From Bacteroidota bacterium (lineage in GTDB: Bacteria > Bacteroidota > Bacteroidia > B-17B0 > Aurantibacillaceae), in NCBI GenBank assembly GCA_021323535.1, contig JAJONO010000016.1, positions 1 through 64,000 of the forward strand: a DNA stretch of 64,000 bases. Direction: 5' to 3'. The notes beneath the pieces are model-generated. The model was not told where the DNA came from. It saw nothing but the letters and a program-made list of their open reading frames with translations, and did not search any database. Shown piece by piece: positions 1-64,000 of the stretch (position 1 is the first letter of the stretch; each line of letters begins with the position of its first letter). The position numbers were made by a program, and so were the translations under genes.

Positions 1-1187
1 CCTAAATGTTCTTTGGCTTTGACTTTATTTCCTGATTTTAAATACAGATCACCAAGAGTGCTGTTGTAATAACAGTTTTCACCAAACCATTTCATAGATA
101 AAAGTTCCTTTATCGCCACATCATACCCCTGTACTTCTCCTAATGCCAGACAACGATTCAACTGCACCATTGGGTTTCCGGTTCTGTTCAGTAAATGCGT
201 ATACATTTCCAGGATCAGTTTCCAGTCAGTGTCTTCATAACTTTTAGCATTGGCATGCACATAAGCGATGATGGCTTCAATGTGAAAATCATAAAGCATT
301 TCTCCTGACGAAGAAAGATCGAGGTACTCATTTCCTTTTCCAATCAGAAACCAGTTCCATTGTGAACGGTCCTGGTCTTTTAGCAGGATGATCATTCCTT
401 TATCATCGAGACGGGCGTTAAACCTTGATACGTGATAACACATCATGGCCAGCAGGGCATTGGTTTGGGGTAAATTGGTTTTTATATTTTCTGAAAGAAT
501 AATGCATAAGCGCATGGCTTCTTCACAGAGGTCTTCACGTATTAATTTTTCGGGATGAGAAGAATTGTATCCTTCGTTGAACATTAAATACAATGCTTTG
601 AGTACGGCATCTGTTCGTTGTGTCATAGCATCCGCTCCGGGATAGTCGAGCGTGATATTTTCTTCACGGATTTTTTCTCTCGTGCGGTATAATCTTTTAC
701 CAATCGTTTCTTCATTACTTAAAAAAGCATTGCCGATTTCTTTGGTGCTTAATCCGCACAATGTTTTAAGCATTAATGTGATCTGAACTTCGGTAGCGAA
801 AGATTCGTGGCAGCAGGCAAACATCATACGCAGCTGCGAATCTTTGATTTCATTTTCGGTAAACATTTCATTGAGAGTAGGAGCGAGGGTGTACTCCGAC
901 TTTAACAGATAAGCAATATCGTTATCAATTTTATATTTTAATTGCTGCCGGCGCAGCACATCAATGGCCTTGTTTTTGGCGGCTTTGTATAACCAGGCCT
1001 GCGGGTTTTCGGGAAGGTTTCCGAATCTCCAGGTTTCTAAAGCTTTTAAAATGGTATCGTGAACAATGTCCTCGGCTTGTTCAATATTTTTTAAGCCGAA
1101 TACGCGTGTAAGAACAGCAACCATTTTCCCGGCTTCGTGGCGGAATAAATGATCAATGAGTTTATTTACTTCCTGTTTGTTTTCCAA
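1..1187 (-). CDS. ECF-family RNA polymerase sigma factor, ECF42/DUF6596 type (partial, runs off left edge)
   Basis: A sigma-70 family factor that would direct RNA polymerase to a small regulon. About 395 codons are visible and the C-terminus lies beyond base 1. Sigma region 2 is near residues 10-85 (IEQAEDIVHDT, then AWLYKAAKNKAIDVLRR), and region 4 is near 120-180 (LCGLSTKEIGNAF, then ETIGKRLYRTREKIREE). A long helical C-terminal extension follows (LYLMFNEGYNSS and TPR-like stretches), as in the ECF42 group. That group is usually encoded next to YCII/DGPF proteins, as here. The frame opens directly after a TGA and the only start that keeps region 2 whole is a TTG at 1187; this start is an inference. 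It is the last visible gene of a YCII-SRPBCC-sigma operon, with a 19-nt gap to the gene before it. No anti-sigma factor is seen. Confidence 0.88.
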   Translation of the reverse strand, partial: MENKQEVNKLIDHLFRHEAGKMVAVLTRVFGLKNIEQAEDIVHDTILKALETWRFGNLPENPQAWLYKAAKNKAIDVLRRQQLKYKIDNDIAYLLKSEYTLAPTLNEMFTENEIKDSQLRMMFACCHESFATEVQITLMLKTLCGLSTKEIGNAFLSNEETIGKRLYRTREKIREENITLDYPGADAMTQRTDAVLKALYLMFNEGYNSSHPEKLIREDLCEEAMRLCIILSENIKTNLPQTNALLAMMCYHVSRFNARLDDKGMIILLKDQDRSQWNWFLIGKGNEYLDLSSSGEMLYDFHIEAIIAYVHANAKSYEDTDWKLILEMYTHLLNRTGNPMVQLNRCLALGEVQGYDVAIKELLSMKWFGENCYYNSTLGDLYLKSGNKVKAKEHL

Positions 1188-1206
1188 TCACACACAAGAT
1201 AATAAA

Positions 1207-1656
1207 TTAGGAAGATTGTTTTTCGAGCAGTTGCTTCAATAGGGCAAGATCTTTTGTATTTGCTTTTTTCATGGCTCGCGACATAAATGGAGCAAATAAC
1301 TTTGAAAAGCCTAATGGCACTCCGCGGTTAATGAGTATCATCCTGGTTTTTGTAACGTCTTCTTTTTCGAAGAGATAAGTGGTTTCCATTGGAAAAGGTC
1401 CTTGTGCGGTACTCATGACTAGTTTCCGGTCAGTAACCAGTTCTTTGATTTCATAAGTGTAAGCCAGTTCCTTACCCAGAAATTTTGCTTTAAAAGCAAT
1501 CCTGGATCCAATCGCTAATGGCTTTGGTGTTTTCCATTCGGCGGAATGAATATTCACATACCATTGCGGAGCATTCTCAGGTTCGGTGGCAAAAGCAAAT
1601 ACTTTTTCAACCGGACAATTAATTATAGTTTCTGTTTTTACATTTACCTCTGCCAT
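1207..1656 (-). CDS. SRPBCC-fold (polyketide cyclase/AHSA1-like) protein
   Basis: A 149-residue cytoplasmic protein with no signal peptide. It has the START/Bet v 1-like pattern: an N-terminal strand (ETIINCPVEKVFAFATEPENAPQW), a run of beta strands, and a long C-terminal helix (FMSRAMKKANTKDLALLKQLL). Proteins of this fold bind small hydrophobic ligands, but nothing here indicates the ligand or a catalytic residue. It sits between the YCII gene and the sigma factor on the same strand with gaps of 52 and 19 nt, so all three are probably co-transcribed. AHSA1/SRPBCC genes are recurrent neighbours of ECF42-type sigma factors, so it may belong to the regulon. Fold assignment is good; function is unknown. 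Confidence 0.8.
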   Translation of the reverse strand: MAEVNVKTETIINCPVEKVFAFATEPENAPQWYVNIHSAEWKTPKPLAIGSRIAFKAKFLGKELAYTYEIKELVTDRKLVMSTAQGPFPMETTYLFEKEDVTKTRMILINRGVPLGFSKLFAPFMSRAMKKANTKDLALLKQLLEKQSS

Positions 1657-1708
1657 TTTTCTTTTTTAAAAGCAAGACGGACAAATCATATCCGCCTTGC
1701 TTATTATT

Positions 1709-2056
1709 TTACATATCCATTTTCTGGATCGGACGGATCTCTACTTTTCCATTCGATTCAAGCACGGGACAACCTTTAGCAATTTCTACAGCTTCATCCA
1801 TGTTTTTTGCATTAATGATAAGATAACCTCCAACAGCTTCTTTAGCTTCAATAAAAGGTCCGTCGGTTACCACTTTCTTGGTACCATTAACCTGTTTACC
1901 GGTTTGTTGAAGTGGCTCTCCTCCTGCGAGGTTCCCGTTTTTTCCGAGACCATCCATCCAGGTCATCCATTTTTGCATGTCGGCTTGCATGGTTTCTGCT
2001 GATTGACTTGCGGCATCAGCTTGTCCGCCTCTGAATAAATAAATGAATTTTTCCAT
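1709..2056 (-). CDS. YCII/DGPF-domain protein
   Basis: A 115-residue protein of the YCII-related (DGPF) family. It starts with a MEKFIYLFRGG strand, and carries the signature TDGPFIEAKEAVGGYLI near residues 63-80 and an AVEIAKGCPVL helix, followed by VEIRPI near the end. The fold is a ferredoxin-like dimer, with a His/Asp pair proposed to be catalytic in some members, but the physiological reaction is not established. This family is the standard genomic partner of ECF42 sigma factors, and here it heads the operon that ends in such a sigma factor. The 236-nt gap upstream presumably holds the promoter, but no convincing -7 element was found there. Confidence 0.88.
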   Translation of the reverse strand: MEKFIYLFRGGQADAASQSAETMQADMQKWMTWMDGLGKNGNLAGGEPLQQTGKQVNGTKKVVTDGPFIEAKEAVGGYLIINAKNMDEAVEIAKGCPVLESNGKVEIRPIQKMDM

Positions 2057-2292
2057 TTTCTTTTTGTTTTTTTTGTATCCTCCGAAGCTTGCCCCACCGC
2101 TGAAGTTTCAACGGCATGCAGTTAGCGTAGAAGGAAAATTGATTAATAAATTGATTTCGATATAAAGACGAGCATGTTTAAAAGAACCGGACACAAGATA
2201 AAAGATTTTTTCGGAGATTAACATAAGTTGCTGATAATCTTAATGTTAAAATTCAAAAAAGCAAATGAAATGTAGGAATAAAAATAAACGTG

Positions 2293-4473
2293 TTATTGAT
2301 TTTTTAGTTCCTGAACAGACAATTGAATGAGTTCATTCGCTTTTTTTACAAGAAGTTCGATTGTTTTTTCATTGATCGTTTCTTTTTTTACCTCTGTCTC
2401 CAATTCCGAAAGTAAATTAACAATATCCGTGGCGCCAACAAAATTGACAGATTGTTTTAATTTATGGCATATGTTCCAGACTTCCTGTAATTGATTTTCT
2501 GAAAAATTTTTGTTCAGTTGTTCAAGATCCAAAGGAACTGTTTTAAGATAGGTACTTACCACTTTTTTAACTCCGTCCTGGTTGAGACCAAGCGTTTTGC
2601 TTAAGTAATCAAGATTAGTGACTTTCCTTTTTTCTATTGGTGAAACTGATGATGTGGCATGGCTCGTCCATTTCCGGATTTTTTCACAGAGAAATTCAGG
2701 ATCAAAAGGTTTTGAAATGTAATCGTTCATTCCCGCGCTTAAACAACGTTCTTTTTCAATATGACTAACTGATGCCGAGAAAGCAATGATGGGGGTTTTA
2801 TGATTAAGATTGGCTGTATTGGAACGAATAATGCTGGTGGCTTCGAGCCCCGTCAGCCCTGGCATATAAACATCCATTAATACAAGATCATATTTTTTCT
2901 GGTTCAGATAAGTTAAGGCATTAACGGCATTGTCGGCTACATCTGCCTTCGCTTTTAATTTTATGAGATCCTGTAGCGCTACGTGACGGTTGATAGGATT
3001 ATCATCCACTACCAGTATATTGATATTTTCAAGATCGAAAGCAAGGTTCGGGTTTTTTCCGATGTTTACTTCAAGTTGTGAAGGATCGCCCTGGTGAAAT
3101 TCTAAATTAAAAATAAAAACAGAACCCAATCCTAATGTACTGGTGGCGCGAATGTTTCCACCCTGTTGTTCAACTAACGATTTACAGATACTGAGTCCAA
3201 GACCTGTTCCACCATACTTTCGGTTAGTATCACTTTCTGCCTGCGTAAAGTTTTCGAAAATATATTCCAGTTTATCTTCAGGAATACCAATGCCGGTATC
3301 AGTAATTTTAAATTCGAGGTGAGGAATGTTTTCTGTTGTTGTATTTTTAATTTCAATAAGTATTCCACCTTTTTCTGTGAATTTAACAGCGTTGCTTGTT
3401 AAGTTAAGCAGGACCTGGTAAAGTCTCACAGGATCCCCGATCAGAGCCTGAGGCACATTATCGTTAACGGTGTATTTTAAGTAGATACCTTTTTCTTCTG
3501 TTTTGTGCTGAAGCGCAGTCTGTAGTGTTTTGACCAGTTGACGAAGATCGAATGTTATTTTTTCGAATTCAATTTTATTGGCCCGTATTTTACAAACGTC
3601 AAGAATATCGTTAATGATATGAAGCAAATTATCAGAAGATGTTTTAATGGCCTGGAGATAATTTTTCTGAGTTTCGGAAATGGGCGTGTCAAGTAATTGC
3701 CGGGTAAGGCCGGTTATGCCATTGAGCGGACTTCTCACCTCATGACTCGTATTGGCAAGAAATTGTTCCTGGATCTGAAGCGCCCTCTCTACTTCTTTTT
3801 TCGCAAGCTTAAGTTCTACATTGGTTATCTTTATTTTGTTTTCCACGGAGTCTTTAAGATTCAGAAATTGTATAACAATGTAAGTGAGCATTACAAAACC
3901 CGCTATAATACCTATCATTGGGTTGGTGTTATGATAAACCGATTCGTTATGCATGTAATCATACAATCTGAATTTGGTGTAAAGAGTCCATACGATAAGA
4001 GAAACAACAGAAACAGCAATTCCCCAACGTTTACCTAATGTAAAATAAGCGTAAAGAACTGATGTGGCGTAGAAAAGCAAATTGCCTAAACCAATTACGT
4101 CCTTGTTAAACAAAGTTCCGGTAGAAATGACTGTCATTATAACGATCGAAAAAAATACCGATGCCGCTTTTCCATTTTTTAAATATTTTAAGATGGCTAA
4201 CACAATAAAAACGGCTAAGAGTCCAATGCTGCCATTGATAACTGCAAACAAAGAAGTTTTGAGTATGTACATGGTTACAACAAGTAACAGAATAGTAATG
4301 AAGTTAAGAATAGCAAGATTAAAAGTCATACGGATCTTTGCCTGCTCAAAATAATCCTGCACCGAGTTGAGGTAATCACCAATAACCCAATCCGAGAATT
4401 TAGAGTATAATTTAAATCTTTTAAAAGTAGTTATCATTACCTGCTTACTGCAATCAACTGCAAACTTAATCAA
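2293..4473 (-). CDS. membrane hybrid sensor histidine kinase (TM-HisKA-HATPase-REC-Hpt)
   Basis: A 726-residue hybrid kinase. Five or six hydrophobic segments lie between residues about 50 and 205, with no recognisable extracellular sensor domain, so the membrane region itself may sense. A short coiled coil (212-238) leads to the H-box FLANTSHEVRSPLNGI with phosphoacceptor His244. The ATPase domain shows an N-box (NLTSNAVKFTE), DTGIGI and GGTGLGLS. A receiver (487-600) has Asp534 in LMDVYMPG. A C-terminal Hpt domain has His670 in CHKLKQSVNFVG. All phosphorelay residues are intact, so an internal His-Asp-His relay is expected. No response regulator gene is adjacent. It is divergent from the T9SS operon with about 200 nt between. 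Met13 is an alternative start. Confidence 0.93.
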   Translation of the reverse strand: MIKFAVDCSKQVMITTFKRFKLYSKFSDWVIGDYLNSVQDYFEQAKIRMTFNLAILNFITILLLVVTMYILKTSLFAVINGSIGLLAVFIVLAILKYLKNGKAASVFFSIVIMTVISTGTLFNKDVIGLGNLLFYATSVLYAYFTLGKRWGIAVSVVSLIVWTLYTKFRLYDYMHNESVYHNTNPMIGIIAGFVMLTYIVIQFLNLKDSVENKIKITNVELKLAKKEVERALQIQEQFLANTSHEVRSPLNGITGLTRQLLDTPISETQKNYLQAIKTSSDNLLHIINDILDVCKIRANKIEFEKITFDLRQLVKTLQTALQHKTEEKGIYLKYTVNDNVPQALIGDPVRLYQVLLNLTSNAVKFTEKGGILIEIKNTTTENIPHLEFKITDTGIGIPEDKLEYIFENFTQAESDTNRKYGGTGLGLSICKSLVEQQGGNIRATSTLGLGSVFIFNLEFHQGDPSQLEVNIGKNPNLAFDLENINILVVDDNPINRHVALQDLIKLKAKADVADNAVNALTYLNQKKYDLVLMDVYMPGLTGLEATSIIRSNTANLNHKTPIIAFSASVSHIEKERCLSAGMNDYISKPFDPEFLCEKIRKWTSHATSSVSPIEKRKVTNLDYLSKTLGLNQDGVKKVVSTYLKTVPLDLEQLNKNFSENQLQEVWNICHKLKQSVNFVGATDIVNLLSELETEVKKETINEKTIELLVKKANELIQLSVQELKNQ

Positions 4474-4670
4474 ATCTACTGAATCTGAATTTGGCTGACA
4501 TTGCTGTCTAAATTATTTAAATCACTGATGTTCATCCGGAAAGCACGTGGCGTAGGGCATTTCATAAAGGCATGGTAATGGAAATCCCTTAGTAAAATCA
4601 TGGATAATACTTAAGTCCTAAAGGCACCTCGTGGATGAACTTTGTTTTCCAAAAAAAGAACATCTCACGC

Positions 4671-7600
4671 ATGAAAAAAATTGTAATCATCTGGTTCGCA
4701 TTTTTGTTTTTCCCTTTGTGCAATTTTGCTACCCACATTGTTGGCGGCGAACTTAATTATACTTATAACGGAGGATCAAGTTATACCATACGTTTACGAC
4801 TTTACCGCGATTGCGGACCAGGTACAGCAGGTTTTCCTAACAGTGTTTCTATTTCTGTGCGTGGAAATATGGGCGCCACTTTTTCACCAGGTAAGGATTT
4901 TAATATGTCGCTTGCTTCTGTTGCCAACGTTCCTTCCAATCAGCCACCCTGCGCAGTAGCTCCAAATCCAATGCCATGCGTTCAGGTTGGGACATATAGC
5001 ATTACTGTAAATAATCTTCCCCCTAATGTTGGCGGGTACCATTTGTTCTACCAGGTTACTGCAAGAAATTTATCACTCACGAATATTAACAGTGCCTGCA
5101 ACTGTATCGGCGAAAGTTTTTACGCGTATATTCCGAACAACACTGTGTCATCTTTTAATAACAGCAACGCGGTATTTAATGCGCTTCCTCCATTGTTTCT
5201 CTGCGTGAACCAACCTTTTACGATCAATCATTCTGCCTCTGACGCAAACGGCGATTCGCTGGTTTATTCTTTATATACACCGTATAACGGAGATAATAAC
5301 GCGGGTCCTCTTGATCCAACGTTTCCCGGAAATACTGCTGTGTTTACTCCTGTAAATTTTCTTCCTGGTTTTACTACCACTAATCCTTTAGGAGCGAGTC
5401 CGTTTTTTATTAATTCACAAACAGGTGTTATTACCGGCACTCCGGGAATGATTGGACAATTTGTTGTTGGGATAAGAGTTACCGAATACCGTAATGGAAA
5501 TTACCTTTCACACACGCTTCGCGATTTTCAATTCAACGTGATCAATTGTCCCCAACCGCCGCCAACACTGGCTGTTTTAAATATGACACTTAACAATGGA
5601 TGTGCAAAGACTGTAACTGCAGGAGGAATCTCGCAGGCTTCGGCAAACTGGACATCTGTTTTCCCCGGAGCAACCGGCGCGTACAACAGTTATCTTGCTT
5701 GTACCGCTGGTTGTTTAAGCAATACTGTTACAGCTTATGGAACGCCCCCGCCATTTATAGATTTCAAGATCTGCGGAACTTCAACCAACTGCGCGGCGAG
5801 TAATTTATGCGATACGTTCAGAGTATATTTCAATCCTACACTTTCTGTTTCTATTGTTCCTTCAAATCCTGTTTTGTGTTTTTCTCAAAGCTCTGGTACC
5901 ATTATGGCAATTGGAGCAGGGGGAACACCACCGTACAATTATTTATGGAACAACGTAAATCCTTCACAGATCATTAACGTAGGTAACGGAACGTATAATG
6001 TGGCATTAAGCGATGCGACTGGTTGTCCGCCTGTATATAAATCGGTTACTGTAACATCGTACACTGCGCCAATCGTTGCGAACGCAGGACCAAATATTAC
6101 GAAATGTATTCAGTTACCAACCGCGATTATCAATGCAAGTGTGAGTGGCGCAAGCGGCGGCATCTGGTCGGGAGGTACGGGCACTTTCAGTCCTAACAAC
6201 ACTACATTAAATAATCTTAATTACATACCAACACCTGCCGAGGTAGTCACGGGCTCTGTAAATCTTATTCTCACTACAACAGGAAACGGATCTTGTCCGG
6301 CCGATAGTGATACAACAACTATTTTCTTTTCAGGATTTACCGGAACAGTTAACGCGTCGTCAACACAGGTAAGTTGTTTCAATAGCATTAACGGAAGCGC
6401 TACTGTTTCAATTGGCGGAGGCGTTGCACCACATCAGTATACGTGGACTACAGTTCCCATTCAGACAAGTTCTGTGGCTACAAATTTATTTCCTGGAATT
6501 TATACTGTAACAATTAAAAACAACATAGGATGTACATCCAATGCAACTGTAAATATTACACAACCGCTTCCATTAAATATTAATTCTACTGTAACGAACG
6601 TATCGTGTTTCGGATCGGCCACCGGTTCATTAGCAGTTTTAGCCTTTGGCGGAACAGCACCATACACATACACATGGTTGCCGGGAAATCAGACAACAAC
6701 TTCCATTACAAATCTTGCAGCCGGAGTTTATACATTAGATGTTACGGATTCGAAAGGATGCCCTGCAGCTGCAGTTTATTCAGTAACACAACCCGCATCT
6801 ATCACTATTTCACAAACTGTTTCCACCGTAAATTGCTTTGGAGGAAATAATGGATCTGTTACAACCAATGTAACAGGAGGAACAAGTCCGTTTACTTATA
6901 CCTGGTTACCGGGAGGAATCACAACTCCGAACGCGACGAATCTTACAGCGGGAACCTATACTTTAATTGTAAAAGACAATAAAAGTTGTGTGTTAACAAA
7001 AACGCTTGTCATTGCTCAATCCCCGGCTCTTACGTTGAACACTGCGCTTACACATGAAACCTGTAATTATCTTAACAATGGATCAGCAACAGTAACCGCA
7101 GGCGGAGGAAGTCCGGCTTACACCTATTCATGGATCCCGGGAAATTTTACTTCTGCCGTTGTTTCAAATCTGTCTAGTGGAACTTATACAGTTACTATAA
7201 AAGATTCTAAGCTTTGTTCCACATCAACTGTAATTGCAATTACTCAGCCGCCAGCACTCACAACCGGAATCATTAATAAAGTAAATGTAAAATGTTTTGG
7301 GGGAAGCAATGGTTCGGTTACGGCAAATCCTTCGGGAGGAACGCCTGTCTATTCATATACCTGGTTGCCGGGAATGATAACAACACCAACAGCGTCAAAT
7401 TTAATTGCAGGAAATTATACTCTTATAGTCGCGGATTCAAAGTCATGTATTACCACAGTTACAACAACTATCTCTCAGCCCCTCGCATTAAATGTAGTGG
7501 CTAATTATACAAGTGTTATCTGTAATGCCAGCTCAAACGGAGCCATTTCCATTTCAGGAAGCGGAGGAGTTGCGCCTTACACCAGCACTTTACTACCGGG

Positions 7601-10600
7601 AAATATTTCTCCGCCATTTACAAATCTCGCTGCCGGAAATTATACAGTTTTCACTGCTGATGCGAATGGCTGTATACAAAGCAACACCATCAACATCAGC
7701 CAGCCGGCTAATTTTTCTTCAATCACAAGTTTTACAAATTCAACCTGTAACCTGCAAAACGGGGCCGCTGGTATTTCAATTACGAGCGGAGGCGCGCCGC
7801 CATTTACTTACAGCTGGATGCCTTCGGGAGGAACAGGTTCTCTCGCGTCAAACATTGGTGCAGGATCTTATACCGTTATTGTAACAGATAACAATGGTTG
7901 TCCTTCAACGCACGTTGTTCTTATCAATGATGCAAACGGACCCGGGGTGAGTATTGTTACCACAACAGATGTTTCCTGTTACGGCGGTTCTAATGGAGGA
8001 GCAACAGCCACTTTCACCGGGGGAACGGGTCCTTCATTCACATACTCGTGGAGTCCTTTCGGCGGAAACGCGCTTACGGCGACCAATTTTTCAGCGGGAG
8101 TTTACATTATAACAGTTGTAGATAATAATGGTTGTATTGGTTTAAGCATGACCAAACCAATCACAGAACCATCACCTCTTCAGGTAACTGCCACGTCAGG
8201 GAATGTTTCATGTTTTGGAAGTGGAGACGGTTCCATAGGCGCGATAGCTTCAGGAGGAACTCCTGGTTATTCGTATCTGTGGTTACCGGGTTCTTTTGCC
8301 GGAAGCAGCGTTACGGGTCTGCCATCGAATGTTTATACAGTTCAGGCTACTGATTTAAATTCATGTATTCAAACAGCAACAGTGCAGATCACAGAACCGC
8401 CAGCGCTTGCGGTTTTATCTTCAAGCATTACCGATGTAGATTGTTTTGGAAATTCAACCGGGGCGGCGAGTATTACTGTAAACGGTGGTACTCCAAACTA
8501 CAGTTACACGTGGTTGCCTTCGGTGAGTAACGGTGCGGGCGCTCTCGGACTTTCATCCGGCTCCTATACTGTTTCTGTTTCTGACGCGAACGGATGTAAT
8601 ACATTTACAACAATCACAATTAATCAACCTGTTTCTGCTTTAGCTGCAACAGCAGTGAGTAATTCTGTAAGCTGTTTTGGTTCAACGAACGGAAGTGCTA
8701 CTGTGAATGTGGCAGGCGGAACATCTTCGTATAGTTATTCATGGAGCCCGAATGTAAGTGCATCAAATTCTGTGAGCGCGCTTAGTCCCGGAAATTATAA
8801 TGTTATTGTTACAGATATTAACAATTGTCAGACTACAGTTTCGTTTTCAATAACAGAACCAACAATTATCAGTGGAACATTATTACCAACCAATTCTTCC
8901 TGTGGTTTACCTAACGGATCAATTGCTGCGTTAATAAACGGAGGAGCGGGATCTTATTCTTATACCTGGACACCAGCCAATTCGTCAACACCAAATATTT
9001 CTAATTTATCTCCGGGGACTTACAGTCTTCAGGTTGCCGACGCTATGAACTGCGTCATGAATTTCTCAGTCAGCCTTGTAGATACACCAGGACCTGTTAC
9101 CGCAATTTCTTCTTTTACCAACGTTATGTGTTATGGCTACAATAATGGCGCTGCTTCGGTTACTATTAATCAGGGAACGCTGCCATACCAGATAACCTGG
9201 TCGCCTTACGGCGGAAACACTGATTTTGCGAATGGATTAGTTGCCGGAGTTTATACCGTTAATGTAAGTGATGCCTTGGGTTGTCAGAGCACATCAACTG
9301 TTCAGATCACAGAACCAACCTTACTGATCGTATCGGCTTTATCTGTCACCAACGTATCGTGTTTCAGTGGAACCAATGGCGCTATTCAGGCCATCGCAAG
9401 TGGTGGGGTCCCTGCATATACTTATTCATGGTCAACCACCGCGACTACTTCTGGTATTACAGGACTAATTGCTGGAATGTATACGGTAACAATAAGAGAT
9501 GCGAACCAATGCCGAAGTTCCATTGCAGGAATTGTTTCCCAGCCAACCGCGCTTTCATCTTCCATTATTGGCGTGGCTAACGCTCTTTGTTTTACCGGGA
9601 GCGGAAGCGCGAGTGTAACGGCCGCGGGAGGAACAAATCCATATTACTATCTGTGGAATAGTTCTCCTTTACAAACCGGGAATGTTCTTTCGAATGCTCC
9701 GGGTGGAACGTACACAGTTTATATTGCTGACGCGAACGGATGTGCAACAACAAGTTCGGTTATCATTACACAGCCTACACAGGTAAATACTTTTGTAAGT
9801 TTAAATGATACCATCTGCGATCTTCAGAATGGCATTCTTGTTGCAAACGCTGGTGGCGGAGCAGGAAATTACTATTACTCCTGGATGCCGATAAACATTA
9901 CTAATTCAGGAACTCTGACACAAAGTCCTTCTGTTTCCACAACTTATACTGTTATGGCTTTCGACCAGAATGGCTGTGCAGGAAATTCAGTCATGTCGGG
10001 AATTGTAGTTTACAATTTTGATAAAACAAATTTACAGGTGAGTGGAATTTCTCCGGTTTGTCCCGGACAAGTAAGTTTGATCGGCGCTACCATTTCAGGA
10101 AACACGGGCCCGGTTTCTTATTCGTGGAGCCATAACTTAGGAGCATCTCCCGGAATCCACATTGTAACACCAACTGTTCAAACAGGATATATTGTGCAGG
10201 TAACCAATGCATGTGGAAAAACTATTTCTGATACAATGATTGTGGATGTGAATTCGCAGCCTGTTATTTCTATCAAATCGGATACAACAAAGATCTGTCT
10301 CCCTGGAAAAATTCAGTTCAATGATTTTTCTGTTGCGGGAAATCCGAACGATCCTATTACGTCGTGGAACTGGAGCTTTGGAAACGGGCAAATTTCTAAC
10401 GATAGTAGCCCTGCGTATTCTTACACAACCAGTGGAACATATTCGGTGTGGCTCACAGTTTCAACCGATGCGGGTTGTACTTCGCAGAACGCAGGAACTC
10501 CAATTGTGATCAATGTTTACAACACGCCTATCGCTAATTTTAATCTTAACGATACGTATTTCGATCTGCCATTCGATAAACTGATCTGTACCAACACATC

Positions 10601-11066
10601 AACAGGTGCAACGCAATTTAACTGGACCTTTGGCGACGGACAATCGTCTACACTTATTCATCCGGTATATCAATACACAACTATTGGTAAACAAACCGTA
10701 GAGCTTGTTGCTAAGAATGATTTCGGATGCAGAGACACGGCGCGCGCTGTCATTGAAACAAATGCCGATATCGTGTTTCCTAACGCGTTTACACCGGCGC
10801 ATTCAGACATGGGAGGATTTTACAATGTACTGAGCTTAGACAACAACGTGTTTCATCCTTATACATCGGGAGTAATTAAATATAAATTACAGATCTTCAA
10901 TCGCTGGGGCGAAATGGTGTTTGAGTCGGAAGATGTACACTACGGTTGGGATGGAAGATACAAAGGAAAAATTTCTCCGGTTGGTGTTTACATCTGGAAA
11001 GCGTATGTAGAGTTGAACAACGGGAAGATCTTTGATAAGATGGGAGATCTCACACTTATCCGTTAA
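4671..11066 (+). CDS. giant SprB-like surface protein with PKD and CHU_C (type B T9SS) C-terminal domain
   Basis: A secreted cell-surface protein of about 2131 residues. The start at 4671 is preferred over 4635 because it gives a standard signal peptide (MKKIVIIWFAFLFFPLCNFA). The N-terminal 380 residues form a cysteine-containing region beginning THIVGGELNYTY. About 17 tandem SprB-type modules follow, each with a CFGxxNGS start, GGTxPYTYSW core and AGTYTVTVTDxxGC end. Two PKD domains come next (WNWSFGNG and FNWTFGDG). The end is a CHU_C/TIGR04131 sorting domain (FPNAFTP, LQIFNRWGEMVFES, WDGRYKG, VGVYIWK). In the known SprB system of gliding Bacteroidota, such type B cargo needs a PorP/SprF partner, and one is encoded 41 nt downstream. 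A role in adhesion or motility is inference; no enzymatic domain is visible. Confidence 0.93.
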   Translation: MKKIVIIWFAFLFFPLCNFATHIVGGELNYTYNGGSSYTIRLRLYRDCGPGTAGFPNSVSISVRGNMGATFSPGKDFNMSLASVANVPSNQPPCAVAPNPMPCVQVGTYSITVNNLPPNVGGYHLFYQVTARNLSLTNINSACNCIGESFYAYIPNNTVSSFNNSNAVFNALPPLFLCVNQPFTINHSASDANGDSLVYSLYTPYNGDNNAGPLDPTFPGNTAVFTPVNFLPGFTTTNPLGASPFFINSQTGVITGTPGMIGQFVVGIRVTEYRNGNYLSHTLRDFQFNVINCPQPPPTLAVLNMTLNNGCAKTVTAGGISQASANWTSVFPGATGAYNSYLACTAGCLSNTVTAYGTPPPFIDFKICGTSTNCAASNLCDTFRVYFNPTLSVSIVPSNPVLCFSQSSGTIMAIGAGGTPPYNYLWNNVNPSQIINVGNGTYNVALSDATGCPPVYKSVTVTSYTAPIVANAGPNITKCIQLPTAIINASVSGASGGIWSGGTGTFSPNNTTLNNLNYIPTPAEVVTGSVNLILTTTGNGSCPADSDTTTIFFSGFTGTVNASSTQVSCFNSINGSATVSIGGGVAPHQYTWTTVPIQTSSVATNLFPGIYTVTIKNNIGCTSNATVNITQPLPLNINSTVTNVSCFGSATGSLAVLAFGGTAPYTYTWLPGNQTTTSITNLAAGVYTLDVTDSKGCPAAAVYSVTQPASITISQTVSTVNCFGGNNGSVTTNVTGGTSPFTYTWLPGGITTPNATNLTAGTYTLIVKDNKSCVLTKTLVIAQSPALTLNTALTHETCNYLNNGSATVTAGGGSPAYTYSWIPGNFTSAVVSNLSSGTYTVTIKDSKLCSTSTVIAITQPPALTTGIINKVNVKCFGGSNGSVTANPSGGTPVYSYTWLPGMITTPTASNLIAGNYTLIVADSKSCITTVTTTISQPLALNVVANYTSVICNASSNGAISISGSGGVAPYTSTLLPGNISPPFTNLAAGNYTVFTADANGCIQSNTINISQPANFSSITSFTNSTCNLQNGAAGISITSGGAPPFTYSWMPSGGTGSLASNIGAGSYTVIVTDNNGCPSTHVVLINDANGPGVSIVTTTDVSCYGGSNGGATATFTGGTGPSFTYSWSPFGGNALTATNFSAGVYIITVVDNNGCIGLSMTKPITEPSPLQVTATSGNVSCFGSGDGSIGAIASGGTPGYSYLWLPGSFAGSSVTGLPSNVYTVQATDLNSCIQTATVQITEPPALAVLSSSITDVDCFGNSTGAASITVNGGTPNYSYTWLPSVSNGAGALGLSSGSYTVSVSDANGCNTFTTITINQPVSALAATAVSNSVSCFGSTNGSATVNVAGGTSSYSYSWSPNVSASNSVSALSPGNYNVIVTDINNCQTTVSFSITEPTIISGTLLPTNSSCGLPNGSIAALINGGAGSYSYTWTPANSSTPNISNLSPGTYSLQVADAMNCVMNFSVSLVDTPGPVTAISSFTNVMCYGYNNGAASVTINQGTLPYQITWSPYGGNTDFANGLVAGVYTVNVSDALGCQSTSTVQITEPTLLIVSALSVTNVSCFSGTNGAIQAIASGGVPAYTYSWSTTATTSGITGLIAGMYTVTIRDANQCRSSIAGIVSQPTALSSSIIGVANALCFTGSGSASVTAAGGTNPYYYLWNSSPLQTGNVLSNAPGGTYTVYIADANGCATTSSVIITQPTQVNTFVSLNDTICDLQNGILVANAGGGAGNYYYSWMPINITNSGTLTQSPSVSTTYTVMAFDQNGCAGNSVMSGIVVYNFDKTNLQVSGISPVCPGQVSLIGATISGNTGPVSYSWSHNLGASPGIHIVTPTVQTGYIVQVTNACGKTISDTMIVDVNSQPVISIKSDTTKICLPGKIQFNDFSVAGNPNDPITSWNWSFGNGQISNDSSPAYSYTTSGTYSVWLTVSTDAGCTSQNAGTPIVINVYNTPIANFNLNDTYFDLPFDKLICTNTSTGATQFNWTFGDGQSSTLIHPVYQYTTIGKQTVELVAKNDFGCRDTARAVIETNADIVFPNAFTPAHSDMGGFYNVLSLDNNVFHPYTSGVIKYKLQIFNRWGEMVFESEDVHYGWDGRYKGKISPVGVYIWKAYVELNNGKIFDKMGDLTLIR
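5860..9990 (+). repeat. about 17 tandem SprB-type protein repeats (coding)
   Basis: In-frame imperfect repeats of roughly 75-90 codons inside the giant surface protein. Each unit starts with a Cys after a hydrophobic strand (for example NVSCFGSATGS), has a central Gly-Gly-x-x-P-Y-x-Y-x-W motif, and ends in a Y-x-V-x-V-x-D-x-x-G-C strand followed by I-T-Q/E-P. Cys pairs per unit suggest one disulfide each. The units have diverged in nucleotide sequence, so this is an old expansion, not recent slippage. Boundaries are approximate. Confidence 0.85.
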
Positions 11067-11084
11067 AAGAAATTGAAACCGCCT

Positions 11085-11101
11085 CCGCAGGGCTTCTGCG
11101 G
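11085..11101 (+). promoter_or_regulatory. start-codon-proximal hairpin CCGCAGGGCTTCTGCGG
   Basis: A perfect 6-bp stem (CCGCAG/CTGCGG) with a 5-nt loop, ending 6 nt before the ATG of the PorP/SprF gene at 11108. It lies where a ribosome would land, and no Shine-Dalgarno sequence is seen. A copy differing in one base occurs in the same orientation 7 nt before the ATG at 60964. It may modulate translation or mRNA stability between the two genes; that role is inference. Confidence 0.6.
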
Positions 11102-11107
11102 TTAAAT

Positions 11108-12130
11108 ATGAAAAGAATTTTATTAAGCTTTATTTTTTTAAGAGTTGCTGTTTGTTTGTCGCAGGACATACATCTTACTCAGTATTTTGCTAACCCAACA
11201 AATTTGAATCCCGCGTTTGCGGGAATGAATGCCTGTTCGCGTTTTTCGATTGCGCACCGCAACCAATGGATCGGAGTTTCTACAGCATACAAAACCTATC
11301 TTGGTTCCTTTGATCATTACTTCGTAAATAAAAATCTGGGGATGGGAGTGGTGTTCAGCTCCGACGAATCAGGAAGCGGATCCCTCAGGAATGATTATGT
11401 TGGAGTGGCATTTGCTTACGAGGCTATGTTGTCAAGAACATCTTCACTAAGAATGGCGCTTCAACCCGGATTCGGATCTAGAAGCATCAACTTTAATAAA
11501 TTATATTTCGGTGATCAGATCGTGCGCGGCGGAAGCGTTCCTACAATGGAGGAACCTCTTCTGAAAAGAAATTATTTCGATATCGGCACAGGTTTACTTT
11601 ACACAAATAAAAATTACTGGATGGGCGCTTCTCTATCACATTTTAACCGGGCCGATATGTCTTTTATCTACAAGGGCCATGTGCCTTTTTACGATACGCT
11701 TAACGAACATCTTTCGGTAAAATATAGTGTTCACATGGGAGCCAGTTTTGTAGTCGGGGAACCTGACAGGGATGAAACTAAAGAAAGAACCATTACTCCG
11801 GCTATTATTTATAAGGGACAAAGAAAATTCGACCAGGTAGATGTTGGTTTGTATTACAATGAAAAAAATATCTGTTTGGGACTCTGGTACAGAGGGATTC
11901 CTTTTCTAAAAGCGTATAAGCCTGGATACGATAATCATGATGCAATTGCGTTGATTATTGGATTCAACACCTCCAAATATAAAATTGGCTATAGTCACGA
12001 TATTACCATTTCACAGCTAACAGCAAAAACCATGGGAACACATGAAGTATCTATGTCGTACCAGGTATGCGGCATGAAAAAGAAAAGAGCTAAAAAACAG
12101 ACTACCCTGATACACTGTCCGAAGTTTTAA
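11108..12130 (+). CDS. PorP/SprF family T9SS outer-membrane protein
   Basis: A 340-residue outer-membrane beta-barrel of the PorP/SprF family. It has a signal peptide ending near SQD and the family N-terminal signature (LTQYFANPTNLNPAFAG, then HRNQWIGVSTAYKTYLGSFDHYF). The rest alternates beta strands typical of a barrel of about 14 strands. In Flavobacterium johnsoniae, SprF is needed for secretion of SprB and is encoded directly downstream of it; the order here is the same, supporting a dedicated pair with the giant CHU_C protein. The C-terminus has an extra basic segment (KKKRAKKQ) after the last strand. Family assignment is confident; partner specificity is inferred from gene order. Confidence 0.92.
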   Translation: MKRILLSFIFLRVAVCLSQDIHLTQYFANPTNLNPAFAGMNACSRFSIAHRNQWIGVSTAYKTYLGSFDHYFVNKNLGMGVVFSSDESGSGSLRNDYVGVAFAYEAMLSRTSSLRMALQPGFGSRSINFNKLYFGDQIVRGGSVPTMEEPLLKRNYFDIGTGLLYTNKNYWMGASLSHFNRADMSFIYKGHVPFYDTLNEHLSVKYSVHMGASFVVGEPDRDETKERTITPAIIYKGQRKFDQVDVGLYYNEKNICLGLWYRGIPFLKAYKPGYDNHDAIALIIGFNTSKYKIGYSHDITISQLTAKTMGTHEVSMSYQVCGMKKKRAKKQTTLIHCPKF

Positions 12131-12235
12131 CCAAAAATTAAGGTTTTTCTCTTAGACGTATTATAGTAATTCATTAAAAAGGAGCAGGAGCAATTTCAGG
12201 AACTTTGTATCGCAATAAACAAAAACAGAACTGAA

Positions 12236-12679
12236 ATGAAAAGAAACTTTAAAAAATCACTCGGGATCTTAGTACTGCTGGCTTTTTTTCTTACGGCTTT
12301 TAAAAATGATCCGTCCTGTAACGAAGATGCATTACTAAATAAATTCGCGCCCGCCCTCGAGGATTTTGTATTCATTACCAAATTTAAGATACACTCCGAA
12401 AAAGAAGGAGATAAAACAAATTATTCTTACGTGTTGAGTCGTGGAACCAATTACAAAATTGTGATCTGTGACGAAAACACTTCAGGAAATAAAATGATCG
12501 TGAACTTTTTAGACAGAAATAAAAAGTTAGTCGCGACCAATTATCTAAAAGCAAATAAAAAGTTCTTTCCAAGCATTAGTTTCAGCTGCCAGGTGACCGG
12601 GGTTTATTATGTGGAGGCGTACTTCGAGGGAGATAAGAAGGGTTGTGGTTTAAATATTCTAGGATTTAAAAAAGGGTAG
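12236..12679 (+). CDS. small secreted protein, paralogue of the 17551-18030 product
   Basis: A 147-residue protein with an N-terminal hydrophobic segment (FKKSLGILVLLAFFLTAF) that looks like a signal peptide or anchor. The mature part has four Cys (PSCNE, VICDE, SFSCQVTG, KGCGLNI). It aligns along its length with the product of 17551-18030: shared CNxxxLL, LSRGxxYK, TNY, a final I-x-F-x-C-x-x-TG-x-Y and GCGLxI. I do not recognise a named family. It lies between a PorP/SprF gene and the second CHU_C gene, with a 13-nt gap to the latter, so it is probably co-transcribed with them and may be an accessory of the secreted complex (inference). Confidence 0.75.
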   Translation: MKRNFKKSLGILVLLAFFLTAFKNDPSCNEDALLNKFAPALEDFVFITKFKIHSEKEGDKTNYSYVLSRGTNYKIVICDENTSGNKMIVNFLDRNKKLVATNYLKANKKFFPSISFSCQVTGVYYVEAYFEGDKKGCGLNILGFKKG

Positions 12680-12692
12680 GAGAAATTTCGTC

Positions 12693-14033
12693 ATGAAACA
12701 GCTGAAACTATTTATTGTTTTTTTTAGTCTCACGTTTACGGTTGCCAGATCGCAATCGATCGGGGGAGCCACTGCTGGCTCCACAGCATTTTGTACATCC
12801 AGTAACGCGGGTTTTATTTCGCTGAGCGGATACACCGGAACGATTTTATTCTGGGAAGCATCTACCAATAGCGGAAACTCCTGGAACAACATCGGCAATC
12901 AAACGTCCACGCAAAGTTATTTTAATCTCGCTCAAACAACCTGGTACCGGGCCATTGTAAAGAGCGGATCTTTTCCAACCGATACATCAACGGTTTCTAA
13001 AATTACTATTCACGTTGCAGCAAAAGGTGGAACTATTACAGGCGATGGTAATTTCTGCATGAATTCCGGAACAGGAAATTTAAGTATCGTGGGCTCAACA
13101 GGAACAATAAATTACTGGGAAACTTCAACCGATAACGGAAACAACTGGACCATTGTACAAAATACATTGACCACCCTTGCGTATTCAAACATAACCAGTC
13201 TTACCATGTTTCGGGCTGTGGTGAGCAACACACCTGGATGCCCAACCGATACATCGTCTACCGGTGTTATTAAAATTGATCAGAATACGGTTGAAGGAAC
13301 TGTTTCAGGAAATGACACACTGTGTTTCGGTACAAAAAATAATCTTTTAATACTGAGCGGACACTTTGGGGAAGTGCTCGACTGGCAGCGTTCAGATAAT
13401 AATACCAACTGGCAATCCCTGATGCACAGCAACGACAGCATGATCATCAGTAATTCGGTTAAAACAATTTTTTATAAAGCTGTTGTAAAGAACGGTGTTT
13501 GTCCTGCGCTGGTGACTCCTGCATTCAGAGTATATGTCCCTGAAGTAAATCCAGCTTTTGCGGGAGATGATCAAACGATTCTTCTTAATGAAAAAATTAC
13601 CTTGAATGGGAATGGAAACGGAAGGCCGGCATGGAAAAATGACAGCCTGATTTTATTCAGCGACCAATTCGCTCCTGTTGTTTCACCTGAAAAAAGTAAA
13701 ACATACACATTAACTATTACCGACGCTTTTTCATGTGTTACTTCAGACAGCGTTCGTATTACGGTGATAGTTCCTGTTCCCAATGCTATTACTCCGAACA
13801 ACGATGGAGTGAACGATTATTTTGTGATCGATAAAATTGAAAAGTATTCGGATAGTAAACTCATGGTGTTTAACAAATGGGGCGATGTGGTTTTTACTGC
13901 TGCGCCATACACAAACAACTTCAATGGAATTTCATCAAAAGGTAAGGAACTGCCTGACGAAATATATTATTACGTACTCGATTTTGGAAATGGAGACAAA
14001 CCCCGCAAGGATTACATTCTCATTAAAAGATAA
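12693..14033 (+). CDS. secreted protein with Ig-like repeats and CHU_C (type B T9SS) domain
   Basis: A 446-residue secreted protein. A signal peptide (MKQLKLFIVFFSLTFTVARSQ) is followed by three Ig-like repeats of about 85 residues. Each has a Cys, a LSGxxGxIxxWExS strand, a GNxW turn and a YRAIVKSG-type strand. A linker domain precedes the C-terminal CHU_C sorting domain (VPNAITPNNDGVNDYFVI, LMVFNKWGDVVF, FNGISSKGKELPDEIYYY). An AGGAG sequence about 10 nt upstream of the ATG overlaps the end of the preceding gene, an unusually good ribosome site for this window. It is followed 5 nt later by a second PorP/SprF gene, forming a second cargo-partner pair in the same operon. Confidence 0.9.
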   Translation: MKQLKLFIVFFSLTFTVARSQSIGGATAGSTAFCTSSNAGFISLSGYTGTILFWEASTNSGNSWNNIGNQTSTQSYFNLAQTTWYRAIVKSGSFPTDTSTVSKITIHVAAKGGTITGDGNFCMNSGTGNLSIVGSTGTINYWETSTDNGNNWTIVQNTLTTLAYSNITSLTMFRAVVSNTPGCPTDTSSTGVIKIDQNTVEGTVSGNDTLCFGTKNNLLILSGHFGEVLDWQRSDNNTNWQSLMHSNDSMIISNSVKTIFYKAVVKNGVCPALVTPAFRVYVPEVNPAFAGDDQTILLNEKITLNGNGNGRPAWKNDSLILFSDQFAPVVSPEKSKTYTLTITDAFSCVTSDSVRITVIVPVPNAITPNNDGVNDYFVIDKIEKYSDSKLMVFNKWGDVVFTAAPYTNNFNGISSKGKELPDEIYYYVLDFGNGDKPRKDYILIKR

Positions 14034-14038
14034 CAGAA

Positions 14039-14965
14039 ATGAGAAAGTTGATTATAGTTTTTTGTTTAGGCCTTGCGGGTGTTTCTTCATTCGCGCAACA
14101 GGATGCTTTGTACTCGATGTACACACAGGATAAAATGCTGGTGAACCCGGCCTTTGCAGGAAGTTCTAACTGGGCCGTGGGAACAATCAAATATCGCAGC
14201 AGTCTGACAGGGCTTGGCGATAAATTCTCGACACAAACAGTGAATTTTCACGCGCCGATTCAAGCCAAACATTTAGGTTTTGGTTTTAAACTGGTAAATG
14301 ACAAACGAGCCATTCTCAACAATTTTAATTTTGGGATAGTAGCTTCGTATCATTTGAATTTTTTCGGGGGTAAATTATCGGCCGGACTAGAAGGCGGAAT
14401 TTTTAATCGCAGAATAAATTACGACAAACTTGTTCTCTCAGCAAGAAACGATCAGGCAATTCCACTGCAGGCAACGTCTTCAACCGTTCCCGATTTTTCA
14501 TTTGGTTTTCATTACCAGAAACGCCAGTTCTACGTTGGTTATTCTTTATATCATTTACTTAAATCAAAATTCGATAAAAAGGAAATCGATAATCCTTTAT
14601 CACATCTTTACAAGAACAATTACATTCTTATTGGGAATGTTTTTGACGTATCAAAAGAATGGTCGGTGGAACCAAGTCTGTTATTGAAATGGCAGCCGCA
14701 AAGCACAACACAACTCGATATTAATTTCACTGCCTGTTACAAGGATAAAATTTCGGGAGGAATACAGTTTCGCACTAAGAATGCGTTTCTTGTTATGGTA
14801 AAATATAACATTACCGAAAATTTTAAAATCGCCTATTCGTACGATTATCCGCTCACAAAGTTCTCTCAGATCTCTAACGGCGCCCATGAAATAGTAGTTT
14901 CTTATGGAGTAAAGCTGGCGCCACCTCCAACTAAAAAAGAAATTCACCCTCGTTATTATTTCTGA
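14039..14965 (+). CDS. PorP/SprF family T9SS outer-membrane protein (second copy)
   Basis: A 308-residue outer-membrane barrel with a signal peptide (MRKLIIVFCLGLAGVSSFAQ) and the PorP/SprF opening pattern (LYSMYTQDKMLVNPAFAGS, then KYRSSLTGL). The C-terminal strands end in VVSYGVKL followed by a short tail. It is clearly diverged from the copy at 11108-12130, consistent with a different cargo. It begins 5 nt after the CHU_C gene and ends 1 nt before the TPR-PD40 gene, so translational coupling is likely. The probable role is to capture or anchor the 446-residue type B cargo on the cell surface, by analogy with SprF. Confidence 0.9.
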   Translation: MRKLIIVFCLGLAGVSSFAQQDALYSMYTQDKMLVNPAFAGSSNWAVGTIKYRSSLTGLGDKFSTQTVNFHAPIQAKHLGFGFKLVNDKRAILNNFNFGIVASYHLNFFGGKLSAGLEGGIFNRRINYDKLVLSARNDQAIPLQATSSTVPDFSFGFHYQKRQFYVGYSLYHLLKSKFDKKEIDNPLSHLYKNNYILIGNVFDVSKEWSVEPSLLLKWQPQSTTQLDINFTACYKDKISGGIQFRTKNAFLVMVKYNITENFKIAYSYDYPLTKFSQISNGAHEIVVSYGVKLAPPPTKKEIHPRYYF

Positions 14966-14966
14966 C

Positions 14967-16715
14967 ATGAAAACAATCTTTAAAATTTTTGTACTGTTCG
15001 CAACAATCAATGTAAGCGCGCAGACAAGCATCCTCTGCAAAGGCGATAAATATTTTGACCGTAACCAGTTCGATATGGCAAAAAAATGTTACATGGCCGA
15101 TGCTAAAGCAAAGAATAAAAAAGTAGCGGAACATTCTATGGCCCGTCTCGCAGATTGCTATCGTATTACCGGTGAATTTGAAGCCGCTGAAGCTACATAT
15201 AAAAAAATCTTAAAACGTAAAAAGAACAATCCTGCTAATTACATGAACTATGGCTTGTCACTTAAAAATAGCGCCAAGTTCGAAGAAGCAAAACAACAGT
15301 TCCAGGAATATATTAAACTTAATCCAACTGATCCGATGGGACCGGTGTATTTACGCTCCTGCGATTCGGCCCAGATGTGGTTGGATGAAACTATGGGAAA
15401 GGAAGTGACCAATGTCAACTTAGTGAATACCGAAGAATCAGATTTCGCGCCAACGATCTTCAACGACAAATTATATTTCTGTTCATCGGGAAATAGAAGT
15501 AAGCAGGCGCTTATCAGTTTTGATGGCGGTAACGAAGTAAAGCGTATGGATATTTTCCAGGTGAACCTTTCGCAACTTGCCAGCGAAAATGCGGTAGACA
15601 AAAAAGTAAAGAATGTAGATGCTTTTAATACCAGCATGCACGAAGGAAGCATTTGTTTTTCGAAGAGTGGAGAAGAAATGTATTTCACAAGAACTATTAA
15701 AGGTAAAAGGGATGTTGACCAGAACGGCATCACAAATTTATTGCAAATCTTTTGTAGTAAGAAGGACAGTCTCGGTAATTGGTCCGAACCAACAAGCGAT
15801 CTTAGTATGAACAATACTAAATATTCTACCTTTCATCCCGCCTTATCGCATGACGGAAACAGCTTGTATTTTGTCTCTGATAAACCCGGAGGATATGGCA
15901 AGACGGATATTTACTGTTGTAAACGTAAAAAAGACGGATCGTGGGATGAGCCGGTGAACTTAGGTAGTAGTGTGAATACTTTTGGTTACGAATTATTTCC
16001 TTCGGTGTATAACGACAGCACATTGTATTTCTCATCCAACGCGCATCCGGGAATGGGTCAGCTTGATATTTTTAAAACCACGTTTACCAGTGGAAAATGG
16101 AATAATGTACAGAGTTTAAAACCGCCGGTAAATTCTATCGGTAACGATTTCGGAATTTCATTTGACGGAGAAAATAACCGTGGATTTTTTAGTTCGGATC
16201 GTTTTAACGGTAAAGGCGCCGAAGACATTTACGCGTTTTCGGAAGACGTTCCTTTGCATTTAGCCATTGCTGATGACACTTTGAAATTTGACGACAAGAA
16301 AATTTTCGATGGTATTAAATATACCATGCTCAATGAAAGCGATTCAGCTGAAAACGAATTAAATCCTGCTGAAGGAAAATACAAACTGAAGCTCGACAAT
16401 AAAAAATATTACATGCTCATTGCAAAGAAGAACGGCTTTACGTATAACAAGATCAGGATACGTTTTGTAAATGACACAAGTACTAATGATATTCACATTA
16501 TCTTAAATTCCGAAAGCAAACCTGTGATGTTAAACGGACATTTCTCATCTACCTTTTTCAAAAAGAAACACGATCGCGGTGAATACCTGATCAAATTCTC
16601 ATCCATAGAATCAATTCCCGCTACCGTAAACGTTGACAATAACGGATACTTCGACCCTGCTTTTATTGAACCGAATAATTATTACTTTTTGTATTCGCAG
16701 ATTATTTATCCGTGA
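14967..16715 (+). CDS. TPR and PD40 (WD40-like) beta-propeller protein of the T9SS locus, without OmpA domain
   Basis: A 582-residue secreted or periplasmic protein. A signal peptide (MKTIFKIFVLFATINVSAQ) is followed by TPR-like helices (20-140: YFDRNQFDMAKKCYMADA, ADCYRITGEFEAAEATYKK). A PD40-type propeller runs from about 150 to 430, with blades marked by DFAPTIFNDKLYFCSSG, HPALSHDGNSLYFVSDKPGG and FGISFDGENNRGFFSSDR. The C-terminal 150 residues look like one or two beta-sandwich domains. PorE-type proteins with this order normally end in an OmpA peptidoglycan-binding domain, but here the frame stops after YSQIIYP. An IS3 relic begins within about 30 nt, so a 3' truncation is possible. It is the last gene of the CHU_C/PorP operon. 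Confidence 0.85.
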   Translation: MKTIFKIFVLFATINVSAQTSILCKGDKYFDRNQFDMAKKCYMADAKAKNKKVAEHSMARLADCYRITGEFEAAEATYKKILKRKKNNPANYMNYGLSLKNSAKFEEAKQQFQEYIKLNPTDPMGPVYLRSCDSAQMWLDETMGKEVTNVNLVNTEESDFAPTIFNDKLYFCSSGNRSKQALISFDGGNEVKRMDIFQVNLSQLASENAVDKKVKNVDAFNTSMHEGSICFSKSGEEMYFTRTIKGKRDVDQNGITNLLQIFCSKKDSLGNWSEPTSDLSMNNTKYSTFHPALSHDGNSLYFVSDKPGGYGKTDIYCCKRKKDGSWDEPVNLGSSVNTFGYELFPSVYNDSTLYFSSNAHPGMGQLDIFKTTFTSGKWNNVQSLKPPVNSIGNDFGISFDGENNRGFFSSDRFNGKGAEDIYAFSEDVPLHLAIADDTLKFDDKKIFDGIKYTMLNESDSAENELNPAEGKYKLKLDNKKYYMLIAKKNGFTYNKIRIRFVNDTSTNDIHIILNSESKPVMLNGHFSSTFFKKKHDRGEYLIKFSSIESIPATVNVDNNGYFDPAFIEPNNYYFLYSQIIYP

Positions 16716-16739
16716 GAAGAAAAACCGGAAGGGTAGTTA

Positions 16740-16929
16740 CTGCTTGATTATTTTGAGCATTTCTGATTTACTTCCAGTATTAAATCTACCCTCCATACTT
16801 TGATTTCCACTTGTAGAAAGTCTGATCACTAATGCCCGGCTCTCTGCAGATATCCTTCACTGATACTCCTGACTCTTGTTTCTTTAATACCGCTATGATC
16901 TGCGATTCTGTAAATCTTGATTTTCATTG
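16740..16929 (-). pseudogene. IS3-family transposase OrfA remnant
   Basis: Reading the minus strand from 16923, the frame gives KSRFTESQIIAVLKKQ, then SVKDICREPGISDQTFYKWK and SKYGG. This is the helix-turn-helix start of IS3-family OrfA (IS407-like subgroup). The frame has an upstream TGA instead of a start (the ATG at 16929 is out of phase by one base) and a TAG at 16798-16796 where OrfA should continue. A few more codons follow in another frame. OrfB is absent. The AT-rich stretch at 16933-17000 may hold the degraded left end. This is a dead fragment of a transposon inserted just behind the TPR-PD40 gene. Confidence 0.8.
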
Positions 16930-17455
16930 TTTCTTCATTTAAAATTAAGCTTTTTACTATAATTTTAAATGGTCAACTTTCAGGTAAGCTTACATGAAGA
17001 TGTACAGAGTTCATAACTTTTAATTTTCGTCCGAATAAAAACTCAATGTTCATAACTTGAATGAATCCATTTTTAAATCAAAGACGTGTGTCTGAAAAGG
17101 TAACATTATCTTATTGTTGACTTTATGTCTGAACCCAGACATACTCAGCTCACATACATCAACTCAAAACAACCCCACTCTTTTTCCGGAATAACCGACG
17201 AATACTTTGTAGGTGTTTGGACGATACTCCCAATATAAGCCCACTAATTTCGTTAGAATACTTGTGACAATATACTTAAACAAATAGTCATATGTAGATT
17301 ATCTTAAAATTATCAAAAGCCCAGATCCTTCGTTCATCAGAATGACAGCTTATATTTGGAGAGTTAGAAAGTTTCTTGCAACGGGACAGAAGTATTAGCG
17401 TCAGCAAAATGGACACCACCCTGATCTTACTTCTTGAGCTCTGTTCTCGCCACAA
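16930..17455. other. noncoding stretch after the IS3 relic
   Basis: No supportable gene. The left part is AT-rich and probably the former transposon end (a TTTCAGGT-containing stretch near 16979). A small perfect hairpin lies at 17125-17142 (ATGTCTG, loop AACC, CAGACAT). The rest shows no codon structure on either strand and looks like decayed DNA. Confidence 0.5.
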
Positions 17456-17483
17456 AAAAAGGCCCCCTTTCGAGAGCCTTTTT
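17456..17483 (-). terminator. rho-independent terminator after the small secreted protein gene
   Basis: On the minus strand, a stem AAAAAGGC/GCCTTTTT with a 12-nt loop is followed by an extended T run (CCTTTTTTTG). It lies about 70 nt past the stop codon of the 17551-18030 gene and would end that two-gene transcript. The A/T flanks are symmetric, so it could also work in the other direction. Confidence 0.75.
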
Positions 17484-17550
17484 ATTCCGTATCACAACAA
17501 ACAACACAAGAACATAGAGATAACGGAATGTTTTTTGGAATTTGTAAAGA

Positions 17551-18030
17551 CTATTCTTTCACCAGGGAAGAATAGATGCCAAGTCCGCAGCCTTCCACTC
17601 CATCGAGGAAAGAAAATGAGAGACAATAATTCCCGGTGGTCTTACATTCAAATTCAATTTCTTCGTAGAATCTTTTTAAGTTGGTGCTGTAAGTCGAACC
17701 AATTAAGAATTCCTGTTTTTCATTGTTGAAAATAGATACAATAGGAACGCCATCGTATTCTTCATTTCTGATCGCGTAAAATTTATAACGTATCCCACGG
17801 TTTAGCGTTACAATTTGTTTACTGTACTCAACCGGATCGTTTTTCTTCTTTTTACGGAGATAGAACGGATAATCCTGTATAAGCGTAAACTGTTTTAGTT
17901 TTGGATAAGCCTGCTGCAGCATTTTTTCTTTATTGCATTTTTCCTTTTTTAAATTGAATGAGCTTAGCAATAAAAGCGATCCTGAAACAGCGAGGATGCC
18001 CAGCATGTATTTCGGGAAGTTGGATTTCAT
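17551..18030 (-). CDS. small secreted protein, paralogue of the 12236-12679 product
   Basis: A 159-residue protein with an N-terminal hydrophobic segment (YMLGILAVSGSLLLLSSF) and a Lys-rich start to the mature part (NLKKEKCNKEKMLQ). It shares with the 12236-12679 product a CNxxxxL start, NRGIRYKF, a VSIFNNEKQEFL strand, FECKTTGNYCLSF and GCGLGI near the end. The conserved Cys pair FxC...GCG suggests a disulfide. No known family was recognised. Its ATG overlaps the TAA of the lipoprotein gene by one base (TAATG), so translation is probably coupled. A terminator follows. It lies outside the T9SS operon but only about 0.8 kb from its end. Confidence 0.75.
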   Translation of the reverse strand: MKSNFPKYMLGILAVSGSLLLLSSFNLKKEKCNKEKMLQQAYPKLKQFTLIQDYPFYLRKKKKNDPVEYSKQIVTLNRGIRYKFYAIRNEEYDGVPIVSIFNNEKQEFLIGSTYSTNLKRFYEEIEFECKTTGNYCLSFSFLDGVEGCGLGIYSSLVKE

Positions 18031-18944
18031 TATTGTACGGTGTTATTGGTTAAGAATACTCTGTTTCTGAAAGAAGAAATTTCCTGGTCTATCTGAGACA
18101 AAACATCTTTCGAGATCATCACATTCGTTTCTGTATTATCCACTACAATCAGCTCTCCATTCACTTCCTGCATAGTGGGTTCTTTGTAAGTATAACTGAT
18201 CTTTACTTTTTCAAATGTCTTTTTCAATCCCTGTAATTCATTCTTCAGATTTTTGTAATAATCAATGCCTTCCAGTTTATCGAGAATAGCATACATGTTG
18301 TCAATGATCACTTTTTGTTCGCCGATGCGTTTAATGATATCTTCAGAAGGATCTTTCTTTGCAATGTTGTTGAACATGTGTAAACCTTCGATCCAGGAGC
18401 CTATCAGAATAAGTACACTGAGGTCGCCACGGTTCTGCGAACGTAAATGTTCATCGATCTCGTTAAAGTTTTCGGTGGAGATACGGATGAGTGAATCTAC
18501 ATTGTTCCTGTTTTTGGCAAGGTTATTCAGCAACGAGAAATCAAGAAGCTGACTAACTTTTAAATCTTTTGATATGGTGTTGATCCCTTCCAGATATGAA
18601 ATTACATATAAGGTTTTGTTGTTAAGATTCAGGTAACCTAAGTCTACACCATAACCACCGAGCGCGAGGGCCTGTGAGTATTTGTCGGCGAATTTGTCAG
18701 CGTTCTCTGAAGGGATAAGAAGGTCTTTGTTGAATTCGGTTTTTGATTGCGTGATCATATTCGCAGTTTCGATGGGCGAAGGCAGCGTACGCATCATTTC
18801 GTCAAGAATGTCTCTTGAAATAGAAACAGATTGCATGTTAACCGGAATAGAATCCAGAAGTTGTTTTTCCTGTGAACTCTGGTCGTTCTCTGAACAGCTT
18901 GTAAGTATGGCGATTGCGGATAGTACGAATAATGTTTTTTTCAT
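18030..18944 (-). CDS. lipoprotein with long helical domain, unknown function
   Basis: A 304-residue lipoprotein. The start at 18944 is chosen because it places a lipobox-type signal at the N-terminus (MKKTLFVLSAIAILTSCSEN); an upstream in-frame ATG at 19040 would bury it behind 32 unlikely residues. The mature protein is mostly helical and rich in Asp, Asn and Leu, with a long stretch (about residues 90-260) that could form a helical bundle. No catalytic motif was found. Its sequence resembles uncharacterised Bacteroidota lipoproteins, but I cannot name the family. It is co-transcribed and overlapping with the small secreted protein gene downstream. Confidence 0.8.
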   Translation of the reverse strand: MKKTLFVLSAIAILTSCSENDQSSQEKQLLDSIPVNMQSVSISRDILDEMMRTLPSPIETANMITQSKTEFNKDLLIPSENADKFADKYSQALALGGYGVDLGYLNLNNKTLYVISYLEGINTISKDLKVSQLLDFSLLNNLAKNRNNVDSLIRISTENFNEIDEHLRSQNRGDLSVLILIGSWIEGLHMFNNIAKKDPSEDIIKRIGEQKVIIDNMYAILDKLEGIDYYKNLKNELQGLKKTFEKVKISYTYKEPTMQEVNGELIVVDNTETNVMISKDVLSQIDQEISSFRNRVFLTNNTVQ

Positions 18945-19051
18945 ATTGCAAAGATGGGGTGTAGTGTATGTTTTTTTAATAATGATATTCTTTATTTGTT
19001 CTAAGGGTTTTATTTTAATTTGTTTTGTCATTTTAACCAAATCATTTTAGT

Positions 19052-19227
19052 CAATTAGCCACATAGGACACATAGGTTTTTTATTGCTAAACTGCCTAAA
19101 GGAGACAAAGGAAATACCCTTTGGGTATTTACAGAAAAGTGTTTCTAAATTAATTTGCCTTTGGCAAGTTCTTAGGCCTCCTTTCTGCACGCAAAGATAA
19201 AACCTATGTGTCCTGCGCGGTTAAATG
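19052..19227. repeat. long intergenic inverted repeat with nested hairpin
   Basis: AGGACACATAGGTTTT at 19065-19080 is repeated exactly and inverted at 19199-19214, and the arms extend imperfectly outward to 19052 and 19227. Inside is a hairpin AAATACCC-TTT-GGGTATTT at 19112-19130 and a further weak pairing (CTAAAGGAG against CTCCTTTC). The whole block fills the gap between two minus-strand genes and could fold into a branched RNA or act as a terminator. The outer right arm, ending GCGCGGTTAAATG, matches other intergenic copies in this window. Confidence 0.7.
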
Positions 19228-19244
19228 TCTACATCCAAACAAGA

Positions 19245-22238
19245 TTAATTAAACCGGTTCATTATTTTTTTAAGTACATCAAAATACAGGAACGCGAAAA
19301 GCGAAATATTAATCACCCAGATAACGATCAGGTTAAATGCAAAGGTGCTGATCTCTCTCCCGAATAAATATTTGGTAGCGCTCAGAAAATGTGTCCCCGC
19401 CCCGAAAATTTTATTTCCCGAAGGCTCCCTGTAAATCGGGTCAATGACCTGTTCAAGCCTGCCATCTTCTATAACGATCTTTTCTTTTTCGAGGCTCGCC
19501 GTGCAAACTTCATCAAGCTTGTCGTTCACGTATTTTTGCTTATACTCTTCATAGATTTTTTTATCGCCAAATTTTTTAATGGTCCTGGTGATCTGTTCCT
19601 GCTTCATGTCTGAAACAGTATTGAATTTAGCGTTGTAAAATCCATTGAGTTTTCCGAGATAGCTCAGAACGCCGCTGGTGTCTTTGCACAGGGGCAATTG
19701 CGCCTTGAACCCGATCTTTGAAACTTCCTTATAATCTTTTTCAATTTCGTTTTTCACCAGTGATAATTCTTCGGCTTTGTTTTTATTTACGAGCTCCTGG
19801 AGCTTGGGGATGAAATAAACGAGCTTGTAGTTGAGTTTGCTTTCCATTTTGTTCAGCCTGAAAGTTTCCCTGGCCATTTTGTTGTTTACCTGCATATCCA
19901 CCACAATGCCTTCGTAGGCCCATCGCGATATCATGAAGTTGGCCGCCGCCGGTACTTTATTTCCTCCGCCAAAATAACGGTTCAGTTTATTGAAGTTGAA
20001 CATGGCGCCACCTAATAACATCTGGGGAATAATAATGAGTGGGATGATAATGTAAATAGTAACCGGACTATTAAAGCTCGCCGAAAGGATCAATCCTAAA
20101 ATGTTGGCGAAACAGAACACTGATAATAACATGATAAAGAAGTTGAAATAGTTGAATTCAATCTTTAAAATAAAATGACCAATGAGCACATACAACAACG
20201 ATTGTATTAACGAAATACTAAACAGCAGAGTTACTTTGGATAAGAGATAGGACAACCTGCTTAAATGCAGGAACCTTTCTCTTTTTAATATTTTCTGATC
20301 CTTGAAAATTTCTTCGGCACTTAATGTCAATCCCACCAGCAATGCCGCGATAAGAGACATGAATACATAAGCCGGCAAGTTGTAATTGTGGAAATAAGTA
20401 AATGTTTCTGATTTTGTTGTGTCTGTGTAGCGGATGATAAAACTCAGGAACATCACCAATACCGGCACTTCCAGTAAATTAATAAGAACATACTGTTTGT
20501 TGGATAATTTGGCGAGGACATCTCTGAGAAAAAAGTATTTTGTCTGTACCAGTTTCCCCGGTAATTTAAACGTACTCTGAAGTTTTGCCTGGATACCTTT
20601 AAAATTAAAGGCCATTAAAAAATGGTCCTTGTAGTATTGGTAAAATTGTATGGATGAAATTTTTCTTTTGTCAGTGTAGGTTCCGTACTCATTGATCTCT
20701 TTCAGATCAAGTAAATTGAAGATCGTTTCGGGGTTCACGCTGCCACAGGCGTAACATTCGCCCACTTCGCAGTTGATCTGGTTCGTGACTTTCTTAAAAT
20801 ACATCACGGACTCAATTGGATTTCCGTAGTACGTAGCGTATCCTCCTGTATCGAGGATAAGCATCTTATCAAACATTTTAAAAATGTCGGACGATGGCTG
20901 GTGAATAACAACAAAGATCAATTTCCCTTTGATGGTTAATTCTTTCAGGAGATCCATCACATTTTCCGAGTCCCTCGATGATAAACCTGATGTTGGCTCG
21001 TCAAGAAATAAAATCTGTGGCTCACGGATCAATTCGAGAGCAATGTTCAGTCGTTTACGCTGACCACCACTTATCTTTTTATTAAGTGCGTTACCAACTT
21101 TAATGGAACGTATCTCGTCGAGCCCCAGCGACAATAATGTTTTATTGATCCTGTAATGAACCTCTTCATCACTCAAATCCTTAAAACATAATTTCGCGTT
21201 GTAATATAAATTCTGAAAAACAGTAAGATCCTCAATAAGAAGGTCGTCCTGCGGAACAAAACCTATAAAACCTTTTAAAGCGTCGTCTTTATCACCAAGC
21301 TCACTGTTATTGATCTTAATACTTCCTTTTGTAGGTTTCTCTTGTCCCGATAAAAGCGTGAGTAAAGTTGTTTTGCCCGAACCGCTGGCGCCCATAATCC
21401 CCACAAGATTACCCGACATTTCGGCGATCTTTAATTCGTGCAGGGCCTGTTTTCCATTGGGGAAAGTATGATTTTCGATATGGGCCTCAAAACTGAAACT
21501 TTCATCATTATCGCTGCCAATGAATTTTGAAATGATGTTAGAATAATAAATGGTTGTTTGTGGCAACCTTAAATTACTTCCCTGCGGAAATATATATATG
21601 GTTTCGGGCTTGATAACAATCCCGTTAAGGTGTAATTCAACATGACCATGATATTTCATCACAACAATGTTGATGCTTCTGATAAATATAAATTTACAGA
21701 GCCCGTGGTAGTGACTAAAAGGCAGAAACTGCCGGCAGGTTAATTTTCCCGTTAACGATTCGTCGCCAATAACAATTTCACCGGCACTGGTTTCATTTTC
21801 AGTTTCAAAAATGAAGGATTTTATTTCATTGAATTCTGTTTTCTCAATATTAAACACATCCGCAACCGCTTCAACGATCTGTGTACGGTTCAATGATTTG
21901 TGCTGGTCCTTTTTGAAGAATTCTATGAGACGGATGAGTACAATTATTTTTTGTTTCTGGGCGAGCGTCTTGTTTATCTTTTTGCAGATGGCAAGCGTGC
22001 GCACCGAATCCTTCATCGACGTTCTCGATTTTTCGGCGGTATTTCCGTTGCTTACTTCGGTTTTTACACCGTCAAGAAATTCGTTATAAAGTTTAAGATA
22101 TTCGCTTACCCTCTCAACACTAAGTTGCGAGGAGAGAAAGTCCCGTACGAATTTTTCATGGTCAGTAATTAAAACGCCGTCTTGTTTTGCAATGATGGCG
22201 AACAATTGCATCAGGGCCTTCAGTATTTCCTCACTCAT
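19245..22238 (-). CDS. ABCG-type ABC transporter (ATPase-permease fusion) with TerB-like N-terminal region
   Basis: A 997-residue half transporter. Residues 1-150 are helical and TerB-like (LFAIIAKQDGVLITDHEKFV). Residues 155-245 are beta-rich. The nucleotide-binding domain has Walker A GASGSGKT (283-290), signature SGGQRKR (390-396), Walker B ILFLDEPT and the switch His in VVIHQPSS. About five membrane segments lie between 585 and 775, a large soluble loop (about 780-955, with several Lys-rich helices and two Cys) follows, and a last segment is near 970. This order matches ABCG/ABC2 exporters; the substrate is unknown. Its start overlaps the stop of the SiaC-like gene by 4 nt (ATGA), tying it to the SiaABC-like switch. 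Control of the transporter by that switch is inference. Confidence 0.88.
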   Translation of the reverse strand: MSEEILKALMQLFAIIAKQDGVLITDHEKFVRDFLSSQLSVERVSEYLKLYNEFLDGVKTEVSNGNTAEKSRTSMKDSVRTLAICKKINKTLAQKQKIIVLIRLIEFFKKDQHKSLNRTQIVEAVADVFNIEKTEFNEIKSFIFETENETSAGEIVIGDESLTGKLTCRQFLPFSHYHGLCKFIFIRSINIVVMKYHGHVELHLNGIVIKPETIYIFPQGSNLRLPQTTIYYSNIISKFIGSDNDESFSFEAHIENHTFPNGKQALHELKIAEMSGNLVGIMGASGSGKTTLLTLLSGQEKPTKGSIKINNSELGDKDDALKGFIGFVPQDDLLIEDLTVFQNLYYNAKLCFKDLSDEEVHYRINKTLLSLGLDEIRSIKVGNALNKKISGGQRKRLNIALELIREPQILFLDEPTSGLSSRDSENVMDLLKELTIKGKLIFVVIHQPSSDIFKMFDKMLILDTGGYATYYGNPIESVMYFKKVTNQINCEVGECYACGSVNPETIFNLLDLKEINEYGTYTDKRKISSIQFYQYYKDHFLMAFNFKGIQAKLQSTFKLPGKLVQTKYFFLRDVLAKLSNKQYVLINLLEVPVLVMFLSFIIRYTDTTKSETFTYFHNYNLPAYVFMSLIAALLVGLTLSAEEIFKDQKILKRERFLHLSRLSYLLSKVTLLFSISLIQSLLYVLIGHFILKIEFNYFNFFIMLLSVFCFANILGLILSASFNSPVTIYIIIPLIIIPQMLLGGAMFNFNKLNRYFGGGNKVPAAANFMISRWAYEGIVVDMQVNNKMARETFRLNKMESKLNYKLVYFIPKLQELVNKNKAEELSLVKNEIEKDYKEVSKIGFKAQLPLCKDTSGVLSYLGKLNGFYNAKFNTVSDMKQEQITRTIKKFGDKKIYEEYKQKYVNDKLDEVCTASLEKEKIVIEDGRLEQVIDPIYREPSGNKIFGAGTHFLSATKYLFGREISTFAFNLIVIWVINISLFAFLYFDVLKKIMNRFN

Positions 22239-22684
22239 TTGGCACTCACAGCTTCTTCGTTAGTAAAGCAGAATTCAACGCCACCTTTGTTCAGATTTTT
22301 CATCAGTTCACCGAATTCGTACATATCAGAATCTTCGCTGTCGCAGAACCAGTGAATTTTTGTTTTAATTCCTTTCTGACGAAGCAAACGCGCCTCCCTG
22401 TTTAATTGTATCAGGAATTTTGAAGTATACGTATTAAAATAATCAAGAATGATGTAAACGTCTAATGTTTTTTTTCCATGCTTTTTATAATCGGCAAACC
22501 AGTCGAGTACCGGGCCAAAAAAGTTGGAAGGGGCAAGAGGCGATGAGCTTCCTGAAATTACCACTTTACCCTTTTTATGATCAAGTACAATTTTGGGAGT
22601 GGAGTTGGTTGCATCCAGTTCAAAAAGAGCTGCTGAATTAAAGTTCGCTGGTTCTTCGACCAATTGTCTTGAAATACTTGTCAT
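22235..22684 (-). CDS. SiaC-family (DUF1987) regulatory phosphoprotein, long form
   Basis: A 149-residue cytoplasmic protein of the SiaC/DUF1987 family. It shows STPKIVLDHKKGKVVISGSS, the FFGPVLDWFADYKKH helix, and the LDYFNTYTSK strand-turn in which Thr85 aligns with the Thr that SiaB phosphorylates in Pseudomonas aeruginosa SiaC (Thr68). It has a 25-residue N-terminal extension that the neighbouring SiaC copy lacks. In the known system, unphosphorylated SiaC activates the diguanylate cyclase SiaD. No GGDEF gene is seen in this window, so the target here must differ or lie elsewhere. The stop overlaps the start of the ABC transporter gene by 4 nt, making that protein a candidate partner. Confidence 0.85.
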   Translation of the reverse strand: MTSISRQLVEEPANFNSAALFELDATNSTPKIVLDHKKGKVVISGSSSPLAPSNFFGPVLDWFADYKKHGKKTLDVYIILDYFNTYTSKFLIQLNREARLLRQKGIKTKIHWFCDSEDSDMYEFGELMKNLNKGGVEFCFTNEEAVSAK

Positions 22685-22688
22685 GATA

Positions 22689-23066
22689 TTAAGCGGCTAA
22701 GATGTTAAACGGAATTTCTACAAGTTCCTTGTATTCTTCACCTGCTTCTACCATGTCATCATCGCCATCGGTGTAATACCATTCAATACTGAAGGAGTTT
22801 TTTCCTTCAGCTTGAATTTCTTCAAGTTTTAAAAGAATGTCGAGAATGATTTTTGAAGAGGCTGTATTAAAATATTCGAGTTTGAAAACAAACTTAAGGC
22901 TATTGCCATGAGTCGAGGTAAGTTGCTCTAACCATTCGAAAACCGGCTTATAAAAATTGCTTACATCTTCTGGTAACGATCTCCCTGAAATAACGAATTC
23001 GTTTCCTTCCGGACTATAAACGATATCCGGTGTGTCTTCTGTTCCTGTGATTTTGAGTGTTGTCAT
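22689..23066 (-). CDS. SiaC-family (DUF1987) regulatory phosphoprotein
   Basis: A 125-residue SiaC-type protein of canonical length. The motif order is TPDIVYSPEGNEFVISGRS, FYKPVFEWLEQL, then LEYFNTASSK. Thr68 in FNTAS falls at the same position number as the phosphorylated Thr68 of P. aeruginosa SiaC. The C-terminus has the usual acidic WYYTDGDDDMVEAGE segment. It is 4 nt upstream of the second SiaC gene and follows the SiaB gene by 59 nt. It is probably the substrate of the adjacent SiaB-type kinase and the PP2C phosphatase, acting as a partner-switch protein in the cytoplasm. Confidence 0.9.
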   Translation of the reverse strand: MTTLKITGTEDTPDIVYSPEGNEFVISGRSLPEDVSNFYKPVFEWLEQLTSTHGNSLKFVFKLEYFNTASSKIILDILLKLEEIQAEGKNSFSIEWYYTDGDDDMVEAGEEYKELVEIPFNILAA

Positions 23067-23125
23067 TGTTTTATGTTGTTATAATAATTTTTGATGTAAT
23101 GCCATGAAGTGAACTTTGTTCTACT

Positions 23126-23662
23126 TCATTGGCTTATCTGGCTGTTAAGAATAAATAAAGAATGGTTCGCATCCATTTCAAAGAACTGGTAATCGAGTTT
23201 GTTGCCCGATTTCCTGGCCATATCAATGAACCCAAGTCCTGCGCCGCCAACTTCACTGATCACACTTTTTAAACGCGCCTGCTTGTAATATTCTTTCAGT
23301 TCTTCTTTGTTAAGTGAATTCACCTTATCTATTTTTTCCCGCACGATCATGATCTTATCGTGGTGTATATAATTTCCTGTTACCACACTAAAAGAATCTC
23401 TGTCTTTTCCTATCATTAAAAAAGGATGGTTTTCAGGATTCAATACCATCTGATGTTTTGCCACGTTCTGAAGGCCCTCTATCATGACATTGAAGAGTTT
23501 TTTCTTCAGGGCTTCTTCCACTTTTTCCTGCTCCAGTTTTTTTTCTGTCATGATAAGCACCGATTTTATCATTTCCTGGTCAAACATTCCATGATAGATC
23601 AAAATCACATTATGTTTGATCATGGTCGAAAATAATTCGTAGATGTTAATTGTAGATTCCAT
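23126..23662 (-). CDS. SiaB-family protein kinase (GHKL-like fold)
   Basis: A 178-residue SiaB-type Ser/Thr kinase. The ATP-site motifs are complete: an N-box-like helix NVMIEGLQNVAKH with Glu62 and Asn66, and a glycine-rich lid VGGAGLGFIDMAR (138-150). There is no signal peptide or membrane segment. In the characterised Sia system, SiaB phosphorylates SiaC and is opposed by the PP2C phosphatase SiaA; this gene has the same neighbours. Its start lies 17 nt inside the end of the preceding SiaB-like gene, so the two kinases are translationally coupled. This is the copy expected to be active. Confidence 0.88.
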   Translation of the reverse strand: MESTINIYELFSTMIKHNVILIYHGMFDQEMIKSVLIMTEKKLEQEKVEEALKKKLFNVMIEGLQNVAKHQMVLNPENHPFLMIGKDRDSFSVVTGNYIHHDKIMIVREKIDKVNSLNKEELKEYYKQARLKSVISEVGGAGLGFIDMARKSGNKLDYQFFEMDANHSLFILNSQISQ

Positions 23663-24206
23663 CAGTTAATTTTAGATTTGAAATGGTTGATTTAAATGAA
23701 AGAAAGTAGTTTTGCTCGTCTACCTTAATGCTTTCATACTGAATTTTTTCCCTGTTACGCTTCGAGATACCAAGTAAGCTGATAAGGAAAGGGTTTATCT
23801 GCGCGATCTCGTGGTTCGTTAATTCTTTATAGAAGTTAGCTTTGATCTCGTCGCTTTCAATAGCGTTTACCTGCTCAATAATTTCAATGATGTTATCTTT
23901 CTCTGAACTTTTAATAATGCTTCCGATATGAACCATGTAATCCTCATTTTTTTTTCCAATCAGGAAAATACTGTTGTTCTGGTGTTCCTGGTGCTTATCT
24001 ATCTTGGAGAGATTTTGCGCGCATTCGATCATAAAATGAAAGATTCTTTTTTTCATGGTCTGATCCACTTCCATTTTTGATAATTTCTTGTCTGTAATTT
24101 TTAAGAGCGAGAGCAGCAAGTGCTGGTCAATGTTTCCCATGATCGATACCACAAACTGGTGCGATACCATTGTGTCATATATTTTTTTTGTAAGTTCTGT
24201 GTTCAT
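23646..24206 (-). CDS. SiaB-like protein with degenerate glycine lid (probable pseudokinase)
   Basis: A 186-residue paralogue of the downstream SiaB. The first half matches well (FHFMIECAQNLSK keeps Glu61 and Asn65 of the N-box), but the position of the glycine-rich lid reads INPFLISLLGISKR in place of GGAGLGFIDMAR, so the nucleotide-binding glycines are lost. The rest of the fold (IQYESIKVDEQNYFLSFKS) is preserved and the frame is intact, so it looks selected and not decayed. It may bind the active SiaB or the SiaC proteins without phosphorylating them (inference). Its ATG is 1 nt after the stop of the PP2C gene. Confidence 0.8.
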   Translation of the reverse strand: MNTELTKKIYDTMVSHQFVVSIMGNIDQHLLLSLLKITDKKLSKMEVDQTMKKRIFHFMIECAQNLSKIDKHQEHQNNSIFLIGKKNEDYMVHIGSIIKSSEKDNIIEIIEQVNAIESDEIKANFYKELTNHEIAQINPFLISLLGISKRNREKIQYESIKVDEQNYFLSFKSTISNLKLTDGIYN

Positions 24207-24207
24207 T

Positions 24208-25188
24208 TTAAAATTTTATTCCTATTGTTAAAATATCATCTACCTGTTTATTGTTCCCTTTCCATTCACTTAAATATTCCACGAGATTATTTTTTAACTC
24301 TGAGAATTTTTTTTCTGAACGTTCTTCAAAAAATGTTTTTACGTTTTTGCTCATCAGTTTTTTCTTTTCAGGTCCGCCTGTCTGGTCGGGTAATCCGTCG
24401 GTGAAAAGAAAGACAGAGTCACCTTCTTTAAAATCGATCACCTGATCGGTGAAAGAATTTTTTCCTTTGTAATGCATGCCTCCGATCGGAAATTTATTTC
24501 CGCTGTAAACGGTGATTTCACCGCTGCGCTGAAAAAATAAGGGACGATGAGCACCGCTGAAAAAGAGTTGTTTGTTTTTATTATCAATGCAGCACATGGC
24601 CAAGTCCATACCATCGTTTGAGTTGCTGGCAGAAGAATCCTGCTTCAATGTTTCCACAACCGATTCATGTAATTTTCTTAAGATCATGGAAGGCATCAAT
24701 ACCTGATTGCAGCTGGCCACGTCTTTGAGTAAAAGACTGCCAATCATCGACATCATGGCTCCGGGTACACCGTGGCCGGTACAATCCACCGCCGCTACAT
24801 ATGTGTAATTACCAAGGGTAAACAGCCATGGAAAATCGCCGCTGATAACGTCTTTTGGCTGATACAGAATAAAGCTTTCGGCATATTGTTTCCTGAGGTC
24901 GTTTTCTGTTGGGTTTATGGCCTGCTGGATCTTTTTTGAGTAGTTAATACTTTCAGTGATCCTCTGATTTTGGTTCTCTACAATTTTTTTAGTCTGGTTA
25001 AGCTCTTCAATGGTTTCGGCCAGTTTCTTTTTCATGTCCCGCTCGCGCCAGGTAGCTGAAATGAGGTGATTATTCGTGGCTTCAATTTCCTGAAAATACA
25101 TTTTCAACCCTTCAATTTCCTGCTTCAGGAGGTCATTTTCGGCCTTTGTCTTAAGATAAGATTCTTGAGTTATTTCTGTGGTCTGCAT
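24208..25188 (-). CDS. PP2C/SpoIIE-family phosphatase (SiaA/RsbU-like) with N-terminal coiled coil
   Basis: About 326 residues from the preferred ATG at 25188 (an in-frame ATG at 25230 would add MAPQLPYFAFVKRN). The N-terminal 90 residues are a coiled coil (ENDLLKQEIEGLKMYF, KKKLAETIEELNQTKK) ending in the SINYSKKIQQAINP helix typical of SpoIIE-type phosphatases. The catalytic domain has metal-site motifs AVDCTGHGVPGAMMS, FTDGLPDQTGG and QVDDILTIGIKF. The first motif reads GDFPW where most members have GDFYW. SiaA of P. aeruginosa has a membrane sensor in front, but this one is soluble. It should dephosphorylate one or both SiaC proteins and heads the operon, divergent from the hybrid kinase gene at 25372. 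Confidence 0.9.
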   Translation of the reverse strand: MQTTEITQESYLKTKAENDLLKQEIEGLKMYFQEIEATNNHLISATWRERDMKKKLAETIEELNQTKKIVENQNQRITESINYSKKIQQAINPTENDLRKQYAESFILYQPKDVISGDFPWLFTLGNYTYVAAVDCTGHGVPGAMMSMIGSLLLKDVASCNQVLMPSMILRKLHESVVETLKQDSSASNSNDGMDLAMCCIDNKNKQLFFSGAHRPLFFQRSGEITVYSGNKFPIGGMHYKGKNSFTDQVIDFKEGDSVFLFTDGLPDQTGGPEKKKLMSKNVKTFFEERSEKKFSELKNNLVEYLSEWKGNNKQVDDILTIGIKF

Positions 25189-25371
25189 GTTCCGTTTTAC
25201 AAAGGCAAAGTAAGGCAGCTGAGGGGCCATTTTTCCTAAGAATTATCTTTAAAAAAAGTAAGGTTTTTATTTAGGTTGAAATAGGGATTTAACTGAATCT
25301 CAACGGATGGGGTTTTGGGTAATTTCGCACTTTGATTGACACCCATTTTAGTGAAGAAAGGAAGATTGGAC

Positions 25372-27720
25372 ATGCCTAAGACAAAGAGCCTGGAGAAATT
25401 GATACACAAACAGAATCTGCTGATTGACATTACGTCGAAATATTTCGACCTGAGTTCGGCGGAAATTTCGTTACAGGAAATCTGTAATGATTTTAAACTT
25501 ATTTCGGAAGCAAAATATACGTTACTTAACCGCTTCAACGACAAAACGCGCTTGAACCAAACGGCCGTTGTATCTGTTGTAGGTAATCAATTAGATGAGA
25601 TCATCAAAGTCATGGGTTTTAATCCCATAGGGAAAGAATGGAAGATCACTCAGCCAACACTTAAACTTCTTCAGTCCCGCAAACTCATTAACCTTCGCGA
25701 TGTAATCGAACTGAAATCTTACTTTTTAACGGCGCAACAAAGAAAAACCGTTACCAGTATTCTTGAACTTGGCGAACTTTATTCTGTTGGTATTTTCAGC
25801 AAGCGAAAAATTCTTGGTAGTATGATCCTTATACTGGACAAGGACCAGGAATTAGGATATAGCAATATTATCGAAAATTTTGCTAAGCAGGTAGGCGGAT
25901 TGATATCCCGCATTGAAAGCGAAACAGAACTTGAACAGGAAAAACAGAAACTGAAAATCATTTCAGAATATTCGCCGGATCTTTTATTTATTGTAGACCG
26001 GGAAAGAATGATCCGGTATATTAACAGAGCGAGGTGGAACAACAAAGAAGATGTAGTGGGTTCGAGCGTGTTTAATTACGTACCTGAAAATTATAAAGAA
26101 AAATTTGATAGTTGGATCCGTAAAACATTTGAGCATGGTAAAACGCATTACGGCGAAATGATTGCGATGGGCATTAACAGCCCCGAAACAATTTACGCCA
26201 TCAAATTTATTCCATACATGAAATATAACCAGGTGGAATACGTATACGTGGTTTCTGCCGATGTTACAGAAAATAAACGCCTTTTGCAGGAGCTTAAAAA
26301 AGCTAACCAGGCAAAGACTGAATTTCTGGCCAATATGAGTCACGAGATCCGTACGCCGCTTAACGCCATCCTGGGTTTCTCCGAACTTTTAAAAGGAAAC
26401 ACAAAAGAGATCAAATACGAAAAGTACATTGATGGAATTCTTACCGGTGGAAAAAATCTGCTATCGCTCATCAACGATATTCTTGATCTTTCTAAAATTG
26501 AAGCCGGCCATGTTGATCTTAAAAATGTGCCTGTAAATGTTCATTCGTTAGCGAATGAGTTTAAACAACTATTTATGCAGAAAGCGGAAGAGAAATGTTT
26601 GCGTTATTACATAAATGTTTCTGCCGGTATTCCAAAAACGGTTCTGATAGATGAAACGCGCGTAAAGCAGATTTTATTCAATCTCGTGGGCAATGCCTTC
26701 AAATTTACCGATCGCGGAGAAGTTTGTCTCACCATCAGTTACGAAAGATCAATGATCCACGATAGTAAAGTTAACCTGGTATTTGAAGTAAAGGATACAG
26801 GCATTGGTATTCCTATAGAACAGCAGAGCATTATTTTTGAAGCCTTTAAGCAACAGGACGGACAGAGCACGCGCAAATACGGTGGAACAGGCCTTGGTCT
26901 TGCTATTACTCGCCGTCTTGTAAACATGATGGGATCAATTAAAGTAGAGAGCCGGCCGGAAAAAGGAAGCACATTTACCGTGATTATCGGTGATGTTGAA
27001 ATTTCGGCGGTGGATGAAGAAGAAGAACTGATGAAAGAGGAAAGAGAGTTTGAATTTAAAAGACAAACTATTCTGCTGGTGGAAGACATTGAATCGAACC
27101 GCGATGTAGTGAAAGGTTTTCTTGAACTTAGCAATCTGAATGTGATTGTTTCTGAAAACGGAAAAGAAGCCATTGAACAACTTGAAAAATTAAAGCCGGA
27201 CCTGATCCTCATGGACATGATGATGCCGGTAATGGATGGGTATACTACCACAAAAGTAATACGTAAACAAAAACGATATGATAAGGTACCGATCGTTGCG
27301 CTTACGGCCTCGGCGCTAAAGCACAGCGAAGACGATATAAGAGGATTATGCAACGATTATCTGCGAAAGCCAATAAGCCGGATAGAACTCGCGAAAGTAC
27401 TTGCGAAGTATCTCGAACATTCTGTCAGCTCTAACTTTGTTTGGGATAGTAATCTGGAAGATACTACCGGAAGCATAAAACTGTGCGACAAGGTAAAAGT
27501 TGAATTGAGAGATAAATTCTATGACTACTGGACCGAGGTATCTCATCTTATGAGTATCGACGATATCCAGGATTTTTCGAACCAATTGCTCGAGTATGCG
27601 CAGGTTCTGGACTCCCCGGCCCTGGAAGATTATGTAAAAACACTTATTTCTTACACCGAAAATTTTGAAATTGAAAAGATGAATGCCACTTTTTTAAGAT
27701 TCAAAAAACTGATCACCTGA
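25372..27720 (+). CDS. soluble hybrid histidine kinase (GAF-like, PAS, HisKA, HATPase, REC)
   Basis: 782 residues from the ATG at 25372; a TTG at 25336 is in frame but less likely. A GAF-like region (about 8-185) is followed by a PAS domain (195-300: IISEYSPDLLFIVDRERMIRYINRA). The H-box FLANMSHEIRTPLNAI carries His324. The ATPase motifs NLVGNAFKFTD, DTGIGI and GGTGLGLA are intact. A receiver has Asp615 in LMDMMMPVMDG. The last 100 residues form a helical tail common in Bacteroidota hybrid kinases, without a clear Hpt His. There are no membrane segments, so it reads an intracellular signal. It is followed 5 nt later by a REC-PAS-PP2C gene and lies divergent to the Sia-like operon with a 183-nt shared upstream region. 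Confidence 0.93.
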   Translation: MPKTKSLEKLIHKQNLLIDITSKYFDLSSAEISLQEICNDFKLISEAKYTLLNRFNDKTRLNQTAVVSVVGNQLDEIIKVMGFNPIGKEWKITQPTLKLLQSRKLINLRDVIELKSYFLTAQQRKTVTSILELGELYSVGIFSKRKILGSMILILDKDQELGYSNIIENFAKQVGGLISRIESETELEQEKQKLKIISEYSPDLLFIVDRERMIRYINRARWNNKEDVVGSSVFNYVPENYKEKFDSWIRKTFEHGKTHYGEMIAMGINSPETIYAIKFIPYMKYNQVEYVYVVSADVTENKRLLQELKKANQAKTEFLANMSHEIRTPLNAILGFSELLKGNTKEIKYEKYIDGILTGGKNLLSLINDILDLSKIEAGHVDLKNVPVNVHSLANEFKQLFMQKAEEKCLRYYINVSAGIPKTVLIDETRVKQILFNLVGNAFKFTDRGEVCLTISYERSMIHDSKVNLVFEVKDTGIGIPIEQQSIIFEAFKQQDGQSTRKYGGTGLGLAITRRLVNMMGSIKVESRPEKGSTFTVIIGDVEISAVDEEEELMKEEREFEFKRQTILLVEDIESNRDVVKGFLELSNLNVIVSENGKEAIEQLEKLKPDLILMDMMMPVMDGYTTTKVIRKQKRYDKVPIVALTASALKHSEDDIRGLCNDYLRKPISRIELAKVLAKYLEHSVSSNFVWDSNLEDTTGSIKLCDKVKVELRDKFYDYWTEVSHLMSIDDIQDFSNQLLEYAQVLDSPALEDYVKTLISYTENFEIEKMNATFLRFKKLIT

Positions 27721-27725
27721 TAGTA

Positions 27726-29315
27726 ATGATAGAAAAACTTAAAATTAAACCCACTGTTCCAAGAACTACTGAAACCGAAGTAAATCTTCTCAGGAAAGGA
27801 AAGATATTGATCATTGATGACTCGATGGATAACATCAGGGCCATTGCCAAGATCCTGAAAGAAGAAGAGTATGATATTCTCACAGCGCATGATCCCATGA
27901 AAGGTATTTCCATTGCCGAATCAAAGCTTCCCGATATGATCCTGCTGGATGTGATCATGCCGGGAATTAACGGTTACAAGGTATGCGAAACGCTCAAAAA
28001 CAATAAACACACAAAGGATATTCCCATTTTATTTTTAACATCGCTCAACGACAGCGATAGCACTTTAAAAGGTTTCCAGATGGGCGCAGTGGATTATATC
28101 AACAAACCATTTAACCGCCTCGAACTTCTTGCCAGGATAAAAAATCATCTTAATATTAAATTATCGCAGGAGCATGGTCGCGCCCTGTTCGAAAGCATTC
28201 ATCATACCTACATCACATTAAACAAGGACCTTCGTATTGTAAACTACAACACCATTGCCAATATCCGCGAAGAACTTTTCGGGAAGCGTAAATTTATCAT
28301 TGGCGACAATATTTTTAATTACATTGGCCAGGAAGATCATAGCCTGTTCAAAAGAAAAATTGAGGGAGTGTTTGCCGGGAAAGTTTCGGGTTTCGAAAAA
28401 CAGTATCTTCACAACGAAACCAGCAGTTGGTTCAATTATGTGTTCGAACCCATTATCAGCAAGCAAGGGGAGGTAATAGGATGCCTTATTAACGGCACGG
28501 ATATTACCGAGAAAAAAGGATTTGAGTTAAGGGTGCAGGAATATACACGTGAAATAAAACAGATGTATCTCGAGTCCAAGGAAAGCCTTGAATATGCCAG
28601 TTATGTGCAAAACGCCCTCTTTCCAACACGAAAAGAATTCACTTCTAATTTTGAAGAACATTTTCTAATTTGCAAGCCAAAAGATATTGTTAATGGCGAC
28701 TTTTACTGGATATACCCTTCGGGAAGCAAATTGTTCTTCGTTCTCGGGGATTGCACCGGACATGGTGTAGCCGGTGCCTTACTTACTACTATTAGCATTG
28801 TGTTGCTGGAAAGAATTATTAAGCACAATAAAATAACTTTGCCTGATGAAATTCTGCACGAAATGGATCTGGGATTAAAAGACACACTGCGTCAGAAAGA
28901 AGGAGAAATGGAGAGTGGACTTGAAATAGCGGTATGCGTATTCGATAAAAAGAAACGGATACTTGAATTCGCGGGCGCTAAACGTTCTCTGTTTATGACT
29001 GTAGGTAATGAACTGATAGAAATAAAAGGGAACCGGTTTGACCTTGGCGGCTCAGGTAAAAAAATATTTAAAAAACAGCATGTCGATTATGATAAACACA
29101 CTTCATTCTATATGTTTTCTGATGGCATCACCGACCAGATCGGGGGCGAAAAACGAAAACGTTTTATGACGAAGAATTTATTCAGGCTCATTGATTCGAA
29201 TAAACACAGAACGATGACCGAGCAGAAAAAGGCGTATGAACATGCAATTAAAGAATGGATGAGAGATGAAGTGCAGACAGATGACCTCACTCTGATAGGA
29301 TTGAAAGTAATGTAA
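27726..29315 (+). CDS. response regulator with REC, PAS and PP2C phosphatase output
   Basis: A 529-residue soluble protein. The receiver (25-140) has ILIIDDS, phosphoacceptor Asp75 in LLDVIMPG, and the conserved Lys in NKPFNRLE. A PAS domain follows (about 155-265). The SLEYASYVQNALFP helix leads into a complete PP2C/SpoIIE domain with GDFYW, GDCTGHGVAGALL, FSDGITDQIGG and QTDDLTLIG. Phosphorylation of the receiver, probably by the hybrid kinase 5 nt upstream, would set the phosphatase activity, as in RsbU/RssB-type proteins. Possible substrates in this window are the two SiaC-type proteins and the STAS protein at 34755; which one is used cannot be told from sequence. Confidence 0.92.
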   Translation: MIEKLKIKPTVPRTTETEVNLLRKGKILIIDDSMDNIRAIAKILKEEEYDILTAHDPMKGISIAESKLPDMILLDVIMPGINGYKVCETLKNNKHTKDIPILFLTSLNDSDSTLKGFQMGAVDYINKPFNRLELLARIKNHLNIKLSQEHGRALFESIHHTYITLNKDLRIVNYNTIANIREELFGKRKFIIGDNIFNYIGQEDHSLFKRKIEGVFAGKVSGFEKQYLHNETSSWFNYVFEPIISKQGEVIGCLINGTDITEKKGFELRVQEYTREIKQMYLESKESLEYASYVQNALFPTRKEFTSNFEEHFLICKPKDIVNGDFYWIYPSGSKLFFVLGDCTGHGVAGALLTTISIVLLERIIKHNKITLPDEILHEMDLGLKDTLRQKEGEMESGLEIAVCVFDKKKRILEFAGAKRSLFMTVGNELIEIKGNRFDLGGSGKKIFKKQHVDYDKHTSFYMFSDGITDQIGGEKRKRFMTKNLFRLIDSNKHRTMTEQKKAYEHAIKEWMRDEVQTDDLTLIGLKVM

Positions 29316-29323
29316 AAAAAAAC

Positions 29324-31075
29324 ATGAGCGAGTTTTTCCCAAAGATACTCATCGTCGATGATTCTTCAGAAAACCTGAAGCTTCTTGGCAATGGATTAAA
29401 GAACCGTAATTTTAATGTGCTTACGGCGCTTAACGGGAAGCAAGCGCTCGCTCTTATCGAAAGTAAAAAACCCGACCTCATTCTACTAGATGTGATGATG
29501 CCAGTAATGGATGGCTTTGAAGTGTGCCAACGCTTAAAAAGTTCACCGCAATTGTCAACCATTCCTATTATTTTTCTCACCGCGCTTAACGATCTTCAAA
29601 CCATTAAACGCAGCCTTGAACTGGGCGCGGTGGATTATGCCACTAAACCTTTTAATCTGGAGGAACTGGTACTCAAAATAAATAACCAGCTTCGTATTAA
29701 AAAACAATTCGATTATAATGCCAGGTGGATCGAGCTTCTTAAAAATGTTCTCAGGTGTGTAACCACCGAAGATTCTCCTGAGTCAAAAGATGCCCTTACA
29801 AGAGTGAGCCAGCTTCTTGCGGCCGACGAAAGTTATTTCGCGTACAACAACAATTCGTTTACATATCTGCAACTTATACAATTACTCCGGGAAACACTTT
29901 CCGATAATATAGAATATGATCAGCAGACAGAAAACCGTTTCGGTTATTCCGGGTTTGAACTGATGCAACTACTCTTCAGGTGTATTAAAGGTATAAACAG
30001 TTCTTTTGGTATTTCTCCTTCCGATATTAAAGCGGAAATTCGTCCTGTATCAGAAAGAGTACATCTTTTCACGGTGCATGTTAGTATCAAAGGCTACGAA
30101 CAACAGGCAGAAAAACTCGGAGTAGAAATTGCCAACGAAGATCCTGATACAAATAACATGGATATTCTTACTTTTCAGGGAATCAGGAAGCTGCTCAATT
30201 TCAAAATAAAAAAACCGGAAGATAGTAACGACTATATTGTTGAGATTCCGATATGCAGAGAGGTAAAAGAAGATGCTTCCGGTAATGTAAGTGTTTCGTC
30301 TGCGGTTAACGCGAAGAAAGGAAGTGTGCTCATTGTTGAAGATAATGAACTCAACCAGGAATATATGCAATTACTGCTGCAGGGTTTTAATCTCAACTAT
30401 GACCTCGCCAAAAACGGACACGAAGCCATTGATAAAGCCACAAAGAACGAGTATGATGTAATATTAATGGATGTAAATCTTCCGGGTATGAGCGGTCTTG
30501 AAATAACAAGTATTCTCAGAACAAAATACAATTACAAAAAGTTCATTGTAGCAGTGTCGGGTCATACCGAACAATCGTTCATCCAGGAATGTCTTCAAAG
30601 TGGATTCAACGAGTTTCTGACCAAACCCTATACTGTTAAGGATATTGAAAAGGTCCTTAAAAAGTATTCGCACATTGAAAACGTTGAAAAGAACGGAGAA
30701 ACGAGAATAGAAAATGAAGGTTTTCATTCCGAATATGATTACAGCAGGGCGGTGGAACTTGCCAATGGCAGCAGGGAACTTCTTGATCAATGGTTCGACA
30801 GTTTTTGTGAATTGCTTGAAGGGGCGCTGTCACTGACCAATGAGATCAAACAAACACAAGAATATAAAAGAGGAAGTAAGGAATTTCACGCGCTTATCAA
30901 TTATTCTTCCTATTTCAGAATAACAAAAGTGGCCAACTGCATTACAGATATACAGCGCTTAAGCGAACAGCTGCCGGATAGAAAAGTAGAGTTCCTGAAT
31001 GCGATAAACGCGCTTGAAGTAGAACTGAACTGTGCAAAAAGTCATTATATGAAGGAGCTGCGACCGTCTGCTTAG
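29324..31075 (+). CDS. double-receiver signalling protein with degenerate kinase-like core and Hpt-like tail
   Basis: A 583-residue soluble protein. The first receiver (6-125) has ILIVDDS and Asp56 in LLDVMMPVMDG. Residues 130-315 have the length and some patterns of a histidine kinase ATPase core (FQGIRKLLNFKIKKP, then DYIVEIPICREV) but lack an H-box and recognisable G-boxes. The second receiver (335-450) has VLIVEDNELNQEYM and Asp383 in LMDVNLPG. The C-terminal helices carry His522 in EFHALINYSSYFRI, which resembles an Hpt site but lacks the usual Lys and Gly. It is the third gene of the operon with the hybrid kinase and REC-PAS-PP2C gene (8-nt gap). It may be a phosphate-sharing or scaffold protein; that is inference. 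Confidence 0.85.
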   Translation: MSEFFPKILIVDDSSENLKLLGNGLKNRNFNVLTALNGKQALALIESKKPDLILLDVMMPVMDGFEVCQRLKSSPQLSTIPIIFLTALNDLQTIKRSLELGAVDYATKPFNLEELVLKINNQLRIKKQFDYNARWIELLKNVLRCVTTEDSPESKDALTRVSQLLAADESYFAYNNNSFTYLQLIQLLRETLSDNIEYDQQTENRFGYSGFELMQLLFRCIKGINSSFGISPSDIKAEIRPVSERVHLFTVHVSIKGYEQQAEKLGVEIANEDPDTNNMDILTFQGIRKLLNFKIKKPEDSNDYIVEIPICREVKEDASGNVSVSSAVNAKKGSVLIVEDNELNQEYMQLLLQGFNLNYDLAKNGHEAIDKATKNEYDVILMDVNLPGMSGLEITSILRTKYNYKKFIVAVSGHTEQSFIQECLQSGFNEFLTKPYTVKDIEKVLKKYSHIENVEKNGETRIENEGFHSEYDYSRAVELANGSRELLDQWFDSFCELLEGALSLTNEIKQTQEYKRGSKEFHALINYSSYFRITKVANCITDIQRLSEQLPDRKVEFLNAINALEVELNCAKSHYMKELRPSA

Positions 31076-31081
31076 TCTGTA

Positions 31082-31235
31082 GCTCTTGCTTTAAGACGAG
31101 ACACGAATTTCACGAACCTGTATTGAAAAATCTGCGTGAAACTACTAAGCGTATAGCTTTGCGAACCTTTGCGCGCCTCAGCGAGAAACTTCTCTGCGAA
31201 CTCCGCCTACTCCCCGCACTCTGCGGGAACGAAAG
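31082..31235. repeat. intergenic repeat cluster (CACGAATTTCACGAA and CTCTGCG units)
   Basis: The space between two convergent genes contains CACGAATTTCACGAA (31102-31116), identical to 59515-59529. It also has TTTGCGAACCTTTGCGCG near 31156-31173, CTTCTCTGCGAACTCCGC near 31189-31206 and a hairpin CCCGCA-CTC-TGCGGG (about 31213-31227). The same word types recur in other gaps of this window and never inside genes. No coding function is credible here. Confidence 0.65.
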
Positions 31236-31892
31236 CTACTTCGGGATAATAATCTTATTCTTAATAGCCTTCGTGATCATTTCCGCTGTATTTTTTACAT
31301 CCAGTTTTTTGAGAATGTTATAACGGTGCGCGTCCACCGTACTGATACTTACGAATAATTTCTCGGCAATTTCTTTATTGCTTAAACCCTGGCTGATAAG
31401 TTCAATGATCTCTTTTTCTCTTTTTGTAATATCAACCTTCTGATTATTGCGCGCCGAGCCGTTAAATTCTTTATTGATATAACTGTCTGCCAGAATCTGT
31501 GAAACGGAACGGCTTATGAATTTTTCGCCCTTCATGATCTTGTCAATCGCCGAATATAATTCATTCTTTTTGAAGTCCTTTAAAAGATAACCATTGGCGC
31601 CTGCTTCAAAACAATTATTGATGTATAGCTGGTCGGCGTGCATACTTAATACGAGCACCCTGATAGATCCACCTGAAAGTTTTTTTATTTTTTTAGTGAG
31701 TTCAATCCCGTCCATTCCTTCCATAGAAATATCGGTGATCACAATGTCTACCTGTGTTTTATTAAGATCGGCTAAAAGATCCTCAGCGCTTTCAGCTTCT
31801 CCAACAATCTGGTATTCTGCGTTAAGTTCAAGTAAGTTCTTAATACCATATCTTACAATATGGTGATCTTCTACTAAATAAATCTTAGTCAT
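31236..31892 (-). CDS. NarL/FixJ-family response regulator
   Basis: A 218-residue DNA-binding regulator. The N-terminal receiver has YLVEDHHIVR, Asp54 in VITDISMEGMDG and the Lys of LLKDFKKNE. The C-terminal LuxR-type helix-turn-helix reads TKREKEIIELISQGLSNKEI followed by KLFVSISTVDAHR. It should bind DNA as a dimer after phosphorylation by the adjacent sensor kinase, whose stop codon overlaps this gene's ATG by 4 nt. The two form a standard two-gene pair. Target genes cannot be read from the sequence; the divergent chemotaxis island beyond the kinase gene is one candidate. Confidence 0.95.
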   Translation of the reverse strand: MTKIYLVEDHHIVRYGIKNLLELNAEYQIVGEAESAEDLLADLNKTQVDIVITDISMEGMDGIELTKKIKKLSGGSIRVLVLSMHADQLYINNCFEAGANGYLLKDFKKNELYSAIDKIMKGEKFISRSVSQILADSYINKEFNGSARNNQKVDITKREKEIIELISQGLSNKEIAEKLFVSISTVDAHRYNILKKLDVKNTAEMITKAIKNKIIIPK

Positions 31893-34063
31893 GGGTGATG
31901 GGGGTTTGTTTTGGTTTTTAAAATTATCTCAAAGCCCATTTTTGTTCTGGTGCGGATGAGTAATCTGGAGTTAATACTTTTTGCTCTTTCTTCAATATTT
32001 AATAATCCTAACTTCTGCATTTTCGTTTTCTTCAGCGCCCGCTTGTCAATTCCTTTTCCGTTATCGAGTACATGCAAGGTGAGGCCCTTTTCTGAATAGA
32101 ACAAATTTATTTCAGCATGTGTAGCATTTGAATGCGTGATAATGTTCTTTACCGCTTCCTGTATGATACGGTAATAATTTATCTCAATGTCACTTTCAAA
32201 CCTTAACCCCTCAATATTGGAATTAAGTTTAAAAGTAGTAATTTTATTTAACTTATTAATAAATTGATATACAGAAGAGTAAAGACCGAATTGATACAGG
32301 CTGGCCGGTGAAAGACTGGTAGAAATTCCTCTCAGTTCCTGGATAATTTCCGACAATACTTCACTTACAAAATCCACCTTTTTCCGTTCATTGGTTTTAA
32401 GTGAACCGCTCATGTTCAGGCTTTCAAGATTCATGCGTACCGCGCTCAGCATCTGGTTTAATCCTTCATGGATTTTTTTCGCGAGATGTTTTTGATCATT
32501 CTCCTGTTTTTGTATCAGAGAAAGGCTCCCCGCTGTTTCGTTTTCTATAACGACTTTCGTTTCCGGGCGTAATCCAAGTTTGGTAAGGTTACGAAGGTTG
32601 GTAATATCGCGTCCTATCGAAATGTAATTGGTGATCTCACCATTCATGTTAATGAAAGAAGTGATGATCTTTTCTTCAACAAAAATCTGCCCGTCTTTTT
32701 TCTTGTTAATAAAGTTACCTTTAAACGTACGCTTTTTCAATAAGGTTTTCCACATGTCTTTATAAAAACTCTCCGGATGCTTTCCTGATCGGAGAATGTT
32801 CATAGAGGAGCCAAGAAGTTCGTCGGACGAATATCCTGTTATCTTCGTAAATACAGTATTCACATATTCAATTCTTCCGGCATTATCGGTTATCACAACA
32901 AGGTCCTGCGACTGAGCGGTAATATTAAACAGTTTCTGAATTCTTACAATGTTGCTTTTTCCAGAGGTAATATCTTTAAATACAACGAGCGCTTTTTGTT
33001 CGCCCATGGCTGTAATGTTTACTTCAAACCAGGTCGTAAGATTATTCGCTTCCATTTCGAGCTCGGTTTTTAACTGGTCGCCGCTCTTAAGAACACGATC
33101 AATTAATTTCTCAAGGGTTCCCGGAATAATATGGCTGAGTACCCGGGAAATTTTTTTTCCTTCAATGAATTTCGTACTGGGGATCAAAACATTTCGTTCA
33201 TACGATTTAAAATACGATCTTACAATTTCATAGTTATCATCAACAATAATAAAAGAATATGGAACCGCTCTTATAATACCTTCTTTTTCCTGTTCGCTTT
33301 TTACAAGCTTTTCTTTTACGTGCATCAGTTTTGTGATATCCTGCGCGTAGCCAATGATCTTATCGGGTTTGCCGCTGGCATCTTTCAGGATACTGGCCCT
33401 GTCATGTACCCATTTTGTTTTTCCTGTTGGAGTAATAATCCTGTATTCGAGTTCAAATTCTCCACTGTTCAGATTTTTTTTATTCTTCGTAATAACATTA
33501 TTCAGGTCATCGGGATGAATGTATTTTCTTACCGAATTCTCCCTGTAAATTTCTTCAAGGGAAGTTTCATAAATGCTTTCAAAGCCAGGGCTCAGAAATT
33601 CAATTTTCTTTTCTTTGATAGAAAACACCCAATAAGCGAGGTTAAGAGAGCCGAGCACTTCATGTATCTTTTCATTGCCTATACTATCCATTTTCAGATG
33701 ATCAGAAATGAAATTCACAATGCCGATCGATCCTATTATTTTTCCATCACCGTTAAGCAGTGGTGAACCTTTTATCTGCAATTTCCAGATCTTGCCGGTT
33801 TTGGTCTTAAAACTTATTTGGTAAAGGCTGGTAATACCTTTTTTTCGGTCGTTGAGTTTGCTTAAGATCAGGTTCAGATTTTCCTTGTCAAGAAAATCAG
33901 CGCCATTTCTGCCAACCACATCATCCTGTTTATATCCAAAGGCTTCTTTCAGTTTTTCGTCAACAAATAATATATTGCCTTCAAGGTCCAGTTTCACAAC
34001 TCCTTCAAGAGATTCGCTCAGAACAGTCTGTCTGTTATTGTTTCCGTAAGAGTTTTGTTGCAT
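31889..34063 (-). CDS. multi-PAS sensor histidine kinase, NarX/HisKA_3 type
   Basis: A 724-residue soluble kinase with four PAS-like domains (about 15-120, 135-250, 255-365, 375-490). Typical PAS motifs are GNILFVDEKLKEAFGY, WVHDRASILKDASGKP, IIGYAQDIT and RIEYVNTVFTKITGYSSDE. The HisKA_3 dimerisation helix has His532 in LAKKIHEGLNQMLSAV. The ATPase domain has RIIQEAVKNIITHSNA, LHVLDNGKGI and KLGLLNIEERA. This is the usual architecture for kinases that pair with NarL-type regulators, and one follows with a 4-nt overlap. There are no membrane segments, so it senses inside the cell. A possible promoter -7 element (TATTTTTGC) lies about 65 nt upstream. Confidence 0.94.
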   Translation of the reverse strand: MQQNSYGNNNRQTVLSESLEGVVKLDLEGNILFVDEKLKEAFGYKQDDVVGRNGADFLDKENLNLILSKLNDRKKGITSLYQISFKTKTGKIWKLQIKGSPLLNGDGKIIGSIGIVNFISDHLKMDSIGNEKIHEVLGSLNLAYWVFSIKEKKIEFLSPGFESIYETSLEEIYRENSVRKYIHPDDLNNVITKNKKNLNSGEFELEYRIITPTGKTKWVHDRASILKDASGKPDKIIGYAQDITKLMHVKEKLVKSEQEKEGIIRAVPYSFIIVDDNYEIVRSYFKSYERNVLIPSTKFIEGKKISRVLSHIIPGTLEKLIDRVLKSGDQLKTELEMEANNLTTWFEVNITAMGEQKALVVFKDITSGKSNIVRIQKLFNITAQSQDLVVITDNAGRIEYVNTVFTKITGYSSDELLGSSMNILRSGKHPESFYKDMWKTLLKKRTFKGNFINKKKDGQIFVEEKIITSFINMNGEITNYISIGRDITNLRNLTKLGLRPETKVVIENETAGSLSLIQKQENDQKHLAKKIHEGLNQMLSAVRMNLESLNMSGSLKTNERKKVDFVSEVLSEIIQELRGISTSLSPASLYQFGLYSSVYQFINKLNKITTFKLNSNIEGLRFESDIEINYYRIIQEAVKNIITHSNATHAEINLFYSEKGLTLHVLDNGKGIDKRALKKTKMQKLGLLNIEERAKSINSRLLIRTRTKMGFEIILKTKTNPHHP

Positions 34064-34127
34064 AGAATTCCACCGCTTTTACGGCCTTTCGTCTTAGTTG
34101 TTTCTCAATAATGGAGTAAATGACGTC

Positions 34128-34136
34128 GCAAAAATA
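34128..34136 (-). promoter_or_regulatory. possible Bacteroidota -7 promoter element for the PAS kinase gene
   Basis: On the minus strand this reads TATTTTTGC, fitting the Bacteroidota TAnnTTTG consensus plus the frequent following C. The predicted transcript start would give a leader of roughly 55-60 nt before the kinase ATG at 34063. No TTG -33 element is visible at normal spacing, so the call is tentative. Confidence 0.35.
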
Positions 34137-34147
34137 GTAATGGAGTC

Positions 34148-34166
34148 AACCATAGAGCCTATGGTT
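34148..34166. promoter_or_regulatory. perfect 8-bp inverted repeat in the divergent gap (possible operator)
   Basis: AACCATAG and CTATGGTT flank a 3-nt centre (AGC). It lies between the PAS kinase gene and the first gene of the chemotaxis island, 12 nt upstream of the possible -7 element for the kinase. A NarL-type or other dimeric regulator could bind here; alternatively it is a small RNA hairpin. Confidence 0.4.
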
Positions 34167-34293
34167 ATTATGCATTTTTTAATTAAATAAAACCCTTAAT
34201 TTTTTTAAAGACAAACCCTAATGTTTTTGGATCGTCGTGGAAATAATTTTGTCCCCACAACCAGTTATGACTTTAAACGTGATGATCAGATGT

Positions 34294-34743
34294 ATGAAAA
34301 TAATAGCGATTTGCCTGATTTTACTGGGAAGTACAGGCTTCAGGTCTGGCACTGCACGCTCATCAGATATCTATAAAAGATATAAGATCAAAGAAACAAC
34401 CGCTCATTTCAAAGATGCACTCCTTGTGCTTTATTCCGATCATACTTACGTAAACTTCGGAATTATTTATGCAGGTGTTAACGATATATACGTATGGCAC
34501 TCGTCTGGCTCATGGACCGAACAGAATAAAATGATGGTTCTGAAAAAGAACGACGGGATCTTCGACCTCGAATTGCTCAAGAAGGATATTAAGCGTTATT
34601 ACAAAGGAGGACCAAACTACCGCTTCTTTAAACAAAGCTTTCAGTACATCTCCGACAATTTTAAGGAACGCGCATTCAGTTACGAAAATTCGGAGCTGGT
34701 TGACAACAGAAAAAATATCAGTTACAGGGAAGTAAAAAAATAA
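34294..34743 (+). CDS. small secreted protein of unknown function heading the che island
   Basis: About 149 residues from the ATG at 34294, chosen because it starts a clear signal peptide (MKIIAICLILLGSTGFRSG). In-frame ATG at 34267 and GTG at 34237 are further upstream. The mature part has one beta-rich stretch (ALLVLYSDHTYVNFG, VWHSSGSWTEQNKMMVLKK) resembling small lipocalin-like Bacteroidota proteins, then charged helices. I do not recognise a family or active site. It is 11 nt upstream of the STAS gene and therefore probably shares the transcript with cheY-cheA-cheW. It could be periplasmic or surface-exposed. Confidence 0.7.
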   Translation: MKIIAICLILLGSTGFRSGTARSSDIYKRYKIKETTAHFKDALLVLYSDHTYVNFGIIYAGVNDIYVWHSSGSWTEQNKMMVLKKNDGIFDLELLKKDIKRYYKGGPNYRFFKQSFQYISDNFKERAFSYENSELVDNRKNISYREVKK

Positions 34744-34754
34744 AAACCAAAATC

Positions 34755-35204
34755 ATGGAAACAACAAAAACAACAACACAGGAAAACCAATCGTTTTCTT
34801 TCAGCAGCAACGAAACAACTGTTGCTGGTGATCGCAGTGAAGCGCAGTTAAAATTAATGGACGTTTCGCGAAAAGGTATCCAGATCTCTTTTATGCCCTC
34901 AAAACGAAAAAAAACAAAGAAAGTGACGATCAACCTCGAAGGAGAATTTACTCTCATAAATGCTTCTGTTGTTTTCGAAAATATTATGCCCGTGTTTAAT
35001 GAGTTTGATGTTGTTATCATTACCCTGAAAAATATTTTTTCGATCGACCTGGCTGCTATCCAATGTTTATACAAAATTAAAATGCTGCAGGAACCAAACG
35101 GAAAAACTGTTTCAGTTGAATCCGAGCTCACCCAGGAATACAGGGAACTGGTACGCATTTCGGGTTTCCTGCCTCTATTAACTAATCCAAAATTAACCGC
35201 ATAA
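34755..35204 (+). CDS. STAS-domain protein in the chemotaxis operon
   Basis: A 149-residue cytoplasmic protein. A low-complexity N-terminus (TTKTTTQENQSFSFSSNE) leads into a region of unknown fold, then a STAS-type anti-sigma-antagonist domain from about 55. It has VTINLEGEFTLINASVVFEN, VVIITLKNIFSIDLAAIQ and VESELTQEYRELVRISGF. The Ser in FSIDLAAI is near the usual phosphorylation position but the classical DSxGL is altered to IDLAA. No anti-sigma factor or Ser kinase is next to it. Its TAA overlaps the ATG of cheY by one base, so it is part of the che operon. STAS proteins with response regulators are used in several bacterial behaviours, but its role here is unproven. Confidence 0.75.
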   Translation: METTKTTTQENQSFSFSSNETTVAGDRSEAQLKLMDVSRKGIQISFMPSKRKKTKKVTINLEGEFTLINASVVFENIMPVFNEFDVVIITLKNIFSIDLAAIQCLYKIKMLQEPNGKTVSVESELTQEYRELVRISGFLPLLTNPKLTA

Positions 35205-35572
35205 TGAACCGAACCATTTTAGTGATCGATGACTCTGAAAGTATCAGAGAAGTTATCACCGTTGGACTACAGTCTTCCGGATACAATGTAATTAAAGGAA
35301 TTAACGGGGCCGACGGTCTCGAACAGCTCAGGCAGAGTCAGGGAATTGATCTTGTGATCACTGATCTTAATATGCCAGTGATGGATGGTATTTCATTTGT
35401 GAAAGAAGTTAGAAAGGATGCCAATTACAGATTCCTTCCCATTATCGTATTAACTACAGAATCGCAGGAAACAAAAAAACAGGAGGCCCGCGAAGCCGGA
35501 GCAACTGCCTGGATAATTAAACCCTTCTCAAAAGAAAAACTCGTTAACGTAATTAAAAAAATTGTTCGATAA
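35204..35572 (+). CDS. cheY: CheY-type single-domain response regulator (first copy)
   Basis: A 122-residue receiver with no output domain. It has TILVIDDSESIRE, phosphoacceptor Asp54 in ITDLNMPVMDG, the Thr of VLTTES and the Lys of IKPFSKE. Being directly upstream of cheA with no gap (TAAATG), it is the natural phosphate acceptor of CheA. The start overlaps the STAS stop by one base. The motor or effector it contacts is unknown because no flagellar genes are visible. Confidence 0.92.
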   Translation: MNRTILVIDDSESIREVITVGLQSSGYNVIKGINGADGLEQLRQSQGIDLVITDLNMPVMDGISFVKEVRKDANYRFLPIIVLTTESQETKKQEAREAGATAWIIKPFSKEKLVNVIKKIVR

Positions 35573-37654
35573 ATGGACGCAATGAAACTGACCTATATCG
35601 AAGAAGCAAACGAACTGCTCGCCAACCTTGAAATTTCATTGCTGGCGCTCGAAAATAATTCTTCCGATAAAACATGCATAGAAGAGATTTTCCGCGTGAT
35701 GCATACCTTAAAAGGTAATAGCAGTATGTTTGGACTACCTGTTATTACCGACTTCGTTCATGATCTTGAAACGATTTATGACAAAGTAAGGAGCGGAGAA
35801 ATGGAACTGAATAAAGAACTTATCGACTGTAGTTTTTTATGTCTCGATCATATTAAAGTAATTATTTATGACGCTGATCTTGAAAACGTCGTTAATAAAG
35901 AAAATCATTTCGAACTATTGAAAAAGATCGGTGGTTTCATTGAGGAAGCCGGATCAATTTCAGTTAACGAAAAAAAAGAATCTCAAGCTGTAAGAACAGT
36001 TTATGTTTTATTTGAACCCTCGGCAAAAATTTTCGACAATGGTACAAATCCTTTGTTCCTGGTATCTGAACTGGCATCAATGGGAAACTCAAAGGTGGTT
36101 CCTCATTTTAAATTAAGTGAAAACCAAGCCCATGATGAGTGTTTCACCTATTGGGAAATTTTTATTGAAACCGATCGCTCTGAGAATGAGATTCGCGATG
36201 TGTTCGTATTCGTAGAGGATAACGCGGAGATCTTTATTAAAGAATTGCCTTTTAAAAATGTACTAAAGAATAAGCATTTCAATGATCTTGTGTCGAAGAA
36301 TATGTATGGAGATGTTGGAACAAATATGGAAGAACTGGTTCACTTATTATCAGATCAGCAAAACAACGAACCGGTTGCTGATGCGAAAAAAGAAGTTGTA
36401 ATTGAAACTGATGTTTCAGAGGCCGGCGCCATTCACAGTAATAAAAAAGTATCTAAAGAAGTAAAAGAAAAAGGTGCTACAAGTATCAGGGTTTCTTCCG
36501 ATAAACTCGATGAACTGATGAACCTTGTGAGTGAGCTTGTTACTACACAGGCCGGACTTACCTTATTTACTGCAAAAAATAAAACTCCTGAACTGGAAAC
36601 TATTTCTGAGAATGTAGAAAAATTAACAAGAAGGTTACGCGATACCGCTTTTGGAATGACGCTCGTTCCAATCAACAATATGTTTGGAAGGTTCCAGAGA
36701 ATGGTACGCGATATCTCTTCAAGCCTGGGAAAGGAAGTTGAGTTCGTGACGGAAGGAGGAGAGACGGAACTCGATAAAACCATTATTGAAACTCTTACCG
36801 ATCCATTGATGCATATTCTGCGAAACAGTCTTGATCATGGTATTGAAAAGGCAGCCGACCGTGTTACAAAAGGAAAATCACCTGGCGGAAAACTGATCTT
36901 AAAATCGTTTTACTCCGGAGTGTTTGTTTACATTCAGATCATCGACGATGGAAAAGGAATTAATGTAGAAACCATTCGGGATAAGGCCATCAGTAAAGGA
37001 ATCATTAAATCCACTGATAATTTAAGCGACAAAGAAATTCTTGATCTTATTTTTTACGCGGGATTTTCTACAGCGGAAAAGATCACCGATGTTTCTGGTC
37101 GTGGTGTGGGAATGGACGTTGTAAAAAGAAACATCGCCGACTTACGGGGAAACATCCTGGTGGAATCGGAAGTAAACGTTGGTACAACACTTACCATTAA
37201 GCTGCCACTTACATTGTCTATCATTGACGGATTGCTTGTAACAGTTGACAAAGTGAACTACATTATCCCGCTTTCTGTTATTACAAAATGTTACAGTGTG
37301 AAGAATGAAGACATGGCCAACAATTTCAACAGGCTTCTTACGCTGGATGGGGAACAGGTTCCTTACATTAACCTTCGCGAAGAGTTCGGATATACTGTTC
37401 AGGGATCGGGTGAGACACTCCTGATCGCCGTGAATAATGGCGACAGGGTAGTAGGTATTACAGTGGACATGATCATTGGAGAATACCAGGCTGTTATCAA
37501 GCCATTGGGAAGACATCACAAAAAACAAGACTTCGTTTCTGGCGCTTCCATTCTTGGAGATGGAACTATAGCGCTTGTGCTCGATACAAATAAAGTAATT
37601 GATTTATATACCAATAACATAAAAAGAGAAGAAAAAACATGGCAGTTAAATTAA
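35573..37654 (+). CDS. cheA: chemotaxis histidine kinase CheA
   Basis: A 693-residue CheA. The Hpt (P1) domain has His44 in RVMHTLKGNSSMFG. Residues about 140-240 form an alpha/beta middle domain (GTNPLFLVSELASMGNSKV). A dimerisation P3 region runs from 301 to 365 (SIRVSSDKLDELMNLVSELV). The ATPase P4 has HILRNSLDHGIE, IDDGKGI and SGRGVGMDVVK. The CheW-like P5 domain ends the protein (548-680). There is no receiver domain. All catalytic motifs are intact. The coding end overlaps the start of cheW by 16 nt. CheA should form signalling arrays with the two MCPs downstream and phosphorylate the CheY and CheB proteins of the island. Confidence 0.96.
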   Translation: MDAMKLTYIEEANELLANLEISLLALENNSSDKTCIEEIFRVMHTLKGNSSMFGLPVITDFVHDLETIYDKVRSGEMELNKELIDCSFLCLDHIKVIIYDADLENVVNKENHFELLKKIGGFIEEAGSISVNEKKESQAVRTVYVLFEPSAKIFDNGTNPLFLVSELASMGNSKVVPHFKLSENQAHDECFTYWEIFIETDRSENEIRDVFVFVEDNAEIFIKELPFKNVLKNKHFNDLVSKNMYGDVGTNMEELVHLLSDQQNNEPVADAKKEVVIETDVSEAGAIHSNKKVSKEVKEKGATSIRVSSDKLDELMNLVSELVTTQAGLTLFTAKNKTPELETISENVEKLTRRLRDTAFGMTLVPINNMFGRFQRMVRDISSSLGKEVEFVTEGGETELDKTIIETLTDPLMHILRNSLDHGIEKAADRVTKGKSPGGKLILKSFYSGVFVYIQIIDDGKGINVETIRDKAISKGIIKSTDNLSDKEILDLIFYAGFSTAEKITDVSGRGVGMDVVKRNIADLRGNILVESEVNVGTTLTIKLPLTLSIIDGLLVTVDKVNYIIPLSVITKCYSVKNEDMANNFNRLLTLDGEQVPYINLREEFGYTVQGSGETLLIAVNNGDRVVGITVDMIIGEYQAVIKPLGRHHKKQDFVSGASILGDGTIALVLDTNKVIDLYTNNIKREEKTWQLN

Positions 37655-38163
37655 CCAAGGAAGAGAAAACGGGAGTAACCACGTCTTTTCTCTCATTTAA
37701 ATTAGCGGAAGAACATTTTGCTATTGAAGTAAAAAAAATCATGGAGATCCTGGAAGTGCCAAGGATAACCAAGGTTCCACAAACACCTGATTTTTTAAAA
37801 GGTGTTGTTAACTTACGAGGAGGGGTTCTTCCTGTAATTGATACAAGAACAAAATTCGGAATGCCACAGGTAGATTTCACTGTGAATACATGTATCCTTG
37901 TGTTAAGCATCGATATTAATGATGAAACGATCACTGTAGGTGCATTGGTAGATTCTGTTTCTGAAGTTTTTGAAATGGAAGAAAAACATATTCAGCCTTC
38001 CCCAACCATTGGTGCAAGATACCGTTCTGAATTCATCAAGGGAATGATCAACGAGAAAGATCAATTCATGATGTTACTCGATATTGATAAAGTATTTTCT
38101 GCTGCGGACATTGAAACGATCCTCGAAACACACAATGAAATTGAAGAGGCTGTCGCGGAATAA
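37639..38163 (+). CDS. cheW: chemotaxis adaptor CheW
   Basis: A 174-residue CheW: FLSFKLAEEHFAIEVKKIME, then VPQTPDFLKGVVNLRGGVLP and VIDTRTKFG, followed by VLVDSVSEVFEM-like and FIKGMINEKDQFMMLLDI segments. The conserved Arg in NLRGGVLPVID is present. It links MCPs to CheA in the array. Its start lies 16 nt inside cheA, indicating coupled translation. It is the last gene of the first che block; a 124-nt gap with a promoter-like element separates it from the first MCP. Confidence 0.96.
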   Translation: MAVKLTKEEKTGVTTSFLSFKLAEEHFAIEVKKIMEILEVPRITKVPQTPDFLKGVVNLRGGVLPVIDTRTKFGMPQVDFTVNTCILVLSIDINDETITVGALVDSVSEVFEMEEKHIQPSPTIGARYRSEFIKGMINEKDQFMMLLDIDKVFSAADIETILETHNEIEEAVAE

Positions 38164-38226
38164 TTAAATGTTCATCTTAAACCATTACGCAATTTAAATA
38201 AAACCCTGAAAAGAAAGCGAAGGCAT

Positions 38227-38244
38227 CAAAGATACTTTTGCGGA
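38227..38244 (+). promoter_or_regulatory. promoter-like element CAAAGATACTTTTGCGGA before the first MCP gene
   Basis: Contains TACTTTTGC, which fits the Bacteroidota -7 consensus TAnnTTTG. It matches the element at 45217-45234 upstream of cheR in 16 of 18 bases. It lies 43 nt before the MCP start codon. No TTG is evident at -33, so either the spacing is unusual or another factor binds. Confidence 0.55.
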
Positions 38245-38287
38245 GAAAATAATCAAAAACGCTGTGCAGCGTTATCAAAACTAAATT

Positions 38288-40195
38288 ATGAAAAAGAGAG
38301 AAATTACTATTAAGGCGAAACTCATTGCATACGCAGTTTCAATCGTACTTATCATGTGCCTGTTAGGAATATTGTTCAATCGTACGATCGATAATATTTC
38401 GTTGAATCAATCGATTAATAACGAGTTTAAAACAGTTTGGATCAAAACGCTTGAATTAAGAAAATCTGAAAAGGATTTCATGCTGAGAGAAAGCACCAAT
38501 ATGGATTTTTTCGAAACGGGAAGAAGTAAATATGCAGAGCAGATAGATTCAACAGTTAGCGAAGCAAAATCCTTATTGAAAGAACTTAACGAAACAAGTG
38601 TCGTGAAGGAGAACAATATTGAAATTGCGAATGTTTCTGAGCTTTTTAATCAGTACCATTTAAGTTTCAGGAAGCTGGTGGAGGCGAAAAAGAGAAGAGG
38701 AGAACTGGATTTCGGAATGATTGGTGAAATGAGAAAAGCTATACGTACACTTGAGGATGATGCCAACGGGCATGCGAAATTAATGCTCCAGATATTGACC
38801 CTTCGTCGTTACGAAAAGGATTACCTCCTTCGTAAGGAAATGGATTACGTTGATTCTCATACCAAGCTTATTGATGAGATGATGAATAACAGAGCGGTTT
38901 CAAAAACTGTAAAAGAAAAATTGGTAGTCTACAAAAATGCTTTCAATGCGATTGTTAAGATCGACGCAGAGATAGGTGTGAATGAGAAAGTGGGATTAGA
39001 GGGTGAATTGCGTGCTGCTGTTCATAAGGTTGAACCTGCAATTGATGAAATCAATAAGGCGTTAACGGAAGCTCTTGAAGCTGATAATCGCAATAGTCTT
39101 ATCACACTTTTAATCATCATCGTAATTGGAATCATTATTACCATTGCAATTTCAACGTACCTGATCCGCTCTATTTCAAGATCATTAAAATACGCGGTTG
39201 ACTCAGTAGGACGGATTGCTTCAGGCGACCTTAACCAGGAAATCAAAATTGAAAGCAGGGATGAGATAGGTCACTTGTTAGAGCATATGAATTTAATGAC
39301 TCATAAGCTAAAAGAGATCATTTCTTCTATCCGTCTTTCATCGGTAAATATTGCCAATGCCAGCTCGCAAATGAATTCATCTGCGCAGCAAATGTCGCAG
39401 GGGGCTACAGAACAGGCAAGTTCAGTAGAAGAAATTTCTTCTTCTATGGAAGAAATGGCGGCCAATATCCAGCAAAACACAAGCAACGCCAAACAAACTG
39501 AAAAGATCGCGCAGAATGCTTCTCATGAAATTATAGAAAGTAATTCAGCGGTATTGAAAACTGTTTCGTCAATGAAAACTATTGCTAACAAAATTTCGAT
39601 CATTGAAGAAATTTCACGCCAAACGAATTTACTCGCCCTCAATGCTGCTGTTGAAGCTGCACGTGCCGGGGAACATGGAAAAGGATTTGCAGTAGTTGCC
39701 GCTGAAGTAAGAAAATTAGCAGAGAGAAGTCAGCATGCTGCTGTTGAGATCAATGAAGTATCGTCTCAAAGTGTGGATGTTGCTCAGAAATCAGGTGACT
39801 TATTAAACAGCATTGTTCCAAACATTCAGAAAACCTCTGACCTTATCCAGGAGATCGCTGCTGCAAGTGTTGAACAGAACAGCGGTGCTAACCAGGTAAA
39901 TGTTGCGATCCAGCAACTAAACCAGGTGGTGCAGGAAAATGCTGCTACAGCCGAAGAAATGGCTGCAGGAGCTGAAGAATTAAACGCTCAGGCGGAAAGC
40001 TTAAGAGAAATTATTTCCTTCTTCAAAACCGGTGATGAGAAAAAAGAGCAAGTGGCGAAGAAAGATTTTAAAATCAAGCCAGCTGCAACTTTTGTAAACA
40101 AGGTGCAACCAGTTAAAACAAATAGTGTTGCAAATGGAAAGCACAATAAAACAATAGATCTTAACTCTGATGCCTTAGAGTACGAAAAATACTAA
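38288..40195 (+). CDS. methyl-accepting chemotaxis protein with helical bimodular (HBM) sensor
   Basis: A 635-residue transmembrane receptor. TM1 is at about 11-30 and TM2 at 270-292. The sensor between them is all-helical with two related motifs, [10 protein letters not shown] (58-67) and [10 protein letters not shown] (173-182), the hallmark of the HBM ligand domain that in known cases binds organic acids. HAMP is at 292-346. The signalling hairpin has [20 protein letters not shown] followed by [20 protein letters not shown]. The C-terminus is extended by about 60 residues and ends EYEKY, fitting the x-[HFYW]-x-x-[HFYW] pentapeptide that tethers CheR and CheB in some receptors. The ligand cannot be read from the sequence. 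Confidence 0.93.
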
Positions 40196-40216
40196 TCTCT
40201 CTAATTTAAATATAAG

Positions 40217-41506
40217 ATGAAAAAGTTTTCTATAATCCCCATAATACTTTTACTCTGCGGGCAACAGGTTTCAGCTCAGGAGGCAAATACCACAGGCGAC
40301 AGCATTCTTAAAAAGATTGAAATGCTGAACAAAGAAGTTAGTTCCCTTAAATCAAAATCAAAGGTACAGCCTTATTTTAGTAGCAAATCCGGACTGGGAT
40401 TTGCTACACCAGATAGTTCTTATTCGATGAACATCCGTTTCAGGATGCAGAACAGGGCCATGATGAGCACAGTTTCCGACGAAGAGTTTGAACCTGCCAG
40501 CTGGGAAGCCCGAGTAAGAAGATGCCGTTTAAGTTTTACAGGGCACGTGGCGAATCCTAAGATCAGTTACTATCTCCAGTTGTCATTCTCACGCGGCGAT
40601 ATGGACTGGAGTGATGCAGATGCATCTAAGCTGAATACAAGTCCTAATGTAGTACGTGATGCCATGATGTATTACAAAGCCACAAAAAATCTTCAGCTTG
40701 GAATTGGTCAGACAAAATTGCCTGGCAACCGTCAGCGTTCGGTCTCTTCCGGGGCACTGCAGTTTTACGACCGTTCAATTGTGAATGGAACTTTTACTAC
40801 CGATCGCGACTTCGGAATATTTGTCAATCATAATGCGCATTTAGGAAAAGAGTTCATTGTGCGTACAAAATTAGCAGCGAGCAGTGGTGAAGGAAGAAAT
40901 TCTGTTTCGAGTAATCCTGGTCTTGCTTACACGGGAAGAATTGAGATTTTACCAATGGGAGCTTTTACTGATAACGGTGATTATTTTGAAGGTGACGTGG
41001 CGCGTGAATCAAAACCAAAATTGTCGATCGCCGGAGCATATCATTTCAATGACCTTGCAGTAAGGTCGGGGGGACAATTAGGAAAAGATCTTCTCGCTAC
41101 AAAAAGCTTTAACGTTTACATAACGGACATCGTGTTCAAGTATAAAGGACTTGCCATTAGCAGCGAATATATAAGGAGAGATACAGATGGCTCACCGGTT
41201 TTTCCCGGAACAGATGGAAAAAGCAAAAGTATTTTAACAGGAGACGGTGTAAATACACAATTAAGTTACTGTACTAAAAAAATGTGGGAAGTGGCTTTAC
41301 GTCATTCGTTGATCACTCCTCACAAGGATGTAAAATCACTGTACAAAGAGCAGGAACAATATGGCCTCGGAGTTTCAAAGTACATCAACAAGCACAAAGT
41401 AAAAGTACAGGGTAACATATTCTATAACCGCGAAAGAGATATGAAGTTAAACACAGATCACAATAAACATTTCTTCGCCGTGTTCCAGATCGAATTAGGA
41501 ATTTAA
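40217..41506 (+). CDS. OprP/OprO-like outer-membrane porin
   Basis: A 429-residue porin. It has a signal peptide (MKKFSIIPIILLLCGQQVSAQ), a short coiled-coil segment (DSILKKIEMLNKEVSSLK) typical of phosphate-selective-porin relatives, then a 16- to 18-stranded barrel. Family-like strands include MNIRFRMQNRAM, RVRRCRLSFTGHVANPKISY and LQLGIGQTKLPGNRQR. It ends FQIELGI. Substrate choice is not determined; the Arg-rich early strands would suit anions. It lies 21 nt after the first MCP and before the second, an unusual place for a porin, and may supply ligand to the periplasmic sensors of these receptors. Confidence 0.82.
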   Translation: MKKFSIIPIILLLCGQQVSAQEANTTGDSILKKIEMLNKEVSSLKSKSKVQPYFSSKSGLGFATPDSSYSMNIRFRMQNRAMMSTVSDEEFEPASWEARVRRCRLSFTGHVANPKISYYLQLSFSRGDMDWSDADASKLNTSPNVVRDAMMYYKATKNLQLGIGQTKLPGNRQRSVSSGALQFYDRSIVNGTFTTDRDFGIFVNHNAHLGKEFIVRTKLAASSGEGRNSVSSNPGLAYTGRIEILPMGAFTDNGDYFEGDVARESKPKLSIAGAYHFNDLAVRSGGQLGKDLLATKSFNVYITDIVFKYKGLAISSEYIRRDTDGSPVFPGTDGKSKSILTGDGVNTQLSYCTKKMWEVALRHSLITPHKDVKSLYKEQEQYGLGVSKYINKHKVKVQGNIFYNRERDMKLNTDHNKHFFAVFQIELGI

Positions 41507-41569
41507 CCCCGGGAGGTCAACACACTTCTCAGTGTAAGGTCTGCCGGAAGAAACAAGGGATTTAAAAAA

Positions 41570-43105
41570 ATGAAAAAAGGAATAAAGTTAAATCTGGCTT
41601 CAAGAATAGCCATAGGCTACGTGATCATCATTGTGTTCGCGGTCATTAATGCTATCATTGGGGTAACGCTGGTGGCCAAGGTCCGCTCCATTGACAGGGA
41701 TGTTACTGAAGTTTATCAGACATCATCAGCAAACATTAAGGAATGTAGAAATTTACTTGAATCAGTAAATAAACTGAGTAACTCATGGATTTTTCAATCT
41801 AATGCGGATGATAAAAAGACCCTTACGAAAATATGTACAGTGATTTTTCCGGAAATGATTGGAAAAACGGCAGCGACAGTAGCTAATATTGAGGAATTAA
41901 AAGACGCTGGTAAAGTTTCTGTTTCAATGGGAAAGATGCGTCAGATGCTGACGGAATGTACAAAGCTAATGGCTATCCTTAAAACAGATGATGATTACAG
42001 CAATGATCAAAAAGTAGACAACGCTCTTTCGATCTATAAAAATGACATCGAAGCTCAAAGCAAAAACATAGACAAGGAATTAGCTATCATATTCGAAAAT
42101 GTATCGGCACAGATGACAATTGCATTACAAGATAAAGAAAATGCCTTCAGTACACTTCAATACAGCCTTATTCTTCTCGCAGTATTCCTGGTTATCATCG
42201 GATTTGTTTCTTCATATTACACAACCAGGAAACTAACATCCCTGATTGGTGGCGAACCTGAAGTAGTACTTGCCATGGCTGAGAAAATCTCTCAGGGAAA
42301 TCTCGTGTTTGATATTCAGGAAAGTGATCGCCAGCGTGGGGGTATTTATGGCGCTGTGATAACAATGACGGAAGAGCTGAAGAAAGTAATCGGCAATGTT
42401 GTGGGAAGTTCTCAGAATATCGCTTCTGCAAGTGACGCTATGAGTTCTTCGGCACAGCAAATGTCCAAAGGTGCAACCGATCAGGCAAGTTCGGTAGAAG
42501 AAATTTCTTCGTCGATGGAACAAATGGTCGCTAATATTCAGCAAAACACCAATAACTCAAAACAAACCGAAAAAATTGCGAAGCAATCTGCTATAGAAAT
42601 TAAGGAAGGGAACGAGTCTGTTGCAAAAACAGTAAGCTCTATGAAAACGATCGCTGGTAAAATCTCGATCATTGGTGAAATTTCAAGACAAACCAATCTC
42701 CTTGCGTTGAATGCTGCTGTTGAAGCTGCCCGCGCAGGCGAACATGGTAAAGGATTTGCTGTGGTTGCTGCTGAAGTAAGAAAACTGGCTGAAAGAAGCC
42801 AGGAAGCAGCGAAAGAAATTGATGAAGTTTCCTCGATCAGTGTGAGTATCGCGCAAAAATCCGGAGAACTGCTTCATAATGTTGTTCCTAATATTCAGAA
42901 AACATCGGAGCTCGTTCAGGAAATTACTTCTGCCAGTATAGAACAGAATTCAGGTGCCGGACAAGTGAATCGCGCTATTCAACAGCTTAACCAAGTGGTG
43001 CAGGAAAATGCTGCCACCGCAGAAGAGATGGCGGCCAGTGCACAGGAATTAAACGCCCAATCGGAATCGCTCAGAAAAGCTGTTTCTTTTTTCAGAATAG
43101 CTTAA
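41570..43105 (+). CDS. methyl-accepting chemotaxis protein with four-helix-bundle sensor
   Basis: A 511-residue receptor. TM1 is at about 14-36 and TM2 at 198-217. The periplasmic domain of about 160 residues is all helical (4HB type). A HAMP domain follows ([20 protein letters not shown]). The signalling hairpin is nearly identical to that of the first MCP ([20 protein letters not shown]). It ends at [10 protein letters not shown] with no C-terminal pentapeptide. The close similarity of the signalling halves suggests the two receptors arose by duplication and swapped sensor domains. The 63-nt gap before it shows no clear terminator, so it is probably in the same transcript. Confidence 0.93.
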
Positions 43106-43146
43106 CTCATAAATTATATAACTAAGACAAATCAGAACAATTAACA

Positions 43147-44352
43147 ATGAAAAAAATGAAAAAAACAGTACTGGCAGCTTGCATGCTTTTAGCCGGGACT
43201 ACAATTCTCAAATCACAGGAAACCCAGGTGAAATTCTTTGGTCAGCCCGAATTTCAGAGTCAGACAACTACAAAAAAAGGAAATTATTTCACAAACCCGG
43301 TAAACAAAGCATTGCCTCCTGTATGGTCAGATTCAACTTACGTTGATAGTACAAAGTCGGCATTCGCCCCTGGGAACTATGTTCTTTTTATTACTTCGCA
43401 GATCACGGATAAGATCAGTGTACTAAGTGAAAATACTGCTAACGTGGTAAACGGCGTTCCAACATTTGAAGTACAACGTTTATTCGCGAAATACAGCTTC
43501 AAAGATTACCTCAGTTTTAAAGTTGGGAAAATGTTCAACCCTATCGGTATATGGAATAATCAATACAACATGGGACTCGTTCTTCAACCAACTATTCAGC
43601 GTCCTTCCATTATCAGAGCTTCAAATGACGGTGGGGTTCTTCAGATTAAAAATACAGGTGTTCAGGTTGAAGGAGATAATATTACAAAGGCGCGCTTGTT
43701 CTATCGCGTATTCGTTTGTAACGGTGGCGGAACAACTATTATGAATGCCAACCTTAAAAATCAGTATGCTGTTTCGGCTGCACTGGGAGCTGAGCCTGTT
43801 GAAGGATTAAAGATTGTAGGATCTGCTCACTACGATGTTTTCTCTGCGAAACGACCAAATCTTGCTGGTATTACAAACAAAAAAGGTGGAACATCTCTTC
43901 TTTCAAATGCATCGGTTGCTTATATGAATCCTGAAAAGAATTTTGAGGTGATGGCGGAATATTATTACCAGTCAACTCAGTTCGATTCTTTAGGAGAAAA
44001 AAGCAGTTTAGGTTTGCTTACCTATGCAGGATATAAAGTAACTAATAAACTTATTCCTTACGTTCAATATGCATATTTACAAGCAGGAACAGAAAACTCA
44101 ACGGATTTTTATTATGCAGGTGCAACCAATGGTGTACAGATTAAAATTCATGATATTACTCTTGGTGTAAGATATAAATTCAGTCCGAATTTTGTTGTGA
44201 AACTCGAATATAACTACCGTCAGAATCATCAGATCTATAAAGACAATTCCTTCCAGCTGCAAAATCCATTGCTTCCTGGTTATAAAGAAGGAGATAAGAT
44301 TGGCAGTACAATTACACAAGGACCACGCATGCAATTTGCGTTCACATTTTAA
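43147..44352 (+). CDS. outer-membrane beta-barrel (porin-like) protein
   Basis: A 401-residue protein with a signal peptide (KTVLAACMLLAGTTILKSQ) and a beta-barrel pattern throughout. It has the porin-like segment FAKYSFKDYLSFKVGKMFNP, IGIWNNQYNMGLVLQPT and terminal aromatic strand RMQFAFTF. It is not closely similar to the porin at 40217-41506. I can place it only as a porin-like barrel; the substrate is unknown. It is 41 nt after the second MCP and 23 nt before the PstS-like gene, inside the receptor operon. Confidence 0.78.
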   Translation: MKKMKKTVLAACMLLAGTTILKSQETQVKFFGQPEFQSQTTTKKGNYFTNPVNKALPPVWSDSTYVDSTKSAFAPGNYVLFITSQITDKISVLSENTANVVNGVPTFEVQRLFAKYSFKDYLSFKVGKMFNPIGIWNNQYNMGLVLQPTIQRPSIIRASNDGGVLQIKNTGVQVEGDNITKARLFYRVFVCNGGGTTIMNANLKNQYAVSAALGAEPVEGLKIVGSAHYDVFSAKRPNLAGITNKKGGTSLLSNASVAYMNPEKNFEVMAEYYYQSTQFDSLGEKSSLGLLTYAGYKVTNKLIPYVQYAYLQAGTENSTDFYYAGATNGVQIKIHDITLGVRYKFSPNFVVKLEYNYRQNHQIYKDNSFQLQNPLLPGYKEGDKIGSTITQGPRMQFAFTF

Positions 44353-44375
44353 TAACACATAATTCAATTATAAAT

Positions 44376-44831
44376 ATGAAAAAGATATTTGCTCTCTTAG
44401 GTCTCACATTATTGCTGGCTTCGTTTACCAGGTATTCCGGAAGTGGTTCCGACCTTCTTATCATTGTAAATAAGGAAAATACAATTTCAAGTTTAAGCGA
44501 AAGCGAAGTGAAATTATACTGGATGAGAAAAATTAAAAAAAGATGGCCGGAGATCAATAAAAATATCCGTCCGGCTGATTATAAATCAAAAAATCCGGCG
44601 CAGTCGGCTTTCTATTCTAAAGTACTTGGGCTGACTGCCGGAGATGTTGAAACGTATTTTACGCAGAAACAATACGACAGTGCTGAAAAGCCACAGGATA
44701 AATTCTCCAGCGAAAGCGATCTTATCAATTTTGTTGCCAATGAAATTGGCGCTATTGGTTTTGTAAACGCAGGTAGTTTATCTGAAAGCGACAGGTCAAA
44801 GGTAAAAGTAGTTTGTACAATTAAAAATTAA
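44376..44831 (+). CDS. small PstS-like periplasmic substrate-binding protein
   Basis: A 151-residue secreted protein, about half the length of classical PstS. The signal peptide is MKKIFALLGLTLLLASFT. The body has LLIIVNKENTISSLSESEVK, FYSKVLGLTAGDV and LINFVANEIGAIGFVNAG, matching the PBP-like domain family related to phosphate-binding proteins. No PstABC permease genes are present. Next to MCPs and anion-type porins, it may deliver a bound ligand to a receptor, or bind ligand alone. It is the last gene of the block and a strong terminator follows. Confidence 0.82.
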   Translation: MKKIFALLGLTLLLASFTRYSGSGSDLLIIVNKENTISSLSESEVKLYWMRKIKKRWPEINKNIRPADYKSKNPAQSAFYSKVLGLTAGDVETYFTQKQYDSAEKPQDKFSSESDLINFVANEIGAIGFVNAGSLSESDRSKVKVVCTIKN

Positions 44832-44907
44832 TACCTCTTACTAATCTGTCGTACAATATTAGGAACCGAATGGGTTAAATTATGGAGTAATTTATGGTTC
44901 CTGATAG

Positions 44908-44934
44908 AAGCTGCCTGCAAAGGCAGCTTTTTTT
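44908..44934 (+). terminator. rho-independent terminator closing the MCP-porin block
   Basis: Stem AAGCTGCC/GGCAGCTT with a 6-nt loop (TGCAAA), followed by a run of seven T. It lies 77 nt after the stop of the PstS-like gene. Confidence 0.88.
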
Positions 44935-44940
44935 ATGGTT

Positions 44941-45110
44941 AGTTTTTTTTTCTCTGCGCCTCTGCTTCTCTGCGGTGATATTTTTTAATTATATTTTTCG
45001 CATCCAACTTTGTGCCCCAATCCGCATCAGCGGATTTACTACCTCAACCCCTGCTTTGTGAACCCTGTGAATTTTACTCCGTGTCCTTTGTGGTTAAAAC
45101 TACGGTAATT
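44941..45110. repeat. intergenic repeat cluster (CTCTGCG units and GTGTCCTTTGTGGTTAAAAC)
   Basis: No gene is supported in this gap. CTCTGCG-type words recur three times between 44952 and 44978. GTGAATTTTACTCCGTG near 45067-45083 runs into GTGTCCTTTGTGGTTAAAAC at 45081-45100, which matches the right arm of the 19052-19227 repeat and the copy at 53601-53628. The remaining stretch to 45210 shows nothing recognisable. Confidence 0.6.
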
Positions 45111-45216
45111 CCATGCTTCAATGAAACCTGCTTAAAACAGTAGACAATCTTCTCAAATCTCTAATGGAAATCCATTATAAAAACTGAATAAACTCATTAT
45201 AGAAAAGCGTTCTTGG

Positions 45217-45234
45217 CAAAGATAACTTTGCGGA
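45217..45234 (+). promoter_or_regulatory. promoter-like element CAAAGATAACTTTGCGGA before cheR
   Basis: Contains TAACTTTGC, a perfect fit to the Bacteroidota -7 consensus TAnnTTTG. It ends 27 nt before the cheR ATG. It matches the element at 38227-38244 in 16 of 18 bases, suggesting the receptor and cheR blocks are controlled together. Confidence 0.6.
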
Positions 45235-45261
45235 ACGGAATTAATATCCTCAGAACTGAAA

Positions 45262-46104
45262 ATGATACCGCAAGGAAAAGAAATAAGCGATAACGATTTT
45301 AAAAAACTCAGCAATTTTATTTACACCAATTACGGAATAAAAATGCCTGATGGAAAAAAAGGAATGCTCCAGGCCCGGTTGCAAAACAGGCTCAAAGCAA
45401 ATAATCTCGAATCGTTTAAAGAGTATTGTGATCTTGTTTTTTCTGAGAAGGGACGCGATACCGAAATCGTTCATATGATCGATGTGGTATCTACGAACAA
45501 AACCGATTTTTTCAGGGAACCCGCTCATTTCGATTTTATGACCAATGAAGTGCTTCCTGAATTTATGTCGCGCAGGAATCCCGGAGAACTTAAAATATGG
45601 AGCTCGGCTTGTTCAAGTGGCGAAGAGGTTTATACTATCGGAATGGTGATCAGTGAATTTGAAAATCATCCCGGTGAAATAAAATATTCAACTCTCGGAA
45701 CCGATATATCCACACGTATTCTGGATAAGGCTGCTAACGGGGTGTATGCAGAAGAGCGTGTAGCCGGTATTCCCATGAGCCTTAAAAAGAAATACTTCCT
45801 CAGAAGCAAAAACAGGGAAAATCCTACTGTAAAAGTGATTGGCGACCTTCGTAAAAATACATCCTTTCAACGACTCAATTTAATGGATCCTGAATATTTC
45901 AGTGTTCCCAGGGATCACGATATCGTTTTCTGCCGTAACGTACTCATTTATTTCGACAGGCAAACGCAGGAAAAAGTGATCAACAAACTCTGCTCGCACC
46001 TTAAGCCTGATGGATATTTTTTTCTCGGACATTCAGAATCGATTACAGGCATGAATGTTCCACTGAAACAAATAAAACCAACGATCTTTAAAAAAATCAT
46101 ATAA
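45262..46104 (+). CDS. cheR: MCP methyltransferase CheR
   Basis: A 280-residue CheR that transfers methyl groups from S-adenosylmethionine to Glu residues of MCPs. The N-terminal helical domain (1-75) is followed by the methyltransferase domain: VSTNKTDFFREPAHF, KIWSSACSSGEEVYTIGM (SAM-binding), LGTDIS, DIVFCRNVLIYFD and FFLGHSESI. Key Arg and Glu residues are present. Only the first MCP has a C-terminal pentapeptide for it to dock on. It begins the third che block behind the shared promoter-like element; the next gene starts 17 nt later. Confidence 0.96.
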   Translation: MIPQGKEISDNDFKKLSNFIYTNYGIKMPDGKKGMLQARLQNRLKANNLESFKEYCDLVFSEKGRDTEIVHMIDVVSTNKTDFFREPAHFDFMTNEVLPEFMSRRNPGELKIWSSACSSGEEVYTIGMVISEFENHPGEIKYSTLGTDISTRILDKAANGVYAEERVAGIPMSLKKKYFLRSKNRENPTVKVIGDLRKNTSFQRLNLMDPEYFSVPRDHDIVFCRNVLIYFDRQTQEKVINKLCSHLKPDGYFFLGHSESITGMNVPLKQIKPTIFKKII

Positions 46105-46121
46105 CTAATTATTGCCGAACA

Positions 46122-46988
46122 ATGACAAGTATAACCGATAAAGAACTTCTCAACGAACTTCAATGCCGTCTTCAAAGAAATGATTCTTCTGAACTGATGG
46201 CCCAGCTGAAAAAGGTGAACGATAAATTACTGGCATCTGAAAAACTGAAAAGTAACTTTCTGTCAAATATCCGCAACGAAATAAATAATCCTGTTTCGGC
46301 AATTCTCGAGATGGCAAAGAGCTTATCCGAAAAAAGAGTTCCCGCCAAAAGTCTTGAACTGATCTCTATATTAATTTATAATGAGATCTTCAGCCTCGAT
46401 TTTCAATTGAGAAATATTGTTATCTCAGCCGAACTCGAAGCGGGAATCGTGGAATTGTCACCATCAAAGATCCGGATCAATGCACTCGTAAAATCCATTA
46501 TTTCATCGTTCTCCAATCTCATTGAAAAGAAAAATATCGAATTCAGTTTTAAGATCGATAATGGTGACCTGCTTTTTGTAACTGATCCTGAAAAATTACA
46601 TCTCATTGTCTCAAATCTTATTTCTAACGCCGTACGTTTCTGCGATGAAAAAGGATACGTAACAGTGGAAGTGATCCTGGTGGATAAAGAACTCACTTTT
46701 AAAATAAGAAACAACGGGAAAACAATTTCTAAACGCGAAAGAGCGATCATCTTCGACCGCTTCAGGCAAATAGAAGAAGGTATGAACAAATCGTACGCCG
46801 GCCATGGCTTAGGTTTGAGTATTGTTAAGGCCCTCACCGATTCTTTGAACGGAGAAATAGTTCTGGCGGTTAACGATGCGGTAGAATTTACACTCGTGCT
46901 AAAGGAACTTAGAATATCAGCAGTAACAACCGAATCGGAAAACGGAAATGATTTTATTTTTGATAACACTCATGATGCTGTGTTTTAA
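46122..46988 (+). CDS. degenerate histidine kinase-like protein lacking the phosphoacceptor His
   Basis: A 288-residue soluble protein. A short coiled coil (LMAQLKKVNDKLLASEKLK) leads to an H-box that reads FLSNIRNEINNPVSAILEM: Asn52 stands where kinases of the HEINNP type have His. The ATPase domain is partly kept: N-box HLIVSNLISNAVRF and G2 box GHGLGLSIVK. The G1 box is FKIRNNGKTI, with Asn in place of the adenine-binding Asp and fewer glycines. The frame is intact and codon use is normal, so it appears to be maintained. It may bind ATP or partners without autophosphorylation (inference). It lies between cheR and cheD (2-nt gap). Confidence 0.85.
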   Translation: MTSITDKELLNELQCRLQRNDSSELMAQLKKVNDKLLASEKLKSNFLSNIRNEINNPVSAILEMAKSLSEKRVPAKSLELISILIYNEIFSLDFQLRNIVISAELEAGIVELSPSKIRINALVKSIISSFSNLIEKKNIEFSFKIDNGDLLFVTDPEKLHLIVSNLISNAVRFCDEKGYVTVEVILVDKELTFKIRNNGKTISKRERAIIFDRFRQIEEGMNKSYAGHGLGLSIVKALTDSLNGEIVLAVNDAVEFTLVLKELRISAVTTESENGNDFIFDNTHDAVF

Positions 46989-46990
46989 GT

Positions 46991-48519
<1,529 letters not shown>

Positions 48520-48520
48520 C

Positions 48521-48895
48521 ATGAAAAAAGTACTAATAGTTGACGACTCATTATTTATGAGACAAACCATAAAAAACGCACTTATGAACAGCGGAGACTA
48601 CACAGTGGTAGGAGAAGCTGCCACAGGCGATCAGGGAATTGAAATGTCGCTTGATCTGCAACCGGATGTTATCACCATGGATAATATCCTCCCTGATATG
48701 CTGGGAATTGATATCATAAAGGAACTCAGAAGAGAGGATGTAAAATCCCGTATCATTATGGTAAGCGCGGTGGGTCAGGAAAGTATTATCCAGGAGAGCA
48801 AAGCTTCGGGCGCCGACGATTACCTGGTGAAGCCTTTCACAAACGATGTGCTTCTGGATCGCATTAATAAATTATTCAATCAACCACAGATGTAA
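48521..48895 (+). CDS. CheY-type single-domain response regulator (second copy)
   Basis: A 124-residue receiver: VLIVDDSLFMRQTIKNAL, Asp54 in ITMDNILPDMLG, Ser in MVSAVGQ and Lys in LVKPFTND. It is more like stand-alone CheY proteins of CheC-containing systems than the copy at 35204. It begins 1 nt after cheB and overlaps the CheC-like gene by one base (TAATG), so its phosphate is probably removed by that protein. Two CheY copies allow one output and one phosphate sink, but which is which is not visible. Confidence 0.92.
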   Translation: MKKVLIVDDSLFMRQTIKNALMNSGDYTVVGEAATGDQGIEMSLDLQPDVITMDNILPDMLGIDIIKELRREDVKSRIIMVSAVGQESIIQESKASGADDYLVKPFTNDVLLDRINKLFNQPQM

Positions 48896-49536
48896 TGCGC
48901 GCAATGGAAAAATTAAACGCTAAAGAATTAAACGCGGCAAAATCGATCATTAATATTGGTCTGAATAAAGCAGCCACTTCTCTTTCGTTTTTTATGAAAG
49001 AAGAGATAAAGATCAATGGCCTGGATCTGCGTTTCAACAGATTCGAAAATCAATCCGATTTCACAGGTAAATACGGAAACAATATTCATTTTCTGGTGAC
49101 AGAAGTCATTGGAGAATTAAAAGGCATCTGCTGTCTTATTTTTTCTGAAGAGGAGGCTGATCATTTACGTACAGTCGCTTTACCGCAGGAGATCCGTGAT
49201 AACACGCAGTTAATGGCTGAAATGTCTGACGCGATCATGCTGGAAGTGGATAATATCATTTCCGCTTCGGTGATCACCGAATTCTCGAATATACTCGGGC
49301 ATAAGATCTATGGCGGCGTTCCGCATCTTAAAAAGTTCTCTCTTTCAGAAATGGAAGAATTTGTGAGAAATAACTATGAAAAAGAAATGTATATCATGAA
49401 CTTTAAATCGCATTTTGCTTCATCAAAACTTGATTTTAAACCTGATTTCGTTTGGATGTTCGACAATTCTTTTCTCGACAGTGTAAAGGATTTTTCATCC
49501 TCACAATCCAATCTTAAAAAATTAGAAGTAGCTTAG
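48895..49536 (+). CDS. CheC-like CheY-P phosphatase
   Basis: A 213-residue CheC/CheX-family protein. The N-terminal helix has KSIINIGLNKAATSLS, the first half of the pseudo-symmetric fold, but Ser17 replaces the catalytic Glu of the usual ExxN. The second half keeps Glu117 and Asn120 in MLEVDNIISAS. One phosphatase centre is therefore predicted. A 60-residue C-terminal extension (VRNNYEKEMYIMNFKSHF onward) is unlike Bacillus CheC. It follows cheY with a one-base overlap, and CheD, the usual CheC partner, is in the same block. The second ATG at 48904 is an alternative start. Confidence 0.85.
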   Translation: MRAMEKLNAKELNAAKSIINIGLNKAATSLSFFMKEEIKINGLDLRFNRFENQSDFTGKYGNNIHFLVTEVIGELKGICCLIFSEEEADHLRTVALPQEIRDNTQLMAEMSDAIMLEVDNIISASVITEFSNILGHKIYGGVPHLKKFSLSEMEEFVRNNYEKEMYIMNFKSHFASSKLDFKPDFVWMFDNSFLDSVKDFSSSQSNLKKLEVA

Positions 49537-49561
49537 GTATAAAATTGTAGCGTCTTTTTGA

Positions 49562-50872
49562 ATGAACAAAATCCTGCCGGGTATAATTCTATTCTGTGTT
49601 TACTGCAATGCACTCTCGCAGAGCCTACCGGCAGACTCTCTTGTTGGCGGGCCTGCAGGTTCACAAACGGGGAAATATTTCAGTTCAATGAGCCGTTATG
49701 TTTCCATTTCTGCCCAGGTTATAACCGTTTACCAGAAGCCTTTCAATTTTACATCGGATAAACTTGCAAAAAATACCGCTGGAAAAATTGCTTGGAAGAA
49801 TGAACATATGGCCCTTTTCGATCTCCCTCTAATGATAACACCCTGGAAAAACGGCGAGATAACAATTACCCCTGAATTTACCTGGGGAAATGCGGTTGGC
49901 GGCTCGGCAGGATTGGGCGGTTTTGTAAATGGAGTTTTCGGGGCCGTAAATCCTACGCCTTATATTTTCAAAGCACAATTTTCGCAAAAATTTGAAAACA
50001 AAAACGAAAAAGGGTTTATAAAGAGCGTAGAACTCACAGCCGGAAAAATTTATATCCAGGAACACTTCGACCTTGGAACTTGTTCGGGCGACCCGAATTC
50101 TGATTTTCTAAACTTCAATCATATTATGCCTGCGGCCTGGGATGTGGCCACTAGCTCATTTGGTTATACTTATGGTACGGGTATAAGGATCAACAGAAAA
50201 AATGATCAGTTAAACTTTGCAGCAATAACCGTGAATAAGAAACCTTCCACCGCGGAAACGGATTGGGATATTAAAAACGGGCACGGCTTAAACCTTCAAT
50301 ATGTGAGACGCTTTAAGTTAGCATCCTGTCCCGCATCCTTAAGGGCACTAACTTTCTATAACCGCGCCTATAGTGGCGTATATAATCAGTTTAAACGTGA
50401 GGCTCTGAACAATGCTGTTTTCTTTCCTTCAGAATTAAAATCGTACCAGGTAAAATACGGTTTCGCTTTTGGTGGAGATATTACTTTAAATAACATTGGA
50501 CTTTTTACCAGGTTCAGTTGGAATAACGGTAAATCTGAAGCCATGCATTATACCGAGGCCGACCAGTCGTTTAATCTCGGAATGGTTTACAGGCCCGAAA
50601 AATTTCGCGACAATTTATTGGGTATAGCCGCTTCCATAAATGCATTATCCAATGAACACCGTTTCTTTCTTGAGAATGGCGGCGCCGGCTTTATGATGAA
50701 GGCCGGGATAAAGGAATATGATGAAGAAACGGCCCTTGAATTTTTCTACAGGTTTCATATTATGAAAAACATTTCCGCTACTATCAATTACCAGTTCATG
50801 TTTAATCCTGGTTACGATAAACAAAACGCGACAGCCGATTTTCTTGCCTGCCGGTTTAATTTTTCATTTTAA
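49562..50872 (+). CDS. OprB-family carbohydrate-selective porin
   Basis: A 436-residue outer-membrane porin with a signal peptide (MNKILPGIILFCVYCNALSQ). OprB-type signatures in the second half are FTRFSWNNGKSEAMHYTEAD, FNLGMVYRPEKFRDNLLGIA, INALSNEHRFFLENGGAGFM and terminal FNFSF. Members allow sugar uptake in Pseudomonas. It is 25 nt after the CheC-like gene on the same strand and probably the last gene of the che block, making it the third porin tied to this island. Its 3' end overlaps the convergent gene by 17 nt. Confidence 0.85.
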   Translation: MNKILPGIILFCVYCNALSQSLPADSLVGGPAGSQTGKYFSSMSRYVSISAQVITVYQKPFNFTSDKLAKNTAGKIAWKNEHMALFDLPLMITPWKNGEITITPEFTWGNAVGGSAGLGGFVNGVFGAVNPTPYIFKAQFSQKFENKNEKGFIKSVELTAGKIYIQEHFDLGTCSGDPNSDFLNFNHIMPAAWDVATSSFGYTYGTGIRINRKNDQLNFAAITVNKKPSTAETDWDIKNGHGLNLQYVRRFKLASCPASLRALTFYNRAYSGVYNQFKREALNNAVFFPSELKSYQVKYGFAFGGDITLNNIGLFTRFSWNNGKSEAMHYTEADQSFNLGMVYRPEKFRDNLLGIAASINALSNEHRFFLENGGAGFMMKAGIKEYDEETALEFFYRFHIMKNISATINYQFMFNPGYDKQNATADFLACRFNFSF

Positions 50873-51491
50873 GAATATCCATGTTTGTCTGATACGAAAA
50901 TGAGATCCACTCACAATTGTTCATGATGCAGTAATCAAGGCCTTTCATTACAGCCACGTATAACGATAATGTTTCTTCATCCACTTTATCCTTGATCTGT
51001 TCCAGATTTTTCATCAGTTCTTTTATTTCAGTTTTACTGTAATAATTGTTGCAGATCTTTCCTTTTTCAAATGGTGTATCAAATAATTGAACAGGACTTA
51101 TCATACGACTGAGATCGGTGTTCGAACCGTTTTCTCTCAATAGCGTATTCAGGCGCCACCATTCTTTACCGTAATAAAAAACATTTTCCTGCGATGAAAG
51201 ATCTTTCCCCAGGTAATCGCAGATGGTGAGTAAAGCATGTCCGTATTTCACCCATTTACCTCTGAGCCTTCGTCTTCTTAACGGAATGAAGCCGAGAAAT
51301 TTTCCATATGTTTCTGAAGGAACGTATTTAAAAATAATGTTGTGAAGTTCACGTTCAATTCGTATTTCCTTATTAAGATCCTTAAAGGTTTTTGTTTGTA
51401 TGATATTATCATAAAGGTGTGGGTTTCTGCAACCAAATACCGCCTTTACCTTATCCAGTTTAACTCCAAATGGTACAGCTACAATCTCCAT
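50856..51491 (-). CDS. hypothetical cytoplasmic protein
   Basis: A 211-residue protein without signal peptide or membrane segment. It starts MEIVAVPFGVKLDKVKAVFG and has a Lys/Arg-rich stretch (IPLRRRRLRGKWVKYGHALL) near 75-95, a WWRLNTLLRENG segment and an acidic helical C-terminal half. The frame is clean and base use matches its neighbours. I cannot assign a family. It converges with the OprB-type porin gene (17-nt overlap of the ends) and follows the glycine-rich gene on the same strand with an 8-nt gap, so it may be co-transcribed with that gene. Confidence 0.7.
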   Translation of the reverse strand: MEIVAVPFGVKLDKVKAVFGCRNPHLYDNIIQTKTFKDLNKEIRIERELHNIIFKYVPSETYGKFLGFIPLRRRRLRGKWVKYGHALLTICDYLGKDLSSQENVFYYGKEWWRLNTLLRENGSNTDLSRMISPVQLFDTPFEKGKICNNYYSKTEIKELMKNLEQIKDKVDEETLSLYVAVMKGLDYCIMNNCEWISFSYQTNMDILKMKN

Positions 51492-51499
51492 GTTACTAT

Positions 51500-53380
51500 T
51501 TATTGGATGATTAACTTAAGATTTTTACCGGTTGCGTCGTCGTTTAGATTAACAATGTAAACGCCTGGTTGCAGTTTCAGATTCTGAAGCTCGATATAGT
51601 TTTTTCCTTCCGGATTATTAAGTTCATGATCATAAACCAATTTTCCGTTTGGTTCAAAAATACGGATGCGGCTTATCTTCTGATTTTTTTTATCGAATGA
51701 TATACAAATACTCTCGTTCTGAGAAACGGGGTTAGGAAATAAACCCGCTTCAGGTGTTTTAATGTATTTCAATAAGATAACCCAGCTGTATTTTACAGTG
51801 CCGTTACGGTCGGTTTGTTTTAAGCGGTAATAGTTTACCCCATGTAAGGGTTCATTGTCAAAGAACTCATATTCTTTTGTTGCATAACTATTACCACTTG
51901 ATTTCACTGTACCTAAAGGAATAAATATTAAGCCATCTGAACTTCTCTCCAATGTGAAGTAATCATTATTCATTTCTATAGAAGTAACCCAGTTAATTTT
52001 GTGTGTATCGTTTTCTGCTGTGCCTGTAAAGCCAATGAGTTCGGTTGGTAATGGTCCGTTTGCATTATTGATAACGCCCGAATTATTGTTTCCCGAGCCT
52101 GAAGACGCAGTTGATGTTGCAGGTGTATTATTTGTGCCGCCAGCTCCGTTGTTTGTGCTTGTGGTAACATTTGACGTGGGTTGCGCCGCTGAAAAAATAA
52201 TGGCGCCTTGTCCGCCACCGCCACCGCCGCCATGTTCGCCGGCATTTGTAACATCGCCGCCATCGCCTCCGCTTGCACTAATGGAAATTGCACAGGCCGG
52301 ATTCACTGAATACGTATTTGATTGAAGAACAATAGAACCACCGGCGCCACCGCCACCACTTCCGTCGTTGTTGCTGTTTACCGCACCTTCTCCATTCGCT
52401 GTTATTCTAATGCTCCCCGTGCAATTTGTACCGGTAATAATGGAACCTGCTTTAAGAAGAATAATTCCTCCTCCGTTTCCTCCATCAGTACCGCTTGAAT
52501 TATTTTGCTGGCCGCCACCTCCGCCACCACCCATAAATATTCTTGAAGCGTTTATGCTGGCAGATAAAGAAATCGCCCCGAGTCCATAACCTGAATTGGC
52601 ATTTGTACATTGCCAGCCCTGGCCGCCATTTCCCCCCGCGGTATAATTTCCTCCGCCACCGCCACCGGTGTTGTTCTGGCTACCGCCACCGCCACCGTTC
52701 AATATTTTTCCGCGTCCGTTAACATAGCTTGTGGTGGTGGATTTATAAATTCCTTCGCCTTTATAACCTTTTTCATCCTGGCTGGTTCTGTAAGAACCAT
52801 TGCTGCAGGTCTCATCGGCGTCAATTGATTTATCGCCTCCTCTGAAACCAATATGATCTGCTGAGATGCTGTGATTGAGCGTGAGAGGTCCTGCTACTTC
52901 AATCGCTATAACACCGCCTACGCTTCCATTCCAGGCAAGTCCTGTAATGCTGTTGGTGGTGCTATAACTTGCACCGAGATTACGAAATGTAATAAGTTGT
53001 ACTGAAGAGTTGGCTCCTGTATTGTATGTGTTGGCGAGGTTGGCGCTTAACACAATCTGAGTTGGTGTACCTGCTGCCGGGGATACAGACGAAATGGTAT
53101 TTACTTCGTAAAGCCCTGCGCTTGCTATACCGGAAAGATCTCCGAAAGTGGTCCCGTTACCTGTGTTGCCACCGATCACATCATCCTGCATCTGCATGAT
53201 CACTACCTTTTGTCCGACCGCAAAAGTGTGATTGGCGATATTGACATTGGTTACAGTTAACTGCTTGCTGGCAGCAATGGCGGTAACTTTGGCATACGCG
53301 TTAAGAGTTGTTTGGGCAAGACTTATACTGCAGAAACCAAAAAAGGAGACATAAAAAAAAGAATGTAAAAAATTTTTCAT
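51500..53380 (-). CDS. glycine-rich secreted protein with type A T9SS sorting domain
   Basis: About 626 residues from the ATG at 53380 (a GTG two codons upstream is less likely). The signal peptide is MKNFLHSFFYVSFFGFCSIS. The middle (about 185-440) is strongly Gly-, Asn- and Ser-rich with runs such as GGGGGGNYTAGGNGG and repeated GGGG-linked strands, suggesting a beta-helix or adhesin-like surface. A fibronectin-like region follows, then a type A sorting domain (LFPNPVSQNESICISF, IRIFEPNGKLVYDHEL, LQPGVYIVNL). Cargo of this kind is cleaved and attached to the surface or released by T9SS. The role is unknown; adhesion is the likely guess. The Gly codons produce long Pro-rich frames on the opposite strand that are not genes. 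Confidence 0.88.
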   Translation of the reverse strand: MKNFLHSFFYVSFFGFCSISLAQTTLNAYAKVTAIAASKQLTVTNVNIANHTFAVGQKVVIMQMQDDVIGGNTGNGTTFGDLSGIASAGLYEVNTISSVSPAAGTPTQIVLSANLANTYNTGANSSVQLITFRNLGASYSTTNSITGLAWNGSVGGVIAIEVAGPLTLNHSISADHIGFRGGDKSIDADETCSNGSYRTSQDEKGYKGEGIYKSTTTSYVNGRGKILNGGGGGSQNNTGGGGGGNYTAGGNGGQGWQCTNANSGYGLGAISLSASINASRIFMGGGGGGGQQNNSSGTDGGNGGGIILLKAGSIITGTNCTGSIRITANGEGAVNSNNDGSGGGGAGGSIVLQSNTYSVNPACAISISASGGDGGDVTNAGEHGGGGGGGQGAIIFSAAQPTSNVTTSTNNGAGGTNNTPATSTASSGSGNNNSGVINNANGPLPTELIGFTGTAENDTHKINWVTSIEMNNDYFTLERSSDGLIFIPLGTVKSSGNSYATKEYEFFDNEPLHGVNYYRLKQTDRNGTVKYSWVILLKYIKTPEAGLFPNPVSQNESICISFDKKNQKISRIRIFEPNGKLVYDHELNNPEGKNYIELQNLKLQPGVYIVNLNDDATGKNLKLIIQ

Positions 53381-53504
53381 CCGCACGAATACTTTTGGGG
53401 GTTAATCTTCATCAAAATTATTCCGATCAGAGCTTTGGAAGGGTCATGGTAATTCCTACTTCACCTAATGGTTTTCCATTATATTCCTAAGGAAACGAGT
53501 TAAA

Positions 53505-53640
53505 ATCCGACTTAAAAAAGCTATTTAGTGTCATAGGACGCTCTTTGCATATTTCCTGAGGAGATTTTTCCTTTGTTTCTTTTTAAATGATCCAACAATA
53601 AAAACTATATGTCCCATGTGGTTAAATATTTTTAACTTAG
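53505..53640. repeat. degenerate intergenic repeat copy
   Basis: AAAACTATATGTCCCATGTG at 53601-53620 continues GTTAAATA, the same block as the right arm at 19199-19227. A weak left counterpart (CATAGGAC near 53532) would pair with it as in the larger repeat. The gap holds no supported gene. Confidence 0.5.
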
Positions 53641-53644
53641 GCTC

Positions 53645-54199
53645 ATGTCACACATCGCTATTATTTCAGGAAGCATCCGGAACGGAAGAAACAGTCACCG
53701 CGTTGCTACTTACTTTCACAATTACATCAATGAAAACAAACTGGGCACATCAGAGATCCTCGATTTGAAAGAATATCATTTTCCTTTGTTTGATGAACGT
53801 TTAAAATTTCAGAAAGAACCTCTCGCTTCAGCAATTGATTTTGCCGATCGCTTTAAAAAAGCGGACGGAATTATTCTTGTTACACCCGAATATAATGGGG
53901 GATACCCTGCTTCAGTAAAAAATGCAGTGGATCTTCTTACCGATGAATGGAAAGGAAAACCTATTGCAATAGCAACGGTATCGGCAGGAGATTTTGGAGG
54001 TTCGCAGGTGATAACATCTCTCACGTTTTCTTTGTGGAAGATTCGCGCAAAAGTTGTAACCGCTATGTTTCCTGTGCCACGCGTTCAGGATAATTATGAT
54101 GAACAAGGTGTTCCGAAAGATAAAACCTCAAGTGATAAACGCGCGGCTTCCTTCATACACGAACTTTTTCTGACAATGGAACAGGCAGTGAATAAATAA
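53645..54199 (+). CDS. NAD(P)H-dependent FMN reductase family protein
   Basis: A 184-residue flavodoxin-fold protein. The phosphate-binding loop is IISGSIRNGRNSHRVA, and PEYNGGYPASVKNAVDLLTD with ATVSAGDFGGSQV contribute to the FMN site. It is the length of azoreductase/ChrR-type NADPH-dependent FMN reductases, which reduce quinones, azo dyes or metal ions with NAD(P)H. The true substrate is unknown. It is a single gene, ending 1 nt before the convergent T9SS cargo gene. Confidence 0.93.
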   Translation: MSHIAIISGSIRNGRNSHRVATYFHNYINENKLGTSEILDLKEYHFPLFDERLKFQKEPLASAIDFADRFKKADGIILVTPEYNGGYPASVKNAVDLLTDEWKGKPIAIATVSAGDFGGSQVITSLTFSLWKIRAKVVTAMFPVPRVQDNYDEQGVPKDKTSSDKRAASFIHELFLTMEQAVNK

Positions 54200-54200
54200 A

Positions 54201-56375
54201 TTATCTCACCAACATCAACCGCGTTTTTTCTTCTTTGTCTCCCATAATAATATGCAGGAAATAAATTCCGGGCATAACGCCGTTTTCAAGCTCAACGTGG
54301 TGACTCAGATAATGGTCGTTTAGACTTACGGCTTTGCTGTAAATTACCTGGCCTATTGCGTTTATTACTTCCACCTTAACTTCTTGGAGTTGTTTCGGCG
54401 CCTGAGCCATGTTGAGCTCCAATGTAAATAATCCGTTATTAGGGTTCGGATAAATCCGGATTTCAGAGGAGTCTTTATCATCAAATGATTTGTTAGTGAA
54501 AAGAGCTTTGGTGTCAGCGCATTTTTTTACTTCCACATGCATCACAGGCGACCACTCAAAACATGATCCCTGAATGATCTTCACCTGGTAATCTCCCGAT
54601 TCCAATGGCTGATAAGTTGAGGACGTTACGCCTTTAATTTGCCGGCCGTTCCAGCTCCATCGGTAAATATTTCCTTCGCTTTCCACAGCTTTAAGAACAG
54701 TATTACTGTCCTTACAAATCACTGTTGCTGTAGAAGCAAATTCCGCTCTTATCTTTTGTGTCATAATTACTTTTGTTTTTCCTGAAACAATGGTATCGCC
54801 ACCGTATAAAGCCATAACACAATAATCTCCCGGAATATTTGCCTTGTACGTAGCCTCATTGGCCCCTTCTATGATGGTGCCGTTTCTCATCCATACATAA
54901 TCACTTACCGTATCTTGTTTTGTTTTTAATGTTACAGACCCACCGCTGCAAAACGATACAGAATCTCCGGCATTGATCATTGGCCTTAGCATTGCATTTT
55001 TTGCTTGGCCCTGTATAATTTTTGTGACATATACTTCCGTGTGATCCCACGGGGCAAGTGTGGTACTTCCAAATGTAGAAGAAGAACGATATGCCCCGGA
55101 GCCGATAACATTTCCGGAAGGATCGGTTGCAATAGATAATCCCATTTCAATGAAACGATCGGGATCAGATTTGTCATAGGCCCCTCCTGCTTTAAGCGCC
55201 CACCTGAAATTTCCATTGAGATCGTAGGATGCAAAATAAATTTCCGTGAGGTCTGTTCCTGTTAAAGTGTAAGTTCCAAAAGTTGCTTTTTGCCCATAAT
55301 TACCTGTAATATAAACGTTGGAGTTGGCATCGGTGGCAATGGCTCTTCCGTAATCATTAATGCTTCCACCGGCTTTCTTTACCCACACCACATTTCCGTT
55401 CGCGTCGTAGCGCGCCACAAAAATATCGGCGTCGCCTTTTTGCGCTGTCATAGTATAAGAACCGAAAGTAGATTTTAATCTGAATCCTCCTGTTACGAAC
55501 ACGCGTGAGCTATTATCTACTTTTATTCCATGTCCGTAATCGGCTGCAGTGCCTCCTGCTTTTTTTGCCCACAGAATTGTTCCGCTACTATTGTATTTGG
55601 CAATAAAAATATCCTGTGCGCCGTTAGAGCTTAATGGAACTCCACTAAAACTGGCGTTGCCGGAAAAGTAACCTGTCACGTAACAATTACCAGAGATGTC
55701 GGCACTCACTGCATAACCTTCGTCGTTACCGCTACCACCCGCTTTTTTTACCCATTGAAAAACCCCATCGGTAGAATATTTCGCTACAAAAATTTCATAT
55801 CCTCCCGAGGCACTCAGAGTGGTACCCGCGAAGTTAGCGGTGCCTTCAAATTTTCCGGTGAGATAAAGCATATTTCCGCTGATACAAATGCCAAGTGCTT
55901 TATCGCTTTTATTACTTCCGCCCATTTTCTTTGCCCACACCAATCCGCCATTGGTATTGTATTTGGCAATGAACACATCGTTATCGCCATTGGAAGTAAG
56001 TGTAACTCCGCCGCCAAAATTCACGGTCTGTTCTATTTCACCGGCCACATAAGAATTTCCTGCTCCGTCAACTGCCATACAATGTGAGTAATCGCCTCCC
56101 GGACCTCCGGCTGTTTTTACCCACAGGAAATTTCCGGAAGGGCCATACTTCGCTGTATAAATATCATGATTACCTGCGCAGCCGACTGTAGTCGTACCGA
56201 ATGAAGCTTTATTCATTTCGTACTTTCCCGAGATGTAAACATTACCGGCATTATCGGTTCCCACTCCGTAACCAAGGTCAAAGGCCCAGAGCCCGGCGCG
56301 TTTGGCCCAGGCAAAATATTGTGCATTAACGGCAGAAAATAAAAATATAAAAACGAAAAGGAAAAGTGTTTTCAT
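54201..56375 (-). CDS. secreted SBBP-repeat (predicted seven-bladed propeller) protein with type A T9SS sorting domain
   Basis: A 724-residue secreted protein with a signal peptide (MKTLFLFVFIFLFSAVNAQ). Seven repeats of about 55 residues follow (roughly 25-455), each of the form GxAIxxDxxGNVYxTGxF...DIFIAKYxxxGxxxWxKKAGG. This pattern is the SBBP repeat, and seven units suit a closed beta-propeller. Two Ig-like domains come next (CSGGSVTLKTKQDTVSDYVW; CKDSNTVLKAVESEGNIYRW). The C-terminal type A domain has IRIYPNPNNGLFTLEL, VKVEVINAIGQVIYSK and MPGIYFLHI. No catalytic motif was found. It is a single gene, divergent from an empty region. Confidence 0.9.
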   Translation of the reverse strand: MKTLFLFVFIFLFSAVNAQYFAWAKRAGLWAFDLGYGVGTDNAGNVYISGKYEMNKASFGTTTVGCAGNHDIYTAKYGPSGNFLWVKTAGGPGGDYSHCMAVDGAGNSYVAGEIEQTVNFGGGVTLTSNGDNDVFIAKYNTNGGLVWAKKMGGSNKSDKALGICISGNMLYLTGKFEGTANFAGTTLSASGGYEIFVAKYSTDGVFQWVKKAGGSGNDEGYAVSADISGNCYVTGYFSGNASFSGVPLSSNGAQDIFIAKYNSSGTILWAKKAGGTAADYGHGIKVDNSSRVFVTGGFRLKSTFGSYTMTAQKGDADIFVARYDANGNVVWVKKAGGSINDYGRAIATDANSNVYITGNYGQKATFGTYTLTGTDLTEIYFASYDLNGNFRWALKAGGAYDKSDPDRFIEMGLSIATDPSGNVIGSGAYRSSSTFGSTTLAPWDHTEVYVTKIIQGQAKNAMLRPMINAGDSVSFCSGGSVTLKTKQDTVSDYVWMRNGTIIEGANEATYKANIPGDYCVMALYGGDTIVSGKTKVIMTQKIRAEFASTATVICKDSNTVLKAVESEGNIYRWSWNGRQIKGVTSSTYQPLESGDYQVKIIQGSCFEWSPVMHVEVKKCADTKALFTNKSFDDKDSSEIRIYPNPNNGLFTLELNMAQAPKQLQEVKVEVINAIGQVIYSKAVSLNDHYLSHHVELENGVMPGIYFLHIIMGDKEEKTRLMLVR

Positions 56376-56790
56376 GTTGGCTGAAAAATTGAAAGTCTAC
56401 AATAAAGTTACAACCGAAAAGGGCGCTATTTTGTTTTCTTCGGTGTGAGGGAATTTTGGAAAGGTGAAGGAGGTGCGATGTTGGCTGTTCCGACAAATAA
56501 AAAAGATCGTGAATTTCACGGCCTTTTCCTTTATTGGTTGTTGGGGAACTTTTTTAGCTGCTATTATTCTTTATGAACTTAGTCACTTTTATGGAGCCAT
56601 CGGAAAGTTTGATGTTCGTTGTGGTAAGAGCGCCTCAATAATTTCTTACGTGCCATTAAGCACTATGCAAAGATTCGCGGAATTCTTTCTCTATGAATAA
56701 CTCCTGCTTTAAGCGTCTTGAAGGATGAAAAACTATCTGTCTATGCGGTTTTTTAAAAGAGCCAGGAACAGAGCGGGAGTGAAGAAGAAA
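56376..56790. other. noncoding gap with repeat-family fragments
   Basis: The perfect palindrome CGTGAATTTCACG at 56508-56520 is a shorter form of the CACGAATTTCACGAA word. AAAACTATCTGTCTATGCGG at 56728-56747 continues TTTTTTA and resembles the GGTTAAA block. A 78-codon open frame on the plus strand (56464-56700) begins with GTG and has no ribosome site or recognisable product, so it is not called. mutS ends 1 nt past the gap. Confidence 0.5.
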
Positions 56791-59424
56791 TCACCCTCCC
56801 ACCAGCTTCTTAATTTCATTTAATTTCAAAAGCGCTTCCACCGGCGTGAGCGTATTGATATCGGTTTTAAGGATATCGTCTTTGATCTGTTCTAAAATAG
56901 GATCGTTCAGCTGGAAGAAACTCATTTGAATATCATCGTCCTTTTGAGTTTTTATTTTTTCCATTCCCGCAATAACTGATCCATCTTCATTGGTAAATTC
57001 AAACTCGTGTTCTTTTTCGAGTTTTTTTAAGATTACGTTGGCACGCTCGATCACGATCTTTGGCATTCCGGCCATTCTTGCCACATGAATACCAAAACTG
57101 TGTTCGCTTCCGCCTTCAGCAAGTTTTCTCAGGAAAATAATTTTATTACCGCTTTCTTTTACCGACACATTAAAGTTTTTAATCCTCGGGAAGAAATTGG
57201 TCATTTCATTTAACTCATGATAATGCGTAGCAAATAATGTTTTTGCTTTAGCGTTAGGCAAACCATGAATGTACTCTGCAATGCTCCAGGCAATACTTAT
57301 TCCATCGTAGGTTGAAGTCCCTCTTCCAATCTCATCTAAAAGAACAAGGCTTCTGTTGCTGAGGTTATTTAAGATGCTAGCCGTTTCGTTCATCTCCACC
57401 ATAAAGGTAGATTCACCTGAACTGATGTTGTCGGTTGCACCAACGCGCGTAAAAATTTTATCTACAATTCCTAAACGCGCTTCCTGTGCAGGAACGTAAC
57501 TTCCTATCTGCGCAAGAAGAACGATTAAAGCAGTCTGTCGGAGCAAAGCAGATTTACCACTCATGTTCGGACCAGTGATCATCATCACCTGCGTGGTGTC
57601 GTTATCAAGATGTACGTTATTACTTACATAATCCACACCAACCGGTAATTGTTTTTCGATCACAGGATGCCTTCCTTCTATAATATCAATAGCGAAACCA
57701 GAATTGATTTCCGGTTCTGAATAATTATTTTCCTGTGCTAGTGTTGCAAATCCACAGAATACATCAAGCCTGGCGAGTAAAGAAGCGTTGAGTTGTATAG
57801 GAATGATGTAATCACTCAGGCTCATTACCAGGCTCTCGAACAACTGCTGCTCAAGCGCCATGATCTTATCTTCAGCTCCTAATATTTTTTCTTCGTAGAT
57901 CTTTAATTCAGGAGTAATGTAACGCTCAGCGGTAGTTAAAGTTTGTTTGCGCGTCCAGTCCGACGGAACTTTATCTTTGTGCGCGTGTGTTACTTCGAGA
58001 TAATAACCGAACACGTTGTTGTAAGCAACTTTCAGTGAGGTGATCCCGGTTCTTTCCACTTCACGTTGTTGTATCTGTAATAAATGATCTTTCCCGCTGA
58101 AAGCAATGCTTCTAAGTTCATCGAGTTCGGCGTTTATGCCTTTACTGATCACGTTTCCTTTCAGAACATTTACAGGAGCCTCTTCGTTAAGCTCGTTCAT
58201 CAAACGTTCTTTGATGATGGAACATGGGTTCAGTTGCTCCGCGATTTTTTTCAGAGATTCATTTTCAGACGAAGCGATTTTATCTTTGATCTGCTCAATA
58301 ATATCTAACGCGCGTTTCAATTGTGTGAGTTCTCTTGGGTTCACACGCATGGCTGCTATCTTTGAAATGAGACGCTCAAGATCACCTACTTCTTTTAACA
58401 TGGAGGCAATTTCAGAACGTTCATCGCTTCGCTGTACAAAATATCTTACAGCGGCTAATCGTTCATTGATGGCTTCAATATTTTTTAAAGGAAGAGCGAG
58501 CCAGCGTTTCATTAAACGCGAACCCATCGGACTTACCGTTTTATCGATCACATCAATTAAACTTTTTCCGTTCTCATGATTGGAAGAATAGAGTTCAAGA
58601 TTTCTGATGGTGAATTTATCGAGCCATACGAACTGGTCTTCGTCGATACGACTAACAGTTGTAATATGTTTTAAGCGATCGTGTTTGGTTTCGCTGAGGT
58701 AATGTAAAATAGCGCCGCAGGCACAAATGGCATGACGTGATTCTTCGATGCCGTATCCTTTAAGAGATTTTGTATCAAAATGTTTTACAAGGCTCTCGTA
58801 ACCGTAATCGTAAGTAAAGGCCCAGTCATCTAATCCGAAAGAATAAAAACGGTCTCCGAGTAAATCGTTGAGATCTGAACGTTTATTTTTTTCGTAAAGA
58901 AGTTCGTTCGGCTTGAAATTCTGAATGAGTTTTTCAATATAGGTTGTAGATCCCTGCGCCACTAAAAATTCTCCGGTAGAAACATCGCAAAGCGCCAATC
59001 CGGCCTGATCTTTATCAATGTGTAAAGAAGCAAGAAAATTATTCTGCTGGTGATGAAGGATCTTATCATTGAAACTTACACCAGGAGTTACTAATTCGGT
59101 GATACCGCGTTTGACAATACCTTTTACCATTTTAGGATCTTCGAGCTGATCGCAGATAGCTACACGGTAACCGGCGCGCACCAGTTTTGGCAAATACGAG
59201 TCAAGTGAATGATGTGGAAATCCTGCGAGTTCGATGTGCGAGGCAGAACCGTTCGCTCTTTTGGTAAGAACAATTCCTAAAACCTTTGAAGCCTTCACCG
59301 CATCTTCCCCAAATGTTTCATAAAAATCTCCTACCCGGAACAACAGAATGGCGTCTGGATATTTCGCCTTAATACTGTTGTATTGTTTCATTAACGGGGT
59401 CTCTTTCTCTGCTACCTTGGCCAT
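56791..59424 (-). CDS. mutS: DNA mismatch repair protein MutS
   Basis: 877 residues from the ATG at 59424 ([18 protein letters not shown]); an in-frame ATG at 59478 would add 18 unlikely residues. The mismatch-reading Phe-x-Glu is present as FYE (34-36) in [14 protein letters not shown]. The connector, core and clamp domains are of normal length. The ATPase has Walker [14 protein letters not shown] (618-625 core), Walker [17 protein letters not shown], and the composite-site His in FATHYHEL. It ends in a short tail with MSFFQL, a possible beta-clamp contact. Full length and intact, so mismatch repair should be working. It is a single gene. Confidence 0.97.
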
Positions 59425-59509
59425 AAGCAATAAATTTACTGAGTTTAAGCCAAAAGCCGGAAAGCGATTTATAAACAAGGAATACTAAGTTTTGAGCTCC
59501 TTGATATTT

Positions 59510-59664
59510 TCACACACGAATTTCACGAATTCTCACTAATCCCGGGCCTCAGGTTTTCGTGTTAATTAGTAAAATTGGCGTTGGATCAAAATAATACGCG
59601 AATTGCGCAAATTTCCGCAATGAACGACCAAAAGGAATTAGCCTTAATTCGTGAAATTCACGTC
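59510..59664. repeat. intergenic long-range inverted repeat containing CACGAATTTCACGAA
   Basis: GAATTTCACGAATT at 59518-59531 pairs exactly with AATTCGTGAAATTC at 59646-59659. The left arm lies in the 15-mer CACGAATTTCACGAA (59515-59529) also found at 31102-31116. Between the arms is ACGCGAATTGCGCAAATTTC near 59595-59614. It fills the gap between a DUF5689 gene and mutS. Confidence 0.65.
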
Positions 59665-59683
59665 AAAACTAACATAATAGTGA

Positions 59684-60964
59684 TTAATCACCAGACACCG
59701 CTATATCATCCACTTCCCAGGTAGAGCCCGTTGTAGAGGTTCCATAATACACAACAGCAATTCGTGTATTGGCAGTTTTGTAGCTGTTCAGTGAAAGTTT
59801 ACCGCTTTTTGTCCACACATATCCTCCTGTTGAAGGAAGTGTTGCCGGAAGAAGTACCCATGTTGCCGCTGAAGGATCGCCACCGGTATAATTTGTTGAC
59901 ACAAGCAATTCAATTGGTGGCCCGGTAAAATTATAGGCAGATGTAAATGATACGGAAGGATTGGTAATAGTACTGAGATTAAGAGCAGGAGAAATGAACC
60001 AGCTCTCGCAGGCACTGTTCGACCCGCCTGAATAATTGGATATCTTGGCAAAAAACTGACCGTTGTAACTACTTTGCATCCAGTTTACATTTCCTAATAC
60101 ATTGTATGTACTCCAGCCTCCATTGGTTAAGCTTGGATCATCAGCCGGTTCAAAGGATTTAATAAACAAAGGACAACCTCCGCTTGATAATTTCACATCG
60201 CTGAAGTTAGGAATGGTTAATTGCGGATCTGAATTATACTGACCCACAATAACTACCATCGATCCTTTTCCGCAGGGAATTTTGCTTTTCGCAAAGTTGG
60301 AATAACCCGATGTGCGTACGATAACATTCTGACTTGAATTCGAGCTTTCAAGAATCCGATCGAAACTGTATTTATAAACAGAAGTATCGGCGAATGATTT
60401 GCCCTTATGCCCTGCTGAAAACTCAACCGAATCAATTTCTACCAACTGTCCCTGGTAGTTCATAAGAGCGGAACCGTTTTTGGTAAGCATCTGGTTGAAG
60501 GTGATTTTTTTCGGAACCACTATATTGCCTGAAGAGATTTTTACTATGCTTTTTTCAATGTCAACCGAATCAAGCTGAACCATTTTTCCGTAATCATTCA
60601 GAATAACGTTGTTGAGGTTAATGCGGATCTGGTCGCCTTTGTACAAGCCGCCGCTATTAAGAAGTTTTACAACAAGGCCACCGGTACCATCGCTTACACA
60701 AACACTCTTATAAAAATTTCCACTGTTTTCATCGGCTGTTACGGTGCAGGTCAGACTAATATCAGTATTGAATTTAAAAAGTGTAACCGGTTTAGGAACC
60801 GTTGTGATATAATAACTGATATATTTTTTACGAATGGAATCAATGCTTATCCCACCCGAATTAGCAAGAGGACCTTTGTCTGGCGGCAATGTATATTTCT
60901 TTTTGCACGAAGAAACGATGATCGTCAGAAGTAAAGCGGTAATGATATATTTGAAATTTTTCAT
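59684..60964 (-). CDS. DUF5689 lipoprotein (second of a pair)
   Basis: A 426-residue lipoprotein with lipobox signal YIITALLLTIIVSSCKKKY. The N-terminal half matches the DUF5689 pattern (LTCTVTADENSGNFYKSVCV, GLVVKLLNSGGLYKGDQIRI, GKMVQLDSVD), an OB-like fold. The C-terminal half is a jelly-roll resembling choice-of-anchor domains (WFISPALNLSTITNPSVSF, then IELLVSTNYTGGDPSAATWV and a terminal EVDDIAVSGD). It is a close paralogue of the 61004-62266 product. The pair follows a TonB-dependent receptor gene, so both are probably surface lipoproteins for binding that receptor's substrate. Its ATG is preceded by the hairpin at 60972-60988. Confidence 0.88.
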   Translation of the reverse strand: MKNFKYIITALLLTIIVSSCKKKYTLPPDKGPLANSGGISIDSIRKKYISYYITTVPKPVTLFKFNTDISLTCTVTADENSGNFYKSVCVSDGTGGLVVKLLNSGGLYKGDQIRINLNNVILNDYGKMVQLDSVDIEKSIVKISSGNIVVPKKITFNQMLTKNGSALMNYQGQLVEIDSVEFSAGHKGKSFADTSVYKYSFDRILESSNSSQNVIVRTSGYSNFAKSKIPCGKGSMVVIVGQYNSDPQLTIPNFSDVKLSSGGCPLFIKSFEPADDPSLTNGGWSTYNVLGNVNWMQSSYNGQFFAKISNYSGGSNSACESWFISPALNLSTITNPSVSFTSAYNFTGPPIELLVSTNYTGGDPSAATWVLLPATLPSTGGYVWTKSGKLSLNSYKTANTRIAVVYYGTSTTGSTWEVDDIAVSGD

Positions 60965-60971
60965 GTTTTAG

Positions 60972-60988
60972 CCGCAGAAGCTCTGCGG
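60972..60988 (-). promoter_or_regulatory. start-codon-proximal hairpin, copy of the 11085-11101 element
   Basis: Read along the gene, CCGCAGAGCTTCTGCGG is followed by CTAAAAC and the ATG at 60964. It has a 6-bp stem and 5-nt loop and differs from the 11085-11101 hairpin in one loop base. It lies in the 39-nt gap between the two DUF5689 genes. Confidence 0.6.
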
Positions 60989-61003
60989 AAGCGTTTCAGT
61001 TTT

Positions 61004-62266
61004 TTAATTTTCCATTACAATAACATCGTCCACTTCATAAGTAGTAGATGCCGATGTGGTGCTTGAATATTTAAATGCGATTCTTACGTTAGAAGTTTTG
61101 AAAGCGTTGAGCGATACATTTCCGGAAGGCGTCCAGGCATAAGTGCCAGGATTATTTGGCGAAAGCGCAAAACCGGTTAATTGCGTCCACGTTGCACTTG
61201 ACGGAGCGCCTGAAGAGTAATTTGTAGAAACATAAACCTCGAGTGTGTTTCCTGTAAATTTAGCAGCGGTGCGGAAATTTAAAATAGGACTTACTGCCGA
61301 ACTTAAATTAAGAGCAGGGGAAATGAGCCAGTTTTCAGAGTTGGTGTTTCCTGAAATATACCCCGAAATTTTCGCGAATTCATCTGTTCCGAAAGTACTT
61401 GCTGTCCACATAACTGAAGGGTTGGTTACCGATGCCTGTGTCCAACCGCCACTTGTTAATGAGTTATCGTTCCAGTCTTTTTTATGATATACCACGCAGC
61501 CTGTTCCGTTCATATTAACTTCGGAAGTTCTTCTGATCACTAACTGGTTAGTACTTCCGTAAGCGGTGGCAATTCCCATAATGGATCCAAATCCTTTTGG
61601 CGTTTTAAGAGAAGCAAAGCTGGCATAGTTACTGGTTCTTACAGTTACCTGGTTGCCGGTACAATTTTGAATGATACGGTTAAGCGACATTTGCCCAACT
61701 GCGTCGGACCACATTTTTGCAGTGTCGGCAGGGAGAAAAGATACGTTGTTGATCGTAACTAAATCGCAAAGGTAATTCGTGTAAGGATTTGAAGGCGTAA
61801 TTTGTGTAAGGTCCAATTGGATCGGTTGAGGATTTGCCCCAGATCCGAATTTCACCATCGCTTTCTCATAATCAATAGAATCAATCTCTAACATACCTGA
61901 ATTCAGATTTACATCGTATCCGTCTAACATCATACGAACCGAGTCGCCAATGAAAAATCCACTTTTGCTTGAAATAAAATCGAGACGAATGGCGCCCTGT
62001 CCTGTTCTGTCGCGCACATACACTTCTTTATAAAAATTTCCACTTACTTCATCCGCAAGTACAATACCGATAAGGTAGGCTTTTGAACCGGCCGTAAAAC
62101 GTTTTGTGCAATTGTTGGTGCAAGACGCGATGCTTCTTAATTGCGAAACGGTATAAATAGTTCCGTCGGAGAGTTTTTTTACCGATGGTTCATCTGGCTT
62201 CTTTTTACAGCTGTTTGCTGTTACCAGAACCGCCAGGCAAATCAGTGATAGGAATAGTTTTTTCAT
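61004..62266 (-). CDS. DUF5689 lipoprotein (first of a pair)
   Basis: A 420-residue lipoprotein (signal LFLSLICLAVLVTANSCKKK). DUF5689 features are present: LIGIVLADEVSGNFYKEVYV, GAIRLDFISSKSGFFIGDSV, NSGMLEIDSIDYEKAMV. The C-terminal half has the choice-of-anchor-like WLISPALNLSSAVSPILNF, LEVYVSTNYSSGAPSSATW and terminal TYEVDDVIVMEN. It follows the TonB-dependent receptor gene by 21 nt and precedes its paralogue by 39 nt. The substrate class is unknown because no enzyme gene is linked. It is probably displayed on the outer membrane. Confidence 0.9.
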   Translation of the reverse strand: MKKLFLSLICLAVLVTANSCKKKPDEPSVKKLSDGTIYTVSQLRSIASCTNNCTKRFTAGSKAYLIGIVLADEVSGNFYKEVYVRDRTGQGAIRLDFISSKSGFFIGDSVRMMLDGYDVNLNSGMLEIDSIDYEKAMVKFGSGANPQPIQLDLTQITPSNPYTNYLCDLVTINNVSFLPADTAKMWSDAVGQMSLNRIIQNCTGNQVTVRTSNYASFASLKTPKGFGSIMGIATAYGSTNQLVIRRTSEVNMNGTGCVVYHKKDWNDNSLTSGGWTQASVTNPSVMWTASTFGTDEFAKISGYISGNTNSENWLISPALNLSSAVSPILNFRTAAKFTGNTLEVYVSTNYSSGAPSSATWTQLTGFALSPNNPGTYAWTPSGNVSLNAFKTSNVRIAFKYSSTTSASTTYEVDDVIVMEN

Positions 62267-62287
62267 TATGCTCTTCTTCTTATAAAG

Positions 62288-64000
62288 TTAAAAATTAAAA
62301 TTCACAGTTGCCATATAGGTCAGGCCCTGCATGTACCAATACCTGTTAGGGAATTTAGATACACGGCTCTGGTCCCAGCGTAACTGCTCAACTCCGCCTG
62401 TAATAATGTTAGTGTTGTTTAGGAGATTATTAATACTGAGGTTAATATTGAGGAAATATTTTTTAGCGATGCGGAAGGATTTATAACCTGTTAAATTAAC
62501 GGTGTAATAAGAATCGAGTCTTTCCTGGTCAATGATCTCATGATATTCCTGCGTTTCAGTGTCCACATGTTTCGAAACGGCTTCTGCTGTTCTTCTGTCT
62601 GGATTCGGATCTACATAGATCTGATCGAAATAGTTGAAGTTAAGTCCGGCCGACCAGAATTTTTTTCCATTGTAACGGTATCCGAGTCCTGTTACCAGTT
62701 GCGGCGATCCTCCAACTTTGTAGTTTTCGAGATACACAGTTCTGCCCGAAAATAACTGCTGGTTGTTGTTATCCTGCCACGATTGTGCTGTTGGACGGTT
62801 CGAATACAGGAATTGTCCATAACCAAATGCACCTTGTAACACATGTGTTCTCAATAATGTTTTTTCAATTCCTAGTTCAACGCCATTATGTGTTTGTGCA
62901 ACACCGGTCATAATGTAATTCACATTGTTGTTGTAAAGGTCGCTCCAATAAGTACGCATCCATAACTGATCTTTGATGTTGGTGTGATAAGCTGTGGCGC
63001 GTAATTTAAAGGTTGGATATTTGATGAGGTAGTTAATATCGCCTGAAAGAACTTTTTCGCTGGTAACGCCATCCACAATATCATTTCTTACACGAGGCGA
63101 AAGAAATACATTGTTTGCTTCCGGATTTCTGGTGAGGTAGGTTGCGTTAGCTGTAATAAAATGACGGCCATTGACTTTATATGTCACTCCGCCTTTTACA
63201 CCATAATTAAAGAAATTAAGTTTTTCGCTTTCGCCTTTGCTGGTTGTCGGAAATTTTCCGTTGGCCATAAAACCTTCTCTCCATAATGAGGAGTTGGATA
63301 CAGAGATGCCAACATACATGTCAAACGACTGAAGATTGTATTCTCCTTGTCCCCATAACTCTGCGCGATTCATATTGATTGAATAATCGTAACCGAATTT
63401 ATCTCCCTGGAAGATTTTTTTATCAGGTTCATCAAGATTGTTTGCAGCGTAGATTGGGTCAACACCAAGGTTGTCGGCAAACTGGTCGTAATCGAGCCAG
63501 AAAGTTCCGCCGAGAAGATCATCCACTTCTTTATATTTTCTGTTTTTGTAAATATTAGCATTAACGCCACCACTGATAAAAAAGTTGTCAATGCGGGTGT
63601 TATAAACTGAATTGAAACCAATGTTCTTAAGATCTTCGAGCCTGCTTTCAACAATGTAACGGGAGCGTGTTTCACCGGTGTTAATTTGTCCGGTCTGAGA
63701 CGGCAGGGTAAAAAGATTAGCGCGGTTCATGGCAATCAATCTGTCCCAGTTGATCTGGCGGGTATTCACATCGTTGAGCCAGTTGTTTTTTAAAATATCA
63801 CCGGCGGCAGTGTCACCAATTGCATAATTGTAACTAGGCAGATAACGGTAGTAATCCGGACGAGGGTTAGGAGAGTCGAACCATGTTAAACCGCCGAGTT
63901 TTGATTTCCCGAAATTATAAAACAAGGAAGACGTTAGCTTGCTGTCAGAATTAACATTAAAAATATGAGAGAGCATTAACATAGGACGATTCACTTTACT
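62288..64000 (-). CDS. TonB-dependent outer-membrane receptor (C-terminal part, runs off right edge)
   Basis: The frame is open to base 64000 and the visible 570 codons are the beta-barrel part of a TonB-dependent receptor. Long alternating strands and aromatic girdle residues are seen (LFYNFGKSKLGGLTWF, YNYAIGDTAAGDIL), a conserved barrel motif (LGYRYNGKKFWSAGLNFNYF, then DQIYVDPNPDRRT), INLSINNLLNNTNI near the end, and a terminal aromatic strand YMATVNFNF. The plug and TonB box lie beyond the window. It is the first gene of the visible receptor-DUF5689-DUF5689 operon, which would import an unidentified ligand. Confidence 0.92.
   Translation of the reverse strand, partial: SKVNRPMLMLSHIFNVNSDSKLTSSLFYNFGKSKLGGLTWFDSPNPRPDYYRYLPSYNYAIGDTAAGDILKNNWLNDVNTRQINWDRLIAMNRANLFTLPSQTGQINTGETRSRYIVESRLEDLKNIGFNSVYNTRIDNFFISGGVNANIYKNRKYKEVDDLLGGTFWLDYDQFADNLGVDPIYAANNLDEPDKKIFQGDKFGYDYSINMNRAELWGQGEYNLQSFDMYVGISVSNSSLWREGFMANGKFPTTSKGESEKLNFFNYGVKGGVTYKVNGRHFITANATYLTRNPEANNVFLSPRVRNDIVDGVTSEKVLSGDINYLIKYPTFKLRATAYHTNIKDQLWMRTYWSDLYNNNVNYIMTGVAQTHNGVELGIEKTLLRTHVLQGAFGYGQFLYSNRPTAQSWQDNNNQQLFSGRTVYLENYKVGGSPQLVTGLGYRYNGKKFWSAGLNFNYFDQIYVDPNPDRRTAEAVSKHVDTETQEYHEIIDQERLDSYYTVNLTGYKSFRIAKKYFLNINLSINNLLNNTNIITGGVEQLRWDQSRVSKFPNRYWYMQGLTYMATVNFNF

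Follow-up and report, generated by a model that had tools for sequence, protein, structure and literature searches.

The SiaABC proteins have been described from Pseudomonas, where SiaB phosphorylates SiaC, SiaA dephosphorylates it and unphosphorylated SiaC binds the output protein (PMC7647112, PMC8457831). The STAS-type partner switches HsbA-HsbD and BgrV-BgrR resemble the switch proposed here in that a phospho-switched adaptor acts on a neighbouring output protein, but they work on diguanylate cyclases, and their adaptors belong to the STAS family and not to SiaC/DUF1987 (discussed in PMC8457831). It has furthermore been pointed out that DUF1987 is widespread and that the proteins adjacent to it are likely targets (PMC8457831). 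In the open-access literature we found no SiaC target besides a diguanylate cyclase and no link between SiaB or SiaC and a transporter, and DUF1987 appeared there only in the Pseudomonas paper. In Rv1747-PknF of Mycobacterium tuberculosis, the closest analogue of the locus described here, an ABCG-subfamily half-transporter with FHA domains at its front shares an operon with its modulator, a threonine kinase (PMC3908365). There, however, a Hanks-type kinase phosphorylates the transporter itself, a SiaC adaptor and a TerB domain are both missing, and compared with Rv1747 the FHA residues of the present protein look degenerate.

Organisation of the locus and comparison with SiaABCD

The locus lies in what we call the window, i.e. 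the whole stretch of 64,000 nucleotides analysed, and comprises the following features.

24208..25188, minus strand: SiaA-like PP2C (SpoIIE-type) phosphatase, 326 aa (SpoIIE E=4e-18, NCBIfam SiaA E=5e-46)
23646..24206, minus strand: SiaB', predicted pseudokinase (DUF6272 E=4e-20, motif scan)
23126..23662, minus strand: SiaB, predicted GHKL-type protein kinase (DUF6272/SiaB E=2e-37, SiaB_fam_kinase 140.5 bits)
22689..23066, minus strand: SiaC1, phospho-target (PF09345 E=5e-38, alignment to 6kko/7e6g)
22235..22684, minus strand: SiaC2, second SiaC (PF09345 E=4e-25)
19245..22238, minus strand: TerB-FHA-ABCG half-transporter, 997 aa (ABC_tran and ABC2_membrane in Pfam/NCBIfam, structure comparison)
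21807..22238, minus strand: transporter residues 1-144, a helical TerB-like domain (PF05099 in homologues, VIA fold match)
21510..21788, minus strand: transporter residues 151-243, a beta-sandwich domain of FHA-like fold (fold comparison, conservation)
18030..18944, minus strand: lipoprotein of 304 aa with an LTSC lipobox, a conserved partner (matched by a family HMM from which the window was excluded)
17551..18030, minus strand: small secreted protein of 159 aa, also conserved (matched by a family HMM from which the window was likewise excluded)
25336..27720, plus strand: divergent hybrid histidine kinase, possible input (beside SiaA also in the relatives G001 and G030)

The six minus-strand genes for the SiaA-like protein, SiaB', SiaB, SiaC1, SiaC2 and the ABC transporter follow each other in this order and are as tightly packed between 19245 and 25188 as the initial annotation had it, since a single nucleotide separates the SiaA-like gene from SiaB', SiaB' and SiaB overlap by 17 nt, gaps of 59 and 4 nt precede SiaC1 and SiaC2, respectively, and SiaC2 shares a 4-nt ATGA with the transporter gene. 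The families named there are likewise borne out by Pfam and NCBIfam (SpoIIE/SiaA, DUF6272/SiaB twice, SiaC twice, and ABC_tran with ABC2_membrane), and the proposed six-gene operon stands as regards its genes but not its end point, the operon reaching further downstream, to 17551. With SiaABCD of Pseudomonas aeruginosa the locus has in common a phosphatase with PP2C motifs, a SiaB-family kinase and a SiaC with the same phospho-threonine (equivalent to Thr68), encoded in one operon with the output gene directly after, but the output here would be an ABCG-type transporter with a lipoprotein and a secreted partner rather than the GGDEF diguanylate cyclase SiaD, and there are in addition a degenerate second SiaB, a second SiaC and a SiaA that is devoid of a sensor domain. 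A scan for the Bacteroidota -7 motif gave 69 occurrences against 73 expected. A long imperfect palindrome lies in the gap between the transporter and lipoprotein genes (19040-19245; single-strand DNA fold z=-5.1). Three partial relatives occur elsewhere in the genome (74-76% identity), and the palindrome has the look of a small hairpin repeat.

The SiaA of the window consists of a coiled coil and a PP2C domain, in which the metal-binding motifs GDF, DCTGHG and TDG were found by motif scan and DDI by direct reading. It scores 157 bits against the NCBIfam SiaA equivalog, below a cut-off of 700 bits that is set for the full-length protein. SiaA of other species carries sensor domains such as dCache, HAMP, GAF and PAS, and here the divergent hybrid histidine kinase, which G001 and G030 have at the corresponding position, is a candidate input to the switch. 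Two further observations concern possible inputs and phosphatases. In many Bacteroidota a CheB, CheR and GAF/PAS cluster is found 5' of the SiaA-SiaB-SiaC-transporter operon (families in 53-58 loci; e.g. L071:264-6327), which suggests that methylation-type adaptation is coupled to the SiaABC switch. The divergent cluster of the window furthermore encodes a response regulator-PAS-PP2C protein (27726-29315) with a SiaA-like phosphatase part (NCBIfam SiaA E=2e-48), possibly a second phosphatase for SiaC.

Two SiaB-family genes are indeed present, but the notion of a doubled kinase has to give way to that of a kinase with a degenerate copy, since SiaB' is without the ATP-binding glycine motif. By motif scan SiaB has both an N-box (EGLQNVAKH) and a G-box (GGAGLG), and its score against NCBIfam SiaB_fam_kinase is above the cut-off of 85 bits; SiaB' reaches 70.5 bits against the SiaB-subfamily profile, under the cut-off of 85, and the scan found no GHKL ATP-binding G-box in it, INPFLISL standing where GGAGLG is expected. 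Since the G-box is lost, SiaB' is, as far as its sequence tells, probably a pseudokinase subunit. Of 114 SiaB sequences, 103 have a G-box-like motif and three of the others have a GGASLG variant; the motif is also missing from SiaB' of G001 and G030 and from the upstream SiaB of the loci L039, L048 and L058. On another contig of the same genome (C49; L134:9829-10995) two SiaB domains are fused in one protein of 388 aa, whose gene has SiaC and convergent SiaA-like genes after it, and no TerB-FHA transporter was found on that contig.

That no GGDEF protein is encoded here, as first noted for the locus, holds for the whole genome (5.3 Mb, 97.5% complete) and for 59 relatives, and a hidden GGDEF protein is thus rejected. 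Since GGDEF occurs in none of these 60 related genomes (own included) while SiaC occurs in 50, the SiaABC module works here without a GGDEF-type diguanylate cyclase, and a diguanylate-cyclase output is absent.

Transporter architecture and the SiaC proteins

From AlphaFold2 models and structure comparison, the transporter is predicted to be an exporter built of a TerB-like domain (residues 1-144), an FHA-like domain (151-243) and an ABCG body (245-992). The TerB family PF05099 is matched by 56 of 59 transporter homologues (best E=2e-11), the window protein alone giving 19.6 bits, below the cut-off of 24.4, and residues 1-144 compare with 2h5n and 2ou3 at VIA Z of 8.1 and 7.3. For residues 151-243 the best Foldseek match has E=0.017 (prob 1.00) and VIA gives Z of 6.3-7.8 with FHA domains in most rows, among them FHA-2 of Rv1747 (Z 6.5); no Pfam FHA match is listed. 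The remaining part aligns with ABCG2, ABCG25 and ABCG5/8 over about 520-550 residues (Z about 31, rmsd 3.2-4.2) and has the NBD-then-TMD order and the fold of an ABCG (type V) half-transporter.

Thr68 of P. aeruginosa SiaC aligns with Thr68 of SiaC1 (FNTASS) and Thr85 of SiaC2 (FNTYTS), and the phospho-acceptor threonine is conserved in 110 of 116 SiaC sequences. The claim of a doubled SiaC stands in so far as both genes are present and both encode the threonine, but SiaC2 is probably the shortened remnant of a module-SiaC protein. G026 and G027 have, between SiaC and the transporter, a gene for a protein of 374-377 aa, in which a SiaC domain comes after a homologue of the N-terminal 250 residues of the transporter. 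Searched with ORFs from the collected loci as background, a profile built solely from transporter N-termini recovers both fusions (E=6e-24 and 3e-14) and also stand-alone proteins of G030 (E=6e-7) and G001 (E=9e-5). In the latter two genomes, the nearest relatives, the SiaC2 orthologue occupies the same place in the operon and has about 230 extra N-terminal residues, but these halves match the TerB-FHA module weakly (E 0.006 and 0.9) and are too diverged to call, so that the fusion claim rests on G026 and G027 together with the stand-alone proteins of G030 and G001. The window SiaC2, 58% identical to the SiaC domain found in a 360-aa protein of G001, is the orthologue of the SiaC half of the relatives' longer proteins and has probably lost the N-terminal part. 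Two extra divergent SiaC-like genes with Ser instead of the phospho-Thr are found 5' of a B-B-C-transporter operon at L125:13245-14152.

Conservation of the SiaABC-transporter operon

The adjacency scan took a single genome from each species, its query being the N-terminal module of the transporter without any SiaC part, and yielded loci nearly all from Bacteroidota, many of them in metagenome bins. Among the 71 loci with at least 2 kb upstream, taken from the best-scoring 80 of at least 529, 65 have a co-oriented SiaC no more than 2 kb before the transporter, 64 have SiaB, 62 SiaA and 61 all three. Between SiaC and the transporter the median gap measures 61 nt, and in many orders SiaC is the transporter's immediate neighbour. 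The initial annotation had drawn its link to the transporter from gene order at one locus and had proposed to abandon it should relatives lack SiaB-SiaC-ABCG adjacency; the link thus holds across Bacteroidota. Chance adjacency is rejected, since about five SiaC genes per genome of about 4 Mb would by a rough estimate place one there in well under 1% of loci.

In a tree of 122 transporters, 77 of the 91 members of the window clade are found in SiaABC-transporter operons, and those of a paralogous clade are mostly unlinked or accompanied by convergent SiaABC; the genome studied here has one transporter of each clade, the second copy being L117. The locus L047 carries the label Actinomycetota but groups with Flavobacteriia bins in this tree, and is for that reason probably a wrongly binned contig. 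Comparison at class level gives 13 cases with both transporter and SiaC, 8 with neither and 2 discordant ones (Fisher p=1.6e-4 without phylogenetic correction), and among single genomes G058 has the transporter and no SiaC, and G059 SiaC and no full-length transporter. The own genome gives 4 SiaC and 6 SiaB matches, and because related genomes carry up to 15 SiaC genes, crosstalk among the copies is possible.

Directly 3' of the ABC gene the lipoprotein family is found in 72 loci and the small secreted family in 69, and the window proteins score 320 and 104 bits, respectively, against the family HMMs; no Pfam family was found among their homologues. Both families also accompany the paralogous transporters, with a different gene order (on contig C113 of the own genome their genes precede the paralogous transporter gene), and for this reason transporter, lipoprotein and secreted protein look like a core machine and SiaABC like its regulator.

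A putative partner switch acting on an exporter

We regard it as probable that the locus is an operon for an envelope exporter, controlled by a partner switch of the SiaABC type that works through threonine phosphorylation, with the TerB-FHA module as the output of SiaC. SiaB would phosphorylate the conserved threonine of SiaC (Thr68 in SiaC1), the PP2C protein SiaA would take the phosphate off, and the output would be the TerB-FHA N-terminal module of the ABCG half-transporter encoded directly downstream, replacing the diguanylate cyclase. The phosphorylation state of SiaC would then decide whether the module is engaged and hence the activity of the exporter, which would work with the lipoprotein and the small secreted partner. 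The gene identities, the conserved operon, the conserved phosphosite, the lack of GGDEF proteins and the module common to the transporter and the SiaC fusions were observed directly; physical binding between SiaC and the module and a cargo for the exporter are inferred, and by analogy with Pseudomonas unphosphorylated SiaC would be the binder. The link between SiaC and the transporter is supported independently of adjacency by the fusion of SiaC to the transporter's N-terminal module in the same operon. It speaks against the proposal that SiaC is not needed for every transporter, since the paralogous clade, L117 included, has the lipoprotein and secreted protein usually without adjacent SiaABC, and that neighbouring genes can be co-regulated without physical contact; the discordant genomes G058 and G059 and the possible crosstalk among SiaC copies count against it as well. 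With slightly less than even confidence we further suggest that SiaABC gating of an ABCG exporter is widespread in Bacteroidota, that SiaC docks on or co-assembles through the TerB-FHA module present on both, and that in many species input arrives via a sensor-bearing SiaA and the CheR/CheB-like cluster.

Partner switches classically act on sigma factors, several SiaC genes per genome are located away from any transporter, and no transporter was found beside the own-genome SiaB/SiaC clusters on contigs C23 and C49. It may thus be that the operon is merely co-regulated, SiaC acting on another cytosolic target (e.g. a sigma/anti-sigma factor or a histidine kinase) and the transporter being a co-transcribed output, but we find this unlikely in view of the fusions, within this very operon, of SiaC domains with the N-terminal module known from the transporter and of a SiaC that directly adjoins the transporter across many orders. 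The presence of the same module on the transporter and on the TerB-FHA-SiaC fusion would also agree with a pure oligomerisation platform, by which fusion and transporter co-assemble and SiaC recruits phosphatase or kinase to the transporter; this seems rather improbable, since most operons have a free SiaC and no fusion, and the window SiaC2 is without the module.

The FHA fold is in general a phosphothreonine reader and SiaC is threonine-phosphorylated, so with an FHA-like fold in the modelled transporter the domain might read phospho-Thr68 directly, making phosphorylated SiaC the active binder, the reverse of Pseudomonas. G198, N205, G206 and G220 are strongly conserved in the FHA part, but the canonical phosphothreonine-binding Arg, Ser and Asn do not appear among the alignment positions that 80% or more of 121 sequences conserve (with the Mek1 FHA domain the sequence aligns weakly), and Thr68 is situated at the start of a helix in a folded domain rather than in a flexible tail, which makes such direct reading improbable indeed. 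Since the canonical phosphate-binding residues are not conserved, the FHA-like domain may instead be a docking fold. TerB and FHA-like domains may have a general role as docking sites on exporters.

Under the proposed switch on the exporter, SiaC and the TerB-FHA module form a concrete and testable binding pair, and the transporter is a second candidate SiaC target, conserved in many lineages and different in kind, in bacteria without GGDEF proteins. If this is true, the SiaABC module moves from control of a second messenger to direct control of membrane transport. Since the switch, studied only in Pseudomonas biofilm control, here shares its operon with an export pump and two cell-envelope proteins, it probably controls a pump in these bacteria instead of a signal-making enzyme.
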